NCBI GenBank assembly: GCA_012932295.1
Contig: JAAONU010000002.1
Coordinates: 37,879,521-37,943,520, forward strand
Direction: 5' to 3'
DNA length: 64,000 nucleotides
Source: Cyclina sinensis
Lineage: Eukaryota; Mollusca; Bivalvia; Venerida; Veneridae
The translations under genes were made by a program, and so were the position numbers. Every line of letters starts with the position of its first letter. The stretch's first letter is position 1. Shown in pieces: positions 1 to 64,000 of this stretch. The notes below the pieces were generated by a model, which made no database searches, was not told where the DNA came from, and saw only the letters and a list, made by a program, of their open reading frames with translations.

Positions 1-23
1 CGTTAACCATTAAAATTAATCTG

Positions 24-243
24 AATGAATGAATGAATGAATGAATGAATGAACGAACGAACGAACGAACGAACGAACGAACGAACGAACGAACGAACGA
101 ACGAACGAACGGAATGTACGGATGAATGATGAATGAAGAATGAATGATATGAATGAATGATATGAATGATATGAATGAATGAATGAATGAATGAATGATG
201 AATGAATGAATGAATGAATGAATGAATGAGTGAATGAATGATA
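24..243. repeat. (GAAT)n/(GAAC)n microsatellite, unit 1
   Basis: Runs of GAAT and GAAC tetranucleotides with GAAT-GAT interruptions. It lies upstream of the first gene copy. On the minus strand it gives a spurious Ser/Phe/Ile/His-rich reading frame. Confidence 0.95.
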
Positions 244-555
244 TTTCATATTTTCATGATTAAGTATTCTGTAGTTTAAAGAAGAAAATAAAAATACCTG
301 ATTGATCTACATGCCTAATTTCTTTGTTTGCAAACTTGACATGGACTCCATTACTCATAAGTCATGCATGGAATGTTTTACAGTCACTCTAATCTAATCA
401 AGCCTTTCACGTTTGTTAATCATCGATTAGCGCCTGTCATTGTTGTTTTAACGACTCGTGTTAATTAGGTGTCAACTCATTTGGTAGTGTAGCAGAAAAC
501 TCCACACGTCAAAAAATATGGCACTTATGACTTGTGTATCTGCCTCTCAAAGTAA

Positions 556-564
556 TATAAAAAG
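556..564 (+). promoter_or_regulatory. TATA box of gene copy 1
   Basis: TATAAAAAG lies 59 bases before the ATG at 615. With the usual 25-30 base spacing, transcription would start near 585-590, giving a 5' leader of only about 30 bases. Short leaders and TATA boxes are common in histone genes. Copy 2 has the same site with one A fewer. Confidence 0.65.
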
Positions 565-614
565 GGCAGGGACGAACTGTAAGTCATATCTGTCTTGCAA
601 TAGAAATATTCAAG

Positions 615-943
615 ATGCCTTCTAAAATCAAATCTCTGACAAGCGTTTCACTTTGAGTGAAGCAGAGCGTCGTTTTCGAAAAGCCTGTGACCAGATCGTC
701 ATGTTGAACAAGCGTCTCGGCGAAGTGCAGAAACGGTACAAGATGGCAAAGAAAAGCAACAATAAATCATTCCGTTACAATCTACGTCTGAAACTTGCCG
801 TCATTGAAGGTTCCCGTAACATGTTCTATGACTACGCATATGCCAAAGCAGACCAGGTCGCCGAGCTACGAAGAGAGCTTTTCAACGAGTCAGTTGAGAT
901 AGTGTCAGCTTCCGATTCGGAATACTCCTCAGACTCTGACTGA
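615..943 (+). pseudogene. Small basic protein with histone-type 3' end, copy 1 (frameshifted)
   Basis: This matches the intact gene at 1997-2326 except that one T is missing in 'aatctctgac' near 636 (copy 2 reads 'aatctcttgac'). From the ATG at 615 translation would stop after about 13 codons. The rest of the frame is open from 653 to the TGA at 941-943 and matches copy 2 there. Because the units also differ by other one-base indels, this may be a consensus error rather than a true lesion. Product, context and 3' processing signal are as described for copy 2. Confidence 0.7.
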
Positions 944-982
944 GTCGCACTGGATGTAAATCGCAAGTCGTTTTCCACAAAC

Positions 983-1020
983 GGCCCTTTTTAGAGCCAA
1001 CCAAATATCTCGAAAGAGGT
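983..1020 (+). terminator. Histone-type 3' stem-loop and downstream element, copy 1
   Basis: The sequence GGCCCTTTTTAGAGCC lies at 983-998, 40 bases after the stop codon. It fits the metazoan replication-dependent histone stem-loop: six-base stem, four-T loop, GG...CC closure, 5' flank CACAAAC and 3' flank AACCAAA. One stem position is a C-A mismatch. A purine-rich CGAAAGAGG at 1011-1019 sits where the U7 snRNA-binding downstream element is expected. No polyadenylation signal is close. By established biology, such an mRNA is cleaved just after the loop, is not polyadenylated and accumulates in S phase. Confidence 0.8.
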
Positions 1021-1416
1021 ACTTCTCAGATAAATTGTCTTTGAATATTTTAGTCCTTTCACTACACTTATATTTAAGCACCACTACAGCCTTTCCTTTT
1101 ATGACTTTGCATTTGCAAAATGCACTCTTTGCCACCTATATCTTACCTATATACTCGAAGTAAAGCCAAATTTTTGACAAAAGGGCCGGTCTTTTTGTTT
1201 GCAATCAATCTTGTCCATTCCAAGAACTATGCCGTATAATCTCATTGCAGCGGAGTTGATATATAAAAAAGGAGAAAATGAGGTTTATATTTACACAACC
1301 GTTCTATTGCTTGCTGCAAACATTTGCATTTCTAAGGAAATGAATTCAGCTGCAAATGTTTAGAAACAAAAACATACTAACAAAACTGTTACGTTAACAT
1401 TAAAATTAATCTGCAT

Positions 1417-1630
1417 GAATGAATTGAATGAATGAATGAATGAATAATGGAATGAATGAATGGAACGAATGAATGTACTGAATGAATTGAATGAATGAAC
1501 TGACTGATCGATCGATACAATGTACTGAATGAATGAATGAATGAATGAATGAATGAATGCAATGAATGATATGAATGAATGAATGAATGAATGTAATGTA
1601 CTGAATGAATGATGAATGAATGAATGATAT
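1417..1630. repeat. (GAAT)n microsatellite, unit 2
   Basis: GAAT runs interrupted by GATC, TACA and GAT segments. It lies at the same place in the second array unit as the tract at 24-243, but has no GAAC run. Confidence 0.93.
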
Positions 1631-1938
1631 TTTCATATTTTCATGATTAAGTATTCTGTAGTTTAAAGAAAAAATAAAAATACCTGATTGATCTACATGC
1701 CTAATTTTCTTGTTTGCAAACTTGACATGGACTCCATTACTCATAAGTCATGCATGGAATGTTTTACAGTCACTCTAATCTAATCAAGCCTTTCACGTTT
1801 GTTAATCATCGATTAGCGCCTGTCATTGTTGTTTTAACGACTCGTGTTAATTAGGTGTCACTCAGTTGGTAGTGTAGCAGAAACTCCACACGTCAAAAAT
1901 ATGGCACTTATGACTTGTGTATCTGCCTCTCAAAGTAA

Positions 1939-1946
1939 TATAAAAG
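1939..1946 (+). promoter_or_regulatory. TATA box of gene copy 2
   Basis: TATAAAAG lies 58 bases upstream of the ATG at 1997, at the same place in the unit as the TATA box of copy 1. The sequence between TATA box and ATG is almost identical in the two units, which supports one promoter per gene. Confidence 0.65.
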
Positions 1947-1996
1947 GGCAGGGACGAACTGTAAGTCATATCTGTCTTGCAATAGAAATATTCAAG

Positions 1997-2326
1997 ATGC
2001 CTTCTAAAATCAAATCTCTTGACAAGCGTTTCACTTTGAGTGAAGCAGAGCGTCGTTTTCGAAAAGCCTGTGACCAGATCGTCATGTTGAACAAGCGTCT
2101 CGGCGAAGTGCAGAAACGGTACAAGATGGCAAAGAAAAGCAACAATAAATCATTCCGTTACAATCTACGTCTGAAACTTGCCGTCATTGAAGGTTCCCGT
2201 AACATGTTCTATGACTACGCATATGCCAAAGCAGACCAGGTCGCCGAGCTACGAAGAGAGCTTTTCAACGAGTCAGTTGAGATAGTGTCAGCTTCCGATT
2301 CGGAATACTCCTCAGACTCTGACTGA
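1997..2326 (+). CDS. Small basic protein, histone-type mRNA, intact copy (109 aa)
   Basis: Single-exon gene of 109 codons plus TGA. The ATG at 1997 is chosen because it gives the full frame directly after the short leader; a longer frame from 1844 would run through the TATA box. The protein starts MPSKIKSLDKRFTLSEAERR. Residues about 10-90 are rich in Lys, Arg, Glu and Leu and look helical (AERRFRKACDQIVMLNKRLG, later AELRRELF). The tail SASDSEYSSDSD is acidic, Ser-rich and suited to casein kinase 2. No signal peptide or membrane segment is seen. I do not recognise it as H1, H2A, H2B, H3, H4 or a protamine. The histone-type 3' end and tandem arrangement suggest S-phase or germ-line expression and a chromatin or nucleic-acid role; that role is inference only. 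Confidence 0.8.
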   Translation: MPSKIKSLDKRFTLSEAERRFRKACDQIVMLNKRLGEVQKRYKMAKKSNNKSFRYNLRLKLAVIEGSRNMFYDYAYAKADQVAELRRELFNESVEIVSASDSEYSSDSD

Positions 2327-2365
2327 GTCGCACTTGATGTAAATCGCAAGTCGTTTTCCACAAAC

Positions 2366-2402
2366 GGCCCTTTTTAGAGCCAACCAAATATCTCGAAAGA
2401 GG
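2366..2402 (+). terminator. Histone-type 3' stem-loop and downstream element, copy 2
   Basis: The 16-base stem-loop at 2366-2381 is identical to that of copy 1, again 40 bases from the stop codon and followed by AACCAAATA. The purine-rich TCGAAAGAGG is at 2393-2402. The same C-A stem mismatch is present in both copies. Confidence 0.8.
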
Positions 2403-2687
2403 TACTTCTCAGATAAATTGTCTTTGAATATTTTAGTCCTTTCACTACACTTATATTTAAGCACCACTACAGCCTTTCCTTTTATGACTTTGCATTTGCA
2501 AAATGCACTCTTTGCCACCTATATCTTACCTATATACTCGAAGTAAAGCCAAATTTTTGACAAAAGGGCCGGTCTTTTTGTTTGCAATCAATCTTGTCCA
2601 TTCCAAGAACTATGCCGTATAATCTCATTGCAGCGGAGTTGATATATAAAAAAGGAGAAAATGAAGGTTTATATTTACAAACCGTTC

Positions 2688-2787
2688 NNNNNNNNNNNNN
2701 NNNNNNNNNNNNNNNNNNNNNNNNNNNNNNNNNNNNNNNNNNNNNNNNNNNNNNNNNNNNNNNNNNNNNNNNNNNNNNNNNNNNNNN
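2688..2787. other. Assembly gap of 100 N
   Basis: Exactly 100 N, the conventional filler for a gap of unknown size. Sequence before it is array spacer (equivalent to copy 1 up to 1304); sequence after it is unrelated. Reading frames crossing the gap are meaningless. Confidence 0.99.
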
Positions 2788-3416
2788 TATGAGAATTGTA
2801 ATCTTTGATTTTCTCAGATGCAAGACAGGAAATTCTGCAAGAAATTGATGGTTCTTCTTTCTCTTTTCCTGCTTTGAATGAATTTGCTCCAGTTTTGTTG
2901 TCGGGTGCAAATGATACTTCATACTGCTTTTCCGTTCTTCAAGACCTGTCTTGATGAGAAATTATCATCTAAAACCTCTTGCAGCTTTGATATGTCATCA
3001 TCTCTTCCAGTCACTGGTGGAGGGTGCAAAGTTATCATTTAAGGTGCTCTATGTGACTCAAAACAAAGAGTGTGTACAAAATTGTTGATTTTATTTTCTC
3101 TTGTAGAGCTTCATATAATCTGCCATCAGTATCTTTTACACTTTCAGGCACTAATGAATCTAATACTGAATTCTGTATTGAACTTGACTTATTCATAAAG
3201 ATGTTTTCTAACTGCAGATATATCTTCAATATCTAAATGTGTTATTCAGATCTTCTGTGTCATATCTTCCATTTGCATTCTGAGCAACCGCAATGCACAA
3301 AGTTTTGCAATATTAATGTTTCCTTCCAGATCATTTGAATTTGTTTCTATATAAACATTTATGGCTGCAGGGTGGTGGGATGACAGCACATATAATTCTT
3401 GAGGACTGTACAGTTT
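2788..3416 (-). pseudogene. Terminal exon region of a FAAP100-like gene, frame-broken
   Basis: A minus-strand acceptor (ATTCCAG) opens a block at 3416 that reads KLYSPQELYVLSSHHPAAIN, then VYIETNSNDLEGNINIAKLC and LLRMQMEDM, up to an in-frame TGA at 3246-3248. Coding-like sequence continues in shifted frames: LDSLVPESVKDTDGRLYEAL near 3100-3170, DDDISKLQEVLDDNFSSRQV near 2950-3000 and EVSFAPDNKTGANSFKAGKE near 2860-2930. From memory, the first block resembles the C-terminal part of FAAP100 (Fanconi anaemia core complex; pattern V-x-I-x-V-x-S-S-x-L-x-x-I ... RMQ). Several breaks mean a decayed gene or poor consensus. Homology was not computed. Confidence 0.4.
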
Positions 3417-6066
3417 CTGGAATGTTTTTTTATTTAAACAAAAAAAAACAACAAAAAACAAATCATCTAAGATTTGAGGTATATTCAAGGTATCTTGGTT
3501 TCAGTTTATTCCATCCCTCTCTTCTCCAGCTAATTTTCTATCAGTTCTGGTTTAAGCCTTTTGTTTTGATATTTTCTTAATGGGTTCGGTGAAATTCTTC
3601 ATTCTTCTTTCGTATAGTGAAATGCCCTAAAGATCTTCATCCCAAACAAAGATTTCTATAATACTAGATTCAATTAATATGTCATATAAAACCTTAATAC
3701 TTTAATCTGTTGTCTTCTTGTTGATAACTATGTTTTACAGTTTTAATGCAATTCATGTAAGTCATTATTATTTATGGATGAATATATATAGGAGTAGCAC
3801 TTGAACACAAATAACTTCCTGCTCATTTATGATTTTTATTTAGACCTTTAGCCCTTGTGAAATTGAAACATTCTACAAGCGTGTTGGTTGTCTTAAAGTT
3901 ATTAAAAAAAAGAGAAAAAAATACCCCCCACACACTGGCTATACCATATTGTCATTATTCTCAAGAACATGTGGTTCAGAAAGGGGCTGAAAACAAACAC
4001 CATAAAATCTCTTATTTTATGAACAGAAATAAAGTACTTCTTTAAATCAGGTATGATAAAAATCAAAACAAAATAAAATCTCAAAAACACTTTGAAATCC
4101 TATATGTATACAAATAAAAAGGCTTCATTTTAAATTTAATGATCTCAAGCTGTTTGTAGCAAAAATAATACAACAAAATCAATTATTAAAATTGATTTTG
4201 TTGTATTAAAGAGGTCATTATTACTTAAAAATGAATAATATGCTAACAATCACTAGATCTACTTATAATTTTATTTTCTAATTTTCTACATGATTTGGTT
4301 GAACACAGATAATGAAGGCGTTGCTGCAGTAAAATCTTAGGAATAACATTAATAGATTACTGGAGTGGTCAGCAGACTATAAACAAACACAAGCTGGTGC
4401 TAATTGATTTATAACTGTTTGGGGCAATTTTCACTGATGTGCTTACTGATAAGACTCGGCTCAGATTGAGCCGATTTTCCCCGGTATTTCGTGTATACAG
4501 GAAACACGCAATATCTGATTTATTGGAAGGGAGCTAATGCCAACAGATTCAGACTGTGATATCATATTTGAAACTAGTTATCCTTCTTTCTACAGATTTC
4601 TTTCTGAGTGCAATGTATATTTGTTTCTTAGTGCAAGGGAGAAAACTCAATTATTGAACAATTTTAACTAAAACTAGTTATAAATCAAAGCACTGAAAGT
4701 ACTGATGGGGGGGCGAAAAGTGAATACAATGAAGAGTTTCAAAAGTAACAATTCCTTTGCAAAATGTTGGAAATTGTCTGATCGTATTTCAGTCCTTTGA
4801 CTTTAATTATACCATCACTTTTTTTGAATCATCAGTATCGTGGAAACCTTGAAGATACCGAACTGAAACTTTGCAGACACAGTAGTTGGTAGGACGCACA
4901 TGACTCTCAATCACATTTTCTAGTTATTGTCCGTTTTAGGAACTACGACTTAAATAACAGCTTTTAACGTTTCACCAGTGCAAGTGACATATTTTACCGG
5001 TACTAGGGAAACAAGATTTTTCATTTACAAAAATAGGTCTCTGAACTTAGGAACAGCATTTTGCTTTTTTACATTCAGGACAATCACAAGTGCAAAGCAA
5101 AAAAACACAAAACTAATAATATTTTGACAGTTACAGCCTTTAAAACATGAGCTTGTTCATTTAAAAAAATCTTAAGAAACCTTGGTGATCATCTCTGAAA
5201 CTTATAGATGTACCATGTATTTTGAAGTGTAATGGACCCATTCTTACTACGGAGGTAAAACTATTTTTTTCATGTTAAGAAACTTAACGACACACAATGT
5301 AATTTTGCCTACATAGTCATCAGCAGGAATAGATTTGAAAACAGACAAGAACACGAGGTCAATATAACATTTACTCTAGAATATAAAATAAATGAGATCA
5401 GACTAGTATATACCAGTGGTTTTATGCATAGGAACAAATTAAAAAAAATAAGCAGAACTGTAAAAGACAACATAAGTTCCACTCACATACATTCTTCAAA
5501 GAAAGGACAAGACATTTATATCACTTTTTAGGTACATGTAAACCTTTTTTAATGTCATTCAACAACTGTGCATAAAGGCTACTGAGAGACTGGGGATTCG
5601 AGGCATCGCCAAAATTAAATGTTAACTAAGACTACAAATGTATTTGTTTTAGGTTAATTTATTTCTGGATGATTGCTATTTAAGGAATTCAGTTCTGCTC
5701 TGAAAATTTAAACTAGTCTTGTGCACAGTAAAATGTAAATAAACCTTGTACTTATATTTCCAAATCAAGACCTTATTCAAACAATAAACTGGCCACACTT
5801 TGCATCATATAATAGAAAAAAAAAGTTCACGACAACAAAATGAAATAAAAACAAAATTAACAGAAAAGATTTTTCTATACCTAAGTTACAGTTTTACTAA
5901 ATCTGAGCATCATTTTTTTCTGTGATATACTTATTCTATCATGTTTATGCACCTTCATATACAAGAAGTTTTCATTAATTATTCATCTATTAATGCACTT
6001 GTATTCCTATTGTATAATGTTCTTGTGATTTTGGATACTAGATTTCTAAGTTTTAACAATTTTTAC
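3417..6066. other. Probable intron of the minus-strand FAAP100-like gene
   Basis: AT-rich sequence between two minus-strand exon candidates, the upstream exon ending at a GTAAAA donor and the downstream exon beginning after ATTCCAG. Apart from the hairpin at 4167-4207 I see no gene, RNA or repeat. Short frames such as 3857-4045 have no coding character. Confidence 0.5.
4167..4207. repeat. Perfect 17-bp inverted repeat
   Basis: AATACAACAAAATCAAT at 4167-4183 is followed, after a 7-base loop, by its exact reverse complement at 4191-4207. No protein frame crosses it. It could be a short MITE remnant or a transcribed hairpin. Confidence 0.85.
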
Positions 6067-6279
6067 TCCTAAAATTTCACTGCCTTGCTTTTCGATCTCC
6101 AAATGAACTGATCCATGTTTTGCAAACCACAGTGGCAGGCTCATCACCAAGAGCAAAGAAGAGAACATCTGCTGGCAATACCATGACAATGTATCTTGCA
6201 ATAATAACTCTGCCTTGCTGTCTTCCATACTGACCGCAACTACATGCAGTTCCTCAAATGCAAAGCCTGTTTCACAATT
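6067..6279 (-). pseudogene. Intact internal exon of the FAAP100-like gene
   Basis: Minus-strand acceptor TTTTTAG and donor GTAAAA bound 213 bases, exactly 71 open codons, phase 0 at both ends. It starts NCETGFAFEELHVVAVSMED and goes on SKAELLLQDTLSWYCQQMFS, ending GSEILG. The next exon (from 3416) also starts in phase 0, so the two join in frame. From memory it resembles human FAAP100 just upstream of the block described at 2788-3416 (shared AELL near the start, Leu-x-Trp in the middle, SxIxG at the end). It is typed as pseudogene only because sister exons are broken; this exon itself has no lesion. Confidence 0.45.
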
Positions 6280-6459
6280 CTAAAAATTATGAAAAAAAAA
6301 CAACAACTGGTGAACAGGCATAATTACACAACGTTAAGTCAAAATATCAAAAGATGTATTCACTGAAACTTTAATTGGAAATATATGGGCAATCAGTGAT
6401 CACATGTGTCGCCTGATGATAGCCAATTAAGCAGTTGCATTGAGAGGCGATTGGACAGA

Positions 6460-7130
6460 TTGTTGGCTAAAACGAGTTTTTTATTCAAGGGCCATAACTC
6501 AGCCAAAAATCATTTAACCGAAAAACCTGTTAAACAAGCCCAAGTACTTGAGGTACCGATCAATTTTGTAACATTGCATTCAAATTGCTTCAGTAGTATA
6601 AGAGAAGAAGTCCAGACGAAGTTTAAAAATAAAAATAATTAAAGGGCCATTACTCTGACAAAAAACATTGAATTGGAAAATGCCGATGATTTGCACAACT
6701 TAACTTGGTACTGATCATTCTAGTAAAGTTTGGATGAAATTGAACCAGTACTTTCTGAGGAGTAGTCTGGACAAGTTTGTGACAGATGGACGGACGGACA
6801 GACAGACAATGGAGAAGTGATCCCTGCATGTAACGGCTACTTTGTAACATGTCGCAGCTACTGTGAAGCAGGCAACACAAAAATCATTAACGGGCCAAAA
6901 CACCTTTTTATAATCAAGGGCCATAACTCAGCCAAAAAAATTATTCCACTTAAAAACCCATTAGATACGCGCGAGTACTAGAGGTACTGATCAGTCCTGT
7001 AACATTTCATTCAAACTGCGTTAGTAGTATAAGAGAAGTTTAAAAAATCATTAAAGGGCCATAGCTCTCACAAAAATCATTAAACTGGAAAATTCCGATG
7101 ATATGCACAACTAGAAACTGCCAACATTAA
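6460..7130. repeat. Diverged two-unit repeat with 'GGGCCATAACTCAGCC'
   Basis: GGGCCATAACTCAGCC occurs near 6489 and 6918 (offset about 429), with related sequence following each. A GGAC/GACA-rich tract at 6788-6809 is the type found at the ends of abundant bivalve elements. No gene is seen. Confidence 0.6.
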
Positions 7131-7224
7131 GGGCCATATAGTAATAAATGTAACATAATAAGGTATCATACAATGAAACAGACCATAACATTTTGATACC
7201 ACATCTGAAATTTATCAAACATAC

Positions 7225-7424
7225 CTTAATTGATGTTTGTACAGTTGTGGACAAAGTCTCATTTTCTCACATCACCTTTGTTACTTCCACAAAATCCCAA
7301 GTGGCATCACAACATCTTGCATCCCACTAGAGTGTGATCATTGCCTTCCGAGATCCATCTTAATGTGTAACTGTTTTATTGAAACATCTGTTCCTTTGAC
7401 CTTAAACATTCTCTGGTTGTCTTC
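7225..7424 (-). pseudogene. Frame-broken exon of the FAAP100-like gene
   Basis: Minus-strand acceptor ATCCTGCAG and donor GTATGTTTG bound 200 bases. Coding-like stretches fall in two frames: EDNQRMFKVKGTDVSIKQLH followed by IKMDLGRQ and a stop, then CCDATWDFVEVTKVM, a TGA, and ENETLSTTVQTSIK up to the donor. At least one frameshift and one nonsense codon are needed, so it is not translatable as written. Confidence 0.4.
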
Positions 7425-7589
7425 CTGCAGGATGAAATAATCAGTAAAAGTATCTGAACTACTCACTGGTTCAAACTTGTTCAAACATAATGACCTATAT
7501 TAGGCAACCTACATGTACTACACATAACTTAAACTAAGGAAGTCTAATTTCATTAATTTTGAGTTTTATGTACATATAAAATAAATGTT

Positions 7590-7901
7590 CAGCCTCATCT
7601 AGCACAGGCAGGTGGTTTATCTGTCAGACAATGATCATTTCATACATGTGCCAGCCTCATCTAGCACAGGCAGGTGGTTTATCTGTCAGACAATGATCAT
7701 TTCATACATGTGCCAGCCTCATCTAGCACAGGCAGGTGGTTTATCTGTCAGACAATGATTATTTCATAAATGTGCCAGCCTCATCTAGCACAGGCAGGTG
7801 GTTTATCTGTCAGACAATGATCATTTCATACATGTGCCAGCCTCATCTAGCACAGGCAGGTGGTTTATCTGTCAGACAATGATTATTTCATAAATGTGCC
7901 A
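7590..7901. repeat. 62-bp tandem repeat, five copies
   Basis: Copies begin at 7590, 7652, 7714, 7776 and 7838, each with CAGCCTCATCTAGCACAGGC and then GGTGGTTTATCTGTCAGACA. Copies differ by only a few bases, mainly TGATCATT/TGATTATT and CATACATG/CATAAATG, and the variants alternate. Unlike CRISPR there are no unique spacers. Confidence 0.97.
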
Positions 7902-7949
7902 GTACTCCACTCCTGATCTCTTTGAGAATCTGCAGCCTTTATTACATAT

Positions 7950-8030
7950 AGCTGGGCTCAAACCAACTACCCTTTTTATTAGTAAAAAGGTTTAGTTATT
8001 GCAAGTCAGTGACTCTAACCAACTGACCTG
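7950..8030 (-). mobile_element. tRNA-like head of a SINE (decayed)
   Basis: On the minus strand AGGTCAGTTGGTTAGAGTC (near 8011-8029) fits a pol III A box and GTTGGTTTGAGCCCAGC (near 7951-7967) a B box. Acceptor-stem pairing is lost, so it is a tRNA-derived SINE fragment, not a working tRNA. Confidence 0.5.
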
Positions 8031-8230
8031 AAGTAAAACCAAGACAAAGGTTTAATGCAAAAGATAAAAAATATTACAATAAAACATCTCTAGCATTTTT
8101 TACAGAATGTTTGTTTTTTATTATGATATCTATCAATATAAGGTTGTATGATAACTATGGAATTAGAATAAAGACATGTTAAACATGAGAAATCTTATAA
8201 ATTTGTTTTGTTTAATCTTACACAACTCAC

Positions 8231-8665
8231 CTCTATAATCATACCCTCTGTACACAAAGACCCTTTGTTTAACCATAGGTCAGTGAACTCTAACATGCAG
8301 AGTAGGAGCAAGGGAGGGGTACTTCCGTAGAGACGTTATCACAGTTAACTCTGTGCTCCTCTGTCATCATATTATTTGTGATAAACACGTTTGTTGCTTG
8401 TGTTGCAACAAGGTAGGCTGGTTTGTCATCCCTCTTCAAAATAAACTCCCCCAAAACAACAGTTTCCTCCTTTTGGCTGGTGGTTTACCTGTCAGACCAT
8501 GATTATTTAAAAAGTCACATAACTGCATAGGCCTCCATCATATGACCGTGCAGTCTATCACTTCCATTAGGGCCCTTGTAGCGAGTGGCTTGTGCAAGTG
8601 CCATAACTTGTACTGGCATCCCATACGGGCCACTTCCTTTGTTCCTTCTTTAGAATGATGCTCAT
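8231..8665 (-). pseudogene. Large frame-broken exon of the FAAP100-like gene
   Basis: Minus-strand acceptor TTATTCCAG and donor GTGAGTTGTG bound 435 bases. In order it reads EHHSKEGTKEVARMGCQYKL, ALMEVIDCTVI, an in-frame TGA, QLCDFLNNHGLTGKPPAK, a frameshift, EETVVLGEFILKRDDKPAYL, then TEEHRVNCDNVSTEVPLPC, another shift and MLEFTDLWLNKGSLCTEGMI. Composition and length show a genuine former exon; two shifts and one stop break it. I could not align this part to a named protein; it is linked to the FAAP100-like exons by strand and order. Confidence 0.45.
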
Positions 8666-8896
8666 CTGGAATAAGAGTAAAAATGATAAATAATAGTAAT
8701 GTTCTATAATTTCAGAGTCAATTTGTTCTTTATTAATCTTTGCGGTTCAAAGGTTAGGAATATCAGGTTGTTTCAGCTGCACAGTAAGCACATACTTACT
8801 GTTACCATATTAAGGGTAAACAAAAAAAAGCCAAATAAAACATGGTAAAAGTGGAATGAAACTTGTGATTTGGTGACCACCAACCATCTCACATAC

Positions 8897-8984
8897 CATC
8901 ACAAGTGTTTACAGTGCTTTATCTTAAAAAGTCAGCCTTGTCAAATCATTTCTCTGTTTAGTTCCTCAATTTCTTTGACCCATT
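8897..8984 (-). pseudogene. 88-base duplicated exon, downstream copy
   Basis: Minus-strand acceptor TTTGCAAG and donor GTATGTGAG bound 88 bases. One frame reads EWVKEIEELNREM before a stop. Shifted by one base, the rest reads DLTRLTF, a TAA, DKAL, a TAA and TLVM. Such heptad-like sequence would suit a coiled coil. A frameshift plus two TAA codons make it non-coding as written. Confidence 0.4.
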
Positions 8985-9040
8985 CTTGCAAAGAAAACAA
9001 TAAGACATTTTGCCTTTTGACCACCAACCATCTCACATAC

Positions 9041-9128
9041 CATCACAAGTGTTTACAGTGCTTTATCTTAAAAAGTCAGCCTTGTCAAATCATTTCTCTG
9101 TTTAGTTCCTCAATTTCTTTGACCCATT
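9041..9128 (-). pseudogene. 88-base duplicated exon, upstream copy
   Basis: Identical to the exon candidate at 8897-8984, including splice sites and all lesions, so the duplication came after the decay or is an assembly artefact. Confidence 0.4.
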
Positions 9129-9161
9129 CTTGCAAAGAAAACAATAAGACATTTTGCCCCA

Positions 9162-10400
9162 TTTCTCAATGTCACAAATTTTGAGATAACAATTGATCAA
9201 CATAATTATACAAAAAACAGAAAACACGTGATAATTTCTAAGATGATTTCAATTTAAAAAGCAATAACTTATCCTATGCAGGAAAAAATGCTTCTTTTAT
9301 GGTAATCAAAATAATAGTAATGAAGAATAATTACAATTTCCTTTATCTTTAATGCCTATATTAAAATAAATGAGCAGACAGAAAGGAAATGTAAACAAAA
9401 AATACTTAGAATCTAGTTTAATGTATTTAAGCTATCATTTTCATATATTTCGAGCATTAAATCTTCATCTTGCAAGTTGCTTATTTTTATTATTTGTGTT
9501 TCTCAGCATTGACTGATACACATGAAACAAAAGAATGACAATCTTCCTTAAATTGGGTTAAGACACAGTGTTTTTAATGTTAATTTGTTATTTGTTTGCA
9601 GCTATGAAAACTAATTTTATGCAACTTCAGAGAAATAAGTAGTTAATAACTATGCTATCAGTCATATGGACAACTGGTACGATAAAAAAACCCTAAATGC
9701 AGACAGAGTTCTTTGTTGTTTTTTTTTGTTCAATGAACACATACTACTTTTGAGCACAGGGACATGGCTCACTGACCAAACGGTAAAATGTTTGGTCAAT
9801 GTGCTGTTGTGTCACTGTGCTTTTGAGGGAAGCAAAATTCAAAACTCACATGGCACAACTGACTGAATTGCAGTTCTCTTCATTCTTTTTCTAAATTAAG
9901 AAAATAAAGTTGTTCCCTCTTCTGTTTTTTATTTCAGAAAATGCAACTTAACCAACGTAATTGGGCCCACAGTCACTTGAAGTTGGGAACTAGTTCCCAT
10001 CTCTGTCTCCCGCTGTCATTATTTCTCGAAAGAATATGTGGCGTCAAGTTAATTTTGAGTGTTCTTATTGAATTTCAAGCTTATTCTTTCACTTAGACAA
10101 ATATTGATGTGTAGAATACACTTGTAATTATCACTTAATTGATAGGCACAACCAACATTTTACAGACCTTTCTTATTATTGAGGAAACCAATGAAAAACT
10201 ATTGACAGTTCTGATACTTTCACTTTCACTTTAACTAGGCTACAATCGGGGATTCCATATTATCATTATGCAGAACTTCACTTCAACTCAATGAACAGTC
10301 TAGCGGATAATTCAATGACTAGCAGAAAAGGCACAAACCTCATGAAATTTCTCCTCCTTTTCGTACAACATAACTTCCGGAATTCCCATTGTCTAAATCT
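9162..10400. other. No feature recognised
   Basis: AT-rich sequence. The 66-codon plus-strand frame at 9666-9866 is rich in Phe, Leu and Cys and has no splice or homology support. No RNA gene or repeat noticed. Confidence 0.5.
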
Positions 10401-10407
10401 CGGCGTT

Positions 10408-10429
10408 TCGATTGGCTGATCTATAAATA
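10408..10429 (+). promoter_or_regulatory. Possible plus-strand promoter (ATTGG and TATAAATA)
   Basis: ATTGG (10410-10414, an inverted CCAAT box) is followed by TATAAATA at 10422-10429. A 42-codon frame starts at ATG 10459, but its product has no signal-peptide character. It could drive the missing first exon of the sushi gene or be chance. Confidence 0.22.
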
Positions 10430-10747
10430 CTTAATCATGTAAATGTTTTTTGCAAAAATGATGCAGTATGTCAAAACAGTCATGTCGACAATATACATTC
10501 AGAACCATGTTGATGGCTCGATATCTCCGTATCTTAAATTTGCAACTGCCAAGATCTTGTTTTGTCTCTGTTATAAACTGTAATTCGCCGAACGATTAAG
10601 TTTGAAGCCTACAAAGAAGGTTGACCTACTTTCTAGTATCGATGCGTGACATTCAGAATAAGCGCTCAAAGACAAAATTGTTTTCATTTCCTTAAACATA
10701 TCTGAAAATAATAATTTGCTTAAAATAAATTTAAAAAGTTCACTTAC

Positions 10748-10781
10748 AATGCTGTTTTATTTTATTAATTATATCCTCCAT
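10748..10781 (-). pseudogene. Possible first coding exon on the minus strand
   Basis: An ATG at 10781 (minus) opens MEDIINKIKQH and reaches a consensus donor GTAAGTG after 34 bases, phase 1. It is placed as a first exon for the FAAP100-like remnant, but no link other than strand and position is visible. Confidence 0.25.
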
Positions 10782-11093
10782 CACAATTCGGCTGCACGAT
10801 CCAAAATGGCCGTAAGCTAAGAAATATGATCCGACATTGCGAAATCAATGCGCGTAATCACTATGTTTCAGTAAAAAGTGTTCGGTTTTTGGTCTCATTT
10901 GAAAATAAAAATGAACACATAATAAAGAACCTTTATCAAAGCTAAACAAAAAGTCCATCATTGATTAACAATTTTCAATATATTTATGAAAAAATTATCG
11001 AACTATTTCGAAGCGTAGGATTACTACTTCTCTGAAATCTAATGTGAAATGTCTCGATTTTCCTGAAAATTTGGCAAGCATAGTTATACCTTT

Positions 11094-11905
11094 GGAGGGC
11101 GAAAGTATTCGCCCCCCAAAAATGTAACGTGTACAGGTTACACCCCTGACTGACAAAGTGGGGAGCATATAGCGTTGCACTTGTCCGTCCGTCCGTCTGT
11201 CCATACGTCTGTCGGTACGTCCTGAAATCTTGTGAACGCAACTCCTCTTAAACCGGATGGCAGATTTTGCTTAAACTTCCAGGGATGAACAACCTTAATG
11301 TGTAGATGGTAGTAAAGGAAGGAATTTTTGCTGCGACCAAATTTAACAGAATTATTGCCCTTTGTTGATTTTTTCACTATATACTATGTAGAAATTTTGT
11401 GAACGCAACTCCTCTTAAACCGGATGGCAGATTTTGCTTAAACTTCCAGGGTTGAACAACCTTAATGTGTAGATGGAAGTAAAGGAAGGAATTTTTGCTG
11501 CGACCAAATTTAACAGAATTATTGCCCTTTGTTGATTTTTTCACTATATACCATATAGAAATTTTGTGAACGCAACTCCTCTTAAACCGGATGGCAGATT
11601 TTGCTTAAACTTCCAGGGATGAACAGCTTTAATGTGTAGATGGTAGTAAAGGAAGGAATTTTTGCTGTGACCGTATTTAACAGAATTATGGCCCTTTGTT
11701 GATTTTTTCACTATATACCATATAAATAATTGAACATATAAATTTTACATTTGTAATTTAATTTAACATGTACATAAGGTTACCTGTAGATCATTTTAGG
11801 TATATGTACAGAAAAAATCTTACATACAGGATATACATGCTCTTGTTTATGAGCACTTACGCATAGTTGGGGCATCCGTGTCCTATGGACACAGTTCTAG
11901 TTTAT
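11094..11905 (+). mobile_element. Bivalve 'GGGGCAT' repeat with 167-bp internal units
   Basis: It starts with GGCGAAAGTATTCGCCCCCC, has a GTCCGTCCGTC tract, and holds three internal units starting GTGAACGCAACTCC at 11232, 11399 and 11566 (period 167). It ends TTGGGGCATCCGTGTCCTAT near 11876-11895. The same end type recurs at 52890. No protein is encoded; it is a nonautonomous element of unknown class. Confidence 0.6.
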
Positions 11906-11977
11906 GTTGGTATCTCTAGAATGTAAAGTAAAAAAAAAAAAAAAAGTACCTTGGCTTACAAGGTTGTTTGATTTCAG

Positions 11978-12163
11978 ATTGTGGACCTCTCTCTATCAGC
12001 ATTGGTAATGGAACAGCTACACAGAATGGTACCAAGTATAGCGATGTCACAGTTTATACATGCAATGAGGGCTACATGATCTCTGTTGGAATAGTGTCTC
12101 GTACAGTAACATGTCAGGTCAATGAAAGCTGGAGTGATTCCATTCCAACATGCATAATAACAG
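11978..12163 (+). CDS. Sushi exon 1
   Basis: Bounded by GATTTCAG and GTTGGT; 186 bases, phase 1 at both ends. It reads DCG, YTC, VTC, ESW and PTC: four cysteines and the conserved Trp of a complement-control (sushi) domain, with three Asn-Gly-Thr or Asn-Glu-Ser sequons. It is the most upstream exon I can place. The phase-1 start requires an earlier exon, presumably with the signal peptide. Confidence 0.88.
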
Positions 12164-12546
12164 GTTGGTTTGTAGCAGCGCAGTTATAATAATGTCACAG
12201 CAACAAATCATAATAGGTCAAGTGACTAATTTCAGGGTTACTTAATTACCCATCCATGGGCTTTATACTGTTTTGCCTTGGCCTTTAAACAAGAAAAATG
12301 ACCAGCTTACTTAATAATGAAATAAAAAGTGATGTGCAAATGAGATAAAATATATAATCTTAAAATTCCAAGTTCAAAATCTTGCTGCTTTTAAAAGTGT
12401 CAGTGCAGCATCCACTGGATTGTCAGTCTATTTTAGTGGTGTGTCTTATACATAAATTGGTTGTATCAGCAGAAAGGAACAGTACTCCCATGCCATCCAA
12501 CGATAAAGCAATTTAATGCCAGTTATGTTTGTAGACTGAACCTGTA

Positions 12547-12784
12547 CCCTTTCCTCCATATATACGCATTTTTACGCATGTGCGACCAGTGTAGATCCAG
12601 ATCAACCGGCACATCTGTGCCATCTGATCAGGATCTGCACTGGTCGCTTTTTGGTCAGATATAACCCAATGTATCAAAAGGCAAACAGTGTAGATCCTGA
12701 TCAGACGGCACGAATATGCAGCCTAGCTGATCTGGATCTACACTGTTCACCCAAGCCATAAAGGTGTATATATGGAGGAAAGGG
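12547..12784. mobile_element. Twin-hairpin MITE
   Basis: Ends CCCTTTCCTCCATATATAC and GTATATATGGAGGAAAGGG are inverted repeats flanked by TA. Inside are two separate imperfect hairpins: ACCAGTGTAGATCCAGATCA with TGATCAGGATCTGCACTGGT, and ACAGTGTAGATCCTGATCAG with CTGATCTGGATCTACACTGT. It is noncoding and sits in the intron between sushi exons 1 and 2; the rest of that intron (12164-13016) shows nothing. Confidence 0.8.
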
Positions 12785-13016
12785 TTAATACTTTACTCAG
12801 TAATGTATTGACCAGTAAAGACCATGATGATCACTCTGCACATCCCTGATCATGAACTTTCTAGAAAAATCTTTATCAGAGAACAGAGGTTATTGTTGTT
12901 GTGTCGGTTTTAGGGGGTTACTTATAATGAACATAACACTTTTGGGAAAGGAAAAGCCTTTGATTTGTTCAGAGAGATTCTACAATAAATTAATTCCTCA
13001 GCTTTGTATTTGACAG

Positions 13017-13193
13017 ATTGTGATTCCCTTGAGGCCCCTGATGATGGTCAGGTGAATACACAGCCTGGAACCTTGTACAAGCAGCTTGCTTCGTATACAT
13101 GTAACCTTGGCTATGATCTTGTAGGCAACAATGTCAGAGAATGCCAGGCAGATGGATTGTGGGATAGCACTGCTCCTAAATGTGAAATCATTG
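13017..13193 (+). CDS. Sushi exon 2
   Basis: Bounded by TTGACAG and GTATGA; 177 bases, phase 1-1. DCDSLEAPDDGQVNTQPGT begins it, with YTC, GNNVREC, LWDS and PKC. It belongs to a subgroup (exons 2, 5, 11, 17) marked by GYDLxGNNVRxC. The following intron to 13687 shows no feature. Confidence 0.93.
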
Positions 13194-13687
13194 GTATGAC
13201 CTGGAGTATGATAATAGTGATTATTATTATTATCAAGTAATCATGTTGTGTTACTAACTCAAGGACTACTGATGAGGCACCATTTTCACATAACATCTTT
13301 ACTCAGCTATAAACTATTCTTGTTGTATACATAAGCTTACCAGTAGGTATTCAGTTTGGTCAACTTCTAATTAAAGGTACTAGTCCAGATATATGCTTGG
13401 ACAGGTCATATGTCTTTTGTAGGATTTGAACCTTTGACCAGCAGCTCCAATGGTAGAAGGTTGATTAAAGATTCCTTCCAAGACAAAAAGTTCTTTTAGA
13501 ATTTTGGAGTTCAGTCAAGTGATACTTAGTAGCATTGTGTAAAGCTTCTATTAATTCTATGACAGTGAAAATATTTAGGCATTCTTTATAATGAACATGT
13601 AAAAGTACTGATGCATAAATTTACTGCTCGACACAATCATACTTCATGCTTGTATGTTTCAAGTTTTTGGGATATATTTCTCAACAG

Positions 13688-13867
13688 ATTGCAAGAACCT
13701 GACTCATCCAAGCAATGGTTTGGTTGATACTTCATCAGGGACAACATTTTTCCAAGTGGCCAGTTACAACTGTAATACCGGCTACGAGATTACAGCTGGT
13801 ACAGCAAGCCGTACATGTCAGCTTGATGGGAAATGGAACGGAACTGAACCTACTTGTTCAAGGAAAA
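13688..13867 (+). CDS. Sushi exon 3
   Basis: Bounded by CTCAACAG and GTGAGC; 180 bases, phase 1-1. DCKNLTHPSNGLVDTSSGT, YNC, SRTC, KWNG and PTC give the full four-cysteine pattern; NLT and NGT are glycosylation sequons. Confidence 0.93.
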
Positions 13868-14139
13868 GTGAGCAAATTTCATTGTAGTGTCATAATAAAT
13901 GGGAATTGTGAAAAGAAAATGTACAGTTGTGCTTTTGAAGTAAAAGCAGGTGGTTTTTTAGCTAATAAAAATCATGATTTTTGGGGGGGTTTTTGATGAA
14001 AAAAAAAATCGAGATTCAAGTTATGTTTGAGTTTCTTAAGTAAACTGTAGGATTGACAGAAACATGTTTGACAACTTCAATATGAATATTATTCCTTAAA
14101 ATTAATGATGTTTCTCATGTGAATTTGTATTTGTTACAG

Positions 14140-14325
14140 ATTGTGGAAGTTTGACAACATCAATCTCAAATGGCAGTGTGGTACAATCTGGGACATTGTA
14201 TGAGGACACATCAGTTTATATATGTGATACAGGGTATTATATCAGAACAGGTGTGGTAAATATGACCATTACATGTACATCCAATGGAACTTGGGATGGA
14301 TCTGTGCCATCCTGCATACCTGTAG
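14140..14325 (+). CDS. Sushi exon 4
   Basis: Bounded by TTGTTACAG and GTAAGT; 186 bases, phase 1-1. Key residues CGSLTTSISNGSV, YIC, ITC, TWDG and PSC. It resembles sushi exon 1 in length and in the GYYIRTG/GYMISVG segment, suggesting duplication. Confidence 0.93.
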
Positions 14326-14341
14326 GTAAGTGAGGACTTCA

Positions 14342-14458
14342 GCTGCATTGTATATCTTGAGCTAGATGGGGATTAAACTGGGATTGTCAAGATTGACAAT
14401 CCGATGCTCTACCGATTGAGCTAACCGGGCCGGCTGCATTGTATTTCTTGAGCTAGAT
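14342..14458 (-). mobile_element. tRNA-like insertion flanked by 26-bp direct repeats
   Basis: GCTGCATTGTATATCTTGAG... at 14342-14367 is repeated with one mismatch at 14433-14458. Between them are 65 bases that, on the minus strand, contain GGTTAGCTCAATCGGTAGAG (A box) and an anticodon-like loop TTGTCAA, but a damaged B box (CAGTTTAATCC). The direct repeats look like a target-site duplication, so this is a retroposed tRNA-like fragment, not a working tRNA. The rest of the intron 14326-14798 is featureless. Confidence 0.75.
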
Positions 14459-14798
14459 TTACAAAAGGTGTGTTGAAGAAGAACGAGATTTCTTTTGATT
14501 TTTTGCCTGCAAAACTAGCACAAAAATAGATTTAAAATGGATCAACTGAGAAGACCAATTTTGAAAGTTTGGAATAGTAAGCTGTCATGATTAAGCAAAG
14601 AAATTTTCTGACTAGTAAAATAAATAGCCCACCATCAAACAGGCTAAGTTTATGAAACAAGAAGATGGTGGTTGTTTTTTTTTTCTTTAGAGAGATTTGT
14701 GATCAGTTGTTCAGAAAACTCCTGCAACATGAGTAAATGACAAAACAGTGGCATTAAACAGAGGAAAAGCATACAACATTCATACTGATTATTTATAG

Positions 14799-14972
14799 AC
14801 TGCAAGGATCTGCCTGCCCCAGATGGAGGTCAGATAGATTATCCTAACACAAACTATGGTACACGAGCTTCCTACACGTGTAATATTGGATATGACCTGA
14901 AAGGAGTGAATGTCAGAACGTGTGGGGAAGATGGAAACTGGGACAGTGCTGAACCTGAATGTCAGATCAAAG
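14799..14972 (+). CDS. Sushi exon 5
   Basis: Bounded by ATTTATAG and GTATGA; 174 bases, phase 1-1. DCKDLPAPDGGQIDYPNTN, then YTC, VRTC, NWDS and PEC. It carries the GYDLKGVNVRTC signature shared with exons 2, 11 and 17. Introns on either side show nothing beyond the tRNA-like insertion upstream. Confidence 0.92.
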
Positions 14973-15323
14973 GTATGAAAGTTGGGAGAAGGTTTGTGTC
15001 AGGTTGATGAACCACAGTAGATGTCAGTAATGGGAGGATATTCTTGGCTTTTTTTTTTCCAGAGCATTATATATAACAGTGCCAACACTGCTGAAGCAGC
15101 TTATTTTTAAAAGTTATGGAGATCAGAGTATAATTTCAGATCAGTATGAAAATTAAGTTTAATTCTTTGTTCTGTGTAAGAAAAAAAAATACTGACAATT
15201 TTTCTGATATATTACAGAGTTATTGTGTCGTGATCAAACAAATATTGCTATCTGTTAGCAAGTTTTTTTAATATTAATCATGTAGCTGTCTGTTCACTGT
15301 TGGAAAAATGTGGATCATTCCAG

Positions 15324-15500
15324 ATTGCCGTCCATTGACTGATCCAGTTAACGGAACTGTGACAGCAAACAAGACAACATACGGGGCGACAGCAGAGTAC
15401 ACATGTGATACTGGTTACTATATTACATCTGGGTCAGCATCACGTACTTGTAGGGCTGATGAATCATGGGATGGTGTGAAACCAATCTGTTCCCTGTATG
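15324..15500 (+). CDS. Sushi exon 6
   Basis: Bounded by CATTCCAG and GTGAGG; 177 bases, phase 1-1. DCRPLTDPVNGTVTANKTT, YTC, SRTC, SWDG and PIC. It belongs to the larger subgroup with TTYGxxAxYTCxTGYY. The intron downstream to 15864 shows no feature. Confidence 0.94.
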
Positions 15501-15864
15501 GTGAGGTCATATGATAATCTTAAAATAGTACCCTTCAGATAGCCAATGCCAGAGTCACAAAACAACAAAATTTTGTGTGTTTGCTCCTCTGTGTTTGAAA
15601 TGTTGAAAATAATCAAACTATTGAAACATCTGCCAAGATAAATGGAATTTGAATCAGTGGTCATGAATTGAGTCATTTTCATGTGACTGCTTTGTAAATC
15701 CTTGGAATTTTATATTTCAGGAAAAAAAAACAAAATTTCCGTATCAGATGTCCTTATATTGATGTTTGAAAGTTACTTAGCATGACAGATTAATAGAAAT
15801 AACCTTTTTAGTTTTATACTGTATATACAGTACCTGTTTGTACTGTTCTTTTTGTACATGTCAG

Positions 15865-16038
15865 ATTGTGAGACACCACCAAGTGGACAATTTGCTTCTG
15901 TATCCTTCACAACAACTACCTATGGGAGTATAGTGTTGTATACATGCCACACAGGGTATTACCATACAGCTGGTAATCTCACTAGGACCTGTGGGGAGGG
16001 AGACTGGAGTGGTATGACACCCATTTGCACAATCAGAG
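15865..16038 (+). CDS. Sushi exon 7
   Basis: Bounded by CATGTCAG and GTAATC; 174 bases, phase 1-1. DCETPPSGQFASVSFTTTT, YTC, TRTC, DWSG and PIC; TTYG subgroup. The intron downstream to 16420 shows no feature. Confidence 0.93.
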
Positions 16039-16420
16039 GTAATCGTGTGTAATACAGGGTTAATTTTTTTACTGGAAATACCCAGGCAAAATAAAGATGT
16101 AGAGTTTAGTTTTTATGACAGATATCTGCAAAATAATATTTTTACATATCTTGTGTTTTAAGATGCATAAATCAAAACTGTGCTTCTGTGTCCTTAATTC
16201 CCTTAGAGAGTAGTTAGAATACACTATAATGCTAGTTTGCCCTTTTGTCAGTCTTATGTGTTAGCTTGCTTTTAAATGTACATGTACAATTAAATTGAAA
16301 AGTTTGTGAAGTTGTGCATTGCCAGTAAGAACTTACTTGTTTACATGTTAAGCAGACACTTAGGTACTAAGAGATTTAGTTACTTACTAATTTCTTACAG
16401 CATTTTTGACATTTTAACAG

Positions 16421-16597
16421 ATTGTGGTAACCTTACTGACCCATTTGGAGGACATGTAAAGTTTACAGCCACAACATACAGTGAGGTAGCCATGTATACA
16501 TGCAGTACGGGTTATTACAACATCAGTGGAGATACTCAGCGAACATGCGAGGCTGGTGGAACTTGGAATGGAACAGAACTTCAGTGTACTATGTATG
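16421..16597 (+). CDS. Sushi exon 8
   Basis: Bounded by TTTTAACAG and GTATGT; 177 bases, phase 1-1. DCGNLTDPFGGHVKFTATT, YTC, QRTC, TWNG and LQC; TTYS variant of the TTYG subgroup. Confidence 0.93.
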
Positions 16598-16871
16598 GTA
16601 TGTAACCATTGTCAGTTCACTTGTATCATGATTGTACATGTCATATGAGGTAGTTGGTTTGGCTCTGAAAGAAAAATTCTAATTTTGACTGAAAGAAATG
16701 GAACAGAAATTTGCCAAATTTGTCCTATATAATGTTGATAAAGCTAGAAAATCATTTTTGTTAAAACATTTGAAATGAAGTATGTTTCCAAGCTTCTCTG
16801 TATAGTCTTAGACAATTACACTAAGTTAGTCATCTGCTGAAGTTATGATGCCACCATTGAAAACTTTTCAG

Positions 16872-17042
16872 ATTGTGATGTTCTAAGTAGTCCAGTGTTT
16901 GGTTCTGTGAACTATACATCAACAACATACGGCTCTGTGGCAACATATTCCTGTGACACTGGTTACTTCACAAATGACAGTGTTCAGTCTACTTGTGGAG
17001 AAGGAATGTGGAATGTTTCAGTACCAACTTGCAATATACATG
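16872..17042 (+). CDS. Sushi exon 9
   Basis: Bounded by CTTTTCAG and GTATGT; 171 bases, phase 1-1, one of the shortest here. DCDVLSSPVFGSVNYTSTT, YSC, QSTC, MWNV and PTC. The loop before the third cysteine is shortened (FTNDSVQSTC). Confidence 0.92.
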
Positions 17043-17295
17043 GTATGTCAATAGTGGACTTTTTTTTTGATCATCTGTTCTATTCAAAAGACCAACTTTG
17101 CCTTTTATGGAATGTAGAAAAATATTTTCAGTCTTTAATTTACTCTTACATGAAATCTTTATGTTGCTCCAGGATGGTATTTGTATTTGCTTCACTTATG
17201 TTATACTTTTGGCAATAGGTGAAACTATTGAACCTGTTGAACCTTATTTTGAATGTTTGAAACAGACCACTTTTTCAGATTTATCTGTCTTGCAG

Positions 17296-17484
17296 AGTGC
17301 AGAAAACTGTCACCAGCTTTTGTATCTGGGTCAGTGGTCATCTCAGGGAGTACCTTTAATGAGACAGCAGTGTACACATGTGATATAGGTTACCTTATCT
17401 CTAATACATCCAGTAATACCAGTACCCTAACATGTGGACCAGAAGGCCTCTGGGATAAGGAGGTACCAACCTGCACTGCTGTTG
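17296..17484 (+). CDS. Sushi exon 10
   Basis: Bounded by TCTTGCAG and GTGAGT; 189 bases, phase 1-1. It opens ECRKLSPAFVSGSVVISGS instead of DCG and continues YTC, LTC, LWDK and PTC. A Ser/Thr/Asn-rich insert (SNTSSNTST) lengthens the loop before the third cysteine. Confidence 0.92.
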
Positions 17485-17969
17485 GTGAGTTAGCTTTCTG
17501 TATTTTGGACAACATGTTACAACCGAATTATTTAAACTGGTATGCTTGAGAATAAGTAAAATCATGCCATGCAGATACATTGTTGAAGACAAGTGAATAT
17601 TGAATAGTTTTCATTTTTGAAAAATAAAATTTTGTACCTGGTTGCCCTATCACTAAAGTTTTGATTGTGGAAACTGCTATATAAAGGATTCTTAAATACC
17701 CCATATACCCCATATATTTTCACTTTGCAGAAACATTGGTAAATACGACTCTCGTTAACAGTCCATTGTAACTGAATGAGAAATACTTACTTATTACTAA
17801 AACTTTGACTGCACAACCTTAATAGGTTATGAAATTTGACTAAGTTGTTAAATGATAATTGTTATTTTCACAAATTTAATCCTAGATGCCATTCATTTTC
17901 CCAGTAAAACAATTTTAATCAGTAGTTGACAACATATTGAGTAATATATCATAATACAATACATTTATT

Positions 17970-18810
17970 GTCGAGCCCGCTTGCGGTGAGCTCGACTTAG
18001 TTGCCACTTTTGGCATATAGTTCGGTGTATGTGTGTCCTTCAGGATTTGTCCGCTCTATATCTTGCTCATTCTTTGAAGGATTACAAAATAATTTGGTAC
18101 AGATGTTTGCCATGATGGGGTTGTGTGTTGCAAACAAAACCAAGGTCCACCACTCAAAGGTCAAGGTCACACTTTGGGGTCAGCGCAAAACCTGTGTCCG
18201 GAGTGTAACTTCTACATGCTTAGAGGGATTTGAATATAACTTGGGACAAATATTTTCCATAGTGAGGCGGAGTGTTGCATGAAAGATTCAGGTGTCTGTG
18301 GCAAAGGTCAGGGTCACACTTAGGGGTCAAAAGTAAAATAACAAAATAAAACATTCATTTGTGAGTTTAACTTCTATATACATGGATGGATTTTAATATA
18401 ACTTAGCACAAATGTTCTCCATGTTGAGTTGAGTTGTCTTGCGCAAAATGAAGGTCAAGGTCACAAGAAGTCAAAGGTCAAATGATAATATTAAAATTCG
18501 TTTGTTGGCACTGTATCTTGCATATGCTTTGAAGTATTATGCTTAGTGGCCAGAGGATTTGAAAAATTGAAGTGTCTGTGCCAAAGGTCAAGGTCACATT
18601 TAGGGGTCAAAGGTCAAATAACAAAATAAAACATTCATTTCAGAGTATAACTTCTATATACATGGATGGATTTTCATATAACTTAGCACAAATTTTCTCC
18701 ATGTTGAGTTGAGTTGTCTGGCGCAAAATGAAGGTCAAGGTCAAGAGAAGTGGGTTTCTGAATTCTGTTGGAAAGCACTTGTACAATTTTTTCCACCAAA
18801 ACTCTGTCAA
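17970..18810. mobile_element. Bivalve repeat with GTCGAG...CTCGAC hairpin and nuclear-receptor-like half-sites
   Basis: It opens with the palindromic GTCGAGCCCGC ... GAGCTCGAC (17970-17996). The body holds two long units with ACTTCTATATACATGGATGG (near 18370 and 18650, offset about 282) and repeated AAGGTCAAGGTCAC. Noncoding. 17485-17969 shows no feature. Confidence 0.6.
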
Positions 18811-18865
18811 ACTATGAGTACTAATAAGGGTAGACCATGAGGAGTATATACAGAGTTAGGGTTAG

Positions 18866-18952
18866 ATGTCCCAAAACATTGGCAAATGTCCCAGAAATTT
18901 GACTTGAAATCCCAAAAATGGCCTGACAAATTATGGCAGGTATTGTAACTCG
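18866..18952. mobile_element. Fragment of the CATACCTGCC-end transposon
   Basis: ATGTCCCAAAACATTGGC ... AATTATGGCAGGTATTG matches in order the last ~85 bases of the element at 49423-50302 (TGTCCCGGAAAATTGGC ... AATTATGGCAGGTATG). Only one end is present. Confidence 0.6.
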
Positions 18953-19410
18953 TTTGAATCCCTCTGAGGGTAAGAGTCTTATGTGGCTTTCCACATTCCA
19001 CACTTTTGGTACAAATACTGGTTTTAACCCAGGAAGCAGACACAGGAGCGGATGTGGTCCAGTGGTAACACGCTGGACTTGTATACCAGGGGTCCCGAGT
19101 TTGATCGCCCCGCTCCTCCACTAAAATTACTAATAGTCTCTCGGATGAGACTTTAAACCTAGGTCCCATGTATCAGTGCTATACACTGAGAATGCAAAAG
19201 AACCAGGGGTGTCTCTGGAATGGGATGCTTTCTGTATCTTGCACTACCCCCATAACATAAAATAACTAATCACTTCAGGGGGCATCGGTCATATGGGCAG
19301 CCGGTACCGACAATAAATCTCAAATAGATAGAGGAAGCAGACACTGAGCACAATTGATAGAAGTTGCATGACCTTGTTTCCCAGTCAGTGTTAAATAAAT
19401 ATGTTTTAAG
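18953..19410 (+). mobile_element. SINE, split by a second SINE
   Basis: CTGGTTTTAACCCAGGAAGCAG at 19018-19039 and TAGAAGTTGCATGACCTTG at 19358-19376 match, in order, the SINE at 63425-63590 (GGTTTCAAACCAGGAAGCAG and TATAAGTTGCAAGAACTTG). The segment in between is a younger insertion, so this element was whole before. Its tRNA-like head is not clear. Confidence 0.6.
19044..19331 (+). mobile_element. Full-length tRNA-derived SINE with 13-bp target duplication
   Basis: AGGAAGCAGACAC occurs at 19031-19043 and 19332-19344, flanking a 288-base insert. The insert begins AGGAGCGGATGTGGTCCAGT with an A-box match (TGGTCCAGTGG), an anticodon-loop-like CTTGTAT and a B-box-like GTTTGATCG, then a ~215-base body. 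The head even keeps a 7-bp acceptor stem (GGAGCGG with CCGCTCC), but T-stem pairing is poor. A young insertion into an older SINE. Confidence 0.75.
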
Positions 19411-19431
19411 AGAACTCTTACATTGTTACAG

Positions 19432-19608
19432 ACTGCGGAGGCTTGGATGATCCAGTTAATGGTGGTGTAGATACAAGTTCTGGCACAGGCTACCTGGATA
19501 TAGCAGCTTATACTTGTAAACATGGTTATAAGTTGATTGAAAAGAACATTAGAACATGTGAGGCTAATGGAAACTGGAGTGGCAGTGCTCCAATATGCAG
19601 GATCTATG
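19432..19608 (+). CDS. Sushi exon 11
   Basis: Bounded by TTGTTACAG and GTAAAG; 177 bases, phase 1-1. DCGGLDDPVNGGVDTSSGT, YTC, IRTC, NWSG and PIC; related to exons 2, 5 and 17 (GYKLIEKNIRTC). The intron downstream to 20083 shows no feature. Confidence 0.94.
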
Positions 19609-20083
19609 GTAAAGATGTTTTAGGATTGATTGCAAAACTAGTATGAATTGAATTCTTGTTCCAGTATGTAGGAAAAGAAGTCGGTCATTGGCAAGTTACA
19701 AAATCATGTTTTGAATCATTTGACCTTTATAAGGTCAAGTGAACAAAGTAACTCATTGTAAAGCTTTGTTACTCTTAACTGATTGAGATCCTAGGTAATT
19801 ATAGCTCTGAATATAACCTGAACTAACACTGTGAGAGAGCTGATATTCCTTGGAGGACAGGGGCTTCTACCATTTTTCACAGGAATAATGGTTAGGTAGT
19901 CTACACAAAGCTAAATCATTTAGAAAAAGTCGTACCTTTAACAATGGAATAGTTGTATAATGTTGAACATAAATTTTTTCCTCCCCTATAAATTGAAAGC
20001 CCTTGCTTTATCAAATAATTGTAAAGTAGAGAAATTTAAATGTTATGAATAAATAGATTCTAAGTACAAATTGTTTATTTCAG

Positions 20084-20260
20084 ATTGTGGTTCTCCACCC
20101 ACTCCCATGAATGGCTCTGTCTCTTTCACTGTGACCACATTCTCAGCTACAGCAGATTATACATGTAACACAGGACATTATCTTAGTGCTGGAACAGCAG
20201 TCAGGACCTGTGTACATGGAGGATCTTGGAATGGAACCCTGCCCACCTGTACCATATATA
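20084..20260 (+). CDS. Sushi exon 12
   Basis: Bounded by TTATTTCAG and GTAAGA; 177 bases, phase 1-1. DCGSPPTPMNGSVSFTVTT, YTC, VRTC, SWNG and PTC; TTYG-type subgroup (here TTFS). Confidence 0.94.
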
Positions 20261-20405
20261 GTAAGAATGTTGATTTACTAACTGAGCAATTTGAACCTAG
20301 CAGAAATATTTTACATTCTGCAATTACATTTTCTATGCAGTTCAAATAATTGGTTTGAAAATATTATTTGATGAAATAATATTTGTATCCCTGATATGAT
20401 TTCAG

Positions 20406-20579
20406 AGTGTGAGACATTGTCTGATCCTCTGAATGGAGAGGTTAATGTTACTGGGATAACATACGGGAAAATTGCTACATATAACTGTAACACAGGATAT
20501 AATAGGACTGCAGGAGACATGGTGAGAACTTGTGGGAATGGAAACTGGACAGGACAGGAACCAGCATGCACTATAAGGA
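20406..20579 (+). CDS. Sushi exon 13
   Basis: Bounded by TGATTTCAG and GTGAGT; 174 bases, phase 1-1. It opens ECETLSDPLNGEVNVTGIT, followed by YNC, VRTC, NWTG and PAC. Exon 15 is close (GEVxxTGITYxxxATY). The intron before it is only 145 bases. Confidence 0.94.
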
Positions 20580-20621
20580 GTGAGTACTGTAACAGAGAAA
20601 TTACTCTTCATTTATATTTCT

Positions 20622-21245
20622 AGCTCATTAGAGCACAATACTCATGATAAGCTTTTTCGAGATCACTCTTTGTCATTCTTGTGTCATCCATCATCAGATT
20701 TTGATTTAAATAATGTTTTTCTATTCTTCTCCTAAACCACTTGGTCAGAGTTGATAAAACTCAGCAGGGAAGTTCCTTGTATGAAGCTCTATACAGGTTA
20801 TTCAGTGAATTCAAATCAATGCAGAACTCTGGTTAGTATGGCAAACTCATGCAAATTTACACTGAGAATGAGAAAGAACAAAATGTCATGTTTAAAGGGA
20901 TTTACAGAAGTAATGTATTAAATATTTGTGTGTGGTGACCATGCATTAAAGTTTTGCCAGGGATACAAAAGGTCACAATCAATGCCTGATTGTTATTACG
21001 CTACCTATTGATAATCTAAGCTACATTTCTATTATTATTAAAAAGGCTTACATATTAAAAAAAAATCTCAAATGTATAAGGCAAATAATATACAGATTTT
21101 TTAATAAAATTATAAGGACTTCTTGAAAAGCTCTGATAGTTTTTTTACTTGATATAAAAAATCCTGTACATTGCACTTGTCATGTTGAGCAGTTATACTC
21201 AGGTGAGTAATTTAGGACCATTATGGCCCCTCTTGTCTTCAGAAA
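20622..21245. mobile_element. 'AGCTCA...CTCAGGTGAGT' bivalve repeat
   Basis: Starts CTAGCTCATTAGAGCACAAT and ends ACTCAGGTGAGTAATTTAGG ... CCATTATGGCCCCTCTTGTC, the end type of a very common bivalve element; a larger copy lies at 32421-36840. Noncoding. The rest of the intron to 21575 shows nothing. Confidence 0.6.
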
Positions 21246-21575
21246 GTAAATGTGAATAGTCCTAACTGCTATAGTGTAGTGAAGTTTTGTAAAACAAGTC
21301 AACGTCTATATGCTAGGTTGACTATATGCTAGAAGTCACAGGTTTGAGCTGCTTTTGCACCTGACTCAACTTAGCTAGTTGACTATGCAATACTGTTCCT
21401 TCCAAGTCTTGACAACAGGCCGGGACCAAATATGCTACATACAACCAAATGTGGCAGGAAATTTTCTCTATTAAATCATGTTATTTTAGCTCATTAATAC
21501 ACTATTTATGTAAATTTATGGCCTTAGAAGGAGTGGGTGTAATACAGTTATAACTACCGGTATTTTATTTGACAG

Positions 21576-21755
21576 ATTGTGGTCAGCTGAAAAATCCACC
21601 AAATGGAAAGGTATCCCATAGTGATGGTACAACTTACCTTAAGGTAGCTAACTATAGTTGTAACCAAGGATATCGTGAAAAAAGTGGGGACAGTCTTCGT
21701 ACATGTGAAGAAGATGGCAACTGGAATGGCTCACAGTTGGTCTGTGTGATCTATG
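21576..21755 (+). CDS. Sushi exon 14
   Basis: Bounded by TTTGACAG and GTTTGT (weak donor); 180 bases, phase 1-1. DCGQLKNPPNGKVSHSDGT, YSC, LRTC, NWNG and LVC. The donor position is fixed by the conserved IYG ending shared with its neighbours. The intron downstream to 22347 shows only GTT/GGT runs at 22278-22306. Confidence 0.92.
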
Positions 21756-22347
21756 GTTTGTATCCATGAATTGTATATCGTGTCAGATAAAATTACCAGC
21801 ATTGTTAAAAAGTGATTGAAGCAAGTTGTGATAAAACTGCTGTTTGGTGTTCTGTGAAAACTTAATTTAGTCATGTCAGTACATTTTGCTAAGGAACAAA
21901 AGACACATCACAGGGAAAAATGAGATTGTACAAAATAAGAATCAGATCTTTTGCCGATTTAAACTAAAATGATTTCTACTCAACCTGTAAGAGGAAATGT
22001 TTTATTTATCATTTTGATTAGTAGATGAATAGTGTGAAATAGATACAGGTAAATAATGTTTCAAAGAACTGGAACCAAACAGCATTGTCACTTACCTGTT
22101 TGTTGCTGAGTACCCTCCAGGGCTAGTTGTTTAAAGAATGTCCTATTTTTTTTTAACACAAACTTTTCCCTAGATACTTTATTCATTGAGGAAAATGTGT
22201 TATGAGATTGCCAGAACTGTGGTAACAAATTTATGAAAAGGAAATTTTATTATTTGTCTGATACCTTTAGAAAAACCTTTGTTGTTGTTGTTGGTGGTGG
22301 TGGTGGTTTTTGTTTTGCTTTTACTGGTTGTTTTTTTGGTATTACAG

Positions 22348-22521
22348 ACTGTGATATTCTGTTAGACATTAAAAATGGTGAGGTGACATTGACAGGGATA
22401 ACATATAGAGAGACAGCTACATACAGATGTGACAGAGGGTATTATGTCAGTTCTGGTGATGTCACTAGAATATGCATGGAAGGCTACTGGAGTGGTACCA
22501 CACCTGTCTGTACCATACATG
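22348..22521 (+). CDS. Sushi exon 15 (GC donor)
   Basis: The acceptor is TATTACAG. The exon must end at 22521 to keep phase 1 and the conserved TIHG ending, and the next bases are GCAAGT: a GC-AG intron. 174 bases; DCDILLDIKNGEVTLTGIT, YRC, TRIC, YWSG and PVC. The next GT would add in-frame residues only up to a stop. The intron downstream to 22907 shows no feature. Confidence 0.9.
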
Positions 22522-22907
22522 GCAAGTTATAAGCTTACTGTATATATATCTGCCTTAGTTTGGTCTGTATAGCATGAAGTGTTTATAAAACTTTATTATG
22601 TATCAGTCATAGTGACAGTTTACCTAAGCATAACATTTATGTTCCTGATGGGGACCTGATACCTTGGTCACTTTAAATTAAAGAAAGGTCATTTGATTTT
22701 GATGCCTTTCCATTACTGTTTTGTTAAAAATGAAAAGTATACCCCTAATTTGATTTCTGTAGGAAGATGCTTTTTTTATGATTTTCTTTAATACAAAGTG
22801 ATTACACAAATAAACTGATAGCTTACTTTACAATTTCTGTATGTTGAAATAACAAACAAAAAAAGCTGAAGTAGAGTGAAACTTCCCACTTCTCATTCTG
22901 TTGATAG

Positions 22908-23093
22908 ACTGTGGCTCACCTGGTGCACTGTCAAATGGACGCATAGATGCTACGGGAACCCAGTACATGGATACTGCAAACTACACTTGTAACACAGGAT
23001 ATGTGATAAATGGCACTGAGCTTGCAGATGTTTCCAGGGTGTGTCAGGACAAAGGGAAGTGGAGTGGGGAACTGCCTACTTGCCTTTACATTG
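22908..23093 (+). CDS. Sushi exon 16
   Basis: Bounded by TTGATAG and GTACTT; 186 bases, phase 1-1. DCGSPGALSNGRIDATGTQ, YTC, SRVC, KWSG and PTC, with an acidic loop (NGTELADV) before the third cysteine. The intron downstream to 23657 shows no feature. Confidence 0.92.
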
Positions 23094-23657
23094 GTACTTG
23101 GCTGTTTGTCTTTGAGCTTTTGAGCTTTGAGCTTGTTCATTATTCAGTTTGACTTATTTATATTTCATTGGGGTATAAAATAAACATATACTGAAGAGAT
23201 AATAGTGAGACGATCTTATGTTCAGGGTTATCATTGTCAGCACAGATTTCAAACTCAGCAGAGTAAAGGTCTATCTAAACAGCCTGAGTACAAGATAAAT
23301 TACTGATACCCCTCTTACCATTCTATATTCAAATATGATACTATGAAAAGCCTTAAGGAATATATAAAGAGTATTATGAAGATCTACTAGCACTAACTAT
23401 TTACTGACTTTGCTATTTTGTTCTGTAAAATATCTTTTATGTCTGCTTCTAGTTGGTACTGTGCTTCTAAACATGATAATAAAATTGAAGGCTAATGTCT
23501 CTGTAAAATTCTGGTTGGAGTGTTGCAAATGATATGCTCATTTATAGTTCATTGCTGCACAATTCTTGTTTCTTATCTAATAGCGATTGCTTCCTATTTC
23601 TCGAAAATTGTATCAATTGTTAGACAAGAAAATCACTTTGGGAGTTGTATATTACAG

Positions 23658-23834
23658 ATTGTGGTGAGTTGAGGGCTCCTGACAATGGCAGGGTAGACCT
23701 GAGTCGTGGGACAGGGCTAGATGATACAGCTGCTTATACGTGTAACACAGGGTATGACTTAAAAGGAAATAATGTAAGGACTTGTCAACCAAATGGCTTC
23801 TGGGATGGGACAGTACCATCTTGTGAAATAAAAG
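23658..23834 (+). CDS. Sushi exon 17
   Basis: Bounded by TATTACAG and GTATTT; 177 bases, phase 1-1. DCGELRAPDNGRVDLSRGT, YTC, VRTC, FWDG and PSC, with GYDLKGNNVRTC as in exons 2 and 5. Confidence 0.94.
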
Positions 23835-24236
23835 GTATTTTGAACATTGATTGTTGCTAAGAAGTAGAATATAGTATGGAATGACTCATCCTCGGTAACC
23901 CAGGGGTACTCTCTATGTATACACTTCATTCACATTTGTGATGTTGGTGGAATCAGCACCCATGGGTTCTGACGATGGGAATGACTAAACTGCCTTGACA
24001 TATTAGTTTTCAATTTGTTAACTATTCAAGTTTGTTCTTTCGATTTGCTTGTTTGTGCTTTGCTATTTTCAGTTTGTTCACTCCTATAAATATTCAAGTG
24101 CATTCTCAATTTTTTTTTCTGTGCAAACCCTGATTTGTTGTTTAGATATATTAGTTTGTTATGACCTTCACTAGTTTGTCCGGAGCCATTTTCAGAACAT
24201 TCTGTTATAACGGAGATTCTGACTAGGGTCGGGGGT

Positions 24237-25370
24237 CTGAAATCCAATAAACAATCTTGAGTCCTAAGAGTTTAAACACAATAATTTTATTTCTTGAATC
24301 TAACAGCAGTTGTTGGCGAATGATCTATTACAACACATTTTATTAAAATACATGAATTATAAAATTGTTGCATATACATAATCACAATATAGTAAAAACT
24401 GATAATTATGGGGAAAAGCTTAAGTAATTGAAATAAAAGAAAAACTTAATTCAATTTGTGGTAGAACAACTCGTTTGGCAGTGAAAGGCATACCAAGATC
24501 TTGGCCGATGATTAACCCTAACAGATACAACAAGATAAAAGATACATAAACATTAGCTTAGTGTAATACTCGATTAACTTTAATTACTCAAAAATACATC
24601 CCAGAAGTACTTAGCATATTGTAAAAATCATCAATACAACCTAAGTAAAATTAATTAGTATACCGTAACGTGGTCACACAATTCTGTGCAAAGTTTTAAT
24701 GACACTTTAATGATAATTGCATTTCTTAATTATCCTAAGTATCTATCCTGAGATTGAGTTTGAATTTATAGTTTTATATAAAATGAATGAATTCATATAA
24801 TTGACTTTACATCAAATAAGATAGCAATTTCCTCTATAATCCCATAATAAATTTTTATTGAAACAACTACAAATGTAAAATGAAGTCTTTAATAAGTTTT
24901 CGCAATGAAATAACTGAAGTTCTATTTAGCAAATACATAATTATTATAAAAGTCTAAATTGAAGTTCGAAAATTTGTTATTTATACAAGTTATTGATGAA
25001 TGCAACATCAAAATGGTAATGGTAACTTTAACACAAATTAGTAATAAAATTTGTGCCAAGATCTCGGAACCAGAAATTTGTATTAGTCCTTGATTCATTA
25101 AACAATTTCTGCTTAAAATTATTAATTCAATAATAGATAATTGCTTATATAGTCATAAAACTATCAAACATCCAAGACATGAAATTAGTTTTCTAAATAA
25201 CTGATATTACAACAAAGAATAACAAAGCAAATTGAAATAGAAAAATATTACAAAAAAATAATATAAAATCATTTACCTGAAATCCAATAAACAATCTTGA
25301 GTCCAAAGAGTTTAAACACAATAATTTTATTTCTTGAATCTAACAGCAGTTGTTGGCGAATGATGACCAG
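24237..25370. repeat. ~90-bp direct repeats bracketing ~950 bp
   Basis: CTGAAATCCAATAAACAATC... at 24237-24327 recurs at 25278-25369 with a single visible change (TCCTAAG/TCCAAAG), ending TTGTTGGCGAATGAT in both. The AT-rich DNA between encodes nothing. It might be a short LTR-type (TRIM-like) element, but no primer-binding site or polypurine tract was identified. The flanks 23835-24236 and 25371-26680 show nothing else. Confidence 0.65.
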
Positions 25371-26689
25371 CAAGAACTCGGAGAAGTTTATATACCATTT
25401 TGAGATAATCATCTCAAAATCTTGTGAAAACAACAGATTGTACTTTTACTTAAATTTCTAAAAGACTAATAATTAATTAATCACAGTATTCTTTGATCTG
25501 GCTTGGCATGTCTGACACGTTCTCACCTGTGGCTTCCAGTCTTTGCCTAATAATCAAGCTAGCTTTGACCTGAGCCTTTGAGATCAATTATCACCAAGTT
25601 ATACCATTGTTAAGAAAAGATCTTGAGGTGACATGTTGTTAAAATCTCGGCTTGGATAATCTGATAAAAATTCCTTGCTAATTTAAATTTTATACCAAAA
25701 ATATGATGTTGACTTTTAATGTAAAATAATTATAAAATGCTGTTTATTGGACTCTACTTTTAAATATTCAAAAATAAAGGTCATATCCAATTTCTATACA
25801 AAAATCTAAACATTTTAATACTAAACATCATGATATTAGCTCCTGAAATAAGAAATCAATTTTTACATTCATTTATAAAACACATGACTCTATAAGTTGA
25901 AATTAGAAAGAAAATACACTTTATTAATTATTCATTATATAACTGCATATATATCTTTTGAGTTATGTAATATTACATAATATTACATAAGAAATATTCA
26001 CATTATAACAATTCTGTCCAAATTATAGTTTACATGCATTTTATTTGATATTCTGTGCAAACCCTTATTGTTATGTAGATACAATAGTTTATGTCTACAT
26101 GAATGAGTACACAACAAATTAAAAACTATTGTCAAGGCAAGTTCGGGTTTTTCTCATATTTTGTTTTGGATTCATTGAGAGAACTGACATTGTGAAGGAC
26201 TAGTTGGTGTGTAGATGTTCTGTGAATGTAGAATTATTGCTTCTAGTCGTGTGTTCATCTACTGTCAGCAGACTTTGATATTGACTTGCATTACGAACAG
26301 GAAATGTGTCACTGACACAAATTCCCCAGAAACATTGCAATGGTCACAGTCATGGTAGCTTACAACTTGATGTTACCTTGGTCATTTGTGGCAAAAAAAA
26401 TTTGCAATCTGTGAACTGACAAAGTACCCATACATCCAGAGATATGACTATTATATATTCTTGCCTATTTGTATGGCTAGTAAAATTAATAAATTTTCAA
26501 AACAGATGTGTTTAAAAAAATATTGATCGAGTTTTTTGTACCCATGTCACCATGTCTTTTACAGAAAAAGTTTCTTAACTTTCAGCTACTGGATTTTTAT
26601 GCTCCAGTTGAACACCATAGGTGAAAATATAAATCAATTACAAAATTTTTGTACAGGAGCAATAAAAAAAATTATTAAGTAAATATTCA

Positions 26690-27345
26690 GTAAAATTAAA
26701 CAAAGGGCAGTGATGCCACCCAATATGATTGATTGGCAAAAGCCTGAGTATATGTGCTGCAGCATTTGATAATGATCATTCTGTGAAAGATTTGTGAAAA
26801 TGGCATGAGAAATGTAGGAGGAGTTGTGCACAGAAGCAGTATTAGGTGAAATTTAACTAAGGGCAATAACTATACCAAAAATAATCAGACTGCAAAACCC
26901 AGAAAATACGCACAGTGGGACTTCATAGTGATCATTCTGTCAAAGTCTTGTGAATGTCATATGAGAATTGTAGGAGGAGTTGCACACTGAAACAATATAA
27001 ATTAAAATTTAACAAAGAGCAATAACTCTGCCAAAAGTACTCCAATCACAAAGGCCAGAGTGTAGCACTTAATTATAATCATTCTGTGAAAGTTTTGTGA
27101 AAATGGCCTGAGAAGTGTAAGAGGGGTTGCACACAAAGGGGTATAATTGCCAGAAATACTTAAATCACAAAATCGGGAGAATATGTACTGTTACACTTCA
27201 TAATGATCATTGTGTGAATGTTGGTGAAAATCATATGAGAATTATAGGAGTAATGCACAGAAGGTGAGACAGGCAGATGGATGGATGGAATAATGGACGG
27301 ACAGTGCGACTACTATATACTACCCTTCGGGGGGCATAAAAAATT
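26690..27345. mobile_element. Bivalve 'GGGGGGCATAAAA' repeat with ~150-bp units
   Basis: Diverged units contain GTGAAAATGGCATGAGAA-like, GTAGGAGGAGTTG and AGGGCAATAACT segments. It ends with a GGATGG/GGACGGAC tract and TACCCTTCGGGGGGCATAAA. Noncoding. It lies in the intron before sushi exon 18. Confidence 0.6.
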
Positions 27346-27447
27346 GTGTGGCCCATAATTTCAGAAATATTACTTTGTGAACAGCAAACTGAAGATGAAA
27401 TAACTTAACTGTGAAAATGCTGTAAAGGAATCTGTTTTAAATTTTAG

Positions 27448-27627
27448 ACTGTGGCCCATTAAGTAATCCCAGAAATGGTGGAGTGATGGTTGCTGGTACG
27501 AAGTATGGTAACACTGCGACTTATTTGTGTGTGTTTGGGTACTATATTAGCTCTGGGAATGCAACAAGAACATGTAGGTCAAGTGGTGTGTGGGATGGTA
27601 GTGAGCCTGTGTGTACCAAGAGAATTG
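27448..27627 (+). CDS. Sushi exon 18
   Basis: Bounded by AATTTTAG and GTAAGA; 180 bases, phase 1-1. DCGPLSNPRNGGVMVAGTK, YLC, TRTC, VWDG and PVC. Last of the uninterrupted sushi series; the next exon is a linker. The intron downstream to 28257 shows no feature. Confidence 0.93.
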
Positions 27628-28257
27628 GTAAGATAGTCATAGGAACAACAGTATATATATGTACATGATACACATATATGTGTAATAATGTGTACAGTTT
27701 TAATTCTGGGTATGCAATTAAATATTTAGTAAGTTTCTGTAGCTTCAAATATTTAGTTAGTTTCTGTATCTTCAAAATTCAACATAAGCATACTGTATCT
27801 AGACCAGTTAAAAATGCTATTCATGCACAGGATATGAGGTAAATTGTATTGAATGATTTGTGTATGGTTATTGGTTATATGATCTTTCATTTTGTTGGTT
27901 ACTTAATCTGTAGGAAATCTTCAGGATAGTATTGATTCGAATTATGTTGACTTACATTGCTAAAACTAATTATAAGTGTATTAATTACTCTCAGTAGAAA
28001 ACAGAAGCATTTTCAAGTTGATATTGAACATTGAATTTGTGATTAGTCCTGAAAGTAAATGCAAATGTAAAATATTTCACAATCACTTTCGGGATTTTAT
28101 CTCAGATTAAATTACTTGCCAAAATGTTTAGATAAAGTGTGTAGTTTGTGATCTTTTACTGAAACCCTCTATGAAGGTATGACTAAATGTCATTAGCATT
28201 TTGGGAAAATGTTTTGCCAAAATATGACAATAAAGTGTTTATGAGTGTGCATTTCAG

Positions 28258-28311
28258 AGACAACACCTGAACCACCCATAACACCCAGACCTGGTGAAGA
28301 AAGGGATATGG
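28258..28311 (+). CDS. Linker exon 1 (Thr/Pro-rich)
   Basis: Bounded by CATTTCAG and GTTTGT; 54 bases, phase 1-1, coding ETTPEPPITPRPGEERDM. It sits between a sushi and a VWA-like exon, as do the five other linkers. Thr/Pro composition suggests an extended, O-glycosylated spacer. It is supported by position, phase and composition rather than by a domain. The intron downstream to 28779 shows no feature. Confidence 0.75.
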
Positions 28312-28779
28312 GTTTGTAATTTTAGACTGTAAATTTCTATAAGATAGATGTTAACTGTTAAGATTATGTTTGTTTTAAGAGCAGTCCTTGTTACTCTGGT
28401 CAGTAAGCTACTGTAACCGTGCATAAATGATGGTCAAATTCTGGTACTGATTCCATTCTAAATACAAGAATGTTGCATTTCTTATGGTTATGGGTTCATT
28501 TTATTAACAATGGGCAAGGGTCAGCTTCAGCATTTATAATAAGAATAGTAAAAAAGGGTATTAAACATAGTTAAAACAAATGGTACAATAATCTATTCTG
28601 ATACAAATACATTTTTTACAGTTCATAGTTTGATGTGACATTGTAGCATTATTTTAGACATTTTAGAGTGAACTACAGATTTTATGTTAAGCATTATTAT
28701 ATGAAGTCCTTCATTTTAATTTTATATATTACATTTTATCACTTAATTCTAAGTTGTTTAGAAGTTGGTTTTATTTCAG

Positions 28780-29343
28780 TTTGTGGGCATAGAAATGAAG
28801 ATCTTGTATTTGGAATAACCGTCTCAAGTATGACAAGGGAGACAGATTTTCTGGAGATGAAAAATCTTGTTAAGACCGCTGTGTACCGATCCAATTTAGA
28901 CTCAGGAAACATGCAAGTTGGTGTGTTTGTATTCAGCCAGCAAGTTGATCATGTGATACATTTGAACGATTTCAATACAAGGAATGAGCTAATAGAGGCA
29001 GTAGATAATATAACATATAATGGTACAAATGGCCGCTCACAGCTTCATCTTGGATTGTCACAGTTACTTGTCATGTTTAACAAGACAAATGGAGACAGAC
29101 CAGGAATACCCAACTACGCATTTATTCTTCTAGATGATTTTGTCAATGTAACAGGGAGTTACCCGTTTGCCAGTCAACTGAGAAATGAAAGTATACACCT
29201 AGACATGTTTGCCATTGGCTTTACAGACACCAGTATTCTAAGTAACATTGCTTACCAGCCCATTGGTCATATAATTCCTCAACAGTCCTTTAATGTTCTT
29301 CAGCTGACTGTGAGATATGTCTTATGGAAAGACTCTAGTTGTA
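28780..29343 (+). CDS. VWA-like exon 1
   Basis: Bounded by TTATTTCAG and GTAAGT; 564 bases, phase 1-1, a whole VWA-fold domain. It opens VCGHRNEDLVFGITVSS and ends KDSSC, so Cys residues frame the domain as in many VWA domains. Landmarks are a conserved SNLDSGNMQVGVFVF strand and AFILLDD. The MIDAS DxSxS position reads TVSSM (Asp lost) and the Thr loop reads SQLHLGL; only the third Asp (LLDD) is kept. The intron downstream to 29829 shows no feature. Confidence 0.9.
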
Positions 29344-29829
29344 GTAAGTCTAGCTTCACAATTTTCACACTTTTATAGCAAACAGATGTTTTTATTGGTT
29401 GTTAATGAGTAGAGCTGAAATATTCAATTTTTGTGAAACTCTGTGTCTGGTTGAGTGACATTTCAGTAAGTATCTAATATGTCTGTATGAATGTTAGGTA
29501 ACATCCCTCTTGTATGAAAGTCTTTATGCTTTAGTCAAAAAACCTACAAAATATTTCATCATATCAATTCATTGTTATTATTTTATTAAGAAGCAAAAAA
29601 ACAAAAAGGGGGGAAATGTTAACCTGGACAAAAATGAGTAACAGGAATATGGAAAAGAATGTGCATGGGTGGAGTGTAGCAACTGTTCAGAAATCAAGGT
29701 GAAGATTTTTTAAATTTACCACATACAATACAGTAAGAGAAAATAAATATACTGAATGAATTTTATATTGAAGTATGGACTAAGTACTGGAAATGGTGAA
29801 TAAATGTGTTTTTTCTGTATATTTTGTAG

Positions 29830-30009
29830 ACTGTGGTACACTTGACTCTCCCGACAATGGAACATCGACACTGACAGGCACATATTACCTTGATGTTGCT
29901 ACATTTATATGTTTGGAGGGTTTTGAGCTGGTTGGATCCAGGCTTCTTACCTGTCAGTATGGTGGATCATGGAGTGGTTCTCTACCCAGATGTGTGCCTG
30001 AAGGCTTAG
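29830..30009 (+). CDS. Sushi exon 19 (cassette 1)
   Basis: Bounded by TTTTGTAG and GTAGTA; 180 bases, phase 1-1. CGTLDSPDNGTSTLTGTYY, FIC, LTC, SWSG and PRC. It founds the cassette subgroup marked by TYxLDxAxFxCxxGFELxGS, distinct from exons 1-18. The intron downstream to 30400 shows no feature. Confidence 0.92.
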
Positions 30010-30400
30010 GTAGTACTACAGTCATAGTAATGTGTAGAAAATGTCTGTTGTCTGTAAGTTAACTTTGACCAAATGAAAAAAAAAAGAAACAGTAACTTGT
30101 AACAGTGTGACAGACATTACAGTATCTCGTTTTCTCTTGATTATATTGCTCAGCTGATAATAAAAGTGTTGCTTGCAGTGATGGTATTGTCTTGTTTCAC
30201 AGAACTTTTTTCCCTGTGACTGTTCAGTATTTTTTCTGATACAAAAGAGCTAAATGCTAGAACTTCACTGCAATGAATTTTGTTAAAGATTTTCTAGTGT
30301 ATATTTATTTGTCTTTTTTTTAAAGTTATGTCTTATGCCAGATTTTAATCCTGGGTGCTGTAGACATGCAGAAAGAGAAGTTTGCTTTTTTTATTTTCAG

Positions 30401-30445
30401 GAACCACCAAGACACCTAGCACCACACCAGACCCTGATGCACCTG
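30401..30445 (+). CDS. Linker exon 2 (Thr/Pro-rich)
   Basis: Bounded by TTATTTTCAG and GTAAGA; 45 bases, phase 1-1, coding GTTKTPSTTPDPDAP. Good splice sites and the same place in the cassette as the other linkers. The intron downstream (30446-31329) shows no feature. Confidence 0.78.
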
Positions 30446-31329
30446 GTAAGAATTATGTGCAATATTTTTACACTTATTTGCTTATCACAAGTTACTCTCC
30501 TGCGCATTGGTTGAATGTTTCACTTTCTTACATACAATTGACAACCCAAAATGTAAACAAACAATGCATGTCTGCATGTTACTTACGTATTTCACTTTTC
30601 AAAGTGATTTTTAATATGTATACGTAAATAAACCAGTAAAACTATCAAAAAGGTTAAAATCATGATGGTATGGTTGTTTTTAGATGTTTAATTGCTGTAT
30701 TAAGATGTTTACCTAAACGCATAGTTGAAATGTGTTTACAAAATTGTCAGAAAACACCCGTCTATTTATAATTTTTGGAATCACATGATCATTTAAACCA
30801 ATGAAAAATGGTTTAAAGATTTTTCGGTTTTGGGGATATTGGTGCACTTTCATTGGTTGCTTAAAAGTTCATTGTAAAGGTCAATATCAGAAATCTACTC
30901 TTATTAAAGCAGTGGTGTGAAGTAACTGTAGTGTATTCATTTAGCTGCTGATGGAGCATAATCACAAGTTAAATTTGACCCTTTGGTCAAGTGGTTGAAA
31001 TTGGTCACTTATAAACCACCATCTTCTCAACAGATTTAGACCCACTGGTTCAAAAATGGATACCAAACTAAGTTCATTTGAAAAAGAAATTTGCCATTTC
31101 TTAAGGAGGAAAGTGAACAGTAAGTGAAATCTCTAAGGACCTATTATTATTGAATATATGATCATCTTACCAGTTGACATAACAGGTCATTTAACACAAA
31201 AGCAAAATAATTAAATCTATCAAATAGCAAGTATTACTTGAGAATAGCTATTTTACAGAGGTACACTCAATCGTTTAAAGTTTCTACACTTGGACATTCT
31301 GACAAAACTTTTTCTGTTTCTTCGTACAG

Positions 31330-31893
31330 TATGTGGGTATGTGAATGTTGACATCATTATAGTTCTGGGCATATCGAGCACAGTGAATCAGTCTGGCTAC
31401 AGCCATATGATGACTCTGGTTGAAACTATCATAGAACATTCTGATATTGACAGTGGGAACACACGCCTCGGCTTCTTTGAATTTGATACAGAAATTAGAG
31501 AAGACACTGTGATTGGTTTAAAAGACTACAGTACCCGCAAAGATTTACATCAAGCAGTAAACAAAACTCTTGCTACAAAGTCCACACAGAGTGCACAATT
31601 GTCTGTTGCTCTGTCACAAATTTTGAATATGACCTCAACAAGCAGGGAAAATATACCATTTCATGTCTATGTAGTTTTTGATGAAGATGTCTTATTGACA
31701 GACACATTACCATTGGCAGACCAGATTAGAAATGCAGGAATCATATTGAGTTTTGGAGCTGTTGGATTTAATAGTACAGCTGTTCTGTTGCCATTTGCAT
31801 ATGCTCCAAGTCCTGTGTATGTATGGGAAATTCCTGACTTTGCTACACTGGGTCTCATTGCCTCACAGCTCATGTTCAGAGATGAAGCTTGCA
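31330..31893 (+). CDS. VWA-like exon 2
   Basis: Bounded by TTCGTACAG and GTAAGT; 564 bases, phase 1-1. It runs from VCGYVNVDIIIVLGISST to FRDEAC. The SDIDSGNTRLGFFEFDTEI strand and VYVVFDED are conserved with its sisters. The MIDAS Asp is Gly (LGISST), the Thr loop is AQLSVAL, the third Asp (VFDE) remains. Confidence 0.92.
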
Positions 31894-32229
31894 GTAAGTA
31901 TTGTTTTTGTTGGAAAGGCAAAATGATGTAAGCTGTCAGTTCATTACTTGGCTCATTTAAAAGTACAATTTCTTTCTAGTACACATATTTTCTCATCAGG
32001 ATATTATCTTGAAATACATGGCTGTAAGTTAAGGAGGTGCAAGTAACAATTTAAAAAAGTAAAATGCTTGTTTTTTGTGTGCTTTAAATTTCTTGATCCC
32101 CATTATAAAAACCATTAAAATTTTCACTTCAGACTTTCTTAATGAACCAAGTGTGCATTGAGACACCTTTATGTAAGAGGTAATTTTTATTGATTTCATG
32201 AAAGACAAAAACCTCCCCATAAATTGCAG

Positions 32230-32400
32230 ATTGTGGATTACCAGCAAGGCCCTTTAGAGGCTCTGTGACAGTAGCTGGAACCTATTTCCTTGATGAGGCT
32301 TCTTTCTCGTGTGACCTTGGATATGACCTTGTTGGTTCCCAGCATATGATCTGTCAGTATGGAGGCATATGGAATGATTCCACACCTAGCTGCTCTCCGG
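32230..32400 (+). CDS. Sushi exon 20 (cassette 2)
   Basis: Bounded by AATTGCAG and GTCTGT (weak donor); 171 bases, phase 1-1. CGLPARPFRGSVTVAGTYF, FSC, MIC, IWND and PSC; cassette subgroup. A bivalve repeat begins right after the donor. Confidence 0.9.
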
Positions 32401-32565
32401 GTCTGTTGTGCTTGATAATTTTTAGCTCACCTGAGCAAATGTTCAGGGTGAGCTATTGTGTTCACCCTGTGTTTGTCATCCATCGTCAACATTTTAATTC
32501 AAATGACATCTCCTCCACTTGGCTATTTTAAACCAAATTTGACAGAAATGTTCCTTTTATTGCCC

Positions 32566-32945
32566 TTTATCCTGTCACTTATAACAATTTCGAACCGATA
32601 ACAAGGTGCCGTATATTTTATTTCATCTACTGCAGTTGGTCACGTGACGTTGATATCCGGCACATGATATGTCATGGACTACTTTTGTGTTTATAATCAG
32701 AAGGAAGTGATAAAATTGATGTTATTACAAACAAAGACTACTTGAATAAAAAACTAAATATGTAAATCTTACAATATAGTGATCATTTAAGGATTTAAAG
32801 TTACTGAAACTTTGGAACTATTTTTGTGTGTTCAAATATACCTCTGCCTGATAACCTTGACATTAGCCTAAATTGAAACACTTTAAAGATAGATTTTCAA
32901 TATCTTAGGTAAATTATTTCCAAATGCCAGATGTGACAGGATAAA
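32566..32945. mobile_element. MITE with 13-bp terminal inverted repeats
   Basis: TTTATCCTGTCAC (32566-32578) and GTGACAGGATAAA (32933-32945) are perfect inverted repeats around 354 bases of noncoding DNA. No target duplication is clear. It is directly followed by a separate palindrome. Confidence 0.6.
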
Positions 32946-32950
32946 TAGAA

Positions 32951-33081
32951 TAATAGGTAAGTGTCTTAATTGAGAAAGTTTATCTGGCTCGGCTGCGGAA
33001 TTTATCGGGTTCGCCTGCGGCTCACCTGATAAATTCCTATGCCTTGCCAGATAAACTTTCTCGTATTAAGACACTAACCTA
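32951..33081. repeat. Long palindrome, interrupted on its right arm by a transposon
   Basis: AAGTGTCTTAATTGAGAAAG then TTTATCTGGC on the left pairs with GCCAGATAAA then CTTTCTCGTATTAAGACACT on the right. Left-arm bases TAATAGGT find their partner partly before 33081 and partly after 34149, on the far side of the adjacent transposon, so the transposon hit the palindrome. Confidence 0.75.
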
Positions 33082-34141
33082 CATACATGCCGTTTAGGGT
33101 TGGATCATTAACGTGAGATTTGTCGAAAATCGCCGGGTTTTTGGACATCACAACGGGGTAAAAACGTAAACCAAAAAAAAAAAAAAAAAAAAACGTTCGC
33201 ATTTATGAGGGCGAGTATATCTGATCGCTTGTCCTGCAGAACGAGTGCAAACACCGCAAGAAATATACCGATGGAAGTGTATATCATAACGTCACAGTTT
33301 ACCGACAGTGATTCAGTAATTCTCCATGTAGATGTAGTACGCTGTCAAAACGAAACCGGAAGCTTGAGTAAGGGGGAGCACTGCGCCTTTTTTTACCGCA
33401 CAGTACCGTTGATCTTTTTTCTACTAGGTCTCCAGGACTGGTGATGGTGATGCAGGACGAGTAGAAATCTTGGTCACTCGTCGTCGTCATTGAATGAAAA
33501 AATTTGTTCCCTGGATTGATACGTATAAAAGACTTGCGAATACAAAATAATTGCCCACCGCCTTCTGTTTTATTTACACATTGATGCAGTGTGTAACTGC
33601 ATTAAAAAAAATACACTTTTAAATGGTGTATTTCGAAAATAACTCGCTTTGTTACTCAATTTCCAAACATTAAACAGTATGGAGCATAAAAAATGCACCG
33701 CTAATTCAGCTCAAAAATAACTGTGTAAAGGTCATTCATCTTTCAATTGACTTCAAAAGAGCCGACTTCTACGAACACGTAGGCTGACGTAGTGCTAGAT
33801 GCAAACATTAGCCTAAAGGAATTCATTTATTAATTCGAAGGCACCGACAGAAGCTATCAATTATCGAACTTTTTCACGGTCATTTGGTCTTTGACAAGTT
33901 TATTAGGGTGTCATTGCAACAGATTAGCGAGGTGTGATATACACAGACGGTCCGGGTCTAACGTTGTGGATGCGTTTTTGGCAGATTTTTATACTGTCTG
34001 GATTCAACGAATTTTATGATTTTTTTTTCTTACAAGGCAAAATGTTGATTTATCGGTGGATTTGGGTGCTTCGCCGGGGCGCCTGGGTAAGGGTCTAAAT
34101 ATCGGGAGAACCCGGTGAGTAACGGGAGAACGGCATGTATG
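33082..34141. mobile_element. CATACATGCCG transposon, copy A (1060 bp, nonautonomous)
   Basis: TIRs CATACATGCCGTT and AACGGCATGTATG are flanked by the 8-bp target duplication CTAACCTA (33074-33081 and 34142-34149). The inside shows no transposase; the 79-codon frame at 33205 is not supported. An 8-bp duplication is the size made by hAT and P-type transposases, but the TIR is not typical of either, so class is left open. An A run lies near 33173-33193. Confidence 0.88.
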
Positions 34142-34858
34142 CTAACCTATTATTCTCTATTTTCTAAAATTGCTTGAACCGTTCCGCTCTATTGCACTTC
34201 TGGGCTGCAAAAGCTAAAAATAGAAAAAAATTCAAACATTTCCTCCTTAACCGCCAGGTGATTTTCCACGAAATTTTACGGAAATGTTCCTTACATAGAC
34301 TTCTGTGAGAATTACTAATATGGTTCTGCTCCATTGAACAAAATGGCTGCCAGAGCTAAAAATAGATTTTCATCAATATTTGGCTTCAAATGACATCTCC
34401 TGCCAAAAAAAACTTGGTCATTTTAAACCAGATTTGACAGAAATGTTCCTGATATTGCCCTTTTCTAAAATTGCTTGAACTGTTCCGCTCCATTGCACAT
34501 AAGGGCTGCTAAAGCTTAAAAAAGAAAAATTTAAATAGAATCTCCTCCCCAATGGCAAGGTGATTTTCCATCAAATTTCACAGAAATGTTCCTTACATAG
34601 CCCTCTATTAAAATTGCTAAAATGTTTCCGCTGATTGAACAAAATGGCTGTCAGAGCTAAAATTAGATTTTCATCTATATTTTTTTTTAAATGACATCTC
34701 CTCTCAAACTGCTTAGCCATTTTCTTCTAAACTTAACAGAAATGTTACTGATATTGCCCTTTTCTAAAATTGCTTGAACAGTTCTGCTCCATTGCACATA
34801 AGGGCCATAAAAGCTAAAAATAGAAAAAAAAAAATCAAACAACATTATCTTTCAACGG

Positions 34859-36512
34859 CATACATGCCGTTTAGGGTTGGATCATTAACGGGAGATTTGT
34901 CAAAAATCGCCGGGTTTTTGGACATCACAACGGGGTAAAAACGTAAACCAAAAAAAAAAAAAAAAACAACGTTCGCTCTTATGAGGGCGAGTATAGAGTA
35001 CATCACTATTCTCGCGGTATCACTAATCTCGCGGTATGTCAGTCGCGCCATATGGGCTGTGTTTACAAACAAAGTTTGTGACCCATTTTTCTCCCGCGTA
35101 GACATAACGCTCTAACTTGCAATCATGAGCAGTATCTTGGAAAGTTTTAGTTCATACTTTAAAAAAATCCCATTACGATGCATTCGTTTCCCAGACGAGT
35201 AATTTTGTGACAGTGACTCCGTAAACAGTGTTCATTTAGTATTAATTTTGATGTTGAATAACAATTTATCTTTTTTAAGCAATGTTTGATCATTCCCATT
35301 AGTGATTCGTTGACAGACTATAAACATTAACTGCAATATAATGTTCTAGAACCTTTTGACCTATTTACCGCGAGATTAGTGATATGACGTAATTCAACAA
35401 TATGGCTGCCCACTGTGATAAATTTTCCACATGATTGATTTTCTTGACATATTTAAATGGCATATTACACATTCGGCGATGGAAAAAGGATGAAATATTG
35501 TAATGATTACCAAAATTACTAATGTTTATTGTTTGTTTTTTAATTAAAGTTAGCCAAACGGTAAATACCGCGAGATTACAGATGAGCGGTATATATCTGA
35601 TCGCTTGTCCTGCAGAACGAGTGCAAACACCGCAAGAAATATACCGATGGAAGTGTATATCATAACGTCACAGTTTACCGACAGTAATTCAGTAATTCTC
35701 CATGTAGATGTAGATGTAATACGCTGTCAAAACGAAACCGGAAGCTTGAGTAAGGGGGAGCACTGCGCCTTTTTTTACCGCACAGTACCGTTGATCTTTT
35801 TTCTACTAGGTCTCCAGGACTGGTGATGGTGATGCAGGACGAGTAGAAATCTTGGTCACTCGTCGTCGTCATTGAATGAAAAATTTGTTCCCTGGATTGA
35901 TACGTATAAAAGACTTGTGAATACAAAATAATTGCCTACCGCCTTCTGTTTTATTTACACATTGATGCAGTGTGTAACTGCATTTAAAAAAATAAACTTT
36001 GGTGTACTTCGAAAATAACTCGCTTTGTTACTCAATTTCCAAACATCAAACAGTATGAAGCATAAAAAATGCACCGCTAATTCAGCTCAAAAATAACTGT
36101 GTAAAGGTCGTTCATCTTTCAACTGACTTCAAAAGAGCCGACTTCTACGAACACGTAGGCTGACGTAGTGCTAGCTGCAAACATTAGGCTAAATTAATTT
36201 ATTAATTCGAAGGCACCGACAGAAGCTATCAATTATCGAACTTTTTCACGGTCATTTGGTCTTTGACAAGTTTATTAGGGTGTCATTGCAACGGATTAGC
36301 GAGGTGTGATATACACAGACGGTCCGGGTCTAACGTTGTGGATGCGTTTTTGGCAGATTTTTATACTGTCTGGATTCAACGAATTTTATGATTTTTTTTC
36401 TTACAAGGCAAAATGTTGATTTATCGGGAGATTTGGGTGCTTCGCCGGGGCGCCGGGGTAAGGGTCTAAATATCGGGAGAACCCGGCGAGTAACGGGAGA
36501 ACGGCATGTATG
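34859..36512. mobile_element. CATACATGCCG transposon, copy B (1654 bp)
   Basis: Same TIRs as copy A, with its own 8-bp target duplication TTCAACGG (34851-34858 and 36513-36520). It aligns with copy A end to end except for small differences and a 596-base insertion at 34996-35591, so it is about 1058 bases without that insert. Confidence 0.88.
34996..35591. mobile_element. Nested insertion in copy B (596 bp, TATA duplication)
   Basis: Copy A reads GAGTATATCTG at this point; copy B has GAGTATA, the insert, then TATATCTG, so TATA (or TA) was duplicated. The ends carry CTCGCGGTAT and ACCGCGAGAT motifs in inverted order, and an exact 19-bp inverted repeat TATCACTAATCTCGCGGTA lies inside (35018-35036 and 35366-35384). 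No coding capacity seen. Confidence 0.78.
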
Positions 36513-37198
36513 TTCAACGGCAAGGTGATTTTCCACCAAATTCCAGGGAAATGTTCCTTATATAGCCTCTATTCAGTTGCTAAAATGGTTCAGTCCATTG
36601 AACAAAATAAGCTAAAAATAGATTTTCATCAATATTTTTGTTTCAAATGTCATATCCTGTCAAGCTGCTATCTCAAAATTGCCTTTGCCTCATGGGTTTT
36701 ATTTGTATAAAATATCAGATCTTTGAAAATCTTAAATTAGAAAATGCTGTGTTGCATCTGATGTTTGCTTAACAGCAGATCCTCAGCCAAAGTACTCAGG
36801 TGAGTGATCCAGGGCCATCATGGCCCTCCTGTTCTCATGTATGTCTTATGAAAAGAGAAATCAATCATGGACATTTTTAGGTTTTAAACAATCCAAGTTA
36901 TATGGAACTTCTACTGTAGTTATGTTGAACAGTTCAGAAATTCTGTTAAATAGTATGTCATATAGGTGTATATTTCATTAATTAAGGTTTCTTATTAAGC
37001 ATTGCTGAATCTGTAATCTGAAAATGTGTGTGAAGATGGTCAATCAAGAGTAAATGTGGTAGAGATGGTCAGTGACAAAAAATTTAAAGATAGCCAGTGA
37101 TGTCTAAAACAAGTGGAGATGCTCGGTGCTGCATAAAAAAGAAGTAAAAAGTGATGTGATGTGAAAAAAATAGAAGTAGAGATGGTCAGATATAGCGA

Positions 37199-37466
37199 GC
37201 TTAGCTAGCTCAGTTGGTAGAGCATCGGATTTTCAATCCTAGGGTGCATGGGTAAGTCCCCATAAAGACCAAGATAATAGATCTTGGAGAGTGCATCTAT
37301 AGGTCATTTTTCCCTCACCTCTGAATCAAGTAAGGAAGTTGTCAGCTGCTTGTGGTGAGATTGGTGAATAAACTGCTTGGATATCCAAGCATGCTTTTAA
37401 AGTTGACTGACTGCCAGGATATAACCACAGCTGTTGAGAATGGTGTTGAAACCCCAGTAAAAAACA
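37199..37466 (+). mobile_element. tRNA-derived SINE
   Basis: The head has TAGCTCAGTTGGTAGAGC (A box), an anticodon-like TTTTCAA and a damaged B box (GGGTAAGTCCCC). The body has CAGCTGCTTGTGGTGAGATT and the tail GGTGTTGAAACCCCAGTAAA, a tail style seen in mollusc SINEs. No cloverleaf can be completed, so it is not a tRNA gene. Confidence 0.65.
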
Positions 37467-37479
37467 AAACCAGTGACAT

Positions 37480-38310
37480 TTAGAAAGGTATATATGTTCA
37501 GTGGTGTATACAAGAGGAAGGCAGTCAGTGATGTATAAAAGATTTAGAGACTGTCATTGATGTATAAAAGATTTAGAGACTGTAAGTGATGTATAAAAGA
37601 GGAAGGCAGTCACTGATGTATAAAAGATTTAGAGACTGTCAGTGATGTATAAAAGGGGAAGGCAGTCAGTGATGTATAAAAGAGGTAGGCAGTCAGTGAT
37701 GTAAACAAGAGGCAGGCAGTCAGTGATGTATAAAAGAGGTAGACAGTCAGTGATGTATAAAAGAGGAAGGCAGTCAGTGATGTATAAAAGAGGAAGGCAG
37801 TCAGTGATGTATAAAAGAGGAAGGCAGTCAGTGATGTATAAAATAGGAAGGCAGTCAGTGATGTATAAAAGATTTAGAGACTGTCAGTGATGTATAAAAG
37901 ATTTAGAGACTGTCAGTGTTGTATAAAAGATTTAGAGACTGTCAGTGATGTATAAAAGATTTAGAGACTGTCAGTGATGTATAAAAGATTTAAAGACTGT
38001 CAGTGATGTATAAAAGAGGTAGGCAGTCAGTGATGTGTAAAAGATTTAGAGACTGTAAGTGATGCATGAGAGGAAGGCAGTCAGTGATGTATAAAAGAGG
38101 TAGGCAGTCAGTGATGTATAAAAGAGGTAGGCAGTCAGTGATGTATAAAAGAGGTAGGCAGTCAGTGATGTATAAAAGAGGAAGGCAGTCAGTGATGTAT
38201 AAAAGAGATAGGTAGTCAGTGATGTATAGAAGAGGAAGGCAGTCAGTGATGTATAAAAGAGGAAGGCAGTCAGTGATGCATAAAAGATTTAGAGACTGTC
38301 AGTAGATAAA
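37480..38310. repeat. ~27-bp minisatellite carrying TATAAAAG in most units
   Basis: Two interleaved unit types, AGTCAGTGATGTATAAAAGA + GGAAGGC and GATTTAGAGACTGTCAGTGA + TGTATAAAA, repeat about 30 times. Diverged single units extend to about 37030 and 38365. It is intronic, between sushi exon 20 and linker exon 3. Confidence 0.95.
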
Positions 38311-38461
38311 ATAAATGGAGATGGTCAGTGTTGTATAAAATGTTGAGATGGTCAGTGTTTTATTACAGAAGTTGAGAAAAATAATATAGAAAGAAATGTC
38401 TAAAAACCAGTTAGTTAAAAATGGTTTGGGTGATATCTTATATACAAATTGTACTTTTCAG

Positions 38462-38515
38462 GAGGAACAGTTGCTACACCAACACCTCCAACTCTACCAC
38501 CAGAGCTTGATACAA
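38462..38515 (+). CDS. Linker exon 3 (Thr/Pro-rich)
   Basis: Bounded by TACTTTTCAG and GTAAGA; 54 bases, phase 1-1, coding GGTVATPTPPTLPPELDT. It ends in LDT like linker 6 (IDT), supporting a duplicated cassette. The intron to 38924 shows no feature. Confidence 0.8.
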
Positions 38516-38924
38516 GTAAGAATTTTGATACTACTGTTTCTTAATTCTCACCCTGCTAATCAATGAAGCTGACTGATAAGTAAGTTTATTTTGACATAGC
38601 AATGAATCCTTTGTAGAGGTATTAATTGGAAACTTAACTGACAGAAAAGGAACCATGAAGAATGCATGGATTTGCAGGTGAAGCTTTGCTGCCAGCAGGT
38701 CAAAGATTAAGAATATTGTCTAGCTGGCCCAGTATGAGTCACTGAATGTTATATTAGAAACCCCTTCTTTAAATTTACGTACATGCCTGACCTGCCTAGT
38801 GTGAACATTCTGCATTTAGATTTGTTTCCAAATCTTCTTACAGTTTTTATATTTTTTCAAAGTGCCCTCTGCAAGTGATTGAAAAGAAATGACATTATGG
38901 TAAATGTTGAATGTCTCTCTTCAG

Positions 38925-39491
38925 CTTGTGGGATTCAGAATTTAGATGTCATATATTCAGTTGGTATCAGTGACACTATGACAGAAGAAGGTTATTCAAC
39001 TTTGAAGTATTTGATGTTTGCCACAATACATAGGGCAGACATTGACCTAGGTTTGACAAGATTTGGTTTTTTCCTATTTGACACCCAAGTTAGAAAAGAG
39101 ACTGTGATACATCTTAAACAGTACAATAGCAGGGCTGACTTGATCCTGGCCATTGACAGTATTGAGTTTAAACCATCTTCAAGGCCGGCACAGTTATCAG
39201 TGGGAATGGAGCAGATAATTGACATGTTCTCTCCCTTGAATGGTGACAGACTTGGAATAACAAACATGGCGGTTGTAGTGTTAGATGGCAGCGTTGATAT
39301 GGGAGAAACAGCTGGAAGAGCAGAGATGTTGAAAGAGAAAGAGATTGCTTTAGGTTTTCAGACTGTAGGATTTGAGAATGTGACTGAGTTAGAAAGGCTA
39401 GCATATAATCGACAAACTGTATTTAAAGCTGATAGTTACAGAATTCTTAACTGGGCTTTTGCATTTATATTATTCAAGGATGCCAGATGTA
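38925..39491 (+). CDS. VWA-like exon 3
   Basis: Bounded by TCTCTTCAG and GTAAGT; 567 bases, phase 1-1. From CGIQNLDVIYSVGISDTM to FKDARC. The ADIDLGLTRFGFFLFDTQV strand and VVVLDGSVD are clear. The MIDAS Asp is Gly (VGISDT), the Thr loop is AQLSVGM, the third Asp is kept. The intron to 39928 shows no feature. Confidence 0.92.
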
Positions 39492-39928
39492 GTAAGTTTT
39501 CTTATTCACATGTTCAAATGCAAATAATGTCTAAATGCTAATGTTCTGAAGTCTTATAGTTTAAAGCCTAAGCTTAGGTGGTAAACAGACCCTTCATTTT
39601 AGCAGGTTTTGATATTCTTTGCCTGGAAATTCCTAAATCTAAAGATAGATAAACCACTACCATAATAAAATTATATTTCCAGAAGGCATAAAACAGTCAA
39701 AGTGACAAAGGGTACATAAGCAATAAAAAGTTCTGTTTTTTGTCTAACTTGAACTGTGTCAGCTTCAAGCTTTTATAAAGAAACTTAGGCCTTTTGTATT
39801 TTGTTGGTAAAAACATCTGTTGCATAAAGGTAGTAAAAATACTTACAAGCATTGTAATTGAAGATTTAATTCATCCTTAAGCATTTGCAAAAGGCAGAAT
39901 TTCCTACACATGCTTTGTTATTATCTAG

Positions 39929-40102
39929 GTTGTGGTGCCTTGGAAGATCCAGCCTTTGGTTCAGTTGTGATGACTGGTTACCATTTTCTGGATGAGGCAG
40001 CATTCTTCTGTGATGAAGGGTTTGAGCTAACTGGATCCCAGCTGGTAGTATGTCAGCATAATAGAACATGGAGTGGTTCCCCTCCTACCTGCTCTAAGAC
40101 AG
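39929..40102 (+). CDS. Sushi exon 21 (cassette 3)
   Basis: Bounded by TTATCTAG and GTTTGT; 174 bases, phase 1-1. CGALEDPAFGSVVMTGYHF, FFC, VVC, TWSG and PTC; GFELTGSQ marks the cassette subgroup. Confidence 0.92.
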
Positions 40103-40489
40103 GTTTGTTGGCACTGAAAATGAAGTCAGCCTGATAATACAAATAGCCCGAGTAGAACTTCTTTTTTAGCTCAGCTGTTTTTGAAGGAAAATATTGAGGT
40201 ATTGTCATAGCTTCTTCCTCTTTGAATAGAAACTGACATATTTATACATTTCTGCCATTACTTCACATGTTCTCTTCTAACTCACATTACCACATAAATA
40301 CCACAAGTTATGTAACATTTCTTTATTTCAGGATTATGCCCCCTCTTCAAATAAGAAAATTCCTTAAAATTCCTTATAATTTTCAGTATCTTGCAATCAG
40401 ACTTGAGTCAATTACTTTATAATCTAATTGACTACATTACAATTTCATCATGGTATCTTCAGTTACGATTAATTATATCTCTGCAAACG

Positions 40490-41385
40490 AAAATTGCAGG
40501 GAGGTATACTGGAATCACCCTGTCGAATGGTCAGTTGGCTTGTCGTTGGGTCATCTTTACCTTGCATCACAAACTCCTTCAGTTTTCAAGTGATTGAAAT
40601 AAAACTTAGCAGGAATGGTCACTAGGCAATGTAAATGTGCAAGACATATTTTTGATGCATATCCATGAAGACATTGCAGAGTTATTGCCCCTTGAACTTA
40701 TACTTTCGTCATGTTTGACATTTTTACCATGCAAACTCCTCCTTCAGTTTTCAACTGATTGAAATGAAACTTGGGAGGAATGGTTACTAGGCAATGCAGA
40801 TGTGCAAGACATATGTTTGGTGCATATCCATGCAGGCATTGCAGAGTTATTGCCCCTTGAACTTATTCTTTTTCCCATGTTGTCAATTATATACCATGTG
40901 TCCCGCACTCCTCCTTCAGTTTTCAACCAATTGAAATTAATCTTGACAGAAATAGTCACCAGGCAATATAGATGTGCATGACATTTTTTTAAATGCAAAT
41001 CCATGCAGGCAATGCAGAGCTATAGCCCCTTGAACTTACACTCTTCCCCATTTTGACTGATATATACCTTGTGGCACAAACTACTCCTTCATTTTTCAAC
41101 AGATAAAAATGACACTTGGCAGAGATAGTAATTAGGCAATGAAGATGTGAAAAACGTATTTCTGATGCATACCTGGCCAGGCACAATTATTGCCCTTGAA
41201 CTTAGATTTATTGTCACGTTTGACATACCTTTGGGCACAAACTCCTCCTTCAGTTTTCAACAGGTTAATTACATGTGTTATCATTAAAGCTCCTATTATA
41301 GAAACTCCAGATTTGCTTCAGCTGTTGAGTGGACGCACAATTGTGGGGGTATATTTGCCATCTTCAGTGACTGTTCTAGTTTGCT
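40490..41385. mobile_element. Bivalve repeat, related to 57010-57935
   Basis: Units of roughly 170 bases contain CTCCTTCAGTTTTCAAC, GAAATGAAACTTGG, AGGCAATG and TTATTGCCCCTTGAACTTA. Opening (CTGCAAACGAAAATTGCAGG) and closing (CAATTGTGGGGGTATATTTG) parts match the copy at 57010-57935. Noncoding. Confidence 0.65.
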
Positions 41386-41639
41386 CCACTTTTAAAATTG
41401 TAATCAAGTGAATTATGATTACTTTTACAATGTAATTGAGATTATATTTTTATTACATTCAGATACAAAAGATTTATGAAATTCAGTTTTGCTCTATTCA
41501 TTTACATACAAGCATAAAGGCTTATTTTTCATGTACTTTCTATATTTTTTTATATGCCTGTTTGAAAAAATGGGTCATATCATGAGAACGCCCATGGCAG
41601 GCTGGTAGGCAGTGTCCAGTTTTGTCCAGAGTATATCTT

Positions 41640-41865
41640 CTACATGGATGGAGGGATTTTAGTATAACTTGATTAGTTAAATGTAACTAGATCTGTGCAT
41701 AGGCACCCGCAGGTGGTTCTCTTGTTATCATTTTAGATCCGTTTTCTCCTCTACATGCATGGAGGGATTTTAGTATAACTTGATTAGTTAAATGTAACTA
41801 CATCCATGCATAGGCACCTGCAGGTGGTTCTCTTGTTATCATTTTACATCCATTTTCTCCTCTCT
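41640..41865. repeat. 111-bp tandem duplication
   Basis: GGAGGGATTTTAGTATAACT occurs at 41650 and 41761 and is followed in both by TTGATTAGTTAAATGTAACT and GCAGGTGGTTCTCTTGTTAT. About 95% identical. Flanks to 42046 show nothing. Confidence 0.85.
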
Positions 41866-42046
41866 TCATTTACAGTATTTTTCCTACATACAGCATGATT
41901 ATTTTGGCTGTAACAATAAATTAGCTTGAAATACATTGAATTTCATTCCAGTGTTATCAGTAGGTGAAATTTTAGAAGCAGGTTCACCTGAACAAATGCC
42001 TTTTAACATGTTGAGAAATTAATCTATATGATTAATATATTTTCAG

Positions 42047-42088
42047 GGACTACAGTTACCCCAAGACAAACAATTAATCCTGCGACAG
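42047..42088 (+). CDS. Linker exon 4 (Thr/Pro-rich)
   Basis: Bounded by ATTTTCAG and GTATGG; 42 bases, phase 1-1, coding GTTVTPRQTINPAT. The shortest linker with linker 5; called from cassette position, phase and composition. Confidence 0.75.
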
Positions 42089-42261
42089 GTATGGTTTTCA
42101 GTGTTACGTGCATTTAATATGTTTTGTCATGTGATTCACCTTCAGAAAATGAAGTCAGTAATAACATGCCAATAAAAAAAGATTGTGATTGTTTTAATAA
42201 TAAAATAATTGTTGCCTCTTATGTTCAGTCAATATGATTATTAACTTCAAAAAATATATAT

Positions 42262-42665
42262 CAACCCTGAGCTTTGCCCTGAGTGGGTATCACTTTTTCA
42301 GGGTCAATAATTATCCTCGTATTAGCCTTTGACTATACCTTGAGTAGATGTCACTTTTTTAGGGACAATAAATCCTCATATTAACCTTTGGCTTTACCGT
42401 CAGTGGGTATCACTTCCTCAGGGTCAATAAAGCCTCATATTAACCTTTGGCTATTCTTTGAGTGGGTATCACTTTTTTAGGGCCAATAAATCCTCATACA
42501 AACCTTTGGCTATATGTTGAGTGGATGTCACTGTTTTTAGGATCGATAAATTCTCATATTAATCTTTGGCTATGCCCTGAGTGGATGTCACTTTATCAAG
42601 GCCAATAAATCCTCATAAACCTTTGGCTGTGCTCTGAGTGGATGTCACTATTTCAATAAATGAAT
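42262..42665. repeat. ~60-bp tandem repeat, about seven diverged copies
   Basis: Repeated CCTTTGGCT, GAGTGGGTATCAC / GAGTGGATGTCAC and CAATAAATCCTCATA segments at about 60-base spacing. Intronic. 42666-43135 shows no feature. Confidence 0.85.
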
Positions 42666-43135
42666 CCTCATATCAAACTCACAGAAAGGCAATAATTGTA
42701 TATTAATTCTATCTTTAATATAATGCTTAGATAAATTTAGATTTCTGTCAGTATATTTTGTAATGAACTGACTATATAATTATACTTCCACTGTCCAATA
42801 GCAGAAAAAAACCTTTTGTATAAATAGGACGGGAATGATCAGAGACTTGCGAGGTGGAAAGCACTAATTTTATTGTAAACTTTTTTTTTTCAGGAATAAA
42901 AAAATGGTTTTCTTTTGTTTTTTATTATACCTGCAAGTGTTTCTTGAGTTTTGGTGAAAGGTTATTTCATGGAAAAAATTATTTTTCTCTCAAAAGTAGT
43001 TAATTATGAAGTCATAATCTAGAAACAAACATCTTTTGCAAGACTTTATTGAAAATATTAATTTCATACTAACATTTCAGTTATGTTCTTAACCAGGATA
43101 TTGATAGTATTTCAGATGGTAATGATATATTGCAG

Positions 43136-43696
43136 ATTGTGGACTGTTCAGTGCAGATGTTGTGTTTGGAATTGGATTATCAAAGAGGACAAGTAAAACA
43201 CGATTTCAGAACATGCTAGCCATTGCAAAAACATTTATTAAACGTTCAAGCATAGACTCTTTAGCAACCGATTTTGGTTTCTTTATTTTTGATGCTTCAG
43301 TGCAGCAGAACACTGTAATAAATCTCCAGGACTTCAATTCTTCAGCTGATCTATTGGCAGCTATAGATCTCATCCAGTACACTCCATACAAGAGTTTTGC
43401 TCATTTATCATCTGGTCTTCAACAGATAATGGAAATGTTCTCTTCACAAACATTTTCAAGATTACCAGTGGCTGATCATGCATTTATCGTAACTGATTCA
43501 GAAGTGCTGTTTTACAATACCTTTTATTTGGCCAATCAAATGCGAGAATCTGGAATAATGCTTCATATCCTCAGTGATGAGTATAATCCAGTCTTTACAT
43601 CACTGGTTTATTCTGCTGCCAGTCACTTGATACAGCTTCAGTCCTTGGACGCATTCTCATTCACTGTCATGGACCTATTTAGAAATATCAGTTGTG
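43136..43696 (+). CDS. VWA-like exon 4
   Basis: Bounded by ATATTGCAG and GTAAGT; 561 bases, phase 1-1. From CGLFSADVVFGIGLSKRT to FRNISC. The strand SSIDSLATDFGFFIFDASV and AFIVTDSEV are conserved. The MIDAS Asp is Gly (IGLSKR), the Thr loop is AHLSSGL, the third Asp is kept. Confidence 0.92.
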
Positions 43697-43784
43697 GTAA
43701 GTCTTTCAAAGATGTCAAGGTCATTACTTTGATTGCTTACCTTTTCAAGTACAGTCCCAACTAAATAATAGGAATCACATTATT

Positions 43785-44335
43785 ATTTCTTCCCCCACAA
43801 AGTGGGGTGGAACACATATTGTTTTTGTACTTTCTGTCTGTATGTCACAAAGTTTGTCTGCGCCTCTTCTCCATAACAGATGGTTGGCTTTCAGTGGATC
43901 TTGCTGTAATTTATCAGTACCAAGCCAAGTTGAGCATATTGTTGGCATTTTCTAGTTCAGTGATTTTCAGGTAAGTTATGGGCCTTGATTTGTCCAAATT
44001 TGAACAAGACATATGGACCTATCTCCATAACCGCATGTTGAATTTTGATGTTGGCAAGTGAATGTATGCATAGTATTAATGTGTGCTGGTTGACCAATTT
44101 TTAGCAGAGTTGTGCCCCTTGATTTATTGAAATCTGAATACATTCAGGCAGACCTCCATAACCTCTGATCAGGTTTTGAGGAAACCTTACAGGAATGTTT
44201 ATAAGCAAGAGTAGTTATGCATATTTTCGTTGTGTTTTAAGCAGGGTTATGACCCTTGTTTTGTCCAAATTTGATTACAGTTAGGCATCTTTCCATAACT
44301 GCTGGTTAGATTTTGTGAAACTACACAGCAGTGAT
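43785..44335. mobile_element. Bivalve 'CCCCCACAAAGTGGGG' repeat
   Basis: Opens TTCCCCCACAAAGTGGGGTG with a TCTGTCTGT tract. Body units repeat TCCATAACNG, GGTTATGRCCCTTGNTTTGTC and GATTTTG at about 120-base spacing. Noncoding. Confidence 0.55.
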
Positions 44336-44604
44336 CGTGACCAAAGTGTAGTTTTGCATATAATCACGGTTTTCCTGTCAGATGATTTTCATATTCATGG
44401 TAAATGACATGTTGGGGGAACCATGTTTTTCTCAAAAACAATCTCTTGTTTACAATTTACAGTGTACTGGTACTTGGAGAACATTCTTCAGGCCTGAATT
44501 TTTTTCTTTATACATTTTATGTAAAACAGATCAAGATGAAAAAAAGTGATAATACAAAAAATCTGATAAAACAAAAATCAGTTTGAGGCCCCAAAGAACA
44601 AAAA

Positions 44605-46925
44605 CTTATTTTTATACTCCTGCCAAACTTTGTTTGTAGGGGTATATAGGAGTCTTTTAATGTTGGTCAGTCCATTTTCTGCAGAAATCTTGTGATGTAG
44701 GCTACATCCACAGTTTTAGGAATATCAATTTGAACTTGTGCAAGATCATTAATAAGTGTGGATCTGCCTGAGGTGTTCATTATTCCTCTTTGCCTTTGAC
44801 AAGATGGTATTGCTGAGGCATTAATCACATTCAGTGATAGTTGTAGTTATGCTCCAATCTCCCCTTCGAAGAAACAGGGAATATGCACATGTCGATGAGT
44901 TCATCCTTAGACCAGACCTTGTCTGATCAATAAATAGAGATCGCTTTAGCTTGCAGTCCTCAGATTTAGTTTTGAGGTTGGTCATGACCTGTAAATGACA
45001 TCTATTGTTTTTTAAGGTCAGTATGTCATAGGTCAAGGTTACTGTCACATTGAATTTGAAAACCACGTCCACTCAGTAACTCAAGTACATGCTCCATTTG
45101 GGTGGTTGCACTTACTGAGCAGAAGAACCCTATTTTTTTTAGAGTCAGTAGGTGAAAGGTCAAGGTCAGTGTCACCATGAATTTGAAAATTACTCATACC
45201 ATTAGACCAACAGCCTTCAAACTTCATAGTATGGTTGACCTTATTGAGTAGAAGATTCCTATTGTTTTTGTGGTCAGTAGATGAAAGGTCAAGGTCACGA
45301 TCGCCTTCAATTTGAAAATGGTTTCCATTCAGTAACTCGAGTACCAGTTGACCCACAGCCGTCAAATTTAATAGAGTGCTTGCCCTTATTGCTTAGAAGA
45401 CCCCTATTGCTTTGAGGTCAATAGATCAAAGGTCCAGGTCATGGTTACCTTCAGTTTGAAAATACTTGCCGCTCAGAAACTCAAGTATCTTTTGACAAGG
45501 AGCCTTCAGACTTCATGGAGAGGGTGCCCTTATTGAGTAGAAGACCTCTATTGTTTGTTGAGTCAATAAGTCAAAGGTTAAGGTCATGATCTTATTAATT
45601 TTGAAAATGGTTTCCACTAAAAAAATCAATCACAATTTGATAGAGAGCGTTCAAACTTCATGGAGTGATTGCCCTTACTGAGTTGAAAAGCCCTAGTGTT
45701 TAGTCAATAGGTCAAAGATCAAGGTCACAGTCACCTTCAGTTTAAAAAAAATTGTTTTGGCTCAATAACTTGTGTATTATTTGACCCCAAGTCTTCAAAC
45801 CTCATAGGATGGTTGCCCTTATCAAGTAGAAAAATTCTAGTGTTTTTAAGGTCAGTAGGTCAATGAACAAGTCACCTTGAATTTGAAAACCATTCCCACT
45901 CAATAACTCCAGTATCATTTGACTGACACCTTTCAAACTTCAGAGAGAAGCTGCTCTCACTAAGTGGAATGCCCCTATTGTATGGGGTTTGGGGGGTAGT
46001 AGGTCAAAGTTAGTGGCATTCTTGAATCAAAAGCAGTTTCTGCTAAATAACTCAAGGACCATTTGACACACACCCTTCAAACTTCATGTGTTAGTTGCTC
46101 TTATTAAGTAAAAGACCCCCATTCTTTTTTGGTGTCAGAAGGTTAAAGGTCAAGGTCACTGTCACATTTAATTTGAAAAAAGTTGCTGCTCAATAACTTA
46201 AGTACCATTTCACTTAACCCTTCGAACTTTTTAATATGGTTGATCTAATTGAGCTTTGGTCACCTATTGTTTTTAGTGTCATAAGGTCCAAGGTCAAAGT
46301 CTTAGTCAACTTCAATTTGAAAATGGTTTCTGCTCAAAAGCTCAAGTACTATTTGACCCACATCCTTCAAAATGTCAGTAAGTCAAAGGTCAAGGTCACA
46401 TTCACCTTGAATTTGAAAATGATATCAGCTCAACAAATTGAGTACTATTTGACCTACACCCTTCAAGTTTTACTGAGTGGTTGCCATTATTGAGTAGAAG
46501 GTCCCTGTTGTTTTTGGGATCAGCAGGTCAAAGGTCAAGGTCAGTGTCACATTGAATTTGAAAATGGTTTCTCATGAAAAACCTGAGTACCATTTGAACC
46601 ACTGCCTTTGAACTGCACAGGGTGTTTGCCTTTATTGAGTAGAAGATGTCATTATTTTTGAGGTCAAGGGTCCAGGTCAAGACCACCTTGAATTTGAAAA
46701 CAGTTTCTACTTTAGTATCTTTTGAGCCAGAGCATTTAACCTTCATAGTGTTGTTGCCCTTATTGAGAAGAAAAATGCTATTGTTGTTAAGGTCAGCAGG
46801 TCAAAGGTCACCTTGAATTTGAGAACTGTTTCTGCATAATAACTTCAGTAACATTTGACACACAGTCTGCAAACTTCTAATTTCAAGGGTGGGGGACATG
46901 CATACATGTCATTCTGAAATCTCTT
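44605..46925. mobile_element. Long bivalve repeat, ~20 diverged ~110-bp units with AAGGTCAAGGTCA
   Basis: Opens CTCCTGCCAAACTTTGTTTG + TAGGGGTATATAGGAGTC. Each unit carries TTTGACCCA-like, GCCTTCAAACTTCAT, TTGCCCTTATTGAGTAGAAG and GGTCAAAGGTCAAGGTCAC. Reading frames inside it are artefacts of the repeat. Flanks 44336-44604 and 46926-47055 show nothing. Confidence 0.7.
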
Positions 46926-47055
46926 GTTTGTGTAGTTACACAAAACCTATTGTTTTAACAGAATCGCAAGGATTCTCTTCATTCGTGCCTTTCTATTGTT
47001 GGTTTAATTTTCCCCATTATAATTATCAGTTGTGTAAATAAAAAGTAATTGTTGG

Positions 47056-47252
47056 CGGCATAGTTAAAATAACCATAGGGTGGGATAGTTAAAATAACCG
47101 TAGGGCAGCATAGTTAAAATAACCGTAGGGCAGCATAGTTTAAATTACCATAGGGCAGCATAGTTAAAATTACCGTAGGGTAGCATAGTTAAAATAACCG
47201 TAGGGCAGCATAGTTAAAATAACTGTCGGGCAGCATAGTTAGAATTACCGTA
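47056..47252. repeat. 25-bp minisatellite, about eight copies
   Basis: Unit AGCATAGTTAAAATAACCGT + AGGGC at spacing 25 (ATAGTT at 47060, 47085, 47110 and onward). Copies vary at one to three positions. 47253-47869 shows no feature. Confidence 0.93.
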
Positions 47253-47869
47253 GAGATAATAATCTAAAGATGCGATTGTATTTTATTTTTAGTTTGCTGT
47301 GATATGTATAACTGAATCATAGGTTACTGTGTAGATTTATTGAAACATAAATGTAAAAAAAAAAAATGACAACCATGCTTAAACTACAAGAGTGATAGTT
47401 GTCATTGCGAACTGTTGAAATAAGGTCCTTTTTATGGTCAGCAATATTGATGCATCTTGCTTCTGTATGTGTTTCTGTTAGAACAATCAAATAACATTGG
47501 AGTATAAATTGGAACAGTATATAAAGATGTCCATTATAACTCGACAACCAGCAATGAGAAATGCATTTTAAAAGAAATATACTGCTCCGTTTCTGTTGCA
47601 TAAAATCAGTCATTTGGACTTAAGTTAAAATCACTGCAATTAAACTTTTGTAGCCTTCCACCATATGGAGACCACTTTTCTACAACAGAGTTATTGCTTT
47701 TTATGCATTCTGACTATTCAATGGCTTTGTCTAGACAACTTCTCATAACCTGGTGGAATTCAGCCAAAACTTACACTTATGTTCAGTGCCAAACCTGGTT
47801 GTACATATCTGTGGCATTTTCTAGGTCATTGATTTTCAGAGAGGTTATTGGCCTTTATGGATTTTTCTT

Positions 47870-48895
47870 TTTTATGCCCCCACTTCAAAGAAGAGGGGGT
47901 ATATTGCTTTGCATTTGTCTGTCCGTCGGTCCGTATACCAAATGGTTTCCGACCAATAACTAAAGAATGCTTAGGCCTAGGAACTTCAAACTTGGTAGGA
48001 TGATTTTCCATCACCAGTAGATGACCCCTATTGATTTTGGGGTCAAGGGGTCAAAGGTCAAGGTCACATTGACCTTGTAGGTAGAAATGGTTTCCGACCA
48101 ATAACTAAAGAACACTTAGGCCTAGGAACTTCAAACTTAGTAGGATGATTGTCCATCACCAGTAGATGACCCCTATTGATTTTGGGGTCAAGGGGTCAAA
48201 GGTCAAGGTCACATTGACCTTGTAGGTAGAAACGGTTTCCGACCAATAACTAGAGAACACTTTGACCTAGGTTCACCAAACTTGGTATGCTGGTTGGTCA
48301 TCACTAGTAGATGACCCCTATTGATTTTGAGGTCATTAGGTCAAAGGTCAAGCTCACAGCGACCTTCATCCTTAAAATGGTTTCTGATCAATAACTAGAG
48401 AACGCTTTGACCTAGGTTCACCAAACTTGGTATACTGGTTGGGCATCACCAGTAGATGACCCCTATTGACTTTGAGGTCATTAGGTCAAAGGTCAAGATC
48501 ACAGAGACCTTCATCTTAAAAACGGTTTCTGATCAATAACTAGAGAATGCTTTGACCTAGGTTCACCAAACTTAGTATGCTGGTTGGTCATCACCAGTAG
48601 ATGACCCCCTATTGATTTTGAGGTCATTAGGTCAAAGATCAAGCTCACAGAGACTCTGACTCTAAAAATGGTTTCCGATCAATAACTAGAGAATGCTTTG
48701 ACCTAGGTTCACCAAACTTGGTATGCTGGTTGGTCATAACCAGTTTATGACCCCTATTGATTTTGAGGTCATTAGGTTAAAGGTCAAGGCCACAGAGACC
48801 TTGATCCTAAAAACAGTTTCTGATCAATAACTAGAGAACGCTTTGGCCCAACCACAAGCAATTAGGTGCTGCCGGGGGGGCATTTATGTTTTACA
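47870..48895. mobile_element. 'TATGCCCCC...GGGGGCATTTATG' bivalve repeat, ~150-bp units
   Basis: Opens TTATGCCCCCACTTCAAAGA + AGAGGGGGTAT and a GTCCGTCGGTCCG tract, and closes CCGGGGGGGCATTTATG. Six units repeat AACTTCAAACTTGGTA-like, CACCAGTAGATGACCCC and GGTCAAAGGTCAAGGTCACA. Two units have a perfect GGTCACATTGACC palindrome (48062-48074, 48207-48219). Noncoding. Confidence 0.7.
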
Positions 48896-49113
48896 AACAT
48901 TTCTTGTTTTAATTTCTCCTACACTCTAGGGTGAATTTCAGCTAAACTTTACAAATGTAAACAGTGCCAAGCCTGTTATGCATATCATTAACATTCTTTG
49001 ATTTTTAGCAGAGTTATTGGCCTTTGTTGAAACAAAGCAGAAAGGTAAAAGACAGAATTTTGAAAAAAAAGATAAGGAGTGGAAAAAAGACTTATTGATT
49101 TTGCATTTTATAG

Positions 49114-49287
49114 ATTGTGGAATACCTGATGTCCCTGACCATGGCTCAGTAACTTATGAGGATACATACTACCAAGACACTGCTTCTTTCAGCTGTGATG
49201 CTGGATTTAGTTTGATTGGTACTCGGCATATAGTGTGTCAAGATGGAGGAGAATGGAATGGTTCCCAGCCTATTTGTTTTCATTCAG
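49114..49287 (+). CDS. Sushi exon 22 (cassette 4)
   Basis: Bounded by ATTTTATAG and GTTAGT; 174 bases, phase 1-1. CGIPDVPDHGSVTYEDTYY, FSC, IVC, EWNG and PIC. Cassette subgroup, GFSLIGTRHIVCQDGG. Confidence 0.93.
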
Positions 49288-49422
49288 GTTAGTGGACTAT
49301 GTAAATATTAATAACATAGATTAAAGTGCAAAATCAGCTGGTGTCTGTACAAGTAAGGGAAATCAAGCTGAAGTAAGAAAAAATTCATTTGAACTTTTGC
49401 TTATTGTGGTATTTGTTTCCAA

Positions 49423-50302
49423 CATACCTGCCATACGTCCCGGATCGTCCGGGATTGTCCCGGAAATCGAGGGCCCATCCCGGAGTCCCGGAAAGACACC
49501 CAATGTCCCGGAAAACATCAAAAACGCGCATACCTTTGATCAGGTCAGTCAAATTTTTGACATGCTGCTAATTCTTTAACTATTCGTTATAATATGTTCC
49601 GATTCGGCGAATACACCACATGTCATTGATAACCAATTAACAAATGACTGCTTTCGCCTATCAATTTATTGACTTGTGGTGCATTAATTAATTTTTACGA
49701 TATCTGCCCCTTTCAAAGACTGTCGCTGCCGTAATTGTTGTTAATAGAGATGCTACTTAAATTTAATGCAAACGTGCGTCGACCTTGCCGACAAAGACAA
49801 AGATTTTTAAATCATTAACTTGTTTGTGGTTTGTTTGCTGTCATCAGAATTTGGTATCAATAGAGATGCTGCTTAAAATTAAACTGAGTTTTTCACATAT
49901 AGGTTGGACAAAGAAAAGGTAAGTTTAAAAGGTATTCGTGATGAATATTGTAAAGTTCGATCAAATCGCGCCATGCTGTCATCAAACGCCCGTGATTCAA
50001 CTTGAATTCGAGTTCATGATGTTAATTAATTAATGGTACACAGTTATTATTTTATGATTACTGCTACACAATTACTATGCTCTTGCAACTAAAGTAAAAG
50101 GTTTGAAACTGATGGTACTGATGTGTATTTGAAACACTTGCACGGCTTTCCCGCCAAAAATGGAATCCCGTCCTATTATGTGTACTGCCAACGGTAGGGC
50201 ATTGAAAGTATATGAATAGTTGTATGTCCCGGAAAATTGGCTCAAATCCGGAAATTCGATATCAGAATCCTGGAAATGGCCAGAAAAATTATGGCAGGTA
50301 TG
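49423..50302. mobile_element. CATACCTGCC transposon (880 bp, 8-bp target duplication)
   Basis: TIRs CATACCTGCCATA and TATGGCAGGTATG are flanked by GTTTCCAA at 49415-49422 and 50303-50310. TGTCCCGGAAA motifs recur near both ends. No transposase is seen; the 60-codon frames at 49389-49579 overlap the TIR and are not genes. The TIR start and duplication size match the CATACATGCCG elements at 33082 and 34859. 50311-50567 shows nothing. Confidence 0.85.
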
Positions 50303-50567
50303 GTTTCCAAGGTAACCTGCTGTATTTAAAATCTATTCCTGGTGAACTCTTACAGTGCTAAGATTTCAGATTGTTTAAAGGTGGTCAGCCCAGGTCTACC
50401 TGTTTTTTCAAGAACTTACTTCCAGTGTAATGCCTCCAGCATCTGAGGTCTTTTCAGCTATGTCATTTGTTAGATGATATACATTTAACAGTAAATCATT
50501 TTAAGTCACATCTGTTTTCTATGGAAGAATAATTCATAGCTAGTTACAACACTATATACTATAATTT

Positions 50568-51118
50568 TTATGCCCCCAAAGGGAGGCGTATAGTTTTTGA
50601 ACTGTCCATCCATCCGTCAGTCTGTCTAAAAACTTTAACATTGGCCATAACTTCCGTATTACCAAGTGGATTTACTTCATACTTGGACATAACACCCCTG
50701 TGGACAAGACCTTCCCATTGACCTATATACTTGTATGTTTGACCTTGACCTCTGAATGACCTTCACCTTGAAGATCCAATTGTTCAAAAAGTTTAACATT
50801 AGCCATAAATTCATTATTAGTAAGTGGATTTTCTTCATACTTGGACACAACACCCCTTTGGACAAGACCTTCCCACTGACCTATATTTATTTGACCTTGA
50901 CCCTTGAATGACCTTTACCCTGAATATCCAGTTGCCAAAAAACTTTAACAATGGCCATGACCTCCTTTTTAGAAAGTCGATTTACTTCATACTTGGACAC
51001 AACACCCCTTTTGACAAGACCTTCCCTTTGACCTTGACCCTTGAATGACTGGTCTTCAGCTCAAAGTCAAAGCACCACTTCGGGCCATTGTCATCTTACA
51101 GTGACAGTTCTTGTTTGG
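50568..51118. mobile_element. 'TATGCCCCCAAAGGGAGGCGTATA' bivalve repeat
   Basis: Opens TTATGCCCCCAAAGGGAGGC. Three ~170-base units repeat ACTTTAACATTGGCCATAA-like, TTCATACTTGGACA, AACACCCC and TTTGACCTTGACC. It ends CAGTGACAGTTCTTGTTTG. Noncoding. Confidence 0.65.
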
Positions 51119-51197
51119 GTAAATTTTCTATTTTGGAATTCTTCTTGATATACAGATTTCTTGGTAATTAATTTGCTATGTCCTTTTAATTTTCCAG

Positions 51198-51239
51198 GTC
51201 CTACTCCACAGCCAACAAGTGACCCATTTATAGATATAA
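51198..51239 (+). CDS. Linker exon 5 (Thr/Pro-rich)
   Basis: Bounded by TTTTCCAG and GTAAGT; 42 bases, phase 1-1, coding GPTPQPTSDPFIDI. Same cassette position as the other linkers. Confidence 0.77.
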
Positions 51240-51562
51240 GTAAGTTATACATTGATTGCCAAATTGTTTGTTTTTCCCTTGCTTGATTAAAGTTATGTAA
51301 GACAAACATTCAGTAAAAGAAATCAAAACTGTAAGAAGAGCACAGATTGAGTTAGGCAGTAGGGTAGGGGAAAATTCATGCTAGTAACTGGTAAAAAGGC
51401 TTTACTGGAACAGTTAGTATTTTTGTAAAAGAACTATTATTGATAAAGAATTTTCAAGATAATGCTTTGCGACATACTTTTATTTATAATGATTGTCTTA
51501 ATCACTTAAGTTAATAACAACAAGTTTTTGTACTTGAACTTACATAGGATTCTTCATTTCAG

Positions 51563-52147
51563 CATGTGGATTCAGGAATGCAGATATTGTATTTGGATTT
51601 GCCTTCTCAAGCTCTACAAAAGCATCAGACTTTGGACACATGAAGACCTTTCTTAAAACTGTCATTGACCGTTCAGATATTGATAGTGGTAGTGTACAGC
51701 TTGGCAGCTATGTATTTGATACAATTGTTAGAGGAAACTTTCTTATTAGTTTAAACATGTTCAGATCCCGCACAGAGCAAACTGATGCAGTTGAGAGCTT
51801 ACAATACATTCCTGCTTCAGTCAGTAAGTCAGGACTAGCAGTGGGTCTTCAGCAGGTGCTTGATATGTTGACAGCCACTGGCTCTGGTAGAAGACCAGAG
51901 GTACCAGCTTATGCATTTATTGTAATGGACACAAATGTTGATTTTAGTGGTTCATCCACTATTGCTGACCAGATTAGAGCTGAAGGTATTGTCCTCAGCT
52001 TCATTCTCATAGACTTTAATTTTGTATCACTGCAGTCTGTGACAGAGCTAGTTTATGCGCCAGATAGAAACTACAACTTGAATCTAGCCAGTTACCTGGC
52101 CTTAGGAATGACAGCTTCCATGAGTTTGTTCAGTGAGGAAGAATGTG
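51563..52147 (+). CDS. VWA-like exon 5
   Basis: Bounded by TCATTTCAG and GTATGT; 585 bases, phase 1-1, the longest of the six. From CGFRNADIVFGFAFSSST to FSEEEC. SDIDSGSVQLGSYVFDTIV and AFIVMDTNVD are conserved. The MIDAS Asp is Ala (FAFSSS), the Thr loop is SGLAVGL, the third Asp is kept. Extra residues lie near VSLQSVTELVYAP. Confidence 0.92.
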
Positions 52148-52330
52148 GTATGTAGTACTTTCCAGTTCCAATGATTTTTATTCTAAGATAGCAGCAGACC
52201 TGTCTTATAGTGGACATGCTAAGATTGCAAAGTTCGGATTACTGTAACCTCTTGTTGATAAATGGTGATTGGTCGGGACCCTTCTGCTGACTCTGTTTTT
52301 TTGTGTGAAAAGTTGGCAGATTCTGTAAAG

Positions 52331-52925
52331 TTTTTATGCCCCCACCACATAGCATGGGGCATATAGATTTGCACTCATCCGTCAGTAAGTATGTATATCT
52401 GGTCTCCTACACTTATGGCTGGATTGAAACCAAACTTGCACACATAATTGACCACAATGCATAGTTGTGCAAGAAATAAAGAAATTTTTTTCTCTGATAA
52501 GTTTTCACTGGATTATTGCGCTTTGTTAATTTTTCATGCTTACCATATATAGTAAATCATGTGTGTGCAACTCCTCCTACCAACATCTCATAATGTTTGC
52601 ATACTTATTACATACATATAATAACCTAAATAATACTGAAATCCAATGTTTTCATAGCTATTTAAAATAATTACAGTATTGATAAATAGGTGAAAGACTT
52701 ATGGAAGAAAGGGTTGTTATTGAGTTATGGAAGTATGACATTGTGAAAGAGGTATAACAGCTAACACATTTTGAAAAAAAAAAAATTGTAAAGTGAAGTA
52801 CTCTTAGCCTATCAAGAATTTAACTGTATATCCATTGTTTTCCTGGGTAATAATTTCCCTTTCTGTGACAATTCCCAATTGTGGGAGCATCAGTGTCCAA
52901 TGGACAAGTCTAGTTTAGGATTAAT
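52331..52925. mobile_element. 'ATGCCCCCACCACATAGCATGGGGCATA' bivalve repeat
   Basis: Opens with an inverted CCCCCACCAC ... CATGGGGCAT motif and ends GGGAGCATCAGTGTCCAATG + GACAAGTCTAG, matching the end of the element at 11094-11905. Noncoding. 52148-52330 and 52926-53236 show nothing. Confidence 0.6.
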
Positions 52926-53236
52926 TTTCATGAGAGTTTGATATGTTGCTTTATAATATACTGGGAAACTTAGATATATAGGCTGAACTCACACAGAAAT
53001 TTGTAAACTCTTGATTATAAGTCTGCAATATACTAAGTAAAAATGTATGGGATGAAAAAGTTCAGTAAACTATCACATTTGAAAAACCAGTAAATTTAAT
53101 AAAATACCAATATAATTCAAATGTAAACTGTTTCTTTTTAGTTTGTTTGTTCAGCAGAATTCTCGAATCGTTTGCATGCATTTCATGGAGATTTTATTTA
53201 TTTTCTTAGCTACCAGGGATAATTTGTATTTTGCAG

Positions 53237-53428
53237 ATTGTGGTTTACTTCCTGATCTTGTAAATGGCACAATTACATATGAAAAAAGTGTAGCTTACCC
53301 AGCAACCTTTTATCTCGATGTTGCTACTTTCTCCTGTGATGAAGGATTTGAACTTGTTGGTTCCCAGCAAGTTGTCTGTCAGCATGGTGGATTGTGGAAT
53401 GGTTCCTTGCCTGTGTGTAGACCAAGAG
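53237..53428 (+). CDS. Sushi exon 23 (cassette 5, with insert)
   Basis: Bounded by ATTTTGCAG and GTTTGA; 192 bases, phase 1-1, the longest sushi exon here. CGLLPDLVNGTITYEKSVA, FSC, VVC, LWNG and PVC. Compared with exons 19-24 it has about six extra residues (KSVAYPA region) before FYLDVATFSC. Confidence 0.92.
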
Positions 53429-53764
53429 GTTTGATATAATTCGTAGTCATTCACAGTTCTTTGTTGCCAGTTGGTCAAAATTTATGATGTTTATGTATGA
53501 ATGGGGTCTCATTAATACACAGCTTGACATTTCTGCTACATGTTTTGTTATACAGCAGTTTGTTTAGCAGAAAAAATACTGAATTTAGCAAATGTAACAG
53601 CTCCATCAAAAGTTGCCCTTTTTATTTGGATGAAAACAATGTCTATGTATCCTAGTTCTTTGCTCAAACAGTATTATCATTACCCCCTGATCAAACAATA
53701 GATGTAAATAAAAGACTAATACTATGTAAGATTGGTCAGTCACATTGCAACAATATTTATTTTT

Positions 53765-54560
53765 ATATGCCCAAAGGGCATCCATCCATTAGCAATTTGG
53801 TTTCCGGAGGACAACTTGATACTATTTGGCCTCCAGTCTTTTAACTTCATTTGATTATTGCCCACATTGTGTGGATTGATTTTGGAGTCAGTAGCTCAAA
53901 GGTCAAGGTCACAGTGACATTACATTGAAAACCATTTCTGCCATGTAACTTGACAATCACTTTATATCATGATTGCACACTTTGAGTGGATGACCCCTAC
54001 ACATTTTGGGGTCAGTATGTCAAAGGTCAAGGTCACAGTGACCTAAATGTTTAGAATCATTTACACTCTGTAAGTCGATCAACAACCATTTGTCATAGAG
54101 ACTAAAATTTCTATAATGGTTGCACAGATTGAGTGAATGAACCCTATTGAATTTGGGGTCAGTAGGTCAAGGGTCAAGGTCACATTGACCTAAGCACTGA
54201 AAACTATTTCCGCTGTAAAACTTTATAACCATTTGTCAGACAGACTTTAAACTTGATATGATGATTGATTACATTGAGGAAATGACCCCCATACATCTTA
54301 GGATCAGTAGGTCAGATGTCAAGGTCACAGTGACCTAAACACTGTAAAACATTTCTGCTTTATAACTTGGCAACTGCTTCCCATACAGACTTAAATTTCT
54401 TAGGATGATCATCATTGATTACATGACCCCTATACTGTTCGGGGTAAGTACATAAAACATTGTCAAGGTGACAATCAACTTAACAATCAATATTTCTGCA
54501 CTATAACTTGATAACCATGCATCACAGCATGAACATCATAACTTCTGAAAGTTTGACATT
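53765..54560. mobile_element. Bivalve repeat with three perfect GGTCAnnnTGACC palindromes
   Basis: Units of about 145 bases contain CATTTGTCA, TTAAACTT, GGGGTCAGTAGGTCAAAGGT and AAGGTCACAGTGACCTAA. Perfect palindromes lie at 54031-54043, 54178-54190 and 54323-54335, with a one-mismatch site near 53912. Noncoding. 53429-53764 and 54561-55284 show nothing. Confidence 0.65.
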
Positions 54561-55284
54561 TATACAAATTATAAAACCTAAAATTCAGGTATGATAAAAT
54601 TCTAAAATTAAAATTAGAAAATGTTAATAAACAAAATATTATAAATCAAAAACAAAAAATTCAAAATTTAAACAAATCATTTAATTCCAAAGCCTAAAGT
54701 TTCCTCCCTTTTATCACAAATGCATCAAACTTAGAAAAAAAAAACTACCAGTGATGCTCTTGTTGAAGATATGCATTACAATTTATATCATTCAAATAGA
54801 AATCAACATTATATTATGAAAATCAATGAATTCAACATGAGTGTGCAAATGTAAGTGTAATGAAAGCCTTGTAAAAACATCAGTGGTCACAAAAGAACAT
54901 ATTACTGTGATAGTGTACACATTCTCGGGAACAGGCAGGAGGGAAGTGAAACTTCAGTCTTTACTTTACACATGAATAGACCACAGAAATCCACAGAAAA
55001 AAAATTGTGTAGGTAATGATTGAATGAATTAAGGATATATATATTTGTCTTTTCTTCAGAGAAAAATAAATTGAGATATTGCTTTATCTGTAATGTTTTA
55101 TAATTTTACAATCAAATACACAGATACAGATATATCATAGCACAAAGACTCAACATTGAGCAATACATGGTTTTCACCAGTCTGAAAAATGAACATTGAC
55201 ATCCCTTTTTGAAACAGTTTTGTCCTTCTGTATTCAAACTGTATCAATATATTTTCATAACTGTAGTTTTGTCTTAACTTTCAG

Positions 55285-55335
55285 GAGTTACTGAGTCCCC
55301 AGTAACCACACCTACAGTACCTGTGATTGATACAA
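55285..55335 (+). CDS. Linker exon 6 (Thr/Pro-rich)
   Basis: Bounded by ACTTTCAG and GTAAGT; 51 bases, phase 1-1, coding GVTESPVTTPTVPVIDT. Same cassette position as the other linkers. Confidence 0.8.
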
Positions 55336-55432
55336 GTAAGTAATTTTGTAATTGTTCTGTTCTAGCCTTAAAATGTATTAAATGCAGATTAGAACTCTGA
55401 CAGAATTTCATGGGAAAAGTCCTGCATATTAT

Positions 55433-56600
55433 TATACCCCCACAAACGAAGTTTGAGGGGGTATATAGGAGTGAGCTTGGTGGTTGGTCTGTCGGTCCGT
55501 CATGGTTTCCGGACGATAACTCATGAAAGGCTAGACAGATTTAAACAATTTTTGGTACACAGCTGTAACATCATAAGATACAGGTCAAGTTCGATATTGG
55601 GGCTGGTGGGGCCAAGGTCAAGGTCACTGTGACTAAAATTAGAAAAAAAGGTTTCCGGACAGTAACTCATGAAAGGCTTGACAGATTTAAACAATTTTTG
55701 GTACACAGATGTAACATCGATATTGGGGCTGATGGGGCCAATGTCAAGTCACTGTTATTAAAAAAAGAAAAACGGTTTCTGGACAATAACTCATGAATAG
55801 CTTGACAGATTTAAACAATTTTTGGTACACTGTAACATCATAACATACAGGTCAACTTCGATATTGGGGCTGATGGGGCCAATGTCAAGGTCACTGTTAC
55901 TAAAAATAATAAAATGGTTGAAAAATGGTTTCCAGATGATAACTCATGAAATCTTGACAAGATTTAAACAATTATCGGTACACAGGTGTAACATCACAAG
56001 ATACAGGTCAAGTTTGATATTGGGGCTGGTGGGGCCAAGGTCAAGGTCACTGTTACTGAAAATAAAAAATAAATGATTTCTGCTCAATAAGTTGATTTAG
56101 GAATGAGATATTGTGATGAAATTTGCTGTAAAGGTAGCTTCTATGAAGACGACACTTGGGATTGAAAATTTTACCAGTTGGGTCAAGGTCACTGTTTGCT
56201 TAAACTAAAAATAGGAAAACTGGTTTCTGGATAATAACTCATGAAAGGCTTGACAGATTTAAACCATGTTTGGTACACAGGTGTAACATCATAAAATACA
56301 GGTCAGGTTTGACTTTGGGGCTGCTGAGGTCAAGGTCACTGTTACTAAAAATTAAAAACAAGGTTTCTGCTCAATAACTTGAGTTACGAATGAGATATTG
56401 TGATGATAAAGACGATGCTTGGGGATTGAAAATTGGGCCAGTTGGATCAGGGTCACTGTTCACTTTAACTAAGAATAGAAAAAACAGTTTCTGGATGATA
56501 CCTCATGAGTTACAGGAACAGTCAGGGATTTATTCCCAGATGGCTAAGGATGCATTCAAGCCCAAATATGTACTTGTAAAATTTGATGATGATCGTGTTT
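55433..56600. mobile_element. 'TATACCCCCACAAACGAAGTTTG' bivalve repeat
   Basis: Opens ATACCCCCACAAACGAAGTT + TGAGGGGGTATATAGGAGTG. Units of about 120-130 bases repeat GGTTTCCGGACGATAACTCA, TTTGGTACACAG and GGGGCCAAGGTCAAGGTCAC. Noncoding; it ends weakly near 56600. 56601-57009 shows nothing. Confidence 0.65.
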
Positions 56601-57009
56601 GAAGTAAAGCTTGTGAATGCTCTAGATGTCTTATCCTTGAAGAGATCAGCTAGAGCATCAGCTAGTTCTACTAGAAAATATACAGTTCAATGGTCTACCA
56701 GTATTTGTTTTCTCTATATACAATATTATTTAATATAAAATAAATACATATTTCCATGATTCTTATGTCACTTCATGCCATTGATTCTAAGCTTTCCAGT
56801 TCCAGTACCACAAACCCATGTGGGGGTATTAATCACCTTTAGTGAACTTTAGTTTTACAGGTTATGCATCATCAGCTAAGTATGAACATGATTTAAGATG
56901 AATTTTGGTTGAATCATGTCATATATTTGAAACAATACTGAACCTTATGATTATTTTTACAGCAGTTCTCTTAAAATCTTTTAATAAGTTCATTGAGAAG
57001 GTCATGTTT

Positions 57010-57935
57010 ATTTATACCCCCAGCAAACAAAGTTTGCAGGGGAGTGTACTTAAATCACTGTCGCTTGGTCGGTCGGTCAGTTGTTTTGTCTGTCACCTTT
57101 GACATCTTTACCTTGCATCATGAACTCCTCCTTCAGTTTTTAATTGATTGAAATGAAACTTGGCAGAAATGGTCACTGGGCAATGTAGATGTGAAAGACA
57201 TATTTTTAATGCATATCCATGCAGGCATTCCAGAGTTATTGCCCCTTGACTTTATACTGTTGTCACTTTTGACATCTTCACCTTGCGTCCCGAACTCCTT
57301 CTTCAGTTTTCAACTGATTGAAATGAAATTTTTCAGGAATGGTAACTAGGCAATGCAGATGTGCAAGACATATTTTCGATGCATATCCATTCAGGCATTG
57401 CAGAGTTATTGCCCTATGAACTTATACTTTTCCTGATGTTTGTAAATTATATACCTTGTGTAGTGAACTCCTCCTTCAGTTTTCAACCAATTGAAATGAA
57501 ACTTAGCAGAAATGGTCACCAGGCAATGTAGATGTGCATGACTTTTTTTTATGCAAATCCATGCAGGCAATTCAGAGTTATTGCCCCTTGAACTTATACT
57601 TTTCCCCATTTTTGACTAATATATACACCTTGTGGTACAAGCTACTCCTTCATTTAACAACCAGTGGAAAAGATAGTAATAATTAGGAACTGAAGATTTG
57701 AAAAAAATATTTCTGATGCATACCTAGCCAGGCACAGATATTGCCCTTGAACTTAGACTTTTTGTCACATTTTACAAACCTTTTGGCACAAACTCCTCCA
57801 TCAGTGTTCAACAGATTAATTAATTACATGTGTTTTCATTAAAACTCCAACTATAGTAACTCCAGATTTACTTCTACTGTTGAGTCAATGCACAGTTGCA
57901 GGGGTATTTGTCATCTTCGGTGGCTGTTCTTGTTT
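57010..57935. mobile_element. Bivalve repeat, related to 40490-41385
   Basis: Opens TTTATACCCCCAGCAAACAA + AGTTTGCAGGGG and a GGTCGGTCGGTC tract; the ~170-base units match those at 40490-41385. Ends GTTGCAGGGGTATTTGTCAT ... GGCTGTTCTTGTTTT. It lies just upstream of VWA-like exon 6. Confidence 0.65.
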
Positions 57936-58020
57936 TGAAATATAAAAAAAATGTTTGTGTTTTTTGTGGATTAAATGTAAATGTTTGAAGTTGCTTTTTC
58001 TTTGTCTTTTGTTGTTTCAG

Positions 58021-58566
58021 CTTGTGGATTGAAGAATCTGGACCTAATTTTTGGCATAGTTGTGTCAAACAGTACAAGTGAAATGGACTTTGGGCAAATT
58101 AAAAACATGATTAAGACTTACATAGACAGTGCTGACATTGAATCTGGTTCTGTTAAGTTTGGATTCTTTGTATATGGGTCAGGATTTGAGATGCGGGTCA
58201 TTGCCATGGATACATATAGAACACGTTCTGAGATTCATAGAGCAGTTGAAAGCTTTCAGTTTATGCCAACAAATAACAGATCATCTTTATTTGATGGACT
58301 TGTGCAAGCCAGAGATATGTTTTTGTCAGCCAGTAACAGACAGAATGTGCCAGATTTCTTATACATTATAGTTGATAGTGGCATAGACCTCATTGGAGCA
58401 TCGGTCATGGCCAAGGAGGTGAAGGCTGCTGCAGTACATCTAGATATTATAGCAGTAGGTTTGGCAGACATAACTGAATTAGATACCTTTGCACATGTGA
58501 TAGACTATGAGAGTTATGAGTATCTTCAGGTAGCACTGTCAGAACTTTACAGAGAACCTTCATGTA
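58021..58566 (+). CDS. VWA-like exon 6
   Basis: Bounded by GTTGTTTCAG and GTAAGT; 546 bases, phase 1-1, the shortest of the six. From CGLKNLDLIFGIVVSNST to YREPSC. ADIESGSVKFGFFVYGSGF and LYIIVDSGID are conserved. The MIDAS Asp is Val (IVVSNS), the Thr loop is SSLFDGL, the third Asp is kept. 58567-59247 shows no feature. Confidence 0.92.
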
Positions 58567-59247
58567 GTAAGTCCATCTTTTTTTGAAGCTTATAAATAAA
58601 TTAATCAGTGGTTAATTTGATTATTTATCTCAGTTTCATATCTCTTAATAAGACACAAAAATATTCTGTTGACAGTAATAACTACATTACAAGAAACATC
58701 TTTTGTCAAAGGCTTATTACAGCAGATTACTGGAACATTCTGAGTTTAGTGTTGGAACTACTTGCTCATATGTGCCCAAAGAAGAATTGAGTTATTTTAG
58801 AATGTAGGGGATAGCACACAGAACTCAGTGGAACATCTTATACAGAAGAAAGTAATAACTTTTGAGGAGTAGGGAATAAAACTCTAAACTGTTGTCTGTC
58901 CAGCATGTATCCTGCATGTATCCACTACCACTGATCATCCCCTAAGGAATTGTTGTGTGTTCAGCACTTTTGGCTCAGTCAAAATATCTGTGAAAGCAAA
59001 GAAGCCATTGTTAGTGCTTAGAACTAAAAGTTGAAATTCAGGTGCACTGTGGTAATTAGCTTTACAGATGCTGGTTTTAAACATATACTAATTGTCTTGA
59101 AGGTAGTACTCTGCTTTGAAAGTATCACTCTGCTAAAATGTTTTCAGTAATGGATTATACATAATTTTTCAAATGTGATAGTGCACCTAGCCTATAAGCT
59201 AGAAAATTAATTATTTTATTCTTTGTAATGTCCTTGTTGTGTTTAAG

Positions 59248-59421
59248 ACTGTGGAGAATTGACAGGCCCCACAAATGGTACAGTTCTGTTTGATGACACA
59301 TACTTCTTGGATGTGGCTACGTTCATGTGTAACCAAGACTTTGAGCTCATTGGTTCCCAGAAGCTGATATGCCAGTTTGGTGGACAGTGGAGTGATTCTG
59401 CTCCTGTATGCTCACCCAAAG
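59248..59421 (+). CDS. Sushi exon 24 (cassette 6)
   Basis: Bounded by GTGTTTAAG and GTAAGA; 174 bases, phase 1-1. CGELTGPTNGTVLFDDTYF, FMC, LIC, QWSD and PVC; cassette subgroup (FELIGSQKLICQFGG). The donor region CCCAAAGGTAAGAGAG is copied again near 59495 with TGGTTCC after it; the second copy has no exon. Confidence 0.93.
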
Positions 59422-59911
59422 GTAAGAGAGAGACTGGTTCCCAGTATGTAGTAAGTCATAGGCAAACAGTTAAGTGGGTTCTCTTATTGATTACCCAAAG
59501 GTAAGAGAGACTGGTTCCTAGCAACTTGGATGTTAGCACAGAGGACAGAATATTGTTTATCTCCTTACTGCTTATACAAAGGCAAAAAAATCTTAGCAGA
59601 TTGTATGTAAGTATGAAGGGGGCAGTATGGATTATTTTTTATATGCACATCAGAAGTAAAAGGGGGTTTAAATTATATAATATATATTATATAATCTACT
59701 GTGATTTTCCAGTGTGATGTTCAGATATGAAAACTGAAATGATGACCAATTTTTATGTATTTGAAAAACCTGAGGAAGAAACTTAGAAAGTGGGTGCAAG
59801 TTTATTTGTTAGAGAACATATAGAATTGTAGTATGAAATAATGTATCTGCAAAAGTTGCAGCTGCCAGATAAAAGAATTAAGTAAAGTGGTAATCATGTT
59901 TAAATCTTCAG

Positions 59912-60069
59912 CAAGTTTGAAGTCAGTAAAAGTGTTAATCATGTTTAAATCTTCAGCGAATTTGAAGTCAGTAGATCTGATGATAAGCCTCAATTTGACA
60001 GCCACGTCAAATGTAGACCTGAACAACAATGTGACATACAGTGAATACGAAGCTCAAGTCCGGCTGGCA
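59912..60069 (+). CDS. SEA exon a (two possible in-frame starts)
   Basis: ATCATGTTTAAATCTTCAG occurs twice, ending at 59911 and 59956; either acceptor gives phase 1 and the same frame, 45 bases apart. Both are followed by a KSV motif. The common part reads NLKSVDLMISLNLTATSNVD and YSEYEAQVRLA and ends phase 0 at a GTATGT donor: the first strand and helix of a SEA domain. SEA domains sit near membranes in mucins and adhesion proteins and often self-cleave. 59422-59911 shows no other feature. Confidence 0.8.
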
Positions 60070-60802
60070 GTATGTAATAAGTTCTTTCTTACCATTTTGC
60101 CAAGCTTACCTATATACTATTATCAGTCCATGTTTCGTAGGTTCTTTTGATTTCTCTGTTAAAATGATGTAAATTTGAATAGTATTGAATGAATTATTAT
60201 CCAATGACAAGGTGGCAGTTGAAAAGTTTATGTACCACCAACAAGCTGTATGCATTAATATAAGTGCTTTGTAAAGAGAGTTGTTTTACCAGGTTTGGTT
60301 AATAGCCATTTATTGCAAATGCACACTTTTTTGGTTGCTATATGCCTTAAGGAGAAAAAATTGAACTCATGTACCCCTTTAAATAATCAATTATTTATGG
60401 TTTAAAGAGAATGAGCCAATTAGATAAATATGCAGTTATATAATTGGTCTATTTTTAGGGTCTGTCCCAGTAAATCTGTAGGAATAGCTTTTATTCATTG
60501 TTTTGAAAAAAGACATGTACAAATTAACAGTTGAAACAGACAGTAAAAGATTCACAGTTGCACACTGATTCTAAATGATGCTTTGTGTAAAAAGGTAAAT
60601 TTGTGAACAGGATTTAAAAAAAAATAGATTACCAGCTAAAACCCAATAAATTCACTGACAAAATACAGAGCTATTTTCATATTAGACACTGTTTTTATTG
60701 GATACTACATGACACTAAAATTGTTGTCACTAGTGAAAGAAAACATACTTTTGACATTTATTACATGTATAATTCTTTTAAGCAATCACGTGTCTGTTTC
60801 AG

Positions 60803-60867
60803 CTGAAAAGACACTATGAAACATTCATGAAGGACAAAGCAGTGGAAATCATTATTAACTCACTTAG
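60803..60867 (+). CDS. SEA exon b
   Basis: Bounded by CTGTTTCAG and GTAAGT; 65 bases, phase 0 to 2, coding LKRHYETFMKDKAVEIIINS and LR. It continues the helix and central strand of the SEA domain. Too short to appear as a free reading frame. The intron before it (60070-60802) shows no feature. Confidence 0.8.
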
Positions 60868-61179
60868 GTAAGTAAAGAATAAAGTAATTATGTTCTGGGA
60901 AAATATTGCGTCTGTCCTTAGTACTTTTTGCTATGTTTGAAAGATGCAATACAGAGAAAAAGCATGATTCTACAAATCATAAGAAAGCCTATTGCTGTTT
61001 TGAAAAACCACATCTGTATTTTTTTCTGATAGGTCATGCAAATGAAAAGAAAACTGATCTTGTTTTTGACTGTGGACAGTAGTGATGAAGAGATAATTTT
61101 TCATTTGAAGAATTTACCGTAAAATGAATCGACAACAATGTTTGAAATTAACATTGAAATATCTGTTATATCCATACAG

Positions 61180-61340
61180 ATTGGGAAGTTTGTTGGTGGA
61201 TTATACAGTTGTTATACCCAACACAGAAACACTAGCCCAGGATTTTACTCTGTCAACTGTGGATTTGGCGCAGGGAGCACCATTAGAAATATTTAATGAA
61301 AGTTTAACTGTAACCAACATGAGCATTGGTGAAAACACTG
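61180..61340 (+). CDS. SEA exon c
   Basis: Bounded by TCCATACAG and GTAAGT; 161 bases, phase 2 to 1. RLGSLLVDYTVVIPNTETLA is formed across the junction; RxGSxxVDYTV is the typical SEA strand. It continues STVDLAQGAPLEIFNESLTV and VTNMSIGENT. No GSVVV-type autocleavage loop of the mucin kind is visible. The intron before it (60868-61179) shows no feature. Confidence 0.85.
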
Positions 61341-62074
61341 GTAAGTCCTGTTGTGAACCTGTAAAATGATCCATCATAGCATGATCAAAAGTAATAATAG
61401 ATATAATTATGTTACATCAGAAATTCAGGATATATGTGAGCTGACATAATCAACAATGTAGTCAATAGGACATCATCTTCTTATTAAAGATTTCTGCAAA
61501 CACACATTTTCTGCCTTCTCTGAATTACCTTAAAGTGCTGTCTTTGAAAAATGGGTGTTAAGTCTTCGAGGGTTACTGAAACATGGATATAGATTGCACA
61601 ACAACTTCGTAACTATATTACATCCTTTGTTAAATATGCATTGTTTATTCCATTATCAGTGCAGCTTCTGATAGATCAATTGTGATAAAAGGTATACAAA
61701 AATAATTTCAGAACAGTTATCTGAAAGTGAAAAACCCTGAAAGTGTGCAGTTTGACCACATTGTTGATAATACCACAACACAGCCCATATACGGAGCTCT
61801 TGTTTTCTTTATGATTACCATATATATTAATCATACAAGTGTGATGTTAGAAATACACTGGGACCCCGTTATAGTGCTCTAGTTGGGGTCCAAGGATTCA
61901 GACCGCGATATAAACGGGGTTCCGATAGCATTTATTTACTACAACCTTTCACTACCCAAGTGAGTTTATCGGTATCTGACTTGAAGATGGATCTAATTCA
62001 TGATTGGTCATTACATTGCCAGAATAAACAGTTCTGTTAGTACTTACATAGAGAAGGGTTGTTTATATCTCCAG

Positions 62075-62189
62075 AAAATCTTGTGATGATGACAACAGAG
62101 ACCTTAAGCTGTACAACATTTCTTGAAGCAAATGGAGCTTGTGATCTTGGCTATATCTGTAAGCTTGTAAATGCAGTACCAACATGTGT
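62075..62189 (+). CDS. EGF-like exon
   Basis: Bounded by TATCTCCAG and GTAAGT; 115 bases, phase 1 to 2, coding ENLVMMTTETLSCTTFLEAN, GACDLGYICKLVNAVPTC. The Cys spacing and GYxC are EGF-like, with fewer cysteines than a full domain. Reading through the donor would stop at once (GTG TAA), so splicing is needed. 61341-62074 shows no feature. Confidence 0.72.
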
Positions 62190-62384
62190 GTAAGTTTCCT
62201 TTACAAGTTAGACAGCATCATAGAGTTTTAATGTAATAATGGAGAAATGTCAGGATGAACAGTTTGTTTATCTCATGTTTGTTGATCCATAGGTACACCA
62301 AGTGATTTCAGATAAACAAATAGAGATCACATAGGCACAGAGACTTGAGATTTGAAAGGTATGTTGGGCATCTTCAGTAGATGA

Positions 62385-62880
62385 ACCCTATTGTTTTTGG
62401 GCCCACTAGGTCAAAAGTCAAACAGGGGACTGCTGTTTGGTTATGGTTTTTGATCAATAACTCTAAAATAACTGCTTCCAGGACCTTTGAATTTGACAGA
62501 ATAGTATGGCATGAAAAGTAGATGACCCATTTTATTTTTGGGTCCACAGGATTAAGGTTCAAGCTCACTTTGAAAATGGTATGTGGTCAGTAACCCTAAA
62601 ATAATTGCTCCCAGGACTTATAAACTCACCAAGATGATTAGGCATAATTTGCAGGTTACATTTTGTACATGGATTAGTTTTTTAGGCTCACTGGAGTCAG
62701 TGTAAGGCACACAGGGCCCTGAAATGTGAAAATAATTTCTAACCTGTAACTAGAATTACTGTTCATAGATCACCAACTTCACAGAATAGTTGGGCATGTG
62801 AGATAAATCTACCTAGATTTAGGCATATTGCATCAGAGGTCAAGTTCACATGGGCCTGTACGTTCATAAGTGGTCTTTGT
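62385..62880. mobile_element. Diverged bivalve repeat with GGGYCCACTAGGTCAAA-type units
   Basis: Units near 62390, 62540 and 62690 share GTAGATGAACCC / GTAGATGACCC, TTTTGGGYCCA and TTTGAAAATGGT motifs, a decayed form of the units seen at 44605-46925. Noncoding. 62881-63302 shows nothing. Confidence 0.45.
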
Positions 62881-63302
62881 TCAATTACTCAAGAATGAGT
62901 TAATTCTGGAATTTAAAACACAGGTCATCTTTATAAGTAAATAACTCAGAATCCTATTATTTGAGGCCCACCATACTGAGTTGACGTTTCTTACTGGTGT
63001 TGGATTTCTGATGTGTGCATTGGGGGCCTGTAATTTTATGACAGCTCGTACTGAATTGAATATATTATTCAAAACCTTTGGCCTATAAATTATGTCTTGC
63101 ATATAAGATAAAAATTGGTACGGTTAGCCTAATTTTTGCTGCAAAGAGAACATTTTCAAAGAGGTACGACATACCATAATATAGATTGTTTCTGAGATTG
63201 TCTTAAGGTTTAATACAAACTGACTTCTTAGATGGTCAGTAAAAAATTGTTTTATATTGATGGTCAACTTCAGCAAAGTTTTGTATTGTGATTTATTATC
63301 AG

Positions 63303-63319
63303 ACCGGATCCAAACACAG
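63303..63319 (+). CDS. 17-base microexon joining EGF-like and sushi domains
   Basis: ACCGGATCCAAACACAG between TTATTATCAG and GTATTT. The EGF-like exon ends in phase 2 and the next sushi exon starts in phase 1; 17 bases is exactly what that needs. The junction then reads PTCVPDPNTDCG with no stop. Without it the two flanking exons are out of frame with each other. Confidence 0.6.
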
Positions 63320-63424
63320 GTATTTTACTACTAACTGGGCACTTAATGTTACATTAAATGTTTCTATTAACACAAATGTTATTTTGTTATTGTACTTTAA
63401 CATAGGGGAATGGTAAATGGTACT

Positions 63425-63590
63425 TGGTGGAGAGCAGTGGTGGAGGGGTTAGAGTCCTGGATTTGAATTGCTGGTTTGAGTCCCACCCAGAGTGAGTACT
63501 GGTTTCAAACCAGGAAGCAGTAATCAATCAGGATGAATATAAGTTGCAAGAACTTGTTTCCCAATTATTGTGAAATAAAAATAAGTTAAA
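63425..63590 (+). mobile_element. SINE related to the one at 18953-19410
   Basis: GGTGGAGGGGTTAGAGTCCT (A-box-like) and GGTTTGAGTCCC (B-box match) form a tRNA-like head, followed by CTGGTTTCAAACCAGGAAGC and AAGTTGCAAGAACTTGTTTC. 63591-63878 shows nothing. Confidence 0.6.
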
Positions 63591-63878
63591 CCTTAAGATA
63601 CAGATGCAGAAAAACCTAAAAGATTTTGTATGGTCATGGCGAAAAAATGAGCATGGGAAAACTAATATACACAGTCTTATGGTACAACTTAAGCTACATG
63701 TAAATCACTGGATAAATAAAATAGATACAGAATAATGATATTTATTTGACAGTTGCATGTTAGTATATGTCACTAGTTGAAAATGTCCTCTGATATCTAT
63801 TTACTGCTTTGTCATTCTTAGCACCATTTATATTATTTATGTCAATAGAAATGAAAAACTCTTACAACTCTCTTGCAG

Positions 63879-64000
63879 ATTGTGGATTCCCTGGAAATTT
63901 TATCAATGGAATAGTTTCAGTACCAGATGGCACCTTGTATGGGACAAATGCTACTTATTCATGTAATGTGGGTTACAGGATAAAGGGCAGTAACTCTAGG
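63879..64000 (+). CDS. Sushi exon 25 (cut by window end)
   Basis: The acceptor is CTCTTGCAG. It opens phase 1 with DCGFPGNFINGIVSVPDGT and YSC, then GYRIKGSNSR where the window ends before the third cysteine. It resembles the exon 2/5/17 subgroup (GYxLKGNNVR) rather than the cassette subgroup. Confidence 0.88.

Follow-up and report, generated by a model that had tools for sequence, protein, structure and literature searches.

The question raised by this locus is whether a gene that does not code for a histone can carry the 3' end of a replication-dependent histone gene; in the portions of the literature on which we draw, 3' processing by SLBP and U7 is described as unique to histone mRNAs. 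The locus opens the window, by which we mean the whole 64,000-nucleotide stretch of Cyclina sinensis DNA analyzed here (C2:37,879,521-37,943,520 of an assembly of 903 Mb in 154 contigs). A sequence-only reading had proposed a tandem, intronless gene of 109 codons in this place, and this holds for copy 2, which is open throughout its 109 codons and has no intron in the coding region, but not for copy 1, in which a 1-nt deletion that the reading had not mentioned breaks the frame after 8 codons (the frame 626-940 is open). The TATA boxes that it claimed are present as TATAAA at 556 and 1939, in each unit 58-59 nt 5' of the ATG. Alignment of the two units (table 1) in 1,067 columns, with the microsatellite left out, shows 4 substitutions and 9 single-base gaps, and the only other ORFs of at least 100 codons in the unit are one that lies across the microsatellite on the reverse strand and another across the gap. 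Elsewhere in the window, six ORFs of 201-243 codons between 16294 and 58583 look by eye like one repeated domain, with Sushi/CCP-like pieces, also recognized by eye, at 16841, 22206, 32223 and 53116; this region is probably a large VWA/CCP gene. A 27/81-bp tandem repeat of ~29 copies occupies 37498-38303.

Table 1. Features of the two array units at the start of the window (positions are those of the window).
Feature	Position	Strand	Basis or remark
Tandem array units 1 and 2	first 2,687 bases	.	direct reading
TATA box, unit 1	556..561	+	TATAAA 58-59 nt 5' of ATG
Copy 1 of the hairpin-protein gene	615..943	+	frame broken by 1-nt deletion near 636
Histone-type 3' stem-loop, unit 1 (GGCCCTTTTTAGAGCC)	983..998	+	RF00032 25.0 bits, under cut-off
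Purine-rich U7-type downstream element (HDE), unit 1 (GAAAGAGG)	1012..1019	+	conserved in paralogs
Third conserved element, unit 1 (CTCAGATAAATTGTC)	1025..1039	+	similar sequence in paralogs and linker-histone gene
TATA box, unit 2	1939..1944	+	TATAAA
Copy 2, intact 109-aa intronless gene	1997..2326	+	open ORF
Histone-type 3' stem-loop, unit 2 (GGCCCTTTTTAGAGCC)	2366..2381	+	RF00032 and R1
HDE, unit 2 (GAAAGAGG)	2395..2402	+	
Third element, unit 2 (CTCAGATAAATTGTC)	2408..2422	+	
Assembly gap, 100 N, after last unit	2688..2787	.	

After the stop codon each unit has, in this order, the stem-loop GGCCCTTTTTAGAGCC, AACC, the purine-rich GAAAGAGG and CTCAGATAAATTGTC. The stem-loop starts 39 nt past the stop in copy 2, and GAAAGAGG, with its core GAAAGA, begins 13 nt past the hairpin in both units; the HDE of histone genes lies ~13-17 nt downstream of the hairpin. 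The 16-base stem-loop and purine-rich downstream element described earlier were found in both units, directly as well as by search tools, and GGYYYTTYTNARRRCCAMCMA has no further mismatch-free occurrence in the window. In a scan with the histone stem-loop model, both sites match Rfam Histone3 (RF00032; E 4.5e-4 when 2,687 bases are searched with 4,227 families, E 0.011 on the whole window), but with 25.0 bits they remain under its gathering score of 34. The stem is imperfect, having a C.A mismatch at the fourth pair. A 31-nt piece folds with -5.3 kcal/mol (z -2.5, with 4 of 200 shuffles folding equally well); the bare 16-nt hairpin folds no better than shuffles (z -0.5, 95 of 200). Those copies of arrays A-C that were inspected retain the C.A mismatch, as does L054, and the tails of two database relatives (P0045 and P0122, see below) imply A.C instead of C.A at the same pair; such a mismatch could weaken the binding of SLBP and may tune its affinity. 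A third element, CTCAGA..TTGTC, lies 3' of the HDE in the window units and in paralogs. The core of the U7 Sm site is AATTTGTC, which this third element resembles.

The same 3' end was then sought in other copies of the gene with R1, a covariance model of the stem-loop, the U7-type purine element and the third element derived from nine 3' ends. R1 gives 81.2 bits to the hairpin of unit 1, a site that is one of its own training rows, and matches all 34 array loci searched (L001-L030 and L062-L065). Outside the arrays we fetched 36 loci (L042-L061 and L066-L081), a subset of the divergent places, which have 28-59% protein identity and are spread over ten contigs; R1 matches 19 of these at E<0.01, among them 7 training rows, and 22 at E<=1, and has no match in 14; the matches in the two-hairpin genes, as well as those in L058 and L074, are weak, with 24-34 bits. 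None of the 11 PF00125 loci is matched. Stem, HDE (of the GAAAGA type found at +13 in the window) and third element are shared with paralogs whose proteins are 28-59% identical. The Histone3 cut-off of 34 is passed by four of nine paralogs (L049, 38.8 bits; L051, 35.9; L047, 35.6; L077, 34.4) and missed by the other five (L076, 31.4; L053, 22; L081, L042 and L045, unlisted at E<=0.1). The stem varies from GGCCCT/AGGGCC (L047, L049, L051, L076) to GGTCCT/AGGACC (L077) and AGTCCT/AGGACT (L081). In the nine sequences, two of the six stem pairs have substitutions on both sides, and pairing holds in 96.3% of cells versus 59.3% and 48.1% when the stem is slid by one. Of 500 shuffles, 4 attain the paired-cell count and the covariation score, but 58 have at least as many pairs substituted on both sides and 272 at least as many pair types. 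Direct reading revealed two successive hairpins ahead of the HDE in L042-L044 and L075 (AGCCCTTTTCAGGGCT followed by a hairpin of the form GGTC..GACC), in L045/L048 (GGTCCTTGTAAGGACC, then GGTACC..), in L046/L066/L067 and in L054; such consecutive hairpins may bind two SLBPs. Those array copies among L001-L004 and L062-L065 that start at the same ATG and for which upstream DNA was available have a TATA box at -57 to -59, and TATAAA occurs within 160 nt upstream in only 10 of the 36 divergent loci, the starts of which were chosen by script.

The window protein has 127 matching places in its own genome, fragments included, and its identical 109 residues are encoded at 48 places, several others being broken by stops or truncations. 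Genome-wide, the hairpin pattern has 106 matches versus 1 for the reversed control. Among the 100 of these 106 matches that are listed, 16 sites fall in array A (C2:37.86-37.88 Mb), of which the two of the window are the last before the assembly gap, 50 in array B (C2:49.77-49.87 Mb) and 6 in array C (C13:36.88-36.93 Mb); outside the arrays, 3 lie at divergent paralogs and 25 elsewhere. Comparison of the window copy with an array C copy yields 18 synonymous changes and 1 nonsynonymous change (dS 0.31, dN 0.004, ratio 0.013), and four of six other paralog pairs have ratios of 0.11-0.28, the remaining two being too distant to estimate. The contrast between the window and array C copies shows that purifying selection on the 109-aa protein is very strong.

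The protein itself is not a recognized histone, in agreement with the sequence-only reading. No Pfam family scores above the cut-off shown for the window protein, and Pfam searches for a known histone, linker-histone or protamine family list none for 34 A1 members (window included, E<=1) or for eight divergent relatives (E<=0.1); among solved chains, none is better than E 0.46. AlphaFold2 modeling with 34 sequences predicts helices at residues 4-47 and 51-90, with a mean pLDDT of 84 and a low-confidence tail, and the structure matches to this model are generic hairpins only; in place of a histone fold, the prediction shows a long helical hairpin. Residues 1-90 carry a net charge of +13 and the tail of -6, the pI being 9.6. 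The acidic C-terminal tail contains the core VEIVS.SD, which is SUMO-interaction-like. Phospho-regulated SUMO-interaction motifs have a hydrophobic core followed by acidic and Ser residues. A core of this kind is present in 114 of 127 relatives versus 14% of shuffles, although the rows are non-independent and one divergent clade is without it. A role of the protein in chromatin is a tentative proposal, and one that we would not favor over its absence.

A comparison within the same genome is provided by L093 (C6:10,219,193), one of 20 sites fetched out of the 25 pattern sites listed elsewhere. It codes for a domain of the linker-histone family (PF00538, with 42.8 bits over a cut-off of 22.4) together with Ser/Arg-rich repeats, features by which it differs from the window protein, and resembles the PL-I proteins of clam sperm. 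Its 3' end (L093/L102) consists of a hairpin, ACC, CTCGAAAGAG and CTCAGAAATTGTC, ordered as in the window genes and with similar spacing, and has a Histone3 score of 34.5, at or above the cut-off of 34. Because this 3' end contains each of the three elements seen in the window genes, the window signal looks like the organism's histone-type signal; core histone genes were not located in the genome, and the comparison is with this single linker-histone gene. The RNA-binding domain of SLBP (PF15247, cut-off 27) is found on C8 in two pieces of 59.4 and 35.6 bits, the better of which, a putative SLBP gene, is reported with one internal TAA. The U7 model RF00066 has no match in the genome, but has none in any control genome either.

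Beyond this species, the window protein retrieves 164 relatives at E<=1 (the best 120 listed), a profile search 550 at E<=10 (the best 120 listed) and a divergent paralog used as query 50. The only species named among the matches listed are Mya arenaria and Dreissena polymorpha, from which we infer a bivalve family, consistent with the lineage specificity proposed earlier. The Mya hypothetical proteins MAR_017180-017292 and MAR_001624-001631 are 59-83% identical to the window protein, and Dreissena DPMN_057142/057150 share 60-66% identity with the piece of a Mya paralog that served as query; these relatives have clustered locus tags and are unnamed, without recorded function. Many database ORFs extend past the stop into the 3' flank, apparently with TGA read as Trp. 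When TGA is allowed as Trp, back-translation of 39 ORF tails can yield the GGYYYTNNHNARRRCC hairpin in 11 (shuffles 0.2-4.2% each), several of the 11 being near relatives and the 39 including five rows cut inside the protein by rule (P0132, P0133, P0135, P0144, P0145). The tails of P0045 and P0122 do not fit the hairpin unless pair 4/13 is left free, those of P0029/P0032 stop before the hairpin is complete, and the strict hairpin is absent among these 39 from the tails of 14 P0105-like rows and others. Hairpin-bearing tails lie in both deep clades of a tree of the 57 rows, out of 151, that remained once redundant ones were filtered out, a tree that provides no test of gain or loss because only ORFs running on could show the hairpin. 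The P0105/P0113 group consists of a related protein in hundreds of contigs (241 and 124) with variable C-termini.

The signal is also found next to other genes. A GAAAG/AAAGA core with TTGTC downstream occurs in 14 of the 20 extra pattern sites (0.19% in shuffles), in search windows that were set after seeing the sequences and with rows that are partly near-identical copies. These 14 are the linker histone L093, L086-L088, L096, L100, L083 and seven dispersed copies. L086-L088 (C3:36.21-36.23 Mb), L096 and L100 are multi-copy, GDSL/SGNH-hydrolase-like ORFs with hairpin, purine element and TTGTC; L100, the sole GDSL-like ORF scanned, has Lipase_GDSL_2 at E 1e-5 and 26.6 bits, under the cut-off of 32.9. 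L083 is an ORF without Pfam match that has the same 3' signal. The dispersed, apparently non-coding copies (L082, L084, L089-L092, L094) show a GGTCCTTTTTAGGACC-type hairpin with CAGAAAGAAATACC-like and ATCAAATTGTC-like sequence and are possibly a mobile element carrying a histone-type 3' end; some of the extra pattern sites may, indeed, be mobile elements. The coiled-coil-like ORFs L085, L098 and L101 fail the test for core and TTGTC but show a looser version of the signal; in L097 (Rfam score 35.1) the HDE core is present without TTGTC, and L095 and L099 have neither HDE core nor TTGTC. The chances seem to us evenly balanced that the SLBP/U7 pathway of this bivalve lineage serves a non-histone regulon, comprising the hairpin-protein superfamily with the unrelated GDSL-like and coiled-coil multigene families, in which a third 3' element would be specific to the lineage and some genes would have two consecutive hairpins.

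The earlier proposal of a non-histone gene with a 3' end of the replication-dependent histone type is sustained by the conservation among paralogs, the stem changes on both sides, the Rfam passes of four of nine paralogs, the linker-histone gene and the SLBP domain. On the strength of the 3'-end matches in arrays and paralogs, of these Rfam passes and of the same elements in L093, we consider it likely that non-histone genes use SLBP/U7 3' processing in this clam. The genes, their copy number, purifying selection, conserved 3' elements and pairing-preserving stem changes are established by the sequence. In the mechanism that we propose, the arrays would be transcribed from TATA promoters as short intronless pre-mRNAs, in which SLBP would bind the stem-loop while U7 snRNP would pair with the GAAAGA element (CTCGAAAGA). 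The pre-mRNA would then be cut a few bases past the hairpin to give a non-polyadenylated mRNA; in C. elegans, cleavage is reported 3-6 nt past the hairpin (PMC1924863). Such mRNA would be found mainly during S phase or as a store in germ cells, with a high dosage arising from ~70 tandem copies that would be homogenized by concerted evolution, as in histone arrays. In this way a very abundant protein, shaped as a helical hairpin, may be provided for S phase or for the oocyte, where it would act on chromatin or on SUMO-marked nuclear structures.

The same features could also be read in other ways. The hairpin may have been inherited or captured while the mature mRNA is mainly polyadenylated and the histone pathway is not its main route; H2A.X is a known dual case (PMC7807067). 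Hexamers do occur 3' of the first hairpin (AGTAAA at 1159, TATAAA at 1262, ATTAAA at 1399 and AATAAA at 1673) and many relatives are on short contigs that may be RNA or DNA in origin; however, the nearest ATTAAA/AATAAA is ~400 nt past the hairpin, and the recurrence of stem, HDE and third element in divergent paralogs, with pairing kept through the changes, renders this reading unlikely. Rather less probable still is a mobile or satellite-borne gene in which the 3' signal would serve the element and not the host, even if the high copy number, the scatter of the 36 fetched divergent loci over ten contigs and the same or similar signal in dispersed, apparently non-coding copies and in multi-copy GDSL-like and coiled-coil ORFs all point in its direction. 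Against it, the close copies lie in three tandem arrays, their unit has no further ORF of at least 100 codons besides the two mentioned above, the dN/dS is 0.013 and 48 places encode an identical protein.

That the protein could be a derived histone, of H1 or protamine-like nature, is suggested by its small size, basic character (pI 9.6) and histone-type gene anatomy. Nevertheless, neither the family searches nor the solved chains reported above indicate such a relationship, the predicted structure is a two-helix hairpin and the real linker histone of the genome is recognized at once, so that we regard this derivation as very improbable.

We therefore return to the use of the histone pathway by genes of a different kind. 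Like replication-dependent histone genes, the genes of this family are intronless, have short UTRs, lie in tandem arrays, in which they have a TATA box, and have a hairpin ~40 nt past the stop, with an ACC-type flank and a purine HDE at 13 nt; they differ from them in the non-histone nature of their protein, in a stem that is often GGCCCT/AGGGCC or has the C.A mismatch, in the addition of the third element CTCAGA..TTGTC and, in some paralogs, in two hairpins in a row. The natural stem variants, namely the C.A mismatch and the double hairpins, could be used to probe the requirements of SLBP and U7. Since non-histone genes carry a histone-type hairpin and downstream signal, the histone mRNA pathway does not seem to be limited to histones; a conserved, high-copy non-histone family with a histone-type end would, if true, break the histone-only rule and name new S-phase-coupled proteins.
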